The position numbers were made by a program, and so were the translations under genes. Positions 1 to 64,000 of a stretch of 64,000 nucleotides of DNA are shown piece by piece. Every line of letters starts with the position of its first letter. The first letter of the stretch is position 1. The stretch is from Polychytrium aggregatum (lineage: Eukaryota > Chytridiomycota > Chytridiomycetes > Polychytriales). The notes under the pieces are model-generated. The model was not told the DNA's origin and searched no databases. It saw only the letters and a list, made by a program, of their open reading frames with translations. Location: positions 248,001-312,000 of the forward strand of contig NW_026516236.1 of NCBI RefSeq assembly GCF_025602895.1, written 5' to 3'.

Positions 1-363
1 CTGGTTGACATACTGGTTCATCAGAGATGTCTTCCCGACACTGGTTCGAAGCAAGAGAATGGCATTAGCAATCAGCAAGATGGGCAGCGCTCGCATCCAG
101 CCCGGCGGCCCGGCAGAGCAGAGCAGAGCGCTGTGGTTGGTGTGCGAGGTTTGGAGCCTTGGAGCCTTAGGGCCTTGGAGCCAGCCCGGCCGAGCCGACG
201 GGCCGAGGCAGAACAGCCGCAGCCACGAAGCGACGATGATGGTGACGACCCTCAGCGAGCAGCGCTCCTGGGCAGCCACGGGATGGAGGGGGGCGAATGC
301 TCACCCGCTATCGCCCAGGATGATGACCTTCAAGAGAACCTTCTTGCGTTGAGGGGCAGACAT
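1..363 (-). CDS. YPT7: Rab7-type small GTPase, N-terminal part (runs off left edge)
   Basis: This is the beginning of a late-endosome/vacuole Rab GTPase of the Rab7/Ypt7 family, which controls vacuole fusion and late endosomal traffic. Exon 1 is complement 305-363: Met at 363, then a KKVLLKVIILGDSG stretch typical of Rab7. It stops inside the Gly codon at a GTGAG donor. Exon 2 (complement 1-40) follows a CAG acceptor and continues in frame with GVGKTSLMNQYVNQ, so the G1/P-loop (GDSGVGKTS) is rebuilt across a 264-nt intron. The rest lies outside the window. The gene is divergently oriented to the GTPase at 742, with about 380 bp of shared upstream sequence. Assignment to Rab7 rests on the N-terminal signature only; the effector loop and prenylation motif are not visible. 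Confidence 0.9.
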
Positions 364-741
364 GGTGGACCGAGGGAGCCGAGGGAACGCTGCTGGGATG
401 GGATGCGACGGGAGGGGAAGGCAGATGCAGGACAGAGTCGAGGGCGCGGCCGCGGGAGAATTTCTGTCTGGTTGGCGAGCGGGCTGCACGCCCGGACCAC
501 CGACTGGGTCGCTGCCCTGGCCCCTCGGACGACGGATCCGTCGTCCCGGGCTGTCGGTCGATGCGAACGGTGCTTGAGCGGATCTCAACTGCATCCTGTC
601 GGCGGCCCGCTTCCGAATCGCATCCGATACTGTATCTGATACATCCTCTGATATTACATCGGATAGATCTTCTGATACTGCTTCTGATATTGCAACCCAA
701 CCCGCAACCCAACTGCCCTGTGAGCCCGCACGCCATCCGCC

Positions 742-2010
742 ATGGCCGAATCCAATCTCGAGACCCGTCGGGTCGTCATTCTGGGCTCGTCGGCCTCCGG
801 AAAGACATCGCTTGTGAATCGGTGGGTCTCTCTCCGATTGCGCTGGCAATCGCTCGTCGTCGCCATCGCCCTTTCTTGGGCATTCCACACCCCCACGTTC
901 GCGTCTGCCACGCACCATCGGCCATCAAGCATGCGGCGACGGCATCGGTGCATCGCCAGCACCGGCACCAACACCGGCACCACGGGCCGCATCGACTTCG
1001 ACTTCGACATTGGCCCCGCCTCATCGGCGCTGCTGCAGATGCGTCGCGGGAATCAGCGCACGCGAGCCAACCCGATTGATATCCGCTGCGGTTGACTCGA
1101 GACCGATGCGTCGAGACCCACTCCTCGCTTCTCACAGCCCGGTCGTTTCTTTGGCATCAGGGCTGTCCACAATTCGTTTGCACACGATTACTGCCAGACC
1201 TTTGGAGCCGATCTTACTGTCAAAACCGTGATCGATGGGCAGAAGCGGGTGCTCCACATGTGGACATGCGGCGGACATGAGCGCTACCGCCCATTGCTGG
1301 AGCAGTTCTGCATCGATGTGCATGTGAGTGCCTGAGAAATCGCCACGAGGGCAGTTGAGTAGTATTATCGGAATGCTCGTGGCGATCATATCATGGCGAC
1401 CTCATCAAACTAACACCGAGATCCAACCCTCGTGTGCTTCTTGACAGGCTGCCTTGATATGCTGCGATTTGCTGAGCATGCTGTCGTTCCAGGAGCTGTC
1501 ATACTGGTTCAACGAGATCAAGAGGTAGGGTTCCAAGCGCAGAGGATATGGCGAGACCCTCTGCTTTGTGGCTGCTCTCGACTCTACTCCAGGTGTCGCT
1601 GTGCAGATCCTGTCGCCTGGCCGGCAAATCCGCTCCCGACAACTGGCGTCCCGTTCGTGGGTGCGTTTCCTCACGTTCGATCGTCCGTGATCGTCCTTGA
1701 TCGTCCTTGATTGCCATTTGCCCAGACTCTCTCCGGACGCAATTATTCTCCTCGTCGGCACTAAGGTAGGCATACTGGCGCCCAGCCTCAATGGGATGCA
1801 GCGGTATCTCCAACCCCGGCCATCCGCGTTTCTCGGGCTCACATCCAGACATGGCCTCTCCAGTCCGACGAGACTGACAGCATGGCAGTCAAGGTCCAGG
1901 ATCTCATGAAGGTTGCGCAAGAATGGGGCGTCGATTTCAAGGCTGTCTCTGCAAAAACTGGGGCCGGTGTCAACGAGCTCTTTGATTTAGTGGTGCAGAC
2001 GGTATCGTGA
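742..2010 (+). CDS. Atypical Rab-like small GTPase, 5 exons
   Basis: Join 742-821, 1161-1323, 1448-1524, 1726-1765, 1849-2010 gives 173 residues with every junction in phase. The G1 motif is GSSASGKTS (residues 15-23). A Rab/Ras fold follows: a switch I/beta2 region with FGADLTVKTV, then a beta3/switch II region reading MWTCGGHERYR where ordinary Rabs have WDTAGQE. A helix with SYWFNEIKR, beta5 ending LLVGTK, and a G5 motif SAKTG near the C terminus complete it. The G4 position has GTK instead of NKxD, so the guanine-specifying Asp is missing. There is no C-terminal cysteine, so no prenylation is expected. Such features occur in divergent Rab-like proteins, including ciliary ones, but I cannot place it in a named subfamily. 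The start is the first Met after the divergent promoter and directly precedes the P-loop strand. Confidence 0.8.
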
Positions 2011-2900
2011 AGTAGGAATGATCACCTGCAGTAAGACCGGCAGTGTGTCGGCCAGCTCTGTGGTGGCATCGCCCATTCCGGCTGCAGCTCCAGGGAAAGA
2101 AAGCGAGCCTTTGTCCAAACTCGTTGAGCGCGAGGTCGATCATCGTGAACAACGATCGATTTGCGCGCTGTGGAAGTATTCCTGGAGAGGCTGATGATGT
2201 GTGGTGGATTGGAACGCAGAATTGCATTCACCGGACAAGAAATTATGGGTTTAGATCCACGCTGGCGACGGAGGCGGCCGTGCGGAAGTTGCGGGGTGTT
2301 GGTATTCTTTGGCGGATTGGATGAAAATGTGTACAGTCAATCCAGAAACGTTGCTCCGACACTAGAGGCCTGAAGCCTGCTGATTCGTAGGCTCCAGTGA
2401 GCAAGCCATGCGATTGTTTCCCGTCCTGGTTGGCAATCTCTTTGTGTAGTGCATCCATTCGACTCTCTGGACAGTTCCATACTAACTCGATATCAAGATG
2501 CTCGGCCTTCTCGAGTCGCTTGCGGTGAGCCATCTGTGTGAGAAAGCGTCCTTGATTCAGATCCAGAAACACATCATTGGACGGTCACGGCCAGAGCATG
2601 ACGTTTTGAGTGAGAACATTCACCAATGCTCAAAGTCCGGGGTGTCCCATTTTATTTGGTTGGCTGTGGTGTATTCAGACCCCAGAAAAAGGTGACCAGT
2701 GATCTCAAAACGGAGGTCGTCCCATATCGCTTGACGAACGTGGCAATGTCAGATGCACTGTGCACTTTGCTCACAGGGCCCACATGGACTGCTGCTCCCA
2801 GCATTTGCTCCCAGCATTTGCTTCTCCAGTGATGCCCAGTGATGCCCAGTGATGCCCAGTGCTGCACGATCGATACTCCGCCTGTAGTGCGTGCAGCTCA
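2011..2900. other. Intergenic, no gene recognised
   Basis: This lies between the 3' ends of the converging GTPase and RPA49 genes. No open frame here resembles a known protein. Short tandem duplications occur near its right end: an 11-mer containing CCCAGCATTTG repeated at about 2800-2823, and TGATGCCCAG-type 10-mers repeated three times at about 2831-2860. It probably holds two 3' UTRs. Confidence 0.5.
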
Positions 2901-5633
2901 CTAGTTTCGGTGAAGCGACCTTTGTGGGAACGTCAGCGGCACGACAAGCATGGCCGTCTTAGCGGCCACGGCGCCGATTTCGTCTCCGCGCTGGTTGGCG
3001 ACACGGCAACCCAGCTCCTTGCACATGCTGGTCACCTTGGTGGCTGTCAAGCTGAGGTCGCGGGCAATGCTTGAGGGCTCGATCGTGTAGTTGTCGATAA
3101 TGAGACACAGAACCAGAATGTGTGCCAGAAGCTTGTCCTTGAGGCGGGCCGTCATGCGGTATCTATACGGTTGTCATCAGCAGGAGTATGTTGGAGGCAG
3201 CGGTGAGACGATCGATTGTGGGCATCCGGTCGCATCACAACGAGCGAGCATCTCTCGCGAGTGTCTGGTCAGATGCCTCGATCGCGACCATCGGCATATA
3301 ACGTACTGCTCGTCGTCCTGGAGCTCGGTGAAGCGATTCAGCAGTCCTTCGACAACAACTTCGGAGGGGTTTCCAAGGATCTTGTAAAGTTGGTTGGGGT
3401 TGTTCAAGACGTTCTCCTTCAAGCCGTAGAACCGCATCATGTGCGACACATAGAGAATCTGGAGGCCACAGCGTCGATCAGCACATATGCAGTGTAGCGG
3501 CTATCGTCTTCCATAAGCCGAAGCCCCTTGAGTCTGAAGCAAGCCCGATTGTTTGACGGATGCCCCGTCGCAAACGGAGAGTTGCCCCCAGTATCTCGAT
3601 CGACCAATAACACTGGCTTGCCAAAGAAGAGGAGAGCGAGCAATCGGCGATGCACAAGCGAGCGCACCTTTCGCAGCTGATCGTTATCGGCCTTGGATTG
3701 TAGTGCCTGCTGCAAGTGCTCCACCACCCACTGGGTAGTCCTGTTTTGTCCAGGTTTCGCGTTAGCCCGGCCACGGTGAATGCTCCCTTTGGCTTGAAAC
3801 TGCCGAAGGATCTGCACGCAACACAGCCCTCGCAGTGCTTCCTGAGCCAGAGTTGCTAAGCGGTGCAGTTTCCAGAACGCCCGACTGCTGGCGCGCGCTG
3901 ACTTGGCCACAAAATGAGTCCGCACCTGAGTCCCGACAACGCCTTTTCAAGCTCGGACTTGAGCTGCACAGAGAGTAGGGACTTGTAGTTCATCTGGCGC
4001 AGCTCCAGTGGCGACACAATGTCATCGACGTGGTACACATCTTCGGGCGTCTTTGCCTGGGGTTATCGACAGCATCGGCCGGTCAGTCGCGCAGCAACGA
4101 GCTCGAGATGCTATATTCTGGCTTGCATCCCAACACGAGACTCTCTGATCACAAAGCTGGTCTTGACGCATACCTCCGGGTTGTATTTCGGGATGGGTCG
4201 GTCTTGGAGAGCCGACAGTTGAATTTGCTCTGGAGGGATATGAGGGATGTTTGCTTTCAGGGCTGCACAGGACATTGCACTATGCCCAGGAGGCGATGGC
4301 GTGCCAGACACCCAGTAGATAAAATCCGAAGCGATATCGATCGAGGATGTGGTAGTGCTTGCGTGACCTACCTTGGGTCGGAATGGCGCTGGCCTTGTCG
4401 TGGAGCTGGTCGCTGATGATGCCGGCAATGTCCTTGAGCGTGTTGATGTCGACCTGGTTCCGCTCGTACGCACGGATCTCCTTCTGTTTCTTCTTGGTGC
4501 CGAAGCTCTCGCCCAGCACGTTTCGGGCCGCCATGTTCTGCAAGTGCCCAGCAGTCGAGGCGTTGAACATGGACACAGATATTCGTCAGCGTCGCATAAC
4601 CTGTGCCGGGGGTGGTAGCTCCGCTGTTGTGCTGCTTGTCCGCCTGAGCTCGATCTAGACCACTGTCCCGACATGCTCACCTTGTCTCCGATCAGCTCTG
4701 ATCGGCCCATGGTTTGAGATTTGACCAGGGTAGCGATGCGGAATGTGGGGGCTTCCCGGAGCTTCACCGTTCCATCGCGCTTGTTATAGACTCCAACGAC
4801 ATATCTATGATCAAGAGCGATCGAAATCCATCGCTGGGTCAGCCCAGTACACGGACAGAAGAGCACTATACTGATCGGTTGGACGCTGAACAAGTCGCTG
4901 TCGTGCGTCCTGTATCGGTGACTAGTGCTAGAGACCACACTATCCCCCTTCACAAGGCAAGAATAAGCAGAAACGAACCGAGCATGGCCCCGAGCATCGG
5001 TGTTGTTTCCGACGTAAGTGATTTTGTCATTCTCGGCCGCGAGGATCCGCTTTCGTTTCGAAGCGACCTTCTCTGCGGTGTGGTACTCCGTGAAGCTCAA
5101 GGTTGAGGCATCCTTGGGTTTGCTTGAGAAAGAAACTGAGGTGAGCCAGGCCGCGAGCCCCGCATTTCCGCGGCCCCAAAACCGAATCCACCAACGCAGG
5201 GCATCCAATGGTCACGGCGGCCGAATCGACGGAGACAAAGACAACGAGGTCGTGATGGCGGCGCGCACATTCCATTGACGAGCCGATTGAGATGCGAACA
5301 TGCCCGTTGGAGAGTCGGGTAGATGGTACCGAGCAGATTGGTAAGAGGCATGTGGGCACGACAGATAGGCGAGCAATCGATATTAGTTGCGAGCCGACTG
5401 GGTCCATGATGTAGTCGCCGCCGCTACGGGTGCATCCGATGGAGCATCAGCGCTCGTGCCGGTGCAGAAGTGTCGAGCAAATCCAGAGCCGCCGGGACGG
5501 CTTGCAAACGGGCAAGCACGGGTTTACCGAGAAACGGCCCTTCGTCAGGGTGCTCCGGTTGGTCGGCCCTCAGCCTCACATCGCGGCTGTCGGCTGGGGT
5601 TTCCGACACGGACTTGCGCTTGTTGGAGCTCAT
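2901..5633 (-). CDS. RPA49: RNA polymerase I subunit A49
   Basis: This is the A49 subunit of RNA polymerase I, which with A34.5 forms the TFIIF/TFIIE-like module for rRNA transcription in the nucleolus. Well-supported exons (all complement) are 4979-5135, 4681-4804, 4372-4537, 4174-4262, 3926-4056, 3668-3884, 3307-3458 and 2901-3162; phases agree at every junction. The dimerisation half shows KRKRILAAENDKITYVGNN then YVVGVYNKRDG. The middle has RNVLGESFGTKKKQKEIRA and RPIPKYNPE. The tandem winged-helix half has LLAHILVLCLIIDNY and KVTSMCKELGCRV. A likely first exon is 5580-5633 (Met-Ser-Ser, then a basic stretch, GTGAGG donor). At least one short exon between 5143 and 5573 is unresolved; it must end in a G that completes a Val codon with exon 5135. 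The stop is TAG at 2901-2903. Identity is firm; the extreme N terminus is not. Confidence 0.9.
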
Positions 5634-5690
5634 TTCGGAGGATGCAGCAGCGGGGTGGTCGGCTCGCGATGCAACGGACGCCTGTCCTGC

Positions 5691-5735
5691 GTTGGATGCG
5701 TTGGATACGTTGGATACGTTGGATACGTCGGATGC
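5691..5735. repeat. 9-bp minisatellite, about 5 copies
   Basis: GTTGGATAC/GTTGGATGC nonamers are repeated head to tail five times, with one variant in the last copy. They sit just upstream of the likely RPA49 start, in the interval between RPA49 and the divergent PML1 gene. Confidence 0.85.
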
Positions 5736-5845
5736 TGGGTGCGATCTGTGCGAGCAATGCCCAAAAAAATCAATCTGGGTAAATGAATGAAGGCCGCTGC
5801 GCACGGGTCCAGGCTGCCGACGGCGTGGGAACAGACCTGGGCCGG

Positions 5846-5920
5846 CCCAGCCAGCCAGCCAGCCAGGACAGACAGGACAGACAGCCAGGACAGACAGGAC
5901 AGACAGCCAGGACAGACAGC
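5846..5920. repeat. CCAG / GGACAGACA tandem repeats
   Basis: CCAG tetramers are followed by three copies of a unit built from CCAGGACAGACAGGACAGA. They lie in the divergent promoter between RPA49 and PML1 (5634-6184). No other feature is recognised in that interval. Confidence 0.8.
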
Positions 5921-6184
5921 AGCCGGCTGCGGCCGCTCACCAGCACAGGTCATGGAAGCTTGACTGTCGGGGACGCTGGGCGCCGGCTGTGCAGGAGGAG
6001 CAGCAGGAGGGGCACGGCTTGGCCACCTCCGGCACTTGCTTGGCCAGGACAAGTTTGCGCGCAGATGCGGCTGCGCGGCGGACGGCGACGCTGCCCTGAT
6101 CCAAGCATCCCGAATCGCACTGGGCCATTCGCAACAGCGCACCACCGCCTCGCAAGAAGCATCGCCAGCATCGTCACCACAGCA

Positions 6185-7940
6185 ATGTCCGACCAAGACT
6201 CACCCCAGAAACACAACCCGGCCGATCACCACCGAGAAAGCGACAGCCGAGACGGCGACCGCCGGGGACGATGGGGCGGCGATCGGCAAGAAGCCGGCAG
6301 GCGAGACGACGACCGCCGCGACAATCGATCACGCAGCCCGCGGTCTCGGCCATCAAGGACGAACGATGGCGGCCGCAGAGATCATCGCGATTCGGACGGA
6401 CTCAAGCCATACCGACAGGATGTGCCCGAGTCGGAGAGGTTCGGGTATGTTCAGCGATCATTGGATAACAGGGCGACGTAACGATCGCATCCGATGCAAC
6501 TGGATTTGCTTCAAGGATGAGCGTCATACGCAATGGCTCCGCTGCACCTGGCTAACGTGAGGCAATCTTTGGTGTGCTCAGCAAAAACATTCCAGACGAG
6601 GAGCCGCAATCGCCGCAGAAGCCCAAGGAGATGCCGGACTATAAGCCGTCAGGACTGCTTGGCGCCGACCAAAACACATTCAAAGGCGTCGTTCTGAAAT
6701 ACAGGCAAGTACAGAACTTTGTCGTGCTTGAGCGGCGGGAGATTCAAGGCACAAATACGACAGAGTACATAACGGGGGGAGATCGATGTGAGCCAGACGA
6801 GGCTTTGCCATAGATTGAGCAGCCCCACCCATCAAAGTTGCTGACGAGCGCCATCCGAAATTCGTTCTCCCCATCGATCGATCGCTATCGATGCCGGTGC
6901 TCATGCTTTCAATGCGGCGGCTCACCCTTGCATTTGCTCAACATCGCGTCGCAACTGCGGTGCGGATGTCTGTACTGCACCATCCAAACGGCACGCAACT
7001 GGGCCGACAAACCGATGCATCCATCGGACATATGCCGCGAACCACACGGCATCGAAACATGGCCAATCGGACGGGTTTCAACTGCTTCCTATGCTCCATT
7101 GTAATATCGGATATTCGCGTGGGACAGCGAGCCGATCGAGGCTCGCAAACCGACGGCCAGGTACCGTCTGTATGTCTTCAAAGGCGAGGAGCAAATCGGT
7201 TAGTATCCATCTGCAAACTGACTTGGCTGCCATACCCAACCTGGCCAGGTCTGGCCTGCTGGGGACTGCTTCGTAACAGCCTATCATCCATATACTGATA
7301 GCTGCAAACTTATCCCGCCCTCATTTCGTGCTGCCAGATTTGCTCCATATCCATCGGCAGAGCGCCTATCTGATCGGACGAGACCGAGTGGTAAGATCGG
7401 CAGCAGGCATCTGCATGCTCTATCAATGTACAAAGAGCCGAAGCTGACGCTGCTACTCCACCCAACATTTGCATACACAGGTCGCCGATATTCCTATTGA
7501 TCACCCTTCATGCTCCAAGCAGCATGCTGCTCTCCAGTACCGCCAAATTGTGACCACCGACGAACTGGGACAAACACAGCGCACAGTCAAGTAAGCCACA
7601 GTGCTATGGAGCAGTCAAAGTGCCGAGCAGAGAGCGAAGCTGGGCTTGAGGGGGGAGTCATTGGTGCATGGCAACCTGGATCGATCGTGCAATATGCCGA
7701 GTCCCTATGGCCATATCCACGGTGAAGCTAATGGCTGGTGTCTGTATTTGTGCTGTGGACGATACTCTCCTCCGTCCACTTGAACTTAGACCCTATATCA
7801 TCGATCTCAACTCGACTAACGGCGTCATGGTCAACGGCGATCGCATCCCGGCGTCACGATACGTGGAACTCCGGTCAGGCGACACCATCAAGTTTGGCCA
7901 GAGCAGCCGCGACTATGTCCTGCTCACCGACGATGAATAG
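6185..7940 (+). CDS. PML1: FHA-domain spliceosome protein PML1/SNIP1, 6 exons
   Basis: This is the homologue of yeast Pml1 and human SNIP1, a subunit of the pre-mRNA retention and splicing (RES) complex. Join 6185-6444, 6582-6704, 7128-7198, 7338-7390, 7481-7590, 7790-7940 gives 255 residues in frame. Residues 1-85 are an Arg/Asp/Ser-rich (RS/RD) tail. Then comes the family motif YKPSGLLGADQNT and LKYSEPIEARKP, followed by the FHA domain: RLYVFKGEEQI, HIHRQSAYLIGRDR, DHPSCSKQHAALQY, IIDLNSTNGVMVNG and KFGQSSRDYVLL. Arg, Ser and Asn-Gly of the phosphothreonine pocket (GRDR, SKQH, STNG) are present. The third intron boundary requires a GC donor (GCAAGT at 6705-6710), which yields the conserved KYSEP sequence. 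The stop follows LLTDDE directly, as in the family. The start is the first Met upstream of the RS tail. Confidence 0.94.
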
Positions 7941-8220
7941 CAGATGCGAGGCATGTCAACATATCTCAAAAGGATGGTCAAGGCTCGTCTCGCCGAATAA
8001 ACGACGCTCTGGGTTCTGCAGAGCTCATTGCCGCAACACGCAGAGGTTCGCCGCAAACGCACCCTATTACAGTGGCACACATCGCATCGCTAGCGGCCAC
8101 TACCGGAGGTGTGTATATTGTATCGGGCGACAGAACTGGAAGGCAATTGTTCTGTACATGTATATACATTCCCGCGCTGTTCAGCGCACACTCACGGCGG
8201 CATTGATCGGGAAGTGCTTA

Positions 8221-10902
8221 CTACTGGGTGGTTCGGCTAGCACGAGTGCTGTTCCCGGTCGAAAGTGTGCCAACTGATGACCTTGGGGTGCGCTCGGTAG
8301 ATGGCGGAGCAAACTCGTTGAAGAACTATTGGACGCACAGGCCGTCAGCGGCTCACCGAGAAGGCCAGTGGCTGTACAGAGGATACTTGCACCAAATGGG
8401 GATGTCGGTGCTGGGCGAGCTCACCTCGATCTTGGGTTTGGTCGTGGATGTGCGAATTTTCTCCTTCTCGTTTTCGCTCGGTGGCTTGAATGACAGCGGG
8501 TATCCTACAGGAGGGGAATCATGACGTTGTTGATACATTTGCGTCACGCAATCAGCAGGTCGACAGGTGTCCAGACAACGGCTGGGTAAAACAGCGAGAT
8601 TGCTAGCAACTGCCAGCCAATTGGTGATGCCCCTGTCGTGGTGCACAATCCCTATGTTCAGCCTCGATGCTGCGATAGCCTTGGATGGCCCATCCGATGG
8701 GGGCACAGTGACGTATCACGCACCATTAAAATCAAGCTTGTCACTCGGGTTCAGTCGATGGATTCCAGTAAAGTTCCTGCCAGGCATCGGCAGAGTTAGC
8801 AATATCGCCAAGACCCGAGCCGCTGGATCAATCCTTCAGGACCAGGAGAGGAGATCTTACTTGGGATCCGTCAGACGCTTCACTACATCAGACTCTGGCG
8901 CCGCATGCTGTTGATTGCGATGGTTGGTGGACAGGAAATTCAGTAACTCGCCCGCAAGGACGAGTTGGGCACAAACGATTCGGAGCAGCGCCATCACGGC
9001 GGATCCACAGAAACACACCCAGCTCGGGCTGGATCAATGCCCTGAAGATTTGATTCAATTGTTGCCCTGGAAATCGTTGACTGGCCAACGAACAGCAGTC
9101 CCACCTTGCTCAGACTCTCGCGAGAGCCGCTTGGGCTTGTTGGAGGATACTGTGCCATCTCAGCGACCTTCTCCTGGTGCTTCCGAATGGCTTCAAACTT
9201 GTGCTTGTAGGCCGGTGGGAAATTGGCCGGATCTGTGAGTCGAGCGACCACATTGTCTCTCGAGCCACTCTGGACAGGGGACGGTCGCAGAGGATGACGA
9301 GTTTGATGACGGCACAGATGAGCCCAAGATGTAATCAAGTGGTTAGCTGCCGCAAAGAGAGATCTGGGAGCTTCCATGCATATTCACATGGAGGGACAGT
9401 GGCTGCGAAGAGCACCAATGCAAAGGCGTCGCTCAGAGCAGTACAAGGCGGGAGATGTAAGTTACTGCGTGATCCCCATAGGTGCAATACCTTGGACAGG
9501 TCGTTCAGTGAGCCTTCGGATTGTCCTATCTACTTCGCGAGTTGGTGGGTAAGCATGCAGCGTTTGTGAGTGCCTGTGTGAGCAATGCCGGCGACGCTGC
9601 GTACCGCCTACAGCCAACATGAAAGATGGCCCGGCCAAATCATTTACGCACCCGCTCTTTGCTTTGGGCCTTGCCCTTTTTCCGTCGGGATGAGAGAGGA
9701 ATAGTCAGCAGTCGGGTGTGGAGTCTAGTCGAAGCAGCATGCCCAGCAGAATCAGTCCATGGCAGATGTAGCGATTCCCACCAGCCAAAGGATGAAACCC
9801 GGAGTGGCGTGTGCAATCGGGGAGAGCGGTGTGGCTATCGGAGATTTACTGGCCGGATGCACCAAGGAATACATCAATGTGAACACCCCACAAGTAATGG
9901 GGCAGGGATCGGCAAACAATCTCTCACCATGTCGATGGAGCGACGCTCGGGCGCTCGTGCTGGACGGGACTCGATGGCCGGTAAGCGGCCTGATGCCACA
10001 CTATCGAAGCTTCCGATGGAGCCGCGGGCAGCAAACAGCTTCCGGTTGGACGCAGTCGAGTCGAGGCGGGCGAGACTGCCTTTGGACGACTTGAGGCCCT
10101 GGGCTCCGGTGCCTGGACGGGAGTCACTTGAGTTTACGGCTGTTCGGGACCGAGTGAGTCCGCCAGGGTGGTCGGTTGAACTTGCCAGTATCTGACGGGA
10201 TCCGGTTTTGGAAGCAATCTTTGTCCGCACGATGTTGTCCATGGACTGATGCAGATTTTCCTCGGCCATCTGCAGCGACTTTTCGATCTGCCGCTCCATC
10301 TTATCCATGGCAGCGGTCATGTCCTGGATGGGAGAAAAGGACCTCACGGACATCGATTCGGATGCCGTAGCATCGACGCTCTTGTCGTCGCCCTGCAGGG
10401 CATTTCGGCCCTGGCGAGCATAGTAGCCATCGAGGCCCTGCGGACCCAGGACTGGCCCACGCAGGTTGCTGGACGAGCCAGTGAGTGCATTCCGAGAGAG
10501 GTTGGACTGAGACATTGATGTCGTTTTTTGCAAGTTGGACTGGGATTGCGAAGTTGCCCGCTGCAGGTTCGAAAGCGACTGCGAGGGAGCCTTTTGCAGA
10601 TTCGAGAGCGACCCCAGCGACCCAAGATGGGTTCGAGACCTCTTTGCATCCGAGAAAGCGCCGAGAGAGCCCAGGGCTGCCCTGGACGAGCTCAGGGGCG
10701 CAATACTTTCCTCGGCTTCATCGGTGCTGGAGCCCAGAGCCGCGCTTCGGCTCTGGGGTTTCCCTTTGGTGGACGGCTTGGCCGGGCCCGAGGTGAGGGC
10801 AATGTGCTCAACGTCCGAGAAGTATGTCTGGTAGGTTTCGCGGATGGAGTTGAAGGCGTCCTGGCTCTCTTGGCTCATGGATCCGTCGGCATTGAAGCTC
10901 AT
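8221..10902 (-). CDS. Uncharacterised low-complexity protein with SNLQ repeats
   Basis: I do not recognise this gene. Exons with matching phase (complement) are 9928-10902 (325 codons from Met 10902), 9105-9232, 8861-8946, 8724-8776, 8425-8504 and 8221-8325 (stop TAG). One or more small exons between 9233 and 9922 are unresolved, because exon 9928-10902 ends in phase 0 and exon 9105-9232 needs phase 1. The first exon encodes a Ser/Ala-rich region with about five imperfect repeats of the type S-x-SNLQ-K/R-A/T-x-S (residues about 95-150). A predicted coiled coil follows near residue 190-225 (MERQIEKSLQMAEENLHQSM). The C-terminal part has a conserved-looking segment, FPPAYKHKFEAIRKHQEKVAEM, read over the 9105-9232 exon, and ends SRTTQ. 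No signal peptide or membrane segment. A cytoskeletal or ciliary scaffold role would be a guess. Confidence 0.65.
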
Positions 10903-12367
10903 GTCGACGGCGCTCGGCAGTCTGGAGGATGAGGGCAGCAGTCTCTGGTATCTCGAAAGTGACGATGGATTCGTCGTATCAAGCAGCTTGAGAGAAGCGG
11001 ATAGACAGACGACTGGATGCTGGAGCGGCAGCGTGGAAGTACTGTCGCTGGTATCGTGAGAAAGAGCAGAGGGGGTGTCGGGGCCTGGGGAGACGACGAT
11101 GTGGACAGCAGCAATATGAGATCAGACTCAGTTGCCAGTAGTGGACGGTAATTTTTTTTTCCACTTGGGTCTGAGCATTTCGTTGATCGCAGGTCTCGTC
11201 GTCGGAACTATGTTGGTCAGAAGCACCGTCCCAATCAAAGGACGACCCCAATCTCGAGCTGTGGCATCGAAGCGGCTGAAGCTGATGAGGCCACCGGTCT
11301 GCCAGAGCTGCCCTCAGCCAAATGCTCTGCAGGGACGATGGAAACGCCTGGAGAACGGGAGGTGTGGGATGCACGGAGACGAGTGGCCGCCTCAGACAGT
11401 TGCGGTCGACGAGATGTGGATCGCAAACAACGGCACCAACACCCCCGCTGGAGACAGCGTTCCTCGATCTCTGGTGGGGAGCCAAGGTGGCCGCTTGGGC
11501 AGCGATCTGCTTGTATCCGTCTCCGATTGACAAAGTCGCACCCTTCTATCTATCGCAAATGCGGCTGCGAGGATATTCATCGAAGTGGCTGGTATCGAGA
11601 CTGGCTCGGCTGGCGATTGCTTGCGCAGCAGCCGATCTGGATCATTGCCGTTCTTGGGAGACAACAGAGACGGCTACACGCAAGCAGACAATGGGATGGC
11701 TCAGGAACCAGAAGCTAATTCTCGAGAGCCGTGTCTTCTGGCATCACTCCACTCTTCCAGAGAGAAGCCGCGGTCTTTGCAACCGACGCAAGCCGAACCC
11801 GAGACCGACTCCAATGTCGATTCGCTGTGCGAGCCATGCCTCACAGGCGACTTGAATCTCCGTCATGGCCATTCAGTGTCGTTGAATGTGCCAATGCACT
11901 GTGATGCAAGCGAACTATATGTGGCCTATGGCAAGCCCGCCTCATCCAACAGGCTCCTCTGTCCAGCTCCGTGCCCACGCCACCGGTCTATCCAAACCTC
12001 GGCGTGGATGCAGCCGCGACCAGCATCACCATCGCCCAACCGCGTCGGCCAAGACAGATCCGCCCTCGAGAGCCCCAGACATCGATGGTGGTGGCTGCAG
12101 ACCGACGGGGCCACGGCAAACCCGCAGTGCTGCTCGACAATGGTGGCCGCCTGGGCTCGGATGGACAGTGACTGCTCCATGCATCGAAGCAGCATCGCTG
12201 ACGACGCAGGAGGTCATGGCTTCGACACGTCATGCGCCGCGCCACTGCTGGCGTCTCCGCCTCTCTCTCCGCCTTCTCGCCGGCCCCTCGCCGCTGACGT
12301 CGCCGTGGCTGGCTCGTCTCGCTTTTTTTCGGCGGAGGCCAGGGGTTGTGGCGCAGCAGTGGCCGCC
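10903..12367. other. Interval without a confident gene (EF-1alpha upstream region)
   Basis: Open frames of 100-270 codons occur on the plus strand (11132-11530, 11585-12400) and on the minus strand (10979-11533), but none has family motifs, consistent splice phases or low-complexity patterns typical of the neighbouring genes. A T9 run lies at about 11151. The right end is the promoter of the EF-1alpha gene. A lineage-specific gene cannot be excluded. Confidence 0.4.
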
Positions 12368-12375
12368 GATATAAC
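12368..12375 (+). promoter_or_regulatory. TATA-like box of the EF-1alpha gene
   Basis: GATATAAC lies 53 bp upstream of the splice donor of the leader intron (12428) and some 25-30 bp before the CT-rich stretch (TTTTTCTCCC, about 12401-12410) where transcription could begin. This is placement by position and composition only. Confidence 0.45.
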
Positions 12376-12427
12376 TGTGGGGTCGCGGGCAGCATTCTAA
12401 TTTTTCTCCCTCGCGTATCTCTGACAG

Positions 12428-12766
12428 GTAAGAGCACCCGGCTGGCAAGCCCATAGATGCCGCATGTCGCCGGACCGACGCAAGCGCCTCGATCCATCCA
12501 TCCATCCATCCATCCATCCATCCATCCATCCATCTGCGCATCCATCCATCTGCGCATCCATCCGCCAATGCATCTGCGCACCCGTCCAGCCTCGTCGCTG
12601 AGGCGCATCTAGTGATCTCGCAGCGCGTCAGCCTCGGCTGAGCCCCGAGATGCTCGGCCTCTCCTGACCCGGCTCAGCGGACGCTGGTGCTGATCAGACA
12701 CCATCCCCCTCCAGCCCACCCTGTCCTCTGCACGACGCTAACGCACATTGCTTTCTCGTCGCGCAG
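12428..12766 (+). other. 5'-leader intron of the EF-1alpha gene
   Basis: The donor GTAAGAG follows CTGACAG. The acceptor GCGCAG ends 13 bases before the start codon at 12780. A GCTAAC branch-point-like element sits about 25 bases before the acceptor. A leader intron immediately 5' of the coding region is common in fungal EF-1alpha genes and often supports high expression. The intron contains the tetranucleotide repeat listed separately. Confidence 0.75.
12492..12568. repeat. (ATCC)n microsatellite inside the leader intron
   Basis: About ten uninterrupted ATCC units run from 12492 to 12534. Two shorter ATCCATCC blocks separated by TGCGC follow, to about 12568. All lie inside the predicted 5'-leader intron of the EF-1alpha gene. 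Confidence 0.9.
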
Positions 12767-12779
12767 CAGAACTTTCACC

Positions 12780-14162
12780 ATGGGCAAGGAAAAGTCTCAC
12801 ATCAACATTGTCGTCATTGGCCACGTCGACTCCGGCAAGTCGACCACCACCGGCCACATGATCTACAAGTGCGGTGGTATTGACAAGCGTACCATTGAGA
12901 AGTTCGAGAAGGAAGCCGCCGATCTCGGCAAGGGTTCCTTCAAGTACGCCTGGGTTCTTGACAAGCTCAAGGCCGAGCGTGAGCGTGGTATCACCATCGA
13001 TATCGCTCTCTGGAAGTTCGAGACCCCCAAGTACTACGTCACCGTCATTGATGCCCCTGGCCACCGTGATTTCATCAAGAACATGATCACCGGTACCTCC
13101 CAGGCTGACTGCGCCATCCTCATCATCACCGCCGGTGTTGGTGAGTTCGAGGCCGGTATCTCCAAGGATGGCCAGACCCGTGAGCACGCTCTCCTTGCTT
13201 TCACCCTCGGTGTCAAGCAGATGATCGTTGCCGTCAACAAGATGGACACCGTCAAGTACTCTGAGGAGCGCTTCAACGAAATCGTCAAGGAAACCTCCAA
13301 CTTCATCAAGAAGGTCGGCTACAACCCTAAGGCCGTCGCCTTCGTCCCCATCTCGGGCTGGCACGGTGACAACATGATCGATCCCTCCGACAACATGCCC
13401 TGGTTCAAGGGATGGAACAAGGAGACCAAGGCCGGCGCCTCCACCGGCAAGACCCTCCTCAACGCCATCGATGCCATCGAGCCTCCCCAGCGCCCCACCG
13501 AGAAGCCCCTCCGCCTTCCCCTCCAGGATGTGTACAAGATCGGCGGTATCGGCACTGTCCCCGTCGGCCGTGTCGAGACCGGTGTCATCAAGCCCGGTAT
13601 GGTCGTCTCGTTCGCCCCCTCGGGTGTCCAGACTGAAGTCAAGTCCGTCGAAATGCACCACGAGTCCCTCGCTGAGGGTCTCCCCGGAGACAACGTCGGC
13701 TTCAACGTCAAGAACGTCTCCGTCAAGGATATCCGCCGTGGCTTCGTCGCCTCTGACATCAAGAACGACCCCGCCAAGGAGTGCGCTTCCTTCAACGCCC
13801 AGGTCATTGTCCTCAACCACCCCGGTCAGATCGCCGCTGGCTACTCGCCCGTCCTCGATTGCCACACTGCTCACATTGCCTGCAAGTTTGCTGAGCTCGT
13901 TGAGAAGATCGACCGTCGTTCCGGCAAGAAGCTCGAAGACAACCCCAAGTTTGTCAAGTCGGGTGATGCTGCCATCGTCAAGATGATCCCCACCAAGCCC
14001 ATGTGTGTCGAGTCCTTCTCCGACTACCCCCCTCTCGGCCGTTTCGCCGTCCGTGATATGCGCCAGACCGTTGCCGTCGGTGTCATTAAGGCCGTCGAGA
14101 AGACCGACAAGGCTGCCGGTGGCAAGGCTACCAAGGCTGCTGGCAAGGCTGGCAAGAAGTAA
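12780..14162 (+). CDS. TEF1: Translation elongation factor EF-1alpha, intronless coding region
   Basis: This delivers aminoacyl-tRNA to the ribosome as a GTPase. The coding region is one 1,383-nt exon (460 residues). GTPase motifs: GHVDSGKST (residues 14-22), DAPGH (about 91), NKMD (about 153). The opisthokont-type insertion after GWHGDNM is present (around residues 213-240), so this is canonical EF-1alpha and not the EFL paralogue that replaces it in some zoosporic fungi. The C-terminal half has [23 protein letters not shown] and ends in a Lys/Ala/Gly tail. Codon use is strongly biased to C- or T-ending codons (for example GTC, ATC, AAG), unlike its neighbours, which fits very high expression. 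The start ATG has CACC immediately before it. The stop is TAA, and an AATATAATG motif lies shortly after. Confidence 0.99.
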
Positions 14163-14500
14163 ATGTCACGAGCTTGCCTTGTAACCCCTAATATAATGCG
14201 TATGCCAAAGCAAAACGAGAGTACCCTGGTCCGAGCCTTGTTGTGTCTGGTCCTTGAGAGTGCCTTCTGGAAGCAAAAGAGAGGAGAGAGGAATGTTGCA
14301 CCCACGATCAGTTACGCTGACGTCCGCGGTGCCCGGAGCGGTTTCGGTATATGGGCAGTTTCGTTCCTGGTTGCGCCCGCCAACTGCGTCCAGCCGCTCA
14401 ATCATGACCAACTGCTGACTCGCAGCTGCCCTGATCCCCACATCGTCGACTCTTCCTGGCTGCTCGGACGCTTTCAGGCTGCAGTCCCAGAGGCACCGAG

Positions 14501-15931
14501 ATGGGCAACCAGCCATCCACCGCCAAGGAGAATCGGCTCACCGCCGAGCAGATATATCAATACTCGCGCCAGTTCGAGCGTGAGTGTGTCGAGAGCCCTT
14601 TTGCTCGTCGCTGTTTGGGTGCTCATCCGACTGCTAACGCGCCGCTCCCGCCGCAGTCAACATCGCCGAGATCGAGTTCTGCCACCAGCGTTTCCTGAAG
14701 CTCTCGCCCGTGAACGACCAGCGAGCGCTCCCCGAGGGCTCGGAGCAGGTTGACTGGCTGCTGACTCGGGTACGCTGCGTCGGCCGAGTCGTGCGCTGAT
14801 TGTTCTTGGTGGCCGCCCCGCTGACACGCGAGGCCAGGTCTTTGCCCAGCTCTTTGGCGGACAAAGGTCCATATCGTTTCCGCAATTCATGGAAGCAGTT
14901 CGTTCGTGGAGCACGCATCGCATCGAAACCAAACTGGAATGTGAGTACAGGCTCGTGGCAGGGTGGCTTCTTCGGGACGGACTGGCTGAGAACAGACCTC
15001 GCACTCACATCTGCGGTCCGACCGATTGCGGCACTGTGGTAAAATGTCAGTTTTCTTCAAGCTCTTGGACTACGATGGAGACGCCGTCATCAAGATATGC
15101 GATCTGACCGTCCTGATCCAGCAGATTCTCGATTACAATGTGGGTCTGCGACTGGTTTGCATTAAAAACTGGAGCTGGCGAGCTCTCAGGCCGGTCGAGT
15201 AAGTGAGCGCTTCGCATGGTCTCACCGTCGCTCTCTTGATCTCCGGCTGATGCTGCATCGGCCAGTTCAAAGTTGGTGATCGTGTCCGGATACGGAGCAG
15301 TCAAAAAGTCGGGACGCTGGAGTATATCGGGCCAACCAAGTTTGCGCAAGGTATCTGGGGCGGACTCCGACTCGATAGTGCAGGCAAGTGGCCCGTTGTG
15401 TTCGTAAGCTGTTGAGGGGACTCTTGTCCCTTGAGGTGCTCAGCGATAGAGTTCGTCCCGGATCTCAGCATTCCGAGAATCTGGCCGGACAGCAATTTGA
15501 TGCTTGCGTATGACTGCCAGACGGCAAAAACGATGGCACTGTCAAGGGTGTTCGATACTTTACCTGCGAGCCGCAATACGGAATATTTGTGGCCTATCCA
15601 AACCTCGAGCTGGTGAGAGCAAACTTGCCGACCACTGGACTTGATGTGTCGACCAAATTGACTAGAGGTTGTTGGCTGTGAGTATATTCCCTGCCTGGGA
15701 ACTCAAACCTGCGCTCAATTCCAACAGATGGAGCACGTGGCAATGGCAAGATCGATCACGGATCCATTTCAGGGCATGCAAACGGACGCCATCACCATGG
15801 CCGAGTTTGTCGAGACTTTGGCCCAAGACCGAATGGTGCGCGAGCTTCTTGGCAAGCCGATACTTCCAACTGTGCTGCGCGGAAATGGCGGACGGACGGG
15901 GATGCCAGTCGCCGGGGTCGTGCAAAAATAG
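14501..15931 (+). CDS. Calcineurin-B/CIB-like EF-hand protein with inserted CAP-Gly domain
   Basis: Exons: 14501-14579, 14657-14769, 14838-14940, 15051-15139, 15266-15383, 15521-15612, 15728-15931; all phases agree, giving 265 residues. The N terminus MGNQPST fits N-myristoylation. Exons 1-4 give the N-terminal lobe (FCHQRFLKLSP, ISFPQFMEAV) and a third EF-hand with loop DYDGDAVIKICD. Exons 5-6 encode a CAP-Gly domain: FKVGDRVRIRSSQKVG, YIGPTKF, GIWGGLRLD, GKNDG, then VKGVRYFTC. Exon 7 encodes a degenerate fourth EF-hand (DAITMAEFVETL) and the tail. Exons 5-6 total 210 nt with phase-0 borders, so skipping them gives an intact 195-residue protein of normal family length. The intron after exon 5 needs a GC donor (GCAAGT at 15384), which restores the GKNDG motif. 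CAP-Gly domains bind EEY/F tails of tubulin and end-binding proteins. Whether both isoforms are made is unknown. A 12-nt exon at 15666-15677 is also possible. Confidence 0.82.
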
Positions 15932-15986
15932 AGACGGCGATCAATTGGCCACGAGTGCATGCCGGTCGAGCGCGAGCGACGGCGAG

Positions 15987-16048
15987 ATGGTGGTGGTGGT
16001 GGTGGTGGTGGTGATGGTGGTGGTGATGGTGGTGGTGGCGGTGGTGAT
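15987..16048. repeat. TGG/GAT triplet repeat
   Basis: An almost pure TGG trinucleotide run is interrupted by GAT triplets. It lies downstream of the EF-hand gene and upstream of the U5 snRNA promoter. Confidence 0.9.
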
Positions 16049-16263
16049 GGCTGATCTGGCCAAGACATGGAATGGATCCTGTCGATCGTCCACCAACAGG
16101 CAGTGCAAGTCGTGGAGGACGATGTCGAGCAAGTTGGACATGCTGACGATGGCGAGCATGTGAGGAATGGCTGCAGTATATCTTGGATGCTAGGTTTGAT
16201 ATTGCGGGATGATACTGGGATGATACTGAGCTGATACCGGGGTAGTATCGGAGTGATTGTCAG

Positions 16264-16301
16264 GTGTGAATGTGTGAATGTGTGAATGTGTGAATGTGTG
16301 G

Positions 16302-16368
<67 letters not shown>
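16264..16368. repeat. (TGTGTGAA)4 followed by (TG)33 microsatellite
   Basis: Four TGTGTGAA-type octamers (16264-16299) grade into about 33 uninterrupted TG units (16303-16368). The dinucleotide tract ends about 108 bp upstream of the TATA box of the U5 gene. Alternating purine-pyrimidine tracts of this length can adopt Z-DNA. Confidence 0.95.
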
Positions 16369-16369
<1 letters not shown>

Positions 16370-16475
16370 CGACACGTGGCCAGCCAATCGACGGCGCCAG
16401 CCACCGATGCTGCGCACAAGCCACGCGGTGATCGGACACGGAACGGGGGACACGGAACGGGTGGCGGCACAGCGG

Positions 16476-16483
16476 TATAAAAG
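16476..16483 (+). promoter_or_regulatory. TATA box of the U5 snRNA gene
   Basis: A canonical TATAAAAG is followed by a GC-rich stretch (GGGCGGGCGGGCGGC). It lies about 25-30 bp before the inferred U5 5' end. Confidence 0.75.
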
Positions 16484-16505
16484 GGCGGGCGGGCGGCAAG
16501 TCTTT

Positions 16506-16665
16506 GCACCGGCATCCTGCTCGACTTTCTCGCATTCGCACGATTTTTTCGCCTTTTACTAAAAAATCCCGTGTCGGAGAGTCACCAAGAGCAGTGGCCC
16601 ACTTTTTGGAAACCCGTGATGACCCTGCACAGGACAGGACTTCCGCAAGGGAGGACGGTCAGTGA
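16506..16665 (+). ncRNA. U5: U5 spliceosomal snRNA
   Basis: U5 is the core of the U4/U6.U5 tri-snRNP; its loop 1 holds both exons during splicing. Here the invariant loop reads CGCCTTTTACT (16550-16560), closed by GATTTTTT (16542-16549) pairing with AAAAAATC (16561-16568). Below it, GACTTTCTC (16523-16531) pairs with GGAGAGTC (16576-16583) and CTGCTC (16517-16522) pairs with GAGCAG (16589-16594), matching the U5 stem I layout. An Sm-site-like ACTTTTTGG follows (16601-16609). The 3' domain is closed by TGACC (16620-16624) with GGTCA (16657-16661) and capped by CTTCC-GCAA-GGGAG, a GNRA tetraloop. A TATA box lies upstream at the right distance. The 5' and 3' ends are estimates (plus or minus 10 nt). 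Confidence 0.9.
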
Positions 16666-16684
16666 GGACACACAACCCATTCCG

Positions 16685-16714
16685 GACAGCCGAGGGTTCA
16701 ACTCCCTTGCTGTC
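16685..16714 (+). other. Perfect hairpin just 3' of U5
   Basis: GACAGC (16685-16690) pairs with GCTGTC (16709-16714), with an inner GAGGG/CCCTT stem and a TTCAACT loop. It could be a 3'-processing structure of the U5 precursor. The loop resembles a tRNA T-arm (GGTTCAACTCC, a B-box-like match), but no tRNA body surrounds it. Confidence 0.5.
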
Positions 16715-17524
16715 TAATTGATATCAATTGATGTCTGTTTGGCTGGTGGCCGTTCGGTATCGGATGGATGGACTGGACTGGTGCTGTCTGCGAACTGCAG
16801 GTGTCTGCTGGACCGGTGTTCTCTGTTCAGACGTGGGTGGTGTTCAATCGGTGCGGTGTGATTGGATCGAGTGGCTGCATTAATGTCCATCCATGTCGCG
16901 GCATTCCAATGTCCATCGATATCCGTCAATGTCGGATCTCGGCCGTTTGTCTCTTGGCACCAGGCAATCAATCCGTCCATCTCTGGTCGATTGGAAATAA
17001 TGATGCCGATCTGGAGTGGGGTGGTGCTTGACCAGCGAGCGACGGCGATGGCGTCGCATCAGTGGCATGGGGAATGCTGGATCTGGATGCTGGGTGTGGA
17101 GTGGAGAATGCTAGGTGTGGAGTGGAGAATGCTAGGTGTGGAACAGAGAATGCTGGGTCCTGGATCCTGGATCCTGGATGATGGTACAATGGCATCGCTG
17201 CAGTCTCGGTTGCTTCGTTGACGACCCTGCTTCGTCAATAACTCGCTGTGTGGTCCATCGGTTGATCATCACATCACACCTCTCGCCCTTGCGACTGCCT
17301 TCACACCAACCGAGCCGGCAGCAGCCCGATGATCGCTCGCTGTGCCCGCTCCGTCCTGGATCGTCCATCGCCCATCGTCCGTCGCTGCTGTTTGGCTTGG
17401 ATGCATCTGCAACTGTATTCTGCTTCGTTGCTGACCATTGCTGGCTATTGCTGGCTATTGCTGGCTATTGCTGGCTATTGCTGACTATTGCTGCATATTG
17501 GCTGCAGCTGCCTGCTCGAGGCCA
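16715..17524. other. Intergenic with tandem repeats, no gene recognised
   Basis: The interval holds three copies of a 19-mer containing AGGTGTGGAGTGGAGAATG (about 17092-17150), TCCTGGA repeats (17157-17180) and ATTGCTGGCT decamers (17438-17495). I see no convincing coding exon. It lies downstream of U5 and of the WBP4-like gene's 3' end. Confidence 0.5.
17438..17495. repeat. ATTGCTGGCT decamer repeat
   Basis: Five to six copies of TATTGCTGGC-type decamers, the last ones varying (GACT, GCAT), lie just beyond the stop codon of the WBP4-like gene. Confidence 0.85.
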
Positions 17525-18574
17525 TCACTTTGTTCGCCTTGCATTTGATCTCGCAGCTACTTTTCGCTTCTTGAATGTCACAGCCTTGCCGGACTCGTCT
17601 TCGTCGTCCAGGATCCCCGCCCGAGTAACCTTCTCAGTCACCTTGAACGAAACCATGGCCGATTCGGGCTCGCCAGCCTCATCGTCGTTGTTGGGATCGT
17701 CGATGAGCTCTCGTTTGCGCGCTTCAGTTCCATCCTTCTCATCCGCAGCAGCCGCTTGAGGAGGGAGCTCGACGATCGTCCATTCGCCCGGAATGCCCAT
17801 GTGTTCGGGGATCTCGGACTTGCGAGCTCCAACCGACTCCTTGCCTTTGCCTTCGTCATCAAGGCCCGCTGCTGCTTCGTCTGCGCCTTCCTCCTCAAAC
17901 ACGGCCGAGGACGATGCCGTTTCCGCCTTGATCTTTGGATACACTTTGGGCTCTTGACGGGCTGCATCATGCGCATAGGCTTGCTGGGCCGCTTGTAGCC
18001 CTGCATCCTGAACGAACTGCTTCACGGCTGCCTGGCATCCACCAATCGCACCAGAGCCTTCTGTCAGCACGGATCGCTTTCGCCCACCCTCTTGGGCTCG
18101 CACTGCTCCCTCCTGATGTCGATAGAAGCGTTGGGGCGCTGTGTGTTGGTGCCGTCCTTACCTTTTCGATCTTCTCCAGCATCTGACGGGTCTCGGCTTC
18201 TTCTTTGCGTTTGGCCTCGGATCTTTTGGTGACATCTCGCAAGTATAGCTCCACGTTCTCTTTGTGCTTTTTGCCTCCTTCGTGTGTTTGCCGGCTCTGG
18301 TACGGTGCGATTGTGATCAACGAATGCAATATTATCGGCGTTAGCCTAATAGAGTACGAGAGACGGCACTCTTGTTCGGACGTTATGCCCTCTATGCGAG
18401 AATTGCATCGATGATTGCTCCCTGTTCCGACCGGGCCGTATGTTCAGCGATCGCCTGTGATCGCTGGGCAAGCCCGTCCGTAGCGACCAGCATACTAACG
18501 ATTTTGTTATCGGTGATGAACAACCGGCAGTATTGGCACCACCATTTCTTGCCAGCGACCCAAAATTCGGACAT
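17525..18574 (-). CDS. WBP4: WBP4/FBP21-like spliceosome protein with matrin-type zinc finger
   Basis: WBP4 joins the spliceosomal B complex. Exons (complement) 18500-18574, 18162-18296 and 17525-18031 give 238 residues; all junctions are phase 0. Exon 1 starts MSEFWV and holds the two zinc cysteines (WWCQYCRLFITDN). Exon 2 supplies the histidines (THEGGKKHKENVELYLRDV) and a charged helix ending MLEKIEK. This is the U1C/matrin-type C2H2 finger that opens all WBP4 proteins. Exon 3 is acidic and low-complexity, with GIPGEWTIVE at about residue 150, and ends in a basic VTFKKRK motif much like the C terminus of human WBP4. No WW domain is visible, whereas human WBP4 has two. The start is the only Met before the finger. 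Confidence 0.88.
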
Positions 18575-19060
18575 GATCTAATATGCGGTCGGCAGCACGC
18601 GGGTTGGCCGAGATTGATCGTTGGCAGAGTGCATGAGGTCGTTGCACGGACCCAAAATCGACCTCATCACCAGGTGCCACGACCGATCTCTCACTGGGTC
18701 ATTCTTGCCGGGTCGCTCGTGTCGAGCCCACGCTCCTTCAATGCATTGGCTGTTCCAAGCCGAGCCTTGAGTGTCGAAGAGTCGATGCTGGAGCAGATAC
18801 TGTAGCACTTCCAGTATTTTATTGCCAAGTGACGTTCAAGCAGTCATTTAGATGATACAGCTTGTTGAAGGGGCGTATCATGCACTTGGACAGAGTGGGT
18901 GATGTTCACATTGCATGTCTGCCCCCAAGAAGGCTCAATGCCATCATTAATGATGCACAGGACCACAAATCACCATGCCGTCGCGTATATTCGGCGATCG
19001 AACTGCTCTGGTACTCGAGGCAGCTCACAGGCGCCCGAAAGGTGGAGTCATCGCTCGCCG
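18575..19060. other. Intergenic, no gene recognised
   Basis: This is the short interval between the WBP4-like start and the 3' end of the SET-domain gene, both on the minus strand. No coding exon, RNA gene or repeat is evident. Confidence 0.5.
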
Positions 19061-20817
19061 TTACGATTTCTTTCGGGGTTTCCCAGACAATTTTTTTCGG
19101 GCCATAAACCGGCCTGTTGGCAGGGGCTGCACAGCGGTCGGTCTTCTGCACTTTCGGCTTCCGCAATCGCAATCAAACGGGAAGTCATCATTCGATATTT
19201 CGACTTCTGGCGTTTGCAGCCGTTTATCTCCATTGTAGTCCAAGGTGAGTTCCTCACCTTTGTTGATGTTTCGCAGCGCAAAGATAGCGAGGCGATGGAA
19301 CTCGGAGTCATAGGGCTCGTCGATGAACACCGCACGCTGGACCAAGTTGGCTTCGCAGGAATGATTGAAGAATCGAGTGATGTTTCCGTTTCGTTCGCTA
19401 TCGATCTCGTACTTTGGGTCCCCGTGGGTGTTGTAATCCAATCCGAATATGTACCTAGAGCTTGTTGGCGCATCGTGCCCGGTTCGACGCACGTCGCCGA
19501 CATACTCTCCAATGAAGGTTCCCTGCTTTATGTCCTGAGTACAGCGCACTGCCCAACCCTTGTTCCGGGTTTTGAAGAGCACCAATTGGCCAATGCGTCT
19601 GTTATCTGGTCCTCGTTGGACCACTCTGGAAGGGCATTCGAGGTTACACGCGCATTTCTTGCCGCATTCTCTGATGGGCCTTCCAGCGCCGAGGGCGAGC
19701 CTTCGATTATTATCGTAAGGAAACTCGTAGTCTTTGCCCTTGTAGCATTCGCAAGTCCTCGGTCTGCACACCTGTGTCTTGATTATCAGCGAACATTGGC
19801 AGCTGACGACAGATTGAGCCTTCGAGAAGCTTGTGATTATTTGCGCATCGCAAAAGATGTTTGCCTCCACCCAGGCGAATCCACTTGGTCCTAGGTCCCC
19901 GTCGATGGTATTTTCGATCTTCACATCGTGTAAACCCGAGCTTGGATACGGAACTGGCTCTTGGCGGCGTTGTTCGACCCTCGGCGTTAGATCGGGGTTG
20001 ATGGCCTGCGCATTCGTTGGTGAGCTTGCCGAGGGCACGTCTTGAGCCTGTGCTTGGGCTGCACCGGCGGGTGGCCCGAGACCCGATGCGCTCGTCGAGG
20101 CGGGGGACTGGTTCGCCGTCGATATGGGCAATTTCGGTCCGCCGAGGGACTTTCTCGCCATGGGCGCTCGCTTGGGTCCTGATTCTGGCTGCAGTGTCGA
20201 GGTCGATTTGCCCGATACTGGCTGTGTGGCTGCCGAAACCGGTACCGGCCTGGTCGCAGGCGCCGATTCTCTTGCACCCTCGCTCCTGGAGGGTGCAACT
20301 CCACTTGGCGATGGGGCATCTCGGTCCAGCGATGGTGCAGGAGCGGCTGTGCGAGCAGATCCTTCAGTCGCGCGGGTGATGCCCACAGACGGCAATGGCG
20401 ACTCCCTTGCCGGTCGTTGAGTCAAGTATTCATCAGAGAGATCCAGGGCGTCGGCTGGGGAACATGTCCGCTTGTAAAGCAGCACCAAGAGTTTGGGAAC
20501 GACCTCATCGTGCCCGACCCAGAAAACGTCTGTCGAGCCGGTGTGTTTGACTCGGAAGTACAGCTGGAGCAAGTCACAAACCAAGAGCCACGGACCCGCA
20601 GAGCCGCAGCCCGTTTAACAGGAAGGGACATCAGTCAGAGGAGTGTGTTGGCCGGTCCTGCTCGAAGCTGCGGGGGCTGCTCAATGGTATTTACCTTGTT
20701 GTCGTGCAGTCGATGGGCGATGATTCTCTCGATCTTGGCGGTCTCGGCTGGCTTGTCCAGCCGCTGTCTCTTGTTGGGCTGGACGGTTTCCGTCGCAGGC
20801 GGGAGCCGTTCGTTCAT
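19061..20817 (-). CDS. SUV39: Chromo-SET histone H3K9 methyltransferase (SUV39/Clr4 type)
   Basis: This is a predicted nuclear heterochromatin enzyme that methylates histone H3 Lys9. Exons complement 20695-20817 and 19061-20563 give 541 residues. A chromodomain-like segment spans the intron (residues about 27-80: KIERIIAHRL, then YFRVKHTGSTDVFWVG). A Pro/Ser-rich linker runs to about residue 240. The pre-SET zinc cluster has CQCSLI, CRPRTCECYKGK and ECGKKCACNLEC. The SET core shows GWAVRC, FIGEYVGDV, RFFNHSCEANL (SAM-binding NHSC) and ELTLDYNGD. The post-SET motif is CDCGSRKC, so all three post-SET cysteines are present. The C terminus is basic (ARKKLSGKPRKKS). The start Met at 20817 follows a repetitive leader. 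Activity is expected from intact motifs. The chromodomain lacks the usual Trp after VK (VKH here), so methyl-lysine reading may be altered. Confidence 0.93.
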
Positions 20818-21200
20818 GCGAATGCGGATGCGGATGCAGGCGCAAATGAGAGTGGGAGTGCGAATATGTATGCAGCTGCTGGGTCTCGTTGGCCGGAAGA
20901 GTATCGCGAGGGAGTCGATCAAGCCCCACAACACACAACGGCAGATCGGAACCAAGAGCGCACATCAGAGCCCGTCCACTTCCAAACCAACTCCCATGCG
21001 CAGCGCCCACTTGCATCAGCCACACCATCCCGTCTGCTCGGAATCACAGGCTCAAGCAAAAGTGAATCTGGCCGTCGCCATGGCGGCGGAATTGGATCTT
21101 GAAAAATAAGATTCTTTTAGAGCAATTCTGTGTCAAAAGGTCATTATTTTTCAATACAACATGCATCGCAACAAACAGGTTTATTAACTAAACATCTTGC

Positions 21201-21850
21201 TTATTCGTTTTCCTGATACCAAGAGGGGAGGGATGTGGAAACAAGCTCGTGTTAGCATCCGGTCTGCATCGGTCGATTCTGCACGATTCGGGTGCCGCTC
21301 CGGCAGCTGCACATCCACACCCGACAGCACAATGTCATGTATACATACGGTGGCACGAAGACGACCGCCAGCGTTGGAGACCTTGACATCGAGCTGCTTG
21401 GCACGCTCGACGATCTGGATACGCTTGCGAGAGCTGACGTTGTGGGCGATCTCGGCAACGTAGGCGCGGTTATGCATGAGCAGGAGCTCGAGATCGGCAA
21501 CGTTGCTGACGACAAACTTCTTGAAGCCGTTGGGAAGAAGGTGGCGGGTGGCAGCGTTGGAGCCGTAACCGATCTTGGGCATGGCAATGTTGCCCTTGAA
21601 GCGTCTGCGAACGCGGTTGTCAATACCTCTGGGCTTTCTCCAGGAGGCCTGCACATCGGAAAAGATACCGTCAGCATCTGACTTGCTTGATGCGCCAAAT
21701 CGGCCGGGTGATCTCGCCTCGCCGCACGATGTCGGGCGGGGGCTAGGTACTGGCACATACATCGACGCGCATGAAGCGCTCCGAGTGGAAGCGGTTGAAC
21801 GAAGCTCGTCGCTTCTTGATGATAGTCTTCTTCTGAATGGGAGAAACCAT
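21201..21850 (-). CDS. RPL32: 60S ribosomal protein L32 (eL32), 3 exons
   Basis: This is a component of the large ribosomal subunit. Exons (complement) 21761-21850, 21349-21648 and 21201-21212 give 133 residues. Exon 1 encodes [21 protein letters not shown] and SERFMRVD. Exon 2 has [39 protein letters not shown] and the C-terminal [17 protein letters not shown]. The last exon is 12 nt, adding only Glu-Asn-Glu and the stop, and so restores the conserved NE-type C terminus. Length matches eL32 (about 130-135). A possible leader intron ends at a CTGCAG just 5' of the start codon. Confidence 0.97.
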
Positions 21851-22445
21851 TTTGCTGCAGGTGGAATCCAGAGCGAGCAACAAGTTAGCTTTTGCATAGC
21901 AACCACAATTCAACACTGCGGAGGGGGTCTTCGCTTGCTGTGAGGGTGGTGCCAATCCAGTGGCGCATCTCGTGTCCATCCGTCTGCATCCGTTGCACAT
22001 GTCCAGCGACAATGCCCGTCGGCGGACCACACTTTCGTGCGGCCGCCAGTCCTCGTCGTCGCCTGCCGCTCCAGTATCTGCTTGTTCTGTTCGTTCTAGC
22101 TGAGCAAAGTGGCTCGATCCACTCGGCAAGCCTGTCCCGCATGTAGACGCCGCGACAGGGTGGGGGGAAGGAGCCGTGACGATCGGTCCCGACGCCGTGT
22201 CCATGAGCTCCGGTCCGAGGCCGATCGCATCCGTTTGGCAGTGTCGCTGGCCACAATATGTCCCCGGCTGGTGAGCTGCTCCGAGATGAATTGTCGACTC
22301 CCGCACAAATGCTGCCGAGGCTTCTTTATCCTGTCTGTCCAGTGTGTTCGCCCAAGACGGCCGACATCGAGGTAGAGTTTGACGGTGTTTCCGAGCCGAG
22401 GAGAATCCGGATGCTCAATGCCCTTGACAAAGCCACCATATAGAC

Positions 22446-22517
22446 AGACGGATGGACACATGGACAGATGGACAGACGGACGGATAGACGGATGGATGGA
22501 TGGATGGATGGATGGAT
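22446..22517. repeat. GGAT/GGAC tetranucleotide repeat
   Basis: Mixed GGAC and GGAT tetramers become a pure (GGAT)n run of about seven units at 22489-22517. Confidence 0.85.
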
Positions 22518-22748
22518 CGGTGCTGGCCGATGTCTCCGTTTCCGGCTGCTTACCCTGCTTGGTTGTACTGTGACCTCCTGGTGAACAGAAATTGGCCGGA
22601 CGAAGGGAGAGACTCAAATGGCGGCTGCGAGACAGCACCAATAACCCACACTCGCGCTCTCGCACCGAGGAGCGAGCCGCACCGAGAGCCACGTCCTCGT
22701 CGTCCTCGCCGAGAAGAGGACGGAGCGAGAGCGTCACGTGGTGATGAC

Positions 22749-22904
22749 TCAGCCGAGCATCTCCAGCGCCCAGAGCCCGACCAAGTCCATGACCCGATGC
22801 CGGAAGCCTGGAGCGATCGCTTCCCACGCAAGGACTGCTGCTATAGTCACAATTGCCGATCCGTAATAGATAATTATGCGACGCCGCCACGGGCGCATCC
22901 TCAT
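22749..22904 (-). CDS. Candidate 51-residue single-span membrane protein
   Basis: An uninterrupted frame starts with Met at 22904 and encodes a basic N terminus (MRMRPWRRRIIIYYG), one hydrophobic segment of about 16-18 residues (SAIVTIAAVLAWEAIA) and a mixed tail ending LWALEMLG. This layout, positive residues then one membrane helix, is that of small mitochondrial or ER membrane proteins. I recognise no family. Against it: the frame is short, with no supporting splice or codon evidence. It lies between POP3 (same strand, upstream) and RPL32. Confidence 0.35.
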   Translation of the reverse strand: MRMRPWRRRIIIYYGSAIVTIAAVLAWEAIAPGFRHRVMDLVGLWALEMLG

Positions 22905-23024
22905 GTCCAATACACATCTAACGAATGATATGCCCTGGATCGCTGACGTGTATTTGCGATGTGAATCAAACGATGTAATCAAATGGTGTGATCAAACGAG
23001 GTGCAGCCATCTGGGTCGTGGCAT

Positions 23025-24433
23025 TCAGCTGCCATCAAGGGCTTCCGAGTCCACATCCATAGCGCTCGACTCTGGTTGAGTATCCAAATTGGTGTCATGG
23101 ACCTGGGCGGCCCTTTCTGCTGGTCGCTTTGTTCGCCGCCTTTTGAATTCGGCCTGGCGCTGCTGCTGCTTCCCACCCCCTTCTCCCTGATTGCGTCGCC
23201 GCGAGTTTGCCTGACCGATCGGCATTGCCGTCTGGATCGTCCGGATCTTGGTCGGCAAATATTGTACCGCAGGCGTGCTCGATTTCCTCGAGCCGAGGAG
23301 GCTCTTGGTGGGCTTGAGCCACGGTATCTCTACCGACTGGAATTTGGAAGCGACCAACTCGACCAGAGCATCAAAGCGCGGCGTGCCCTCCTTTTGAGAG
23401 GCCAGCCAGGGGCAGCAGCGGCGGCAGCAGTAGTAACAAAGCAATAGAGCATCAGCGATATGCTTGAGCTGTCGCTGTGCGCTCGCGGTTTACTCCACCA
23501 GCCCGGATTGAACAGCCACATATCACAACGACCTCTCGCCGCAGCTTACCTTAATACCCAGGACGCTCACAGATCTCCACTTGTGCTTCTTGTCGTTTTC
23601 GCCCAGTGCTGCGGACAACCGGGCTAGAAAACTGCTCATAGAGCCCTTCTTGAGAGTGCACTGCAGAATCTTCCATTTGGAGAGATAAACCAGCGTGGGT
23701 AGATGCGACACCAGATGCGATGCTTCAATGTCCCCGCGAAAGACAATAACAAGACGTAGTGGGGTGGCCGATGCCTCATCGGCAGCTTGCTTGGCCAGGG
23801 ACGATTCTTGGAGGTAGCGGGTGACCGAGTTGAGGCCCACGACATACTCCGAGGGTGGGAACGGCAGCTTTGCAGCGGCGAGCTGAGCGGCATCGAGTCC
23901 AGAGCACGGCGCACAGACCGCACTAATAATGTCAAAGTCATTCCAAAGAGACCAATGGTCGGGGTCATTCCGAGGGTTGACAGGGCGGCAGGGAGAGAAC
24001 CAATGCACACACTCCCTCAATCGACTGCAATTTTGATGCACCAGCTCTGCCAGCCGAGAGAGGTCGATTTCACTTACTCTGTCAGCAGATCCAGTATTGC
24101 CTTGTTGTCCCCATCGGAGGGCGATGGCCTGCAAACACATTCGCATTCAAAACCAGTCAGATTTGGCGGATGAACGAGTCTCCGTGTTCCTCATCGGCGG
24201 CTCTCGCATATATGCGTGGACACTGCGATCGCGGCAGAATGTGCAGGGCACATTGCTGTCACCGTTGGTGGCGCTCCCTACCAGGCAAAGCTGTGAGGAG
24301 AATCCAGAACATGCTTCAGGACGTTTTTCTTGTTGGTGCCGGTCGATCCAAGGGCCTTTGCATTCTTGTGGATGAACTTGATGTTCTGGGCCTGGTTCTG
24401 GCCCTGACTGGAGAGCCTGGGTGCTGCGGCCAT
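23025..24433 (-). CDS. POP3: RNase P/MRP protein subunit POP3, 5 exons
   Basis: POP3 binds the RNA of RNase P and RNase MRP (tRNA 5' processing, pre-rRNA cleavage) in the nucleus. Exons (complement) 24282-24433, 24078-24128, 24013-24046, 23550-23882 and 23025-23390 give 311 residues with consistent phases. The N-terminal region has KKNVLKHVLDSPHSF followed by WPSPSDGDNKAILDLL. The conserved core, an L7Ae-like fold, has EYVVGLNSVTRYL, LRLVIVFRGD, LVSHLPTLVYLS, SSFLARLSAALG and WRSVSVLGIK. The last exon has DALVELVASKF, EIPWLKPT, and a basic tail (RRRNQ, FKRRRTKR) for RNA binding, ending in an acidic stretch. The 34-nt third exon is the least certain call. The start Met is 24433, with a minisatellite right upstream. 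Confidence 0.85.
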
Positions 24434-24466
24434 GGTGTCAGCGATCGAGCTTGAAAGGCTCCAGGG

Positions 24467-24560
24467 TGGGATCGACAACGGGATCGACGGGATCGACAAC
24501 GGGATCGACGGGATCGACAGCGGGATCGACAGCGGGATCGATAGCGGGATCGATAGCGGG
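24467..24560. repeat. GGGATCGAC-based minisatellite upstream of POP3
   Basis: Eight imperfect 9/12-bp units of the forms GGGATCGAC, GGGATCGACAAC, GGGATCGACAGC and GGGATCGATAGC are arranged head to tail. They lie 34 bp upstream of the POP3 start codon, in its presumed leader or promoter. The remaining interval to 24987 shows no gene. Confidence 0.9.
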
Positions 24561-24987
24561 TCAAGGGCAGTTCCGAAGCGCGATCCGAAAAGCAGATCGA
24601 TGTCAAAGCGAGGGCACCAAGCGAGGGCGAGCACGCACCGAGGCGCCTCTCGTTCTTGGTGCCAGTCCCACACCCAAGCGCCTCGAGTTACCCATCATAC
24701 TCGGGAAATACTTTTAATGCTCGAGCCACTCGCAGCACTCTCCTTGGCTGCTTTCTCCAAAGCACCATCGATGCGATTACGATATGATTTGTATTGCATT
24801 CGAAAAAAACACCGCTCTCTCATGGTATTGGATGCGGCTGAGTGCGACGAGACGACAGCACAGCTTACAACCGAGCGATTTGGCCGGAAACGATGGATAG
24901 AAACTCGGGGACCCCAGTATACAGTCGACGCTGTGGCCGGACAGACAAAGGTGCTGTCCTCTAACTTGGATGAGAAGATAAGGTGCT

Positions 24988-26832
24988 CTAGAGCCCACGG
25001 AGGCAAAGGAGAAAGATGATCATCGCCGCCAGAACCGCAAGGATCCACACCGAGTTTGAGACAAAGCGCTTGATGCGAAGTGCTTGGATCTCGTTCAGTC
25101 CTTGCGGGTGAGTTCGAGTGAGCGTTCGGGAGCCAAAGCCCGGGTCGTTCAAGTATTCGACCTCGTTGACGTGGATCAGGAACAGCCCCGAGACAGGCTG
25201 GTGGTCACTCCAGCCAATCTCGGTTGCAGAGCCGTAATGCAGGACATCGACGAGATCGGGGGTGCCGACATTGTCGGTGACCGAGTAAAGGATCCGGTCG
25301 CAGTACGCCGGCACGCGCTTGGAGGAGTATCGCTTCAGCGCTGGCTCCGACGGGAGCGCGGGAGGCAGGCTGTGCTTATAAGTCGGCAGGAAGCTGATCG
25401 GTGCCTCGACAAAGGACTTGAATGGATGGTAAGTGCGGGTCTCCGAGCGGGTTCCGTGCCAGAGCTGGTCCAGCTTGACCAGCTTTTCAATCTCCTGCGA
25501 GTCGATCAAGCCGTTGACGTGACCACGAGAGAGTGTCGACGAGGCTCCCACGAAGCGATAGTTGAAGTCGCCGAACATAAAGATCAGGTTGTTGTCTTTG
25601 ATGAGCCGGTGTGGCTGCTCGGGGACGGGCTCGAACCTTTCCCGCTCGAGGCCGTTGGGGTTGACAATATTTTCGTGTCGGATGAGCGGGTCCAGCATCT
25701 CGCGCTGCTCGGCCGAGAGCACACGAGGCAGCCCCGGCAGGATCGGGTGCCTGTCCTCCGGAATCGGGGTGCTCGGGGCATCGCCATCGTGCAAGTCGGT
25801 GCCCGTGACAATGTCGCTGTTGGGCGTCATGATCAGCGACGAAAACAGGAAATCGACTTCGGCGTCGCGCATGTCCTGGTATGCCTGACCTTCGTGCGCT
25901 TGCAGGTGGCAGTTCACAAAGCAGAGCGAGAACCTGAAAGGGCCTCGGCTCTCCATCTTGTGCCTCATCATCATGTCCTGCATCACCGAAGCGGCGTTGG
26001 GGGCATACGGGACTATCCGGGGCAGGGCCTCATATCGAAAGTCGATGGCAGTGGCAATGGCACCCTTGTTGCCATAGAGTCCAGCCAGGCCCGAGCCAGC
26101 CACGCCCATCCAGCGGCCCTCGATGGTTAGTCGGCGGGACTGCTGGAAGGCCGGGTCGACAAAGACAATCAGGCCGAGGGCCACCATGCGCTGCGACTGG
26201 AGGACGGTGTAGGTGTGTCCGTAGACCTTTTCGAGTGCGGCGAGCATGCGCTCTGCCCACAGGGCAAGGAGCGGATCTGTGGGCTCGCCGATGCAGGGAG
26301 GCTGGTTGTGCGGGAGCCTGATGGCGGCCGTGACCTGCGATTCAATCTCCTGCAGGCCAAAGACCACGATGTTGGGGATGACGGGCGAGTCGTCCACGGG
26401 GCTGGGCTTGGGTCTCCGCCATTCTTCCGGAAGCCACGAGTCGTCTTCCCAGGAATTAGTCGCCCACGGGTCGTCGAAGCGGTGGGTCGGGAGTAGCGGA
26501 TGGACAACCGAGAAGGGATCGCTCGGGTCCAGCAGCGTGCCCCCGCCCGAGTGGTCCGTAGCGCCAGAGTCGGTGTATAGCGATGGCGATGAGGAGGAGT
26601 CATAGCTGATCAGATCGTGGTAGAGATGCCTTGGGCGGCTGGCTTGGCTGGAGGAGCTTGGACTGGGCGCCTTTGGGGTCTTGGCGAACCGGCGGGCTTC
26701 AGGCAGGAGCAGAGTCAGATCGGGTTCGCCGCCGAGACTGCCGGGATGCGGGTGCGAGTTGGTGCCCACATTCCAGGTGACGACGAGGGTGCTGATTTCG
26801 TGCTCGTGGGCAGGGGTGGACAGCAGCGACAT
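24988..26832 (-). CDS. Inositol polyphosphate 5-phosphatase with C-terminal membrane anchor
   Basis: One exon, 614 residues. This enzyme family removes the 5-phosphate from PI(4,5)P2, PI(3,4,5)P3 or soluble inositol phosphates. Catalytic motifs appear in family order: TWNVGT (about residue 19), FGLQEIES (about 159), GNKGA (about 255), CFVNCHLQAHEG (about 308), MFGDFNYRFVG (about 422), PAYCDRILYS (about 520) and WSDHQPVSG (about 556). The Mg-binding Glu and Asn and the catalytic His/Asp pair are all present. Residues about 590-612 (SVWILAVLAAMIIFLLCL) form a single hydrophobic helix ending two residues from the C terminus, so the protein should be tail-anchored with the catalytic domain in the cytosol. 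No Sac1 domain is present, so it is not a synaptojanin. Met at 26832 directly precedes the first beta strand. The 551 bp to DCP1 is a shared divergent promoter. Confidence 0.93.
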   Translation of the reverse strand: MSLLSTPAHEHEISTLVVTWNVGTNSHPHPGSLGGEPDLTLLLPEARRFAKTPKAPSPSSSSQASRPRHLYHDLISYDSSSSPSLYTDSGATDHSGGGTLLDPSDPFSVVHPLLPTHRFDDPWATNSWEDDSWLPEEWRRPKPSPVDDSPVIPNIVVFGLQEIESQVTAAIRLPHNQPPCIGEPTDPLLALWAERMLAALEKVYGHTYTVLQSQRMVALGLIVFVDPAFQQSRRLTIEGRWMGVAGSGLAGLYGNKGAIATAIDFRYEALPRIVPYAPNAASVMQDMMMRHKMESRGPFRFSLCFVNCHLQAHEGQAYQDMRDAEVDFLFSSLIMTPNSDIVTGTDLHDGDAPSTPIPEDRHPILPGLPRVLSAEQREMLDPLIRHENIVNPNGLERERFEPVPEQPHRLIKDNNLIFMFGDFNYRFVGASSTLSRGHVNGLIDSQEIEKLVKLDQLWHGTRSETRTYHPFKSFVEAPISFLPTYKHSLPPALPSEPALKRYSSKRVPAYCDRILYSVTDNVGTPDLVDVLHYGSATEIGWSDHQPVSGLFLIHVNEVEYLNDPGFGSRTLTRTHPQGLNEIQALRIKRFVSNSVWILAVLAAMIIFLLCLRGL

Positions 26833-27383
26833 GTCCGCGACGATGCCAAGCGATAGAGTGGGGTTCCCTGGCGAGCCGGGGATAGGATGGGCGATGGGCG
26901 ATGAGGATGGGCGTTGAGGATGACGATGAGGGGCGGAACGGGCGAGATGAAGTCGAAGAAGGACGACAATAAGGCTTGGCGACGAGGCGCCAGATGGCCG
27001 AGGAGCGCCGCAGCGATGACGGCCAGCTCAGCCCTCACCCCCGGCAATTGTACATCCCGGGCGCTAATACATCCGCGGCGCTAATACCTCTCGACGGGGC
27101 ACTCGTTCGCATCGACGGCGTGCGCTCGGTCGCCCGGGCTGTTTCGTGGGTTGTGCCGCGGGACGCAGCTCGATGCACCAGCGAGATTGGGCGGTCCGTC
27201 CTGGCTCGACAGCCAATCCAGTCGCCCGTCGTTTGTCTGCAGCCAGCTCTCTTGCATCTCGCTCCAGCCCGGTCCGCCTCGACGGAAAGCAACTTGTCCC
27301 GGCTCGGCTGATACCGGTTCCACTCGCCCCATCTCGTTCCAACTCGTTCCAACGCATCGTCAGTCCCTCTCCCCCCCGACCAG

Positions 27384-29172
27384 ATGGACGCTGCAGCCCG
27401 ACAGGCCGTCAATCTCAACGTGCTGAGGCGGCACGATCCCGCCATATCCGCCATCGTCGACACCTCCAGCCATGTCGTCGTCTACAACTTTGACTCGGCA
27501 ACCGAGACATGGGTACGAGCGAGACCATCGGCCGTCTTCCGTTTCTCGCACCCCTGACCCTGGTGAAGAGCGTCGGGGTTGTCCCGCGTGCCGCTCGCCT
27601 TCTCTTCGATGGTGCTCAAGCGAGGGCAGCGAGCAATGTCATCTGCCTGATAGCCAAAGTCCCAGTGGCCGTTTCGGTGCTATCTGACCCATCTCTCGGC
27701 TTGCTTAGAAAAAAGTGGGTATCGAGGGAACCATGTTCCTATTCCGAAAAGAGTCCCTCAACCGCTACGGCATTTTTGTCATGAATCGTCTCAGCACCGA
27801 CAACCACAATGAAGAGCTCAACTCGGAAATGGAGATCCAAGTCATGGGCGACTACGTCATATATCGTACCCTGGACGGTGAGCCTCGTCCGGCGATCGGT
27901 CGACAGCTTGGCCGTAGATGCTGGGGATTCCAGGGGCCGTACACTCCGAGGATTCCAGGGGCCGTCCACATCGAGACCCGATTCTATTTTCCTTCCGGAA
28001 CCAACCGTTTATGTCCTCCTCGTCGCAGACAAAGTCGTCGGTCTGTGGATATACGAAGCCTCGGATCGGGCTCGCATCGCCAAGGAGCTGGAAAAGTGGG
28101 TAGTCGCCGCAAGGCAGATGGGGGCGCAATGTCTCCAGCAATCATGGATTCAATTCGATGTGTTTTCCAGACATCTTGCGGTGTTCATTATTTGCGCTCT
28201 CGCAGAAGATCTGTTGCAGAGTGTGGATACGGACAGAGTTCCGTCCAGCGTCTCAGCTACTTGCATGCTTGCCCGGTTTCGTCCTGACCCTCCTGTTTCG
28301 GCACATTGGTTCCTAAAGGTATAGTCGCTTGAGTGGACAGATATCAGCGATGAAACCACCAACGCCCTCGACCACTCAGGAGCCCAAGGTCGATGTCATG
28401 GCGATGTTGCAGCGGGCAGTCGAGACTGGACCGCAAGGCAACTCGGTGCAGCAGCCCGGACTACCAGCTGCCGGCCACCAGGTATGGGACACCTACGGAA
28501 TCGCTTCCATCATACTCAACACCGCCTTCAAGCGAACGATGCATGCTGTCGCCTGGGGATTTGTCATCCAAGCTCTGTGGCTAGCTCATTTTGCCGGTCA
28601 GCATGGGATCAACCTACCAACCTGCCCACGGCTTAACCACTTCTGTCGCTGGTCAATCGCACCTTGCCGTGCAGCCTTCCCCGCCCCATAACCACTTGGG
28701 CCTGCAGCCCAACCATCCAGCTCCACCGGGCTTTGGGGCTACTGTGTCGTTTCCCCCCGCTCATTCGGGCGGCATGACTCCTGGTGAACAGATTCTGGCA
28801 GTCCTCGGCCAGCGACCCCAGCCTCCCAGCACGCAGCCCGCCTGGGGCGCCGTTCCCTCCAACCCCGTTACTTCTGCGTGGAAGTACATTGAGGATCTGC
28901 AGCCGGCCATGCCGCACCGAGGACTCGACGAAGCTCAGTTTGCCGACCGCCTCAAGTATCTAGTGCTGAATGTGAGTCTGGCTGTATCGAATCTGTTGCT
29001 CAAGCACAATGGCGGCCACTCCGACTACCAGGGCCGCTGTGAATATGGGAGCCCAATCGCCCTTTTCTTCATCCTCGTCGCTCACATTGCCCCTGGTTGT
29101 TTGTTGTCATTTGCACGATAGGACCCTGGGTTTGTTGCAGCCTTATTTCGTGCATACTCCAGCACGCCGTAG
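27384..29172 (+). CDS. DCP1: mRNA-decapping enzyme subunit DCP1, 6 exons
   Basis: DCP1 is the activator subunit of the Dcp1-Dcp2 decapping enzyme in cytoplasmic P bodies. Join 27384-27512, 27709-27877, 28029-28099, 28341-28481, 28585-28971, 29122-29172 gives 315 residues in frame. The EVH1 domain shows RQAVNLNVLRRHDPAI, ASHVVVYNF-like strand 1, KKVGIEGTMFLFRKES, YGIFVMNRLSTDN, GDYVIYRTLDD and VVGLWIYEASDRARIAKEL. The middle has a short helical motif, DVMAMLQRAVE, typical of DCP1 linkers, then a Pro/Gly/His-rich linker. The C-terminal trimerisation helix is split over exons 5-6 (FADRLKYLVLN then DPGFVAALFRAYSSTP). The third and fifth acceptors were chosen because only they keep frame and conserved sequence. 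Convergent with WRAP53, 170 bp apart. Confidence 0.92.
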
Positions 29173-29342
29173 ATGCTCACAGAGCTTGTTCCCCCTCCCA
29201 GTGGCAGTGGGCCATCACGGGCCATATGATGACTCGCCGGTATTCACAAACGCGTAGCATAAACTACATGTACTCGGGAATGTCAATAAACTCGAGACAG
29301 ATCGACCGTCTCATGGATAGCCAAGGCAGATCGCTACTGCGC

Positions 29343-32300
29343 TTAGCTGGCATCACAAACGACAGAGTCCATGTCGATATCGGCCGCTGTGTGGGATGGG
29401 TCGCTTTCATACTGGTTTGCACCATTATGGCTGTCGTCCCACTGCCCGTGTTCTGTTGGATAGCTCGGCATTGTACCAGGTGTCCGCCAGATGTCGACAT
29501 AGTTGGCTGCGGGCGGCGGTACGTGTTCTGGATCGACTTCGGACTGGATGCGATAGTGACGGTGTCCGGTGCTGCTGGCCAGGAGCGGGAGGTAGGGATG
29601 ATGGGCAGCAGCAGAGACCGTGTCTTGGTCACCATCGAATAGAGCAGAGACGTGAGTTTGCTGCGATGTCGGAGGTATGCTCTCGGACGTATCAAGGAAG
29701 GCGAATGCATGTGGTTGCCTCTCGGCAAGCGGTAAAGTAGAGACGGGGCATCATAAACTCCTCGGCAGCTGTGCACCATACCTGAATGCACTTTATCGCT
29801 GCCGACCAATATTGGTTCGGCTTCACCGAGTTTGTAGGTCAGAATGCGCCCTTCCTGAAATCAAGATCGTCATCAGCATCAGGACTAGAACCAGCATTGG
29901 CACTGGCGAGGACAGGTGGTTGCCCACCGATGTTGAGCGAAGACTCTGTCATCGGTGACTCGCGCCCACAGCTACCGTCACAGTCATAGTCACGCTTCAC
30001 TACCGCCGCCTGGAATATTGGCAGGCAGGGATGCATTCTCTCCCTTCCGCTCTCTTACCTTGTCTCCTGTTGACAGGTGACTGCTACCTGGGTCGATCGA
30101 GAATCCGATCCGCTGACTTGTTTGTGCGTTCCGGCTGATGCGATAGAGGACCTTTTCTGTGTTCCGGATGTCCCAGCAGAGAATGCTTGTCGACGACCTC
30201 GAGGCCGAGTACAAGTAGTTGCCATCCGGTGAAAATGACACCTGCAGCAATCAGTAGCGAGGCGGACGAAGATGACCGGGACGACGGCGAAAGGAGCCGT
30301 TCGACCACGAGCGGACGGGTGTGCGGGTGAACCAGCCAGCAGTATCAGTCATCGGATCGGTCCAGTGGAGGTGCAAAGGATGCAACAGACGCATAATCGA
30401 TCGCATGGGGCAGCATGGAAACGAGCCGGCAACCCAAGAGAGCCGTCCCTCCGGTTGCTTTCGGGCTCTCTGGGCCTGCACCAGCATCGTTCCGGCGATG
30501 TACCTGGGTGATGCCGTGGGAACTGTCCTTCAACAGCAGCAGCGGGCGGTCGTTGTCGTTCCCGTCGTAGAACCCAATCGACCCCGAGAACGATCCCGCA
30601 GCGTAGAGATTGCTCATATCGGGGCAGAACGAAATGCATGAGAGGATTCCTGCGGCAACCATGACGGACAAAGACGGTCGATCCAGTTAGAGCACTTCTT
30701 GGGTGCAAGCGCCGACTTTGATCTGCCCTAGTGGCTCCGTGCGGCGACATCGTGGATCGATCCTTGCCTTTTTGACCTTCCCTTGACCGCCTCGGCTTTG
30801 TCGTCGGTCGCTTGACAGAGTCACGGCCAGGGCAGTGTATGTCGAAAATCTCGATCAGGCTGTCGAGCCCACAGTATATCCTGTTCAGGCGACATCCAAG
30901 CGCCGAGAACCAAGCATGAGTGTCGCCGGTTGGTCCGTCGCTATCGCAGATAAGGCAAATCCCACTTGCGGAGTCGATGGAGTACTGCGGACTTACTTGG
31001 TGCCATCCGGACTGAACGCTACCGACACTGGTGCAGTAATTTGGTCTAGGTGGTCGTACAGGCAATAGGTGGCCCGCAGCTGCGGAGAGGAGTAATATGG
31101 GATACATGGCATCGTCGCCACGGGTCCGGTGGCCTGAGTGCGGATATTTTTGCTCGTGGATTGTGGAGGCGACGGATCATGCAGCCACAAAGCCGTACCT
31201 CGCCAGTGTAAGCATCCCACAGGCGTACTGGGTGGTCTTTTGAGCTTGACAGAAAGCAGCAGGTCGAGGGATCTGATGGACGGGCGAGGGTCAAATACTT
31301 TTCCACTGCGTGCCACTACATGCCACTGCTGCCAACAACTCGATCAGCAATGTGCTCGAAGGTGGGCTCGTCAATACCATGGCTGTATCTGGCAGAACGC
31401 ACCTGTGGACTGCATCATCGGGTACCAGCAGCAGTCGTATATACACTCGGCTTCCCTGACGGATAGCACCGGCAGAATAGGAGGATCTGTTGCGTTTGGT
31501 TGTAGTCAGAGTGGCCGAGACGGACAGGAGAGCAGTTGAGATTGATGACGTGCTGTATATCTCCTCGGCTGCGATATCGTCCACGCATCCCTCGGGCACG
31601 GCATATTGCCCACGCCGATATTGACTGGCCCAGCGATCGTGCTGCCCAGTATCTGACGGACCTGCGCTGTGATCTTGGTCATCCAACCAGGTCTGGGAGC
31701 TGCAACGCATGAGGGTCCGGAGGGATATTTTGCCTTCAGTACGTGGCGTCGGTCGACCAGGCGAGCGAGCGAAAGAGAAATATCAAAGAAGAAGCCATGC
31801 CTGTTGAAGAGCCGCATCACATTGTCGTTCGAGTTTGAGAGCAGACATGTGCCGTCGGGACTCCTGCCAACCAGGACGGCGTTGGCCAAGATTGCAGCCA
31901 GCAGTCGTCCACGGGACGAATCGCCAGGGTCGGCATGAGTTAGGATCGACCGCACTATGAGTTGATGAACCGGTGGCCGCGCTGGCAGATCGGGTGATGG
32001 ATAGGCATTGCGATGGGACGGACACTGCGATCGGGCCCAAAGAACTCTCAATCTCGATGGGGTTGCCAATGCAGTATCCGCACATGCACCGCCGCTCTTA
32101 TATACGTTTCTGCCGGACGCAAGTTCCCCGGCTACTGCATGTTAGAGGCAGCCGACCTACCATTGCACCGACTTTACAAAGTTGGGTTCGGTCGGATTGA
32201 CGGCGCCGAGGCCGCCCCGGATGTCCAGGGTCTTCCATGAGTCGGCCACGGATCCTTTGAAGGGAGCAGCGGCTACTTTCCGGAGCGGATATGCTGGTGC

Positions 32301-32438
32301 ATCGCTGACGAGTGAGTCTTTGTGAAGCCGAGAGATGGGTGGATGTGGGTTGGAGGATTGTGGGTGGACGGATCTCTGTGCTGAAGTGGGATCGCGACCA
32401 GCAAATGTGCCCTCTTTGCAATCCGTCGCTGCCATCAT
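29343..32438 (-). CDS. WRAP53: WD40 protein WRAP53/TCAB1 (telomerase and Cajal-body RNP factor)
   Basis: WRAP53/TCAB1 binds the CAB box of scaRNAs and telomerase RNA; its yeast relative is Swt21. Supported exons (complement): 32161-32438, an exon from 31863 down to about 31806, 31403-31445, 31199-31272, 30997-31079, about 30717-30880, 30504-30649, 30059-30241, 29782-29854, 29343-29623. Motifs follow the family order: VKSVQWSPDGTCLLSNS, YDCCWYPMM, STCCFLSSSKDHPVRLWDAY, YDHLDQITAPVSVAFSPDG, IYCGLDSLIEIFDIHCPGRD, SCISFCPDMSNLYAAGSFSG, SFSPDGNYLYSASR, LCWDIRNTEKVLYRI, TSQRIGFSIDPG and the last blade VSAAAHHPYLPLLASSTGHR. One or more exons between 31446 and 31800 are unresolved. The exon ending near 30717 has an alternative donor at 30696, also in frame. 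The C terminus is acidic, as in animal WRAP53. Confidence 0.88.
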
Positions 32439-32905
32439 CGGGCATGGCTGGAGCCTCTTGGCATCGTCGAGGAATGGAACTCACCAGGCGGAGAGGCATC
32501 CGTCGGGGACATAGGGGGCGGATGTGTCGACAAGCAGCGGGAGAAGAGGGTAGATCAAGCCAGCTGCGAGACCAACATCGGAGATCGGGTTTGATGGCTT
32601 TTTGGCGCCGATACCTTGCTGTGTCGGGGTGAGTTCCCTCGCGGAACTTGGTATTCCTGTTCAGCACCACAACCACAGACACAGCTGCTGTGTTGTGGAC
32701 CGCACAGTGGATTATGCAGCTGGCGACGATGTATGTATATTCAGTCACCAGACGATAGTGGTCGCTGGCTTCAGCATGAGAGCATCTTCTCGATTGCAGA
32801 AACCTCGCGACGGGGCCAGATGCATGAGGCCGAGGCAGTCGGCGCAAGTAATCACCCAGGACAAGATTCCCCTCCAGCAACCGAGCTGCGGCGCTAGTTT
32901 CTGTG
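32439..32905. other. Intergenic, no gene recognised
   Basis: This lies between the 5' end of WRAP53 and the 3' end of SEC20, both on the minus strand. It presumably holds the WRAP53 promoter and SEC20 3' UTR; no coding exon or repeat was seen. Confidence 0.5.
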
Positions 32906-34445
32906 CTAGACAAACATTCCGTTGCTCTCCCCATCAAAGTCGAAGCGGTCGTGATGGTCGTGGTGCTCGTGGTGGTGCTCGTGGGCGTGGTCAGAAGCAT
33001 GGCTGTCCCCGTTTTGAGCCGCCTTCGGCTTCTCGGAACTTCCGGTGTGGTAGTGGTGATGGTGGTGGTGGTCCTCGACGACGGCCGGATTGACCTTTCT
33101 TGGCGAGCATGTCCACGAACCGGCGGGACACTCCTTGGAGCCGTAGGGCAGTCCGGGAATCCATACCCGCTTCCGGATGATGTGAAGCACCGTCAAACAA
33201 AACACCAGCAAGCCAAACATGATCATAACCTTGTCGGTCCAGTCTCGTCGCTTCAGGCGAGTGATGATGGCACGTCCTCCTCGCAGGGCCCGATCGTAGC
33301 TGCTGTACTCGGTGTGGGTTTTCTGTAGCAGCGCCGTGGAGTCATCTGCCCGGAGGAGGAGGGGGTCGCAAGTCAGACAGTTTGTTAGCCAAGCTTCCTT
33401 TCGATCGCTTGAAGTATGGGCGTTGTGCGATCATGAACCAAAGGCCGAGCGATCAAAGCCCTCCAGGGTCGAGGAGACACTCACTCAATGCCTTGGTTGT
33501 CTGGGCGCTTTTTTCAACCTCGGCGTTCATCATTTGCACTGCATTCTTGAGCATGCTCGTCAGCTCCGAGTTGGACTGGAGGAGCTTTTCTTCGGTGCTG
33601 GGCGGACCAACGACGAAATGCGGATTCCAAGATGGTTGAAGAGCAGCATCAGCACCAAACTGCCCGATCCAGCCCACCAGCCATATCCGGGACGGTGCAG
33701 GCACTTGGGCGGTCGGGTCAATATAACGTACTCGAGTTTCTGTTGCCACAGCTCTTGCCGCTCTGTCCCGCTGGTCTTCAGCAGCTCTTCTCGCTCTCGT
33801 TCGGCACGCCGATCCAGTTCGGATTTCATGAAGAGGTTTGTCTGTCGAATGCTGATCTGGAGTCTGCGGGTGATGGGAGGCAGAGTCAGGGGAGAAAGAC
33901 TCTGCTCAAGTCTCGGCGCCGTGCAGCGCAGAGTAACCGACAGAAGCCCGACCGGACCGAGCGGATAGATCCATCGACATCCATATCAGCCGGGCGCCTT
34001 CCAGTTCCTCCGACAGGTTGGCTCAACTTTACTGGCGGTGCATTCCATCGTGCCGTTCGAGCCTGCCGAGGATCCATTCCGAGGATGTGCCGTCATAGTA
34101 TTCGGCCTGCAGCCGCAGGTTCTATTGGAAAGGGATATTCAGGGATACGGCTCTGCCAGCGATGCTCGAGAACCAAAGGTCGTTCGTTGCCATCGAGGAA
34201 CGTGTCTGCCTCATAGCGCACACGGCCGGTAGCAAATCGATTGGCTCTACCTGGATGGCTTGCTGGAGCGCTCTCATCTGCTCCCGCAGGTCCAGATTCA
34301 GATCGTTGATGAGCTTGACGGATGCCACTTCCTTGAGCTCGGCGATTGTGGCTTCGATGGCAAGCTCTCTCCTCGACAGCTGTTCCAGGCTCTGATGAAC
34401 CTCGGGTGCGACACCGGCAGGAGGATCGACAGCACCACTCGGCAT
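32906..34445 (-). CDS. SEC20: SNARE protein SEC20 (BNIP1 family) with His-rich lumenal tail
   Basis: Sec20 is an ER SNARE for Golgi-to-ER COPI vesicles, acting with the Dsl1 tether, Ufe1 and Use1. Exons (complement) 34251-34445, 34033-34106, 33732-33863, 33485-33597, 32906-33345 give 317 residues in frame. The N-terminal coiled coil includes LEQLSRRELAIEATI and LRELMRA-like heptads. The SNARE region has TEEKLLQSNSELTSMLKNAV, TALLQKTHTEYSSYDRAL and IITRLKRRDWTDKV just before the membrane helix MIMFGLLVFCLTVLHII, with RKRVW after it. The lumenal tail (about 80 residues) is unusual: a run of six His, then a second His/Asp/Glu-rich block (HAHEHHHEHHDHHD), ending NGMFV. No HDEL-type retrieval signal is present, although yeast Sec20 has one. 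Start Met 34445 directly precedes the first coiled coil. Confidence 0.88.
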
Positions 34446-34800
34446 TTTGACGGTTTTGGCGGCGCTGGGATGTTGGGTGCAAGGGGCGACCGACAACGAG
34501 ATGCAGCAGCTGTCGACGGGTTGGAAAGGAGATGCGGGTGCAAGCCCAAGCCGTCTGAGAGGTTGCCGCGCCCAGTGTTTTTGGATCGAGCCTGAAACCT
34601 GTCCAGGCTCCCCGCTTGCCGATCTGGCGAGCAGCACATCCGTCCAGACAATCTGCACTGGTGATAGCACCCGCCCCATGTACTCCCGACACTTCGCATG
34701 GACACGGTCAGATGTGGGCGTATATTATGAAGGCACAATCAAAGTTTCAAAGCAGGCTCACGCAAGGGTGGCCCTTTGGTTCCAAGCGCATGGCAGGTAA

Positions 34801-35570
34801 CTAGAAGAGGGATTTGATAGCAGAGGTAATGGCGGGCTGGAAGGCGAGGAACGCGCTGTAGCCGGCCGAGATGAGGGTCACTGCGATGGTGCCGGAGACA
34901 CCCATGGTTCGGGTCGGTCCAAAGGCCCGCTTGTTCTTCTCGTTGAGGAAGGTCAGGTCCGCATGGAGGTAGCGGGCGATCAGCAGGATAGCCAAAGAGG
35001 AGTGGAGATAGAGGCTGTTGGCGCCGTTCAGCTCGGCAAAGCCCAGGACGAGGAGAGCCAAGGGAACATGCTCCGTGAAGCTGCAGGGTGTACGGAGAGA
35101 TGTGGGAGTGAGTCCGAGGATGCAAACAGACAGACAACGGCTGGCAGAGTTGCTCATGATCAACCAACGATGGTCATCACGGCAACGGATCCGATGACAT
35201 TGCACCCCAAACAGGGAGCCAAGCGGCAGCAACGTACTTGGCATGGGCTCGGATGGCGCGGACAAGCATTTGGACGCCGTGCTCGATCTCATCGATCTCG
35301 GCTGCAGAACAGAGCGGGCTATTCAGCATGGAGCGTGCGAACACAGTGTCAAGCGCTCGATTGATGTAGTTGCCGTGGGGGGATCTCGTTCAACACACCT
35401 TGGCTCTTGCCGGCCGCTCGGGCCTTCTCAACCAGGCCCTCGCCGGCTCCGATCGAGACCTTGTTGGCGACACGCTGGCCGATGACCTTGAACATCAGGT
35501 AGGTCTGGTAACCGCCAAACAGAAGCGACCATGATCCGACAATGGGAACGAGAGGAGGGTGGATGGACAT
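34801..35570 (-). CDS. MAPEG-family membrane protein, 3 exons
   Basis: MAPEG proteins are four-helix membrane enzymes of glutathione and eicosanoid metabolism (microsomal GST and relatives). Exons (complement) 35399-35570, 35238-35301 and 34801-35080 give 171 residues. Helix 1 is VPIVGSWSLLFGGYQTYLMF. A loop with VEKARAAGKSQ precedes the signature region RAIRAHAKNFTEHVPLALL (the family's R-A-H-x-N-F-x-E motif), formed across intron 2 where the Asn codon is split. Helices follow at about residues 95-110, 120-135 and 150-165. Upstream in the same frame an extra 46 codons exist (HRTTPHH-type repeats), but these read through a simple-sequence tract. The Met at 35570, right before helix 1, fits the family length (140-175). 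Substrate cannot be inferred. Confidence 0.88.
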
Positions 35571-35643
35571 GGCTGGGCAAAGAGGCGCGGTGAAAGGGGG
35601 TGGAGATGGACGAGCTGTGTGCGGCAAGGGGCCGATGATGCGA

Positions 35644-35695
35644 TGCGGTGTGGTGCGGTGTGGTGCGGTGTGGTGCGGTGTGGTGCGGTGTGGTG
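35644..35695. repeat. GGTGTGGTGC decamer, about 5 copies
   Basis: Five near-perfect GGTGTGGTGC units lie 74 bp upstream of the chosen MAPEG start codon, in its leader or promoter. Confidence 0.95.
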
Positions 35696-36647
35696 AGAGG
35701 GCCATGAGTTGATAGGTTTTATCTGGATGGCAGGATCAATTTGTCAGCGCGCGAACGAGGGGGCGCCTGGGGCCGCCAAGCCCGCAGCAATTCGTAAGCG
35801 GGTTGCGGCCGAGCACCAGGGAGGAGGAGGGGCCGTATGTGCACCCCGAATGGTTCGCCGGTATCGGCGGTGGCAGTTTGCAGTGGGCACGACTGCCAAC
35901 GATGCCCTGGGGCCCATGGCCGCCATGGTGGATCGCACCCCTGTTTGTGGGGCCCTCAGGTTTTTCCGGCTTGCGGTTCATCCGGCCGTCGAAATGCCAA
36001 TGGCGTGCCACAGCTTGCCACTCTGGCGGCGGTGGTGCTTGGATCTGATCGCAGGCGATCCCCCAAAGTCGCCGTGCCTTGGGTATGCCCCAAGCACATC
36101 CCCACCCAATACTGCGTTGGGGGTGGCTGGTCTCGCCCAAGTTCCATTATTCGCAGACCCGAATGGCTCAGAGCCCAACAAAGCCAGACACCCAGCGATT
36201 CGGTCAACGACCAAACGATCTGCTGCTGATGCCGCTCTGATGCCGCCCTGATGCTGCGTTGGGTATGGTGTATTTGACAAACTGCAGCGGGCCGGACAGA
36301 GAGTCTCCTTCCTCCCGGCTGCTCACACTGATTGCTACAACATGCAATTTCAAAACAAAAAGAGTGCTGTGGGCCGAGTGAGTTCGGCATCGTGCGCGAG
36401 TGTACTGTGGGTTGAGCGCCGATCTACTCGTAGGCCGGTTGGTTGGCTGGTTGGCTGGTTGGCTAGTTCAGACAAAGATTTGCTCTGGTGTTGGGCAGTT
36501 GGCCAACCGGCTGGGCGATGCTGGGATACCACTGAATCGATTATGGCGATCGCTATCGAAGCATATACGTGGAAGCGAGTCTCCCATGAGACCGTCCTAT
36601 TACTGGCTGACTGAGCGTGCTTGCTTGCTTGTGACTTAGATCTGGAT
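35696..36647. other. Intergenic, no gene recognised
   Basis: Open frames of 130-180 codons occur on both strands between 35700 and 36390 but share no motif with known families and have no paired splice signals. A TTGGCTGG tandem repeat lies at about 36438-36468. It holds the promoter of the MAPEG gene and the 3' flank of the DnaJ gene. Confidence 0.45.
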
Positions 36648-38251
36648 TTACTGACTGCGGATGGCCTTGGACTTGCTTCTGCCGCCGTCTTCGAGGACCT
36701 GGGGAACGCCGTTGACGACCATCTCCCGTGTGACCCGTCCGTTTCGGTCCTGAACAAGGGTCTCGACGGTCTGGTTCCCAGCTGAATCGGTCGTGGTGGT
36801 TACGGTGCGCCTCTCGCCGTTGACGATGGTGGTGCTGGAGGAGCTCGAGGTCATAAATGCGCCGTTGTTGCCCCCGGAGCTGCTGGTGCTGCTGAAGGAC
36901 ATGAACGACGACCCGCCGTTGCCTCCGTTCACGAAGCCGCCAAAGGGCTGGTGCATCGACAGACTGCCAAAGGGCGAGTGCATCGCAAAAGGATCGGCAA
37001 CGCCTCGCTGTTGGCCAGGCACCCCGCCCTGCTGCGGTCTTGCCCCAGGGCTGAAGAACGGGTCATTGGCAAAGACATCGAATCCGAACGGGTCGCGGCC
37101 GAATGGATCGCGGAAGGCTCGAGCGAACGGATCCACTCCGCCAAAGAATTGGCTAGTGATTGTTCGACGGATGGGAGGAAAGGAGAAGGAGAGGGCAGTC
37201 GCAACACAGTTAGTTGGTGTTTTGTTGGCGGCCGCTCGATCGGTCATTTGAGCGGCGCCGATTCTTGCGCGGCAAAGACATGGACTATATATCGGTATTA
37301 CTCGAACGGATGACTATCGCCACAGCGACGCCGCCCCGACAGCCTACCGAAAGATCTCGTGAGGGTCGTGGAACTGGAATCCGGGATGGAACCCAGGCCG
37401 GAAGCCACCCCGTCCGAACTGCTGCTGGTTGCTGGCGGGGCCGTTCTTCAGACCATCGATTCCATAGCTGTCATACATCTGTCGCTGCTCAGCTGCGAGT
37501 GGGAAGGCGAGAATATGGGTTGGCTGTAAGTTCCTGGGCGACACACAGCTTCGCTTGCACTGCATGGCGAGTCGATCGGGGCAGCTCGGTGTGGCTGGCA
37601 CTCAGGCGATACTTACGATCCTTGAGCACCTCGTATGCCTTTGCACGGGATGTGTCAGTCTCTGCTGCTGGCGGAACACCGGGGATTCTGACGCCACGCA
37701 GATAGCACGGGGCATCGCTTACCTCTGATATGAGCTTGAACCGATGCTCTGCCTCATCGCGGTTGTCGGTGTTCTTGTCTGGATGCCATCTCAGCGCCTC
37801 CTTTCGGTACGCTGTCGGGATATTTGCCCAAAGGAGAGGCCGTGTCAGCATGTGTGTTCATGTCACCGCAACTGAGTGTGTTCATGCCACCGTAGCCGAG
37901 TGTGTTGCTGCTCAATCCGACCGAACGGGCATTTTGTGGTGTTGCTCGTTCCTTGAGCGGCTCACCTCGTTTGACTTCATCTGGGTTGGCAGATCGAGAG
38001 AGGCTAGTATCCATCGGTATCCATGAGAAAATGGCTATGCGTCAGTGGATGCACTCAGAGTCTCCGGGCAAGCCATTGCTCGCGAGCATCCCCGGAGCAA
38101 CCACACCCCAGATCATCCAGCCGCATCACATTACATCGCATTGCTTCGTATCGCATCGCATCACATCGCATCGCACCGAGTTGATGCACGGCAGTTCAGT
38201 ATGCGCCTACCCTAGTATTGCGTAGTAGTCCACTTGCTCGGCGGACTGCAT
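36648..38251 (-). CDS. DNAJB6-like J-domain co-chaperone, 6 exons
   Basis: A class B Hsp40 that stimulates Hsp70 ATPase. Exons (complement) 38211-38251, 37966-38003, 37723-37811, 37617-37638, 37348-37492, 36648-37152 give 279 residues; every junction is in phase. The J domain (residues 8-75) reads [22 protein letters not shown], then [12 protein letters not shown] with the HPD triad, then FKLISEAYEVLKD and [13 protein letters not shown] Gly/Phe region follows with DPF repeats ([24 protein letters not shown]). A Ser/Thr-rich segment about residues 195-235 ([24 protein letters not shown]) leads to the [17 protein letters not shown] strand region, the same order as human DNAJB6/B2. The exons of 22, 38 and 41 nt are very short but each is required for the J domain. 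Intron 1 contains ATCGC-rich repeats (about 38115-38180). Confidence 0.93.
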
Positions 38252-38615
38252 TCTCGTGGGCTTGTGCGGTATTTGGCGAGGGATTGATGAATCGCAAATG
38301 CAGCGGGCAGCAGATACCCTGCGGGAACGGGGGTGCGTCAGCGGAGAGGCTGCTTTTGAGGGCGCCCCCGAATCCAGGGCGGATGGCGGCCTTCTCCGCG
38401 CTGATTGGTCGCGAAGGTGCGAGAACCAACGGCTGCAACCACACTGTGTGTGCAAGGCCCAGCACCGCTCGAGCCGGCTCGAGCCATCGATCCAGCCAGC
38501 GAACCAGCCAGTGAACCAGCCAGCCAGCGAACCAGCCTGGCTCGATCGGTCCCAGCGCCCGCACATGCGCACCGCTCCCCGATCTCGCTGACATCTGCAA
38601 CGACAGACGCCTGCC

Positions 38616-41158
38616 ATGGTCACTTACGGAGGAGGTATGTCTGCAGCAGCGAGCCGCCCAAGCTGTCCGCATCCGCATGCAGCTCCAGCGGCGATGGCCG
38701 TCGACTCACCCTCCTTTTCCTCCGCTGTGTCCTCGCGGGCTTGTCGATGCAGACGAGGTTTCGGCCCTCGTTCTGGATGTCGGATCATCGTCCACCCGCG
38801 TTGGGTTCGCTGGCGAAGACACCCCCAAGGCGGTCTTTCCAACTGTCGTGGGATCGATTGCTGGAGAAGCCGGTGCAGCCGATGCCCAGGGCGATACGAT
38901 CATGGGTGGTGGTGATCGTGCCCCGGCAACAAAGAAGAGCAAGCGATTCCTGGGCGAAACCGAAGTGTATTGCTGGCGGGAGAACATGGACATCCGCAAG
39001 CCCGTGTCTCAGGGCCTTGGTGTGTATCTGTCAAGAACCAGAAAGCCTGGTTGTGACAGGGCAGTGCCCTCTCTCGATCCATGGTCGAAACGGATCGGCG
39101 GAGATGCTGCAGGAGGCGATGCCCCATCTAGTCCGATGCCTTTCGCATCGCAGATCACTGGCATCTTATCCTCCACCAGCCGCCGGCTTCTTGCTGACCA
39201 ACGTCCGACGTTATCCTCTGCAGTTCAGAACTGGGACGAGTATGAGGCCGTCTGGGACTATGTCTACTCTCGGAGGATGAGAATTAACCCCGCCGAGCAC
39301 CCGCTCCTCCTCTCCGAGCCGGCCTGGAACCCGCGCGAAGATCGAGAAAAGCTGATGGAGCTGGCGTTCGAGACCTTCAAAGTGCCTGCTTTCTACTTGG
39401 CCAAGTCGCCTGTTCTGACAGCGTAGGTTGATTGGCGCTCGGTGCGATCAGCGCAGGCAGCGGATTGACTTGGTGTGTGCCCAAAGCAGGCGCAGGGTGG
39501 TTCAAGGCTGACTCCGACGATGGCGATCGCACTCTTTGCCCGCATCACTGCTTCCTAGGTTCTCCTCTGGTCGAGCTACGACCCTGATCATCGACTCGGG
39601 AGCCACGGCCACAAGTGTTGTGCCGGTATTCGAAGGCTATGTTCTCAAACGAGGTTGGTAGATTGCCTGGCCACGTCGGGCCAACAGAGAGATATCGGTG
39701 TCAGACAGGCAGTCGTCGCTATCAAATCGGCCGAGGCGCCAACCCAACCCGGCTCTCTGGCAGGCGGCTCTGCGTGTGGCTGCTGATGGGCAGTTTCTGC
39801 GAGAGTGTCGGTCCGCTGCAGCATGTGCCAATGCATTCTTTGCTCAAGTATTTTCTTCGGTCGCGGCTGACTCGTATGCACATCTGGTGACCAGGCATCC
39901 AATACCAGGCCCTTGCCGGAGACGCTGTCTCGAGCGAGATTGCCCACTATCTCTCCAGCTCCGGCATCGACGTTGTACCGCAATACAAAGTGCTCTCCAA
40001 ATCCCCCTCTGATGCAGGCGTCCCGGCCAGCTTTGTGGAGCGCAATCGCCCCAACTCGACCGAGAGCTTCCATGCCTTGTCTGTTGAGGTAGGTTTGCGA
40101 ACCAGAGGACGCTCGCTCGGGCCGGCATTAGGTGCAGCAGCTGCAGTCGGCTATGAGCCCATACAGGTAGCCAGTTGCAGAGGGGCTCTAACGGTGTATC
40201 GACCTTCGTGAACAGCGAGTGATCAACGATTTCAAGGAGACTGTCTGCCATGTTTCTGAAAGCGCTCGCTGGGACGACCGGTAAGGGCGGCTCGACCGGA
40301 ACTGCTGACAAAGCCTCTGTGTGGGCGGGAAGCCATTTGCAGGGATGCTGAGAGACTAGGGCATGCTTATCTATCTGGTGAGCCGTATCGTGCTGGCGTC
40401 GGCTATTCCTGCTTGCTGACTCGAGTTTCTTGTCCAGGGTCATGTCCCTCCAACCCAAAAAGTCGTACGAGTTCCCCAATGGCTACAACAACTACTTTGG
40501 CCTCGAGCGGTTCAAAGCCCCGGAGATTCTGTTCAACCCCAAAGCGTCGCAGTCTGTGAGTAGCGCGGTGGGGCTTGTTGGTGGGTCGTTCCTTGGTCCG
40601 GTGCCGTTACTGACGGTGGCTTGGACGACAACTTCAGGGCAAGGTGGATGCAGGCCTACTGGGCATCCAGCAGCTGGTGGATCTGTCGATCCAGGCATGC
40701 GACGCCGATTTGCGGCCCACGCTTTACTCGAACGCAGTGTCCACGGGCGGCACAAGTTCGCTCCCGGGATTCAACGAGCGTCTCAGCGCCGAGCTCTCGG
40801 TGAATGCCAATATGGTGAGATGCATGAGGAGGGGAGAGGCTCTGGTCCAGCTCGGACATTGTAACTCCAGACATCGGACATGGGCTAGGTGCACTCGTCG
40901 CATCGCTGTGGAGCTGGCAGCATCGGCGCTGCTGATGTCGCTTTCCATGGTGATTGTGCTGCAGCCAGAGTGCTAACATCGGGCCTATCCATGCAGATGC
41001 GGGTCAAGCTTCATTCGCCCGGGAACATGATCGAGCGCAAGTTCAGTGCGTGGGTGGGAGGCTCGATCTTGGCATCGCTGGGCTCCTTCCACCAGATGTG
41101 GGTCTCGAAGAAGGAGTACGAGGAGATGGGCCCGTCGGTAGAGCAGCGTCTGAACTGA
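38616..41158 (+). CDS. ARP4: Actin-related protein 4 (BAF53 type), 9 exons
   Basis: Arp4 is a nuclear actin-fold subunit of INO80, SWR1 and NuA4 chromatin complexes. Join 38616-38634, 38753-39019, 39224-39422, 39559-39653, 39895-40088, 40216-40280, 40438-40555, 40638-40814, 40997-41158 gives 431 residues, all in frame. The start is [19 protein letters not shown], then [16 protein letters not shown], an Arp4-type insertion (about residues 45-75), [13 protein letters not shown], the phosphate/hinge motif [32 protein letters not shown] and the C-terminal [21 protein letters not shown] ending QRLN. Arp4 binds ATP but does not hydrolyse it. It lies directly upstream of INO80 on the same strand, which encodes the ATPase of one of its complexes, and is divergent from the DnaJ gene (364 bp). 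Confidence 0.96.
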
Positions 41159-42139
41159 CGAACATGTATCGATTGAGTGCAAAAACACAAAGCGGGTACA
41201 TCTGGGCGATGGCGTCGTTCAGAGGTGCCTGCCTGTTGCCTGAATACACACCGTCGCTGCCATGACCATATCAGCAGACGAGTCCAAGCAGCGGCCCAAG
41301 TGATCCATGTGTTGCATACCGACAGCCTGCGTATTTGATCGAAGCAGTGTGCATGCGGAGCGGGTTGCGATGATTGCCACGATTGCAACGATTGCGACGA
41401 TTGCGCGGCGACGGCTGCTCTGTATCCTCAACGTATTTGCACAGAAGACACCGTCGACTGCAATGCCCCGCTGAAGTGATCAGTTGCAATGATCAGTTGC
41501 AATGATCGCTCGTAGCGCTCAATGCCATCATCAACCACAGCGATCCACCCCGGCGATCCACCTCGGCGATCGTCTATGGATTGAGGCACAGAGCGCCACA
41601 GAACACGTCCGTCTTTGCCGGCGCTCAACCCAAACAGCGACTCCTTCGACACCCTCCAGCGGCCCTTCGCACGGCCTGGGATGGCCTCGGCTGCCCCCCC
41701 CCCCAGTCGCCCGTTTTCGTTTTTCGCCGTCTGCGGACCTCCCTCCCAGGCGTCCTTCTTGCTGGCTCGGGCCCACACTCCCCGTCTTCCTCGGCGCGCT
41801 CTCTCTCGCATCTGCATTGCCCTTTGCTCGCACCGGCACTACTTGCCCACTTCGGCATTGCTCGCTCTCACCCTTGCGTGTGCTTGGCTTTTACCACATA
41901 TCCTCCGTCAACTTTACCGTCTGCAAGCCGTTGCCTGCTGCCTCGGCTACTCGCCTATCATCCGATCCTCCACTCGACCTGCTGTTTCTGCCGTTGTCGG
42001 CCTGGACTCGTTGCTGCTGCTGCTGCTGCTGCTGGTGCTCTCGACTCGATCGTCTCTGCTCTAGATCGCTGGTTCGTCTTTGTCGCCTTTGGCATCTCCC
42101 TCGTCCTCGCCCTCCGTTGCCCTGTCCATCGTCTGCCCA
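41159..42139. other. ARP4-INO80 intergenic, no gene recognised
   Basis: This probably holds the ARP4 3' UTR and INO80 promoter/leader. CT-rich stretches and a C10 run (about 41695-41704) occur, and a GCTGCTGCT run lies at 42011-42031. Long open frames here come from base composition and show no motifs. Confidence 0.45.
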
Positions 42140-51660
<9,521 letters not shown>

Positions 51661-53139
51661 CTCCCATGGCCGGTCTGCACCCGCAACTGTATCTGTGTCA
51701 CTGCCCTGGCTGGCTCTGCGACTGTCGTCTCGTCTTGTGATCAATACAGCAGAGATGACTGCGGTGCGCAAGTCGATTGCGAGAACGAGGGAAAGCCGTT
51801 GGCCGACCCCGTAAAGCTTCCAGCGGGGATACTGCTGTTCCGGTCGCTACAGCTTGATATATGGCAAGAGCGCGAGCAGCGGCGTCGGTAGATGGACTTG
51901 GATGTCTTTGGTCATGGAGGCCCTGATTGTCTCTCGTCGCATCTTATGCCAAGGCCAGGCGGCTGGCCGGAGGCCACGCATACGAGTCTGCGATTCACGG
52001 CCAAGGCTTTTGATCAGCAAGGACACAATGACTGGGGGGCTCTGCTGAATGGAAATGTGTCCGACAAAGGGCGAATGTGTCGAGTTGAGAGCGTGCGACG
52101 ACGAAATGAGCAGTGTGTCCGACCCTGCCAATCACCAATCCGAAACATACGTCACCGCGGATCAAAGTTGGCTGAGCGAAAGACACAAGTCGCTGTACTT
52201 CTCCCGTTCGATTGTTCTCGACAATAGCCTCTCTGTGCAGTTTCCGTCAAAGGACCCGACCAAGACGAACGAGGCACTGCAGTCGAGAATCACGCCACTC
52301 GAGGGTGCGAATGCATCGGCGCTGAAACGAAGAGCACCCAACCGTCGATGAATGACCGACAGCACACTTTCTTTAGACTCTCCTTTCTGTCGTCTCCACT
52401 AAACAAGTCCCACGAAACCAGCGTCGCCGACGGTGTCTGATCCTCTGCATCCCCCTACGCTGTTGGAACTGGGGAAGGTGAGCATTTTCAGGGCGAATTG
52501 TAGATTCCCAACCACACGCTCTCTGGCTGCACCGAGTCCACTCTTGAGCGAAAGACTGGCGTGCTGACAACTGAGCGATTGCCGGCCGCCGTGTGACCGG
52601 AGAACATTCAAGCACGGCTCGAGATGTTTGGTAGTGGGGCGCTTGCGAGGATGCGAGTTTTTGGCCAACGAAGGTACTTCCGAGCTCGCTATCGAAGGCT
52701 GCAGCCCGGTCAGCGATTCCTGATACCACCTTGCCCTGTTATTACATCTCTCCAGGCAGTTGGTGAAATCCCCTAGTTGTAAACACCCTCTGTCCCATCA
52801 AATCATTTGTCGTACGGAGCACACTTTGCACCGAATTCCTCATCGACGCGGGTACTCACATCTACTGACGCTACCAAGCGAACGGCTATCGACTGTAGTT
52901 TCTTCATTTCAGGCTACCCGTAAGTCGGTGCGGCTGCCGGCTTGTGCCTCGCATTTGGTGCAAACTGTCTTCGCCTCATTTGCATCACAGGACCATGAAT
53001 TCTTGGATCCAACAGAGCGGATTCAACTCCAGCTTCTGATGTCCGCCATCGCATCTATGCACACTCGCGCGATGCTTCCTTTGCTTGTATGTTGTTTGAC
53101 TGACGCATATTTCCTCGATATGTGTGTCGCCCAGACAAC
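51661..53139. other. Intergenic, about 1.5 kb, no gene recognised
   Basis: This separates INO80 from the F-box/repeat gene. Open frames at 52049-52351 (plus) and 52373-52729 (minus) lack motifs and splice partners. No repeat or RNA gene was seen. Confidence 0.45.
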
Positions 53140-55158
53140 ATGGCTCGCTTTGCAGATCTCCCCAACACAGTCCTGTCGCACATTTACAAGTTCTGCCACC
53201 ACCCACTAAACTTGAGCCAGACCAACAAGAACCTCAACCAATGCTCCAAGCTACCGTCAACCCGCGTCTTGTGGCTGCTGCATCACAAAGAGATGCTCAT
53301 GAAGTGGGCCACTGAGCAAGATTCGAAGAAAGTAACGAGCTACACCCAGTGGGTCGACCGCCACGAAGATCGACAAGCCAGAGAGTATGGCTCCTTTCCC
53401 GATAAACTCATCTCTGCCGACGTCTGCCTGGTTCTGATCAAGGTTCTGACAAAGTACAAGGGTCCGGACCACAAGCTTCTCATCCAAACAGCATGGTTCC
53501 GCATCTGCCAGGAGCGACGGATGAAGCTCTCTTCGGAGCTGTTCTTCTCGCTTCAGTCGCGGCTCTACGACTACTTTGACGAGTCCTCGTGGAAAATATG
53601 GGTCTACATGCTCATTTCGGCTTCTACGGTCGCCCATGAGAACACCCAGGTGGCCGACTATGGGCTGCGCTGTCTCGAAAAGCTCGTGAAGAGCCATCGC
53701 ACCTTTGTTTTTGAAAATGTGCCTGATGCGCCGCACTTGGCAGTCCAGCTCAACAACCTCGATGTCCTCGACTTCCTCTTCAAGGACGGCGGCTACTTCA
53801 CCGAGATGCTCTACGACATTCTGCAAGTCGCAGTCGCGAACGATATGTGGGAGATATCCAACTACCTCATCGCCAAGATAGGCTTCACCGAGGAGAAGGC
53901 GTCGCTTATTAAGATGTACAACGACATTTCCATCATCAGCAAGAACGTCGCCAAGGGCAACCTCGACATAGTCCGGCAGATCGTCGATCGCTGGAAACAA
54001 GAGTGCAATCCCGGCACCTTCAACGTGCGATGGCGCATCTGCATCGAAAGTGCCTGCGAAAAGGGCGATCTGGTCCTGGCCCAGGTGATGTTTGGCCTCC
54101 GACCAGAGGACAGCGACGAGTTCCAAGTCACGGCGCGCATGCTTGCTTTGGCGGTGGTTGCCAAGAACGACGACTTGGTCGAATTCATCCTGGAACAAGC
54201 CCCGCGAACCATCGACCACCCCGACACTCGCCAATCCGTGTCTTCGCTGGTCGCCGCCCCGGAGGAGCCGCTTTTGCTCAACCTTCCCACCGATCCCGTC
54301 ATTCGACGAAGCGAGCTGCTTTCGCGCTACTGCTCGACCTCAGACGAGCACCTTGGCAGGGAGCTTGGCACCACCTTCGCGGGCATCCAAAGCACCAACA
54401 ATGCCCAGCTGCATCGCTATCAGGTCGTCAAGTACCTCTTGAATCCGCCCAACGCGACCAACCCTGGATTCAAGCCGCTGCACCTCGAGCCACAGATCGC
54501 CGAAGACTGTGTTTGGTCGGCCATCAACCTGCGTGCCTACGATGTCGCATCTCTGATCCGAGAGTCGGGTGTTGAGCTCGGCTGGATGGAAAAGCAGAAT
54601 AACGAGGATCTGGAAGCCATGACCCTCGAGCTGGCAAGCCGATCCGAGAAGGACCGCGCAATCATCACCCCGATCGCCGTTGCACTCTTTGCCTGCCTCG
54701 GCGGTTCGTGGGACGGTTCCGAGCTCGCCGTGGAAGGGAGAGTCAAGGACCCGCTCAGCAACGGCAATTGGCTCCAGGCCAACCTGCCCACTCCCGTGCT
54801 GCGCCCCTCGCCTCGGCCCAGCTTCCAGCGTCCTGTGGTCTCCAGAAAGCTTCGTACCGAGCTCGAGTCCAGCGAGCCGGTCCATGGCGCTGTTCGCAAC
54901 ATCATCGACCCCGCCGACCCATTCTGGACGGCATTTCTGTCGGGAGCCTCTGAGGAGCTTGCGGATCTCGAGTCGAAGCTTGGCACCCTCAACTTTGGGT
55001 GGATGGAGCCTGCTCGTGAGACCGCACCACTCGGGACTGACGCTTCCGAGGAAACCCCGGCCGAGTGCTGGCAGGCCAACTTTGGTGGCCAAGACCCACC
55101 CGAGTCTGAGATGGGCGTGTTTGTGGCCCTTGGTGGCATGCACAGGCCCGAAATGTAG
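53140..55158 (+). CDS. Intronless F-box-like protein with ankyrin-type helical repeats
   Basis: 672 residues in one exon. Residues 1-40 (FADLPNTVLSHIYKFCHHPLNL, then LNQCSKLPSTRVLW) have the spacing of an F-box, which docks substrates onto Skp1-cullin ubiquitin ligases. The remainder to about residue 520 is alpha-helical with ankyrin-like units: NNLDVLDFLFKDGG, AVANDMWEISNYLIAKIGF, AKGNLDIVRQIVDRW, ACEKGDLVLAQVMF, AVVAKNDDLVEFILEQAP. These follow the A/x-x-G-x-L-x-x-V pattern. The C-terminal 150 residues are Pro/Ser-rich and less ordered. I take Met 53140 because an F-box starts two residues later; a Met six codons upstream is possible. Large F-box/ankyrin proteins form expanded families in zoosporic fungi, which is background knowledge rather than proof. 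The lack of introns contrasts with most neighbours. Confidence 0.75.
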   Translation: MARFADLPNTVLSHIYKFCHHPLNLSQTNKNLNQCSKLPSTRVLWLLHHKEMLMKWATEQDSKKVTSYTQWVDRHEDRQAREYGSFPDKLISADVCLVLIKVLTKYKGPDHKLLIQTAWFRICQERRMKLSSELFFSLQSRLYDYFDESSWKIWVYMLISASTVAHENTQVADYGLRCLEKLVKSHRTFVFENVPDAPHLAVQLNNLDVLDFLFKDGGYFTEMLYDILQVAVANDMWEISNYLIAKIGFTEEKASLIKMYNDISIISKNVAKGNLDIVRQIVDRWKQECNPGTFNVRWRICIESACEKGDLVLAQVMFGLRPEDSDEFQVTARMLALAVVAKNDDLVEFILEQAPRTIDHPDTRQSVSSLVAAPEEPLLLNLPTDPVIRRSELLSRYCSTSDEHLGRELGTTFAGIQSTNNAQLHRYQVVKYLLNPPNATNPGFKPLHLEPQIAEDCVWSAINLRAYDVASLIRESGVELGWMEKQNNEDLEAMTLELASRSEKDRAIITPIAVALFACLGGSWDGSELAVEGRVKDPLSNGNWLQANLPTPVLRPSPRPSFQRPVVSRKLRTELESSEPVHGAVRNIIDPADPFWTAFLSGASEELADLESKLGTLNFGWMEPARETAPLGTDASEETPAECWQANFGGQDPPESEMGVFVALGGMHRPEM

Positions 55159-56373
55159 GCCCGGCAGATCGGGCCGACAGACAACGCCATTCCCTCAACA
55201 AGGTAATCTGGCTGCAGTGCTTTGGATGATGATTCCGTCTGCGACGAGCGCAGGGAGAGGGCCTTAGTCATATCCAGTGCTGGTGGTAGACACCCCAGGC
55301 GGGGTTGGTTGAAGCATCGGCAAATCATAGGCAGTGTCGGGTGTCAACCGGAATCTGTGGTATGGAACTAATCGCTCGCTCGCTCGCTGCTCCTGCAGAT
55401 GCTTGGTAACACTGTTTATTGAGCTCTCTACTCAGCTTTCTTTGGAAGTATACCATGAGCGTGCATTTGACGAGCGGAGATGCTGGGTGCGCAAGAGGAT
55501 AGCACAGCAAGGGTCGACCTACGCCTGATTCACTGAAGAGCAGGCTTGGCTTGAATGCAAGTAGTATTTGACGTGGGAATGGAGCAGCACCGATAGCATG
55601 GAAATGGCGCTCTGCGACTGCGAACCGGGCGAAGCGCATGGAGTAGCACTGTCGTGGAGATATCGGGTTGCGAATCCACGCGATCGATTGCTGGTGACTG
55701 AATATACATCGTTCCCAAAACGAAATGGGACATTCCGTTTGAGCTAGGACAGCTGTGGCTTTCTGGAACCTGAATACACCCACCCGCCCATCGCCCCCAA
55801 TGGCCAAACCATGTCCAAGGAGACCGAGGTGGTGATTGCCTTTGGAAATGCCTCCTGGAAGCAAGGGAAGGGATATACATCCAGCCCATTGGAGCCTATG
55901 GATCGTGTCGCTGATGCCGTTGGCATAAAGAGACTGTCCCGTTGCTTTCTGGATTGACTGGACTGCCCAGCATGACCTTTCGCCGCAGCGACGAAATGTG
56001 CGTGTACAGATGTGCAGGTGTGCATGTGCGTGTGTGTGTATTGAAGATCGGAAAGCGGACCATTGACCTAGAAACTGAATGTCCCCTTTCGCTGCGCGAG
56101 CCTTCATCAGTAGGACCCCGATGCGATGCGCTGTAGCCTGTTCAAGGACGATTTTTCTCATTATAGTTGCGCGAGCTGTCGCAGCAACCGAAGAGCATAT
56201 CACTTCATGCTAGAGAGAGCAGTAGGGGCGAGAGTCATCTTGTTGCCCCGGCTACAGTTGGATGAAGCGCTGCTCTCCCGGCCTCCTTCATATGTGCAAA
56301 CCATGAGCAGTGCCACACGGCTCGGAAGGTGTTCCTGCCGACTGCCAGACCAACTTGGCAATATGCATGCGGC
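55159..56373. other. Intergenic between F-box gene and DOT1
   Basis: A long minus-strand frame (55325-56203, 292 codons) has no recognisable motif and is cysteine/histidine-rich without spacing. The only suggestive element is the plus-strand fragment at 55748-55957, listed separately. Confidence 0.4.
55748..55957 (+). pseudogene. Possible fragment of a TnpB/Fanzor-like transposon nuclease
   Basis: An open stretch bounded by stop codons contains VVIAFGNASWKQGKGYTSSP and then DRVADAVGIKRL. This resembles the A/Y-G-x-A-S/x-F followed by KG....P segment that lies between the RuvC-like motifs and the zinc ribbon in eukaryotic TnpB/Fanzor proteins. I find no RuvC Asp/Glu motifs and no zinc-ribbon CxxC in frame on either side, so if the match is real this is a broken remnant. 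It could equally be an unrelated coding exon. Based on pattern memory alone. Confidence 0.3.
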
Positions 56374-59300
56374 CTATAGCTGCTTATGAAGCTCTCCGAG
56401 CGAGGCCCGATCGACTGTGTGGATAAAGTATCGACCGCCCTCGTTTGTCCAGGAGACACTGGGAACAGAACACGCACAAGCGTCATTATCGATGGATCGC
56501 ACCGAACCGAAGGAACGTTCGATATCAGGTGCGTTCCAGCAGCTCGACACTAACTTCAGCATAAATTGCATCATTCCACCTCCAACGCAATCAAATGAGA
56601 TGGCGCTTACGAGCGAAGCAGTCTTGCCACAGCCAACACCGAGACATACCTGTCCCGAGCAAAGTAGTGCTCCTCAATGCTGAATATTGACTCGATGGCA
56701 TTGCTTCGCCGCAGACTCACTTTCCGATCGATTGGCACAAAGTTCTTGAGCGAAACGACCTGGGCGAGGGTTGTGTGAGTGTTTTGGAAGTGTTAGAACA
56801 GCCGACAGCTCAACGAAGCGGCAAAGCAGAATATAAATCCACATAGCAGACTTGAATGGGTCTATAGAAGGCGCTGTAAAGGAATGTCGCTGACGTATGC
56901 TAGACATCTGGACGCGTAAAGCATATCGATAGTGAAGCAATGCTCAGTGGTGAGTCGCGGAAATCGCTGGCCACCCCTGTTGTGGCCACCGACTGGGCAA
57001 CAAAACGCACCTTGGCAGTGTCCTTGAGATCCAGAAACTTGTGGAGAATTCTCTGATTCAGTTGGGCATCAAAGGCATAGCTGGCAGCACAGACAGAGAG
57101 TGGTATTGGTATCAACTTCCAGCGCATAAGGCGACAGTATACCTCAGATGAACCACCGAAACGACATCAAGGTAGATTGAATAGAATGAATCAGCCAGAT
57201 CGCGAGGCACTGCATGGTGCTTGCACACTGCGGAACACAGCACCAGGGAAGCGTGGTGGTCGTGCTGCGATGTGACGAAGCGTATTACTTGTTGACGAAA
57301 ATGATGTCAGCTCGCCTGATCACATCATGGATCTCTGGGTCCTCGAGAAAGTCTCCTTGCTTCAAAGTAATTTTGCCACAGGGCTTTGCATAGTAGCTGA
57401 GTGTCTCGGCAAGTGCAAGGGCACGGAGATGAGTGGGGATTGCAAACAAAGCACGCCTGTATCAGATTGAAATCCGGGGAGCTCTTTGCAGTCCGACTGA
57501 TTTGGATGTACATCCAAGTGGGGCAGTCCGCCTGGAGGCCTTGGTGCTATACACAAGGCCTATATCCTTGCATTTTGCTTACCGGAGTCTCGACAGCAGC
57601 TCCTTGCACTGTTTCTTTGCGAGCTTACTTGGAATCGGCATCACTTCGATCCCGTACGACTCGCAAAGACACTGTGCGGCGATCTGGAGCACTACATTTC
57701 CAATACCACTGCCCTGGTGACGATGTAGATGCGGCCGGGGAGAGTCGATCCATTAGCTGCAGAGCCGCCGGATGGGTCGATTTGGGTCAAGCTGCCCAAC
57801 CACTCGCGATCGCGAATGTCAGCTGAGTCCCACGTTGGTCTATGATGCATTTGCAAACCACAATGACGCGGAGACGATGGTTCGCTGACAGATTGGTGTC
57901 ACTGGCAGCTTGTTGACTCACCATATCCAGGAACACATGGTGGGGCTGGATCTTGGCCCGGTCGATGATCTCGCTGACGAGTGAGTGCTTGACCTCACCG
58001 TAGACATTGTTTGAAAACTCTGCCACATGCCACATCCGCAGCAATCAGGCCCAGCGGCACAGATGTTCCGTGAGCAAAGTTAGCACTCCATGGGATCGAT
58101 ATATGGTTGTTCTTGAGCGTGCACGTATTGGTCGGGGGTAAAGAATGCAGTACTTTCCGGTGAAAGCAAGCTCTCGATGAAAGTCAAGCTACCTCGATAG
58201 TTATTCAGGTGGTTGGAGTATGGCGCGACCGAGCGGGCATATGCTTGATCCAGTATGTGCGACACCAGCTTGGGCGATGCAGCGCCGCCGAGCCCCTCGC
58301 ATCTCTCAAACAAGCCCTGCTTCTTGAGTTCCCTGAGCTGCGCGTTGAACGCAGCAACGCCGTCACGTAGATCCTGGACGTTCCTCCGATGGCAAGACTT
58401 GATGATCTTGCGCAGAGTTCCATGTTTTGTATCCCCAAACTTGGATGAGTGCTCCTTCGGAATACAAAACTCGACAATCATCTGAGTTGTCGTGTAAATA
58501 TCATGGGTTGGGTTGTATTCGCCGAGTTTAGTGGGCACAACCAGGGGGAATCTGGAGCAGAGCGAGACGGGTAAGCGGACTGGCTTGCTCAATCACTAGC
58601 GATTATGGTCAAGTGCGAGGTGACAGGCAAGTGGGCGGCGAGCAAGTATGTGCTTGTCAAAGTGGCTTTGGGGTGCATCGGTGACTCCAAATGCTCCGAC
58701 ACCTTGAGAAGGCAGATGCACTCTCATCGGCCGTCCTTACTTCTCGACAGCGTCGATCCCTGGATATTCCAGGTCTATCGACTCAATTGCGAAGCCATTC
58801 GGACGCTTGCCTCCAGACACAGCTGTATCGACTGCCAATCGGTTGAAAACCATTCGGGGTAAGTAAGGATGGAACGATAGTAGAGTGCTGACATGATATA
58901 CACCCAATAGGCCATGTCAGCCAGCCAGGGTCGTTTGAGAGCAACCATCAACTCGGGAAGCCAAATTTCATGGGGTATTCGATGTCTTCCAGCGATGCAT
59001 CGTATGGGTGCACCCGGACCCTATCTGCCTGTGCACCGAGGGTCTGCGATTCCACTCAAAGTCGGCGCTGAAGAATGGCGGGAGATAGCAACGACTTACA
59101 TGATATGTAGTGGGCCGATGTCGACTGGATGACTGTCAGGGCATCGACACACGGTAGGAGCGATCGTTTCGAGATGTGTCGGTTGTCTTTGGGCCTTGGT
59201 AGAGTCGGGTCCTGCCTGGGCTTTGCCTCCTTCTTCTTTTCAGACAAGACTGACGAAGGGTGCGATGCGCCAGGCTCGGCCACCTTCGCGTCTGTTTTGC

Positions 59301-60157
59301 TATCCGATGGGGCTGACACAAGCAATCCGCCCGCCGATTGTCGTTCCAGAGAGTCCATAGTGGTCGATGGTGCCTTGTCGGAAGGCGGCCGGGATGGTGT
59401 TGCATTTCCAACGCTCCAGTCGGGTGTCTCGGAGGAGACTCCGGTGCCGGACTTTGTTCGGGGTCCTTCTGCAACACTGCTGCCGTGATGATTTTGGTTG
59501 TCCCCGGCAGATGGGCTTTCATGAATCGGTTTGGTTTCGGCCGAGGCTCCACTCGAAGCTTCATTTGGAGACAGTAGCCGACGAGGGCGCTCAACTGCTG
59601 CTGATGGCGATGGAGGGCCCCGATTGGATTCAGGCCTCGGAGCAAACGAGGGAGTGCTACTGGAGAGGCCGCTGCTCCGACCGAGAGGAGACCGCAGCCT
59701 TTCTATCGGCTCGTTATTGGATGGAAGCGATCGACTCTCTAAAAATGACAATCGCGCGCTCTGTGGTCAGCCAAAGGTGATGGGTGCGATGGCCACAATG
59801 TCTCGATAGGCGAAGGGAGCGATGCCGTCGATTGGGGTCGACTTTACCACTGGTTCCAGCTTGAGGCTCGCTGCCTACCGCTGCGACGGATAGGAGAGCG
59901 GGAGTCGGGGTTGGCTCTCGCGATATCGGTTCAGCAAACGATTGGGGAGAGGATGGGGCTGGTGAGTGGATGGAGAGAAGCGGGCCCGTCCGCCGCAGGA
60001 GAGGCTTCATCTCGCCATTTGTGGCAATCGGAAGGTAGACGAATCGTTTCTGTGGCGGCGACAGCGGCTGTGACGCTATCGGTGTGTTGTTGGTGATTTG
60101 TGTATATATCCGATGGTGAAACTTGCGCTTCTGGCCGGATGCAACAATCGAAGACAT
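56374..60157 (-). CDS. DOT1: Histone H3K79 methyltransferase DOT1, 11 exons
   Basis: DOT1 methylates H3 Lys79 in the nucleosome core with a non-SET, class I SAM fold. Exons (complement) 59848-60157, 59100-59738, 58741-58831, 58193-58551, 57922-58019, 57583-57713, 57289-57456, 57011-57080, 56721-56759, 56650-56690, 56374-56458 give 676 residues, all in frame. Exons 1-2 encode a disordered, basic, Ser/Pro-rich N terminus. The catalytic core follows: IDLEYPGIDAVEKFPLVVP, ARSVAPYSNHLNNYREFSNN, VYGEVKHSLVSEIID, VFLDM|GSGIGNVVLQ (SAM motif I, split by an intron), CESYGIEVMP, KQGDFLED, ADIIFVNNYAFD (the NNYAF/NPPY-like motif, also split by an intron), LNQRILHKFLDLK and VSWTNEGGRYFIHTVDR. Motif order and spacing match the family. 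The start (Met 60157) precedes a KRK motif; 5' exon choice is less certain than the core. Confidence 0.94.
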
Positions 60158-60664
60158 GGCTGCAAGCGAAGAGCGAGGTGAGCCTGGACGAGGCGTCGAT
60201 GGGGGGCAAAGGACTGTGCTTGCGCAGAGGAGCGAGACCAAAGAGCAGCCGTTCGGTTGGAACTGGATGAACACAGATGCCGATGCTCGAGGTTGATGCT
60301 GGGCGAAGGATGAAATGTCAGCGCGAGCGAATGGTGAAGGACGGCGATCTTGGATCGAGTGCGCCCGACAGGATCGAGTGCGCCAGTGTGGATCACGTGG
60401 ATCCCAAGAAAGAGACAAGCAGATATTCCACCAGAAGCAGGATGCAACCATCGCATCGCCCACCCAGCCCTGCCGCCCCATAATGGTTTGATGGAATGTG
60501 TATATTCAGGAGCAAGCCCTTTGATCAAAAACAAGGTGCCCCGTTCAATCGTGAACGCCGTGAAACTCGTAATATATCCCGCGGCCTTCCGTGGAACTCA
60601 AAACAGGTATGGCATGCAAACATCGGCCCGAATGGCGAGCAGCCCTGTCGACGCATCATCGCAT
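60158..60664. other. Intergenic, no gene recognised
   Basis: This is the promoter region of DOT1 and the 3' flank of the HECT ligase gene, both on the minus strand. No coding exon, RNA or notable repeat is seen. Confidence 0.5.
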
Positions 60665-63600
60665 CTAAGCCAGTCCGAATCCGGTTCCGCATTCTGAAAT
60701 GGCTGTGAGCAGACTGGACCGCAGCTGCTCGTACGACTCGTACTGGGGGAGATCGATTTGGTTGAAGCTGCCGACACGGGCAAAGCAAAAGTTGTGTCAG
60801 AACATCTTTGGCCAGACTCGACTCGACTCGACTCAACTCGATGGCATTTCGAGCACACGACAATCCTCGCTCTGCTGGGTTCAAGAGGGACCCCATGGCG
60901 ATCGTGCTAGCCCCAAACACGCGCTGAGACCCGAGCTGCTTACCAAGTGTGCGCCGAGGGCAGCCGCAATGTTGACGAAAAGTCCTTGTGGATCTGGAAC
61001 TTTTGGATGCCGTTCGAGCCCTGGATGTGCGCAAAGCCTTCGAGCGGGATCTTGGACGTGCCGGTGGCAAACTGGATGAGTTTGGCTCGCTCCTCCTGGG
61101 TGAAGCTGCGCACAGCCCGCCAGAACCACTGGATCTGTGGTGAAGCCGGGGTGTAGTTCTGGTACTCGGTGTTGTTTTTCCAATCATCGATGTCGATGTC
61201 AGGCAGCCCCGAGATGAGGAGCTCGAGCTCTTGCTCGTTCATGATCTTGACCAAATCCCGGGGAATGATTTCGTGGAAGCCGGCCAGGAAGGCGTTGATC
61301 TGCTGCTGGATGGCCACAACCAGGCGCTGCTGGGCCGTCAGAGTGACGTATTCGTGTTTGTTCGTGTCGGTCACGGGGATGCTGTGGCCGTTTTCCTTGA
61401 GGTCGACGACCTTGTGGATACCAAACTCGTCCGTTTCGTAGCTGAAGGTCAGGTCGAGCACGTCGGTGATGTCGTTCGACAGGATCCACTCGAAGGACTT
61501 GTAGAGCTCAGGATCAATCGCCTCCATGTCCTTGTAGTCCACAGGGATGCCAAGCATGCATTTGTAGAAAGACCGGGTGAAATAGCAATCAAGCAGCCGT
61601 CCGTCGTAGATGGCTTTTCCAATGATACGTCCCACAAACTTGAAGTACGAGAGGTGCTCCGGGTTGACGCCCGAGGAGCGATTGGGCTGGTAGGTCACTC
61701 GGTCGACTGCCGACGACTTGAATAGCGCATAGTCTGGGTTGAACATTTGGCGGGCAAGAACAGAAAACCACTCGCGCGTCACACCGCCGGCATCGACTCC
61801 CTCCTCGTCCTTGAACCGGACATTAAGCTTGCCGTACTTGACGTCATCGCCGCTCTTGTCACGCAGGTGATTGTACGAATCCTCAAAGACATATTGGCGG
61901 CGCACCGTGATGGGCAGCGACCCGGAGTGGATCCGGTTTGTTTTCTTGTGCAGTTGCTGGTTGAAGTACGTCCGCTTGTTGTCGAACTCGAGCATCTTTG
62001 GGTTTTGGACGAGGAGCGCAAACGAGCCGCTCATAAGCGACGGGTTGTTGCGCACCATGATGTTCAGCAGCTTGCGATGTGTCTCGGTGAACTTGACAAA
62101 GTGATCCTCGTTCGCGTGGGTCTTGGCCGAGCTGCCCGTCCCACTGGCACTGCGATGCTCGAGAGTAAGCACATAGGGCTTGGAGACGACCATGAAGGAC
62201 TCGATTGTCGGAAGCAAGATGGTGGCAATGCTGATAAGTTCGGGGCTGTCGTTGATGGCCGCCAAACACACGCCCAGCTTGGTCCACAGCTGCGCAAGAA
62301 CCAATCCGTCGTAGATGCCCATCAATGCCTGGCCATCAAAGGAAACAGGTGGTTCGCTGGCGCCTTTTTCGCCGGTTGGCTTGCTTGGGGTCTTGGAATA
62401 GACAAAGTCGATTGTTTTGAAGATACGCAAGAGTTTGGACTGATGGCTTGTTGGCGACGAGAAGGTGTCGACGATGGTCTCATCGGGGACCCCCGCCGTG
62501 CTGGTGGTGGCCAGGGCCGACTGAAGTCTCTCAAGGTCCTGCAGCATGTGATCGGCAAGCTGCTGGGCCGATTCGCGCAGCTTCTTGGTGAAAAGCTCCA
62601 GGTTACGGTCCGCTCGAGACAGATGGCGAATCACCGAAATGATGTTCTGGAACGTGCGGCTGGTGCACTCTCCGGCTGTAAGAACATCAATTACGCTCCG
62701 GAGATACGACTCTGGGATGGAGGCCAGGATGGCGTCGTCTCGCTGAGCTGCGGTACTGGGCTGTCCGACGCTTTCGACGGGAGCCGTGGATGACGACGAT
62801 GCAACTGGGGCCTCCACATTTGTTCCAGTGGCGGTTGAAGGACCGGCGACAGCCACCGTGCCAGAGGCAGCAGGCGCTGTCGAAGGCCCGCCTGTCGAGC
62901 CCTGTGCACCTTGGTCGGCCTTTTCCTTGAGAATAGCCAATGACTTGAGAATGATTGCAAGCAGATGCATCAGCTGCTCCATCAGCCGAGGATTGGACCG
63001 GAACAGGGGCTTTTCGAGCAGCAGCAGCACCGAAATCAGCGGGTAGCTGGGCGAAGTGGGCTGAGGCTTTTCCTTGCCCTTGGCCCGCTTCGGCGTCACC
63101 GGCTTACTGGGCTTGGAGTTGAGCTGGCTAAAGCTTTCGTCCTCGACCACAAAGAACTGGGCCATGCGCTGATTCAGCTCAACAAGGTGGATCAGTGCCT
63201 CGAGACTTCGCTGGGCAAGCAAATGAGGGATGCTCTCGAGGCTACCCAGGCTGATCGAAGCCGACGGCGGCAGCGGCGAGGGCTGGGCAGCGGCGCTTGG
63301 TGCCCCGCCTCCTTTCTTGGGTGTGGTTTGCTTCATCTTGGCCTTGATCGAGAGCTGCGAGAGACCCTTGTCGACTGTGGAGACTTCGACACTGCCCTCG
63401 GCAAGCATCGTCAGGAGCAGGACCATCAGGTCGGTTCGGCTCTTGCTGTTTTCGCAAAAGTTGACCAATATCTTGAGAATGACTTGCTTCTTGGGAGGCT
63501 CCGGCACAAACAGCAGCCGAAGCAGGTTCATCAGTCCGGGCTTCTCTACAAGCTGGATGGGCTCACGGCGGGTGGCCTTGGAGCCGGAGGAGGCTTTTTT

Positions 63601-64000
63601 GGCCGGCCGGAAGCCTCCAGTGATGGAAATATGCGCCGGTTGGAAGAGATGTCTGACACGATCCGAGGCGTCGGTAGATCCTCGCAGGAGTGAGTTGGTG
63701 AGCTCACTGATGTACGGGACGCTCGACTCCATGAACGGAGGCTGGCCAAAGGGAGTCGGGAAGGAAGGGGGGAAGCCGTGCAAGCCGCTACCCTGGCCGG
63801 TGGTCGCTTCACCGGCCGCACTGGAGCCACTTGCGCGCTCCTGGGCCAGAACCTCGAAACGGAGCTCCTCGGGCAGCACACTAAGGAACTCTGGTCCAAT
63901 GTCAGACGAGGGCTGCACCGGCGGACGCGAGAGGCGCTGTTCACGGAGATGCTCGCGGATGATTTCTTCCTGCAGGTCCTCGGGAAGTGCAGCCAAAAAA
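60665..64000 (-). CDS. TOM1: Tom1/HUWE1-type HECT ubiquitin ligase, C-terminal part (runs off right edge)
   Basis: A giant HECT E3 of the Tom1/HUWE1 class, acting on unassembled ribosomal proteins, histones and others. Only the last two exons are in view: complement 60944-64000 (open upstream) and 60665-60767. The visible part starts in the acidic/UBM-like region ([28 protein letters not shown]), the DUF4414-type region that precedes the HECT. A conserved arm-like block follows ([22 protein letters not shown]). The HECT domain has [64 protein letters not shown] (start differing slightly) and [20 protein letters not shown]. The catalytic Cys is the one in SAHTC; its codon is split by the last intron (phase 2, GTAAGC donor). 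The protein ends TGFGLA, as in the family. Confidence 0.95.

Follow-up and report, generated by a model that had tools for sequence, protein, structure and literature searches.

A gene of Polychytrium aggregatum appears to encode a complete CAP-Gly domain inside an EF-hand protein whose host part is best named CIB-like. It lies on the forward strand at positions 14501-15931 of the window, the stretch of 64,000 nucleotides that was analysed, and its seven exons form an open, spliceable frame of 798 nt, stop included, corresponding to 265 aa, or to 195 aa without exons 5 and 6. The protein is probably a constitutive CIB-like adaptor, with the CAP-Gly domain shuffled into the linker between EF3 and EF4, that links a membrane or a partner to microtubules.

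The initial annotation had placed a complete CAP-Gly domain, including GKNDG, in exons 5 (15266-15383, 118 nt) and 6 (15521-15612, 92 nt), and this was borne out. In a Pfam profile search, residues 131-193 matched PF01302 with 84 bits (E 7.1e-24; curated cut-off 26.5), which is far past chance, and the 70-residue insert is thus recognised by Pfam. A search of PDB sequences with the CAP-Gly part yielded 36 distinct sequences at E ≤ 0.001 (best 3.2e-19). According to both searches, exon 5 encodes the first half of the domain and exon 6 the second. The GKNDG motif stands in the sequence LDSADGKNDGTVKGVRYF, which spans their junction; the intron between them (intron 5, 15384-15520) is a phase-1 GC-AG intron located just before GKNDG.

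As to the other exons, all on the same strand, exon 1 (14501-14579; donor GTGAGT) translates into an MGNQPS start with an N-myristoylation-like N-terminus, exon 2 (14657-14769) into CIB-like N-terminal helices and a degenerate EF1 region, exon 3 (14838-14940) into a degenerate EF2, as judged from PDB matches to CIB/CNB, and exon 4 (15051-15139), which ends in phase 0, into the EF3 loop. Exon 7 (15728-15931, stop included) encodes a degenerate EF4-like segment, with a weak EF-hand-like match, and a C-terminal tail. For exons 1-4, we placed the inner borders at frame-keeping splice sites, the initial annotation having given only those around exons 5 and 6. The latter (15139/15266, 15383/15521, and 15612/15728) were recovered in our gene model, and the calculation that the two exons measure 210 nt (118 + 92) with phase 0 on both sides, so that the protein has 265 or 195 residues, was confirmed. 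The introns are 68-137 nt long and, apart from intron 5, all five are GT-AG; the junction phases are, in order, 1, 0, 1, 0, 1, and 0. Intron 6 has the donor GTGAGA and the acceptor CAACAG, in phase. Two other donors were tried and rejected: with GTAAGC at 15404 the downstream exon lands in another frame, and so does exon 7 with the consensus-like GTGAGT at 15678, inside intron 6, combined with the acceptor at 15727. The model frame had the best coding score among the sense frames in six of the seven exons; in exon 5, its score of -0.32 bits/codon was exceeded by those of the +1 frame (-0.27) and of one antisense frame (0.08). To judge by the domain that it matches, homology shows exon 5 to be coding despite this low score.

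The same gene was present on contig C413, which we took as the other haplotype, with identical layout and protein. The two copies differed at one position of the 798-nt coding sequence, a synonymous SNP in exon 7, and at none in the six introns. The presence of the gene on two haplotype copies argues against an assembly join, while the copies are too alike, with their single coding SNP, to be informative on selection. No paralogue was found in the same genome, where all 10 matches at E ≤ 1 fell on exons of the gene itself in one or the other haplotype. Searches for relatives in two contig collections, neither of them of eukaryotic genomes, gave five stretches fitting one of six peptide patterns in viral contigs and 110 stretches in the second collection, and none of either set was confirmed.

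Directly upstream of the gene is a single open frame (12780-14162, forward strand), which we take to be an EF-1alpha-like gene; a 475-aa open frame on its antisense strand is probably a codon-bias effect. About 590 bases past the stop of the CAP-Gly gene lies a U5 spliceosomal RNA (16517-16634, forward strand; Rfam RF00020, 70 bits), preceded by TATAAAAG at 16476. TGG and TG repeats at 15988-16050 and 16271-16368, between the gene and the U5 RNA, differ in length between the haplotypes.

The genome contained 18 matches to PF01302, which we interpreted as six genes in two haplotype copies. By eye, we took the others to be a p150-like, a TBCE-like, and a TBCB-like gene, plus two at C35:735k and C41. 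The CAP-Gly domain of the window gene was identical to theirs at 32/58 positions (p150-like), 32/61 (C41), 27/54 (C35:735k), 29/64 (TBCB-like), and 22/56 (TBCE-like). In the genes at C35:735k and C41, an intron that we placed by eye falls at the codon position of intron 5 and in the same phase, 1, just before GK. These two genes, whose family is unclear, lie within C35:735200-736200 and C41:83000-84000, and in both the phase-1 intron directly precedes GK[NH]DG. Three of the six CAP-Gly genes thus have an intron before GK; the p150-like and TBCE-like domains are uninterrupted at that site, and the TBCB-like gene has its introns elsewhere. Because of this shared position, exons 5 and 6 look like the usual exon pair of a CAP-Gly domain. 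The homologous introns in C35:735k and C41 also back the GC donor of intron 5. GC-AG introns are described as known, though rare, in fungi (PMC7072748).

The evidence on the EF-hand host was mixed. The PDB matches of the 195-aa form were weak (best E 1.8e-4, calcineurin B), and the best 60 of the 133 matches at E ≤ 1 were spread across calcineurin B, GCAP, CIB, and NCS. With residues 1-128, CALM-1 came first (1.8e-4) and CIB1 was also among the seven matches at E ≤ 0.01. Scored against family profiles (E calculated for an assumed 20000 sequences), the 195-aa form obtained 26.0 bits with CIB (four members), 14.5 with NCS1 (one), 12.3 with CNB/CHP (two), 9.2 with calmodulin (one), and 4.6 with calaxin (one). 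Shuffling tests on residues 1-62 gave p values of 0.001 for CIB1 and 0.002 for CIB2, nominal values of 0.018 for calmodulin and 0.033 for CHP1, and no significant similarity to CIB3 (0.155) or CALM-1 (0.068). Global pairwise Z scores (CNB1 8.2, CALM-1 7.3, CIB1 7.2, CHP1 6.7, NCS1 6.2, CIB2 5.3, CaM 4.9, CIB3 4.2, calaxin 3.4) did not single out the CIB family from other EF-hand families. When human CIB2 was searched against the genome exon by exon, a procedure that handicaps short exons, none of the 14 matches at E ≤ 10 fell in this gene. Pfam EF-hand_7 remained below its cut-off in the protein (18.5 and 19.6 vs 30 bits), and none of the 69 matches of a genome-wide EF-hand_7 search was in this gene. 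The earlier description of the host as calcineurin-B/CHP/CIB-like thus held as regards its EF-hand character in the PDB search and the top rank of the CIB profile, and was not backed by EF-hand_7. On this basis, CIB-like appears to be the best name for the host part rather than a proven membership. The PF01302 match, the CIB profile score, and the single frame joining the two parts support the central proposal, that of a CAP-Gly domain inside a CIB/CNB-like EF-hand protein. Two other identities were considered and rejected: the likely calcineurin B gene is at C113:295742 (52/74 identical to typed human CNB1), and the likely calaxin gene, calaxin having given the lowest profile score, at C223:156718 (53/83 identical to typed human calaxin).

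The EF3 loop, DYDGDAVIKICD, has an Asp at position 12, as in CIBs. According to PMC6107761, an Asp in the last position of the EF3 loop is common to all four CIBs and is linked to Mg2+, and functional EF3 and EF4 are common to CIBs. The loop sequences suggest that EF3 is the sole EF-hand to keep a plausible metal site, for which Asp12 would point to Mg2+. The Ca2+ responsiveness proposed in the initial annotation therefore came out as weak, with a plausible site in EF3 alone but with an Asp12 linked to Mg2+. In a multiple alignment, exon 7 fell on EF4, with a loop about three residues short and devoid of the usual acidic ligands. By its sequence, then, this segment lacks the metal-binding EF4 of CIB type, and for this reason we call the protein CIB-like and do not file it as a CIB.

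Exon 7 alone had no EF-hand match in the PDB; its one match, a phycobilisome linker (E 0.38), was taken as chance. None of nine EF-hand proteins aligned at p < 0.1 with residues 129-195 of the 195-aa form (best shuffle p 0.116). A comparison of exon 7 with part of GCAP1 gave a p value of 0.0065, for a pair that was chosen after the PDB search had already shown the match. The model frame of exon 7 was the best of its three sense frames (0.03 bits/codon vs -0.45 and -0.39). Exon 7 is thus likely to be coding; that it is what remains of an EF-hand is no more than a possibility. The position attributed to the insert, between EF3 and EF4, agreed with the EF3-EF4 linker in the alignment, but the EF4 that follows is degenerate and weakly recognisable.

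Would the cassette be used in only some of the transcripts? Skipping of exons 5 and 6 as a block, which would yield, besides the long form, a CIB-like protein of 195 aa that lacks CAP-Gly, would keep the frame, and the donors of intron 5 (GC) and intron 4 (GTGGGT) deviate more from GTGAGT/GTAAGT than those of introns 1 and 3 do. The donor of intron 2 (GTACGC) deviates from this consensus no less, however, and yet there is no cassette there, and the two exons would have to be skipped jointly, since neither 118 nor 92 nt is a multiple of three. Furthermore, 6 of the 15 contiguous internal exon blocks of the gene can be dropped in frame, so that the pair 5-6 is not special and its frame neutrality, which the initial annotation had read as a pointer to alternative splicing, is no argument for it. 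The short introns suggest intron definition. PMC3925392 gives exon skipping an average share of 3% among the alternative splicing events of 23 fungi, a figure that we extrapolate to this organism, and names intron retention as the commonest type (61%). Such a splicing switch appears quite unlikely to us. That intron 6 is retained, or is no intron, is also unlikely, though a little less so: the protein would then stop after the CAP-Gly domain, at a TGA in 15679-15681 (198 + 22 residues), and exon 7 would lie outside the main protein. The 22-codon extension into intron 6 is open, the homology of exon 7 is almost undetectable, and retention is the event type that predominates in fungi; against this stand the in-phase donor and acceptor of intron 6, its score in this frame (-0.32 bits/codon over its whole length vs 0.03 for exon 7), and the synonymous nature of the sole coding SNP, a single site in exon 7. 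Retention of intron 4 would introduce a stop at 15200-15202.

It is very improbable that exons 5 and 6 form part of another gene, nested in this one or overlapping it. Introns do bound the domain on both sides, but an in-frame stop (15248-15250) lies upstream of exon 5 with no ATG after it, and exons 5-6 match exons 4 and 7 in phase 0, on the same strand and with the same layout on both haplotypes. We infer that a spliced seven-exon transcript exists.

In the constitutive adaptor that we favour, exon shuffling would have brought the CAP-Gly domain into the EF3-EF4 linker in the form of two exons, bordered in phase 0 and still separated by their original phase-1 intron. The symmetric borders would be better read as the trace of this event than as a sign of isoforms, and the presence of the GC-AG intron 5 at a position common to two other CAP-Gly genes fits with exon shuffling. 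The CIB-like part would hold a membrane or a partner helix. MGNQPS fits the N-myristoylation consensus, and the CIB family is known for a myristoylated N-terminus; the N-terminus of the host is probably N-myristoylated, to judge from these letters. The CAP-Gly domain would grip alpha-tubulin by its terminal EEY, or tails of a similar kind, so that the partner would be linked to microtubules. An alpha-tubulin of the same genome ends in EEAEEY (C132, C375) and is a potential ligand; this end was seen in two of nine tubulin matches, the remaining ones being cut by introns or frames with their tails out of view. Genes with an EB1 domain are present too, their tails likewise out of view. CAP-Gly domains bind the EEY/F tails of alpha-tubulin (PMC10404244).

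According to PMC7343241, CALM-1, a CIB, is required in worms for the interaction of ankyrin with TMC-1. By the same logic, whatever partner the CIB-like part of the window protein binds would be connected to microtubules. We did not retain a tether to a TMC channel: neither the TMC domain (PF07810) nor the integrin beta domain (PF00362), found in partners of animal CIBs, was detected in the genome, and as neither was detected in any of 14 control genomes, which leaves no positive control, this does not establish a genuine absence. As to a link between CIB1 and stathmin, CIB1 was not named in the part of the literature covered. The genome has IFT46-family genes, so the organism is probably flagellated. 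A more elaborate scheme, possible but doubtful, is that a zoosporic organism fused a CAP-Gly tether into the CIB subunit itself to form a metal- and membrane-regulated link between a membrane protein and tyrosinated microtubules, in which the metal state would act through an EF3-EF4 hinge on how far the CAP-Gly domain is exposed.

Should the transcript prove real, two well-studied adaptor modules would be combined in one small protein, which raises the testable question of whether the CIB-like part gates or aims the CAP-Gly domain. The gene would also be a neat candidate, from outside animals, for a domain having entered the linker between EF-hands through exon shuffling. Such a fusion of EF-hands with CAP-Gly would be unusual. 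This architecture was absent from the titles and abstract starts of the covered part of the literature on CAP-Gly proteins and on CAP-Gly with EF-hand, calcineurin B, domain architecture, and chytrids, and from the parts seen of PMC5955475, PMC3499766, PMC1434745, PMC3583065, and PMC12084551, the first of which deals with fungal CAP-Gly proteins and mentions no EF-hand in that part. The earlier statement that no such protein has been described stood for this literature, mostly titles and abstract starts; the architecture may be annotated elsewhere.

The protein resembles the CIB family (CIB1, CIB2, CIB3, and C. elegans CALM-1) by Asp12 of EF3, non-canonical EF1 and EF2, and its size without the insert (195 vs 187-191 aa), and it shares with CIB2 the MGN start and the spacing T.EQ...Y......N...I...H.RF..L.P. 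It differs from this family by the insert of 70 residues that places CAP-Gly between EF3 and EF4, in their linker, by the extra C-terminal tail, and by an EF4 loop that is shortened in the alignment and lacks the usual ligands. It has a complete CAP-Gly domain with GKNDG, like p150Glued, CLIP-170, TBCB, TBCE, and KIF13B, which have coiled-coil, LRR, ubiquitin-like, or motor parts and are not known to have EF-hands. Spectraplakins such as ACF7 have EF-hands beside a microtubule-binding module, the EF-hand-GAR module. The microtubule-binding fold of spectraplakins is unrelated and stands side by side with the EF-hands, whereas the CAP-Gly domain of the window protein is inserted. In the CALM-1/CIB2 system with ankyrin and TMC-1 (PMC7343241), a CIB adaptor likewise connects a cytoskeletal tether with a protein of the membrane. 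There the tether is a separate protein, ankyrin, while in the present case it would be built in; a TMC domain did not turn up here, in the search that had no positive control.
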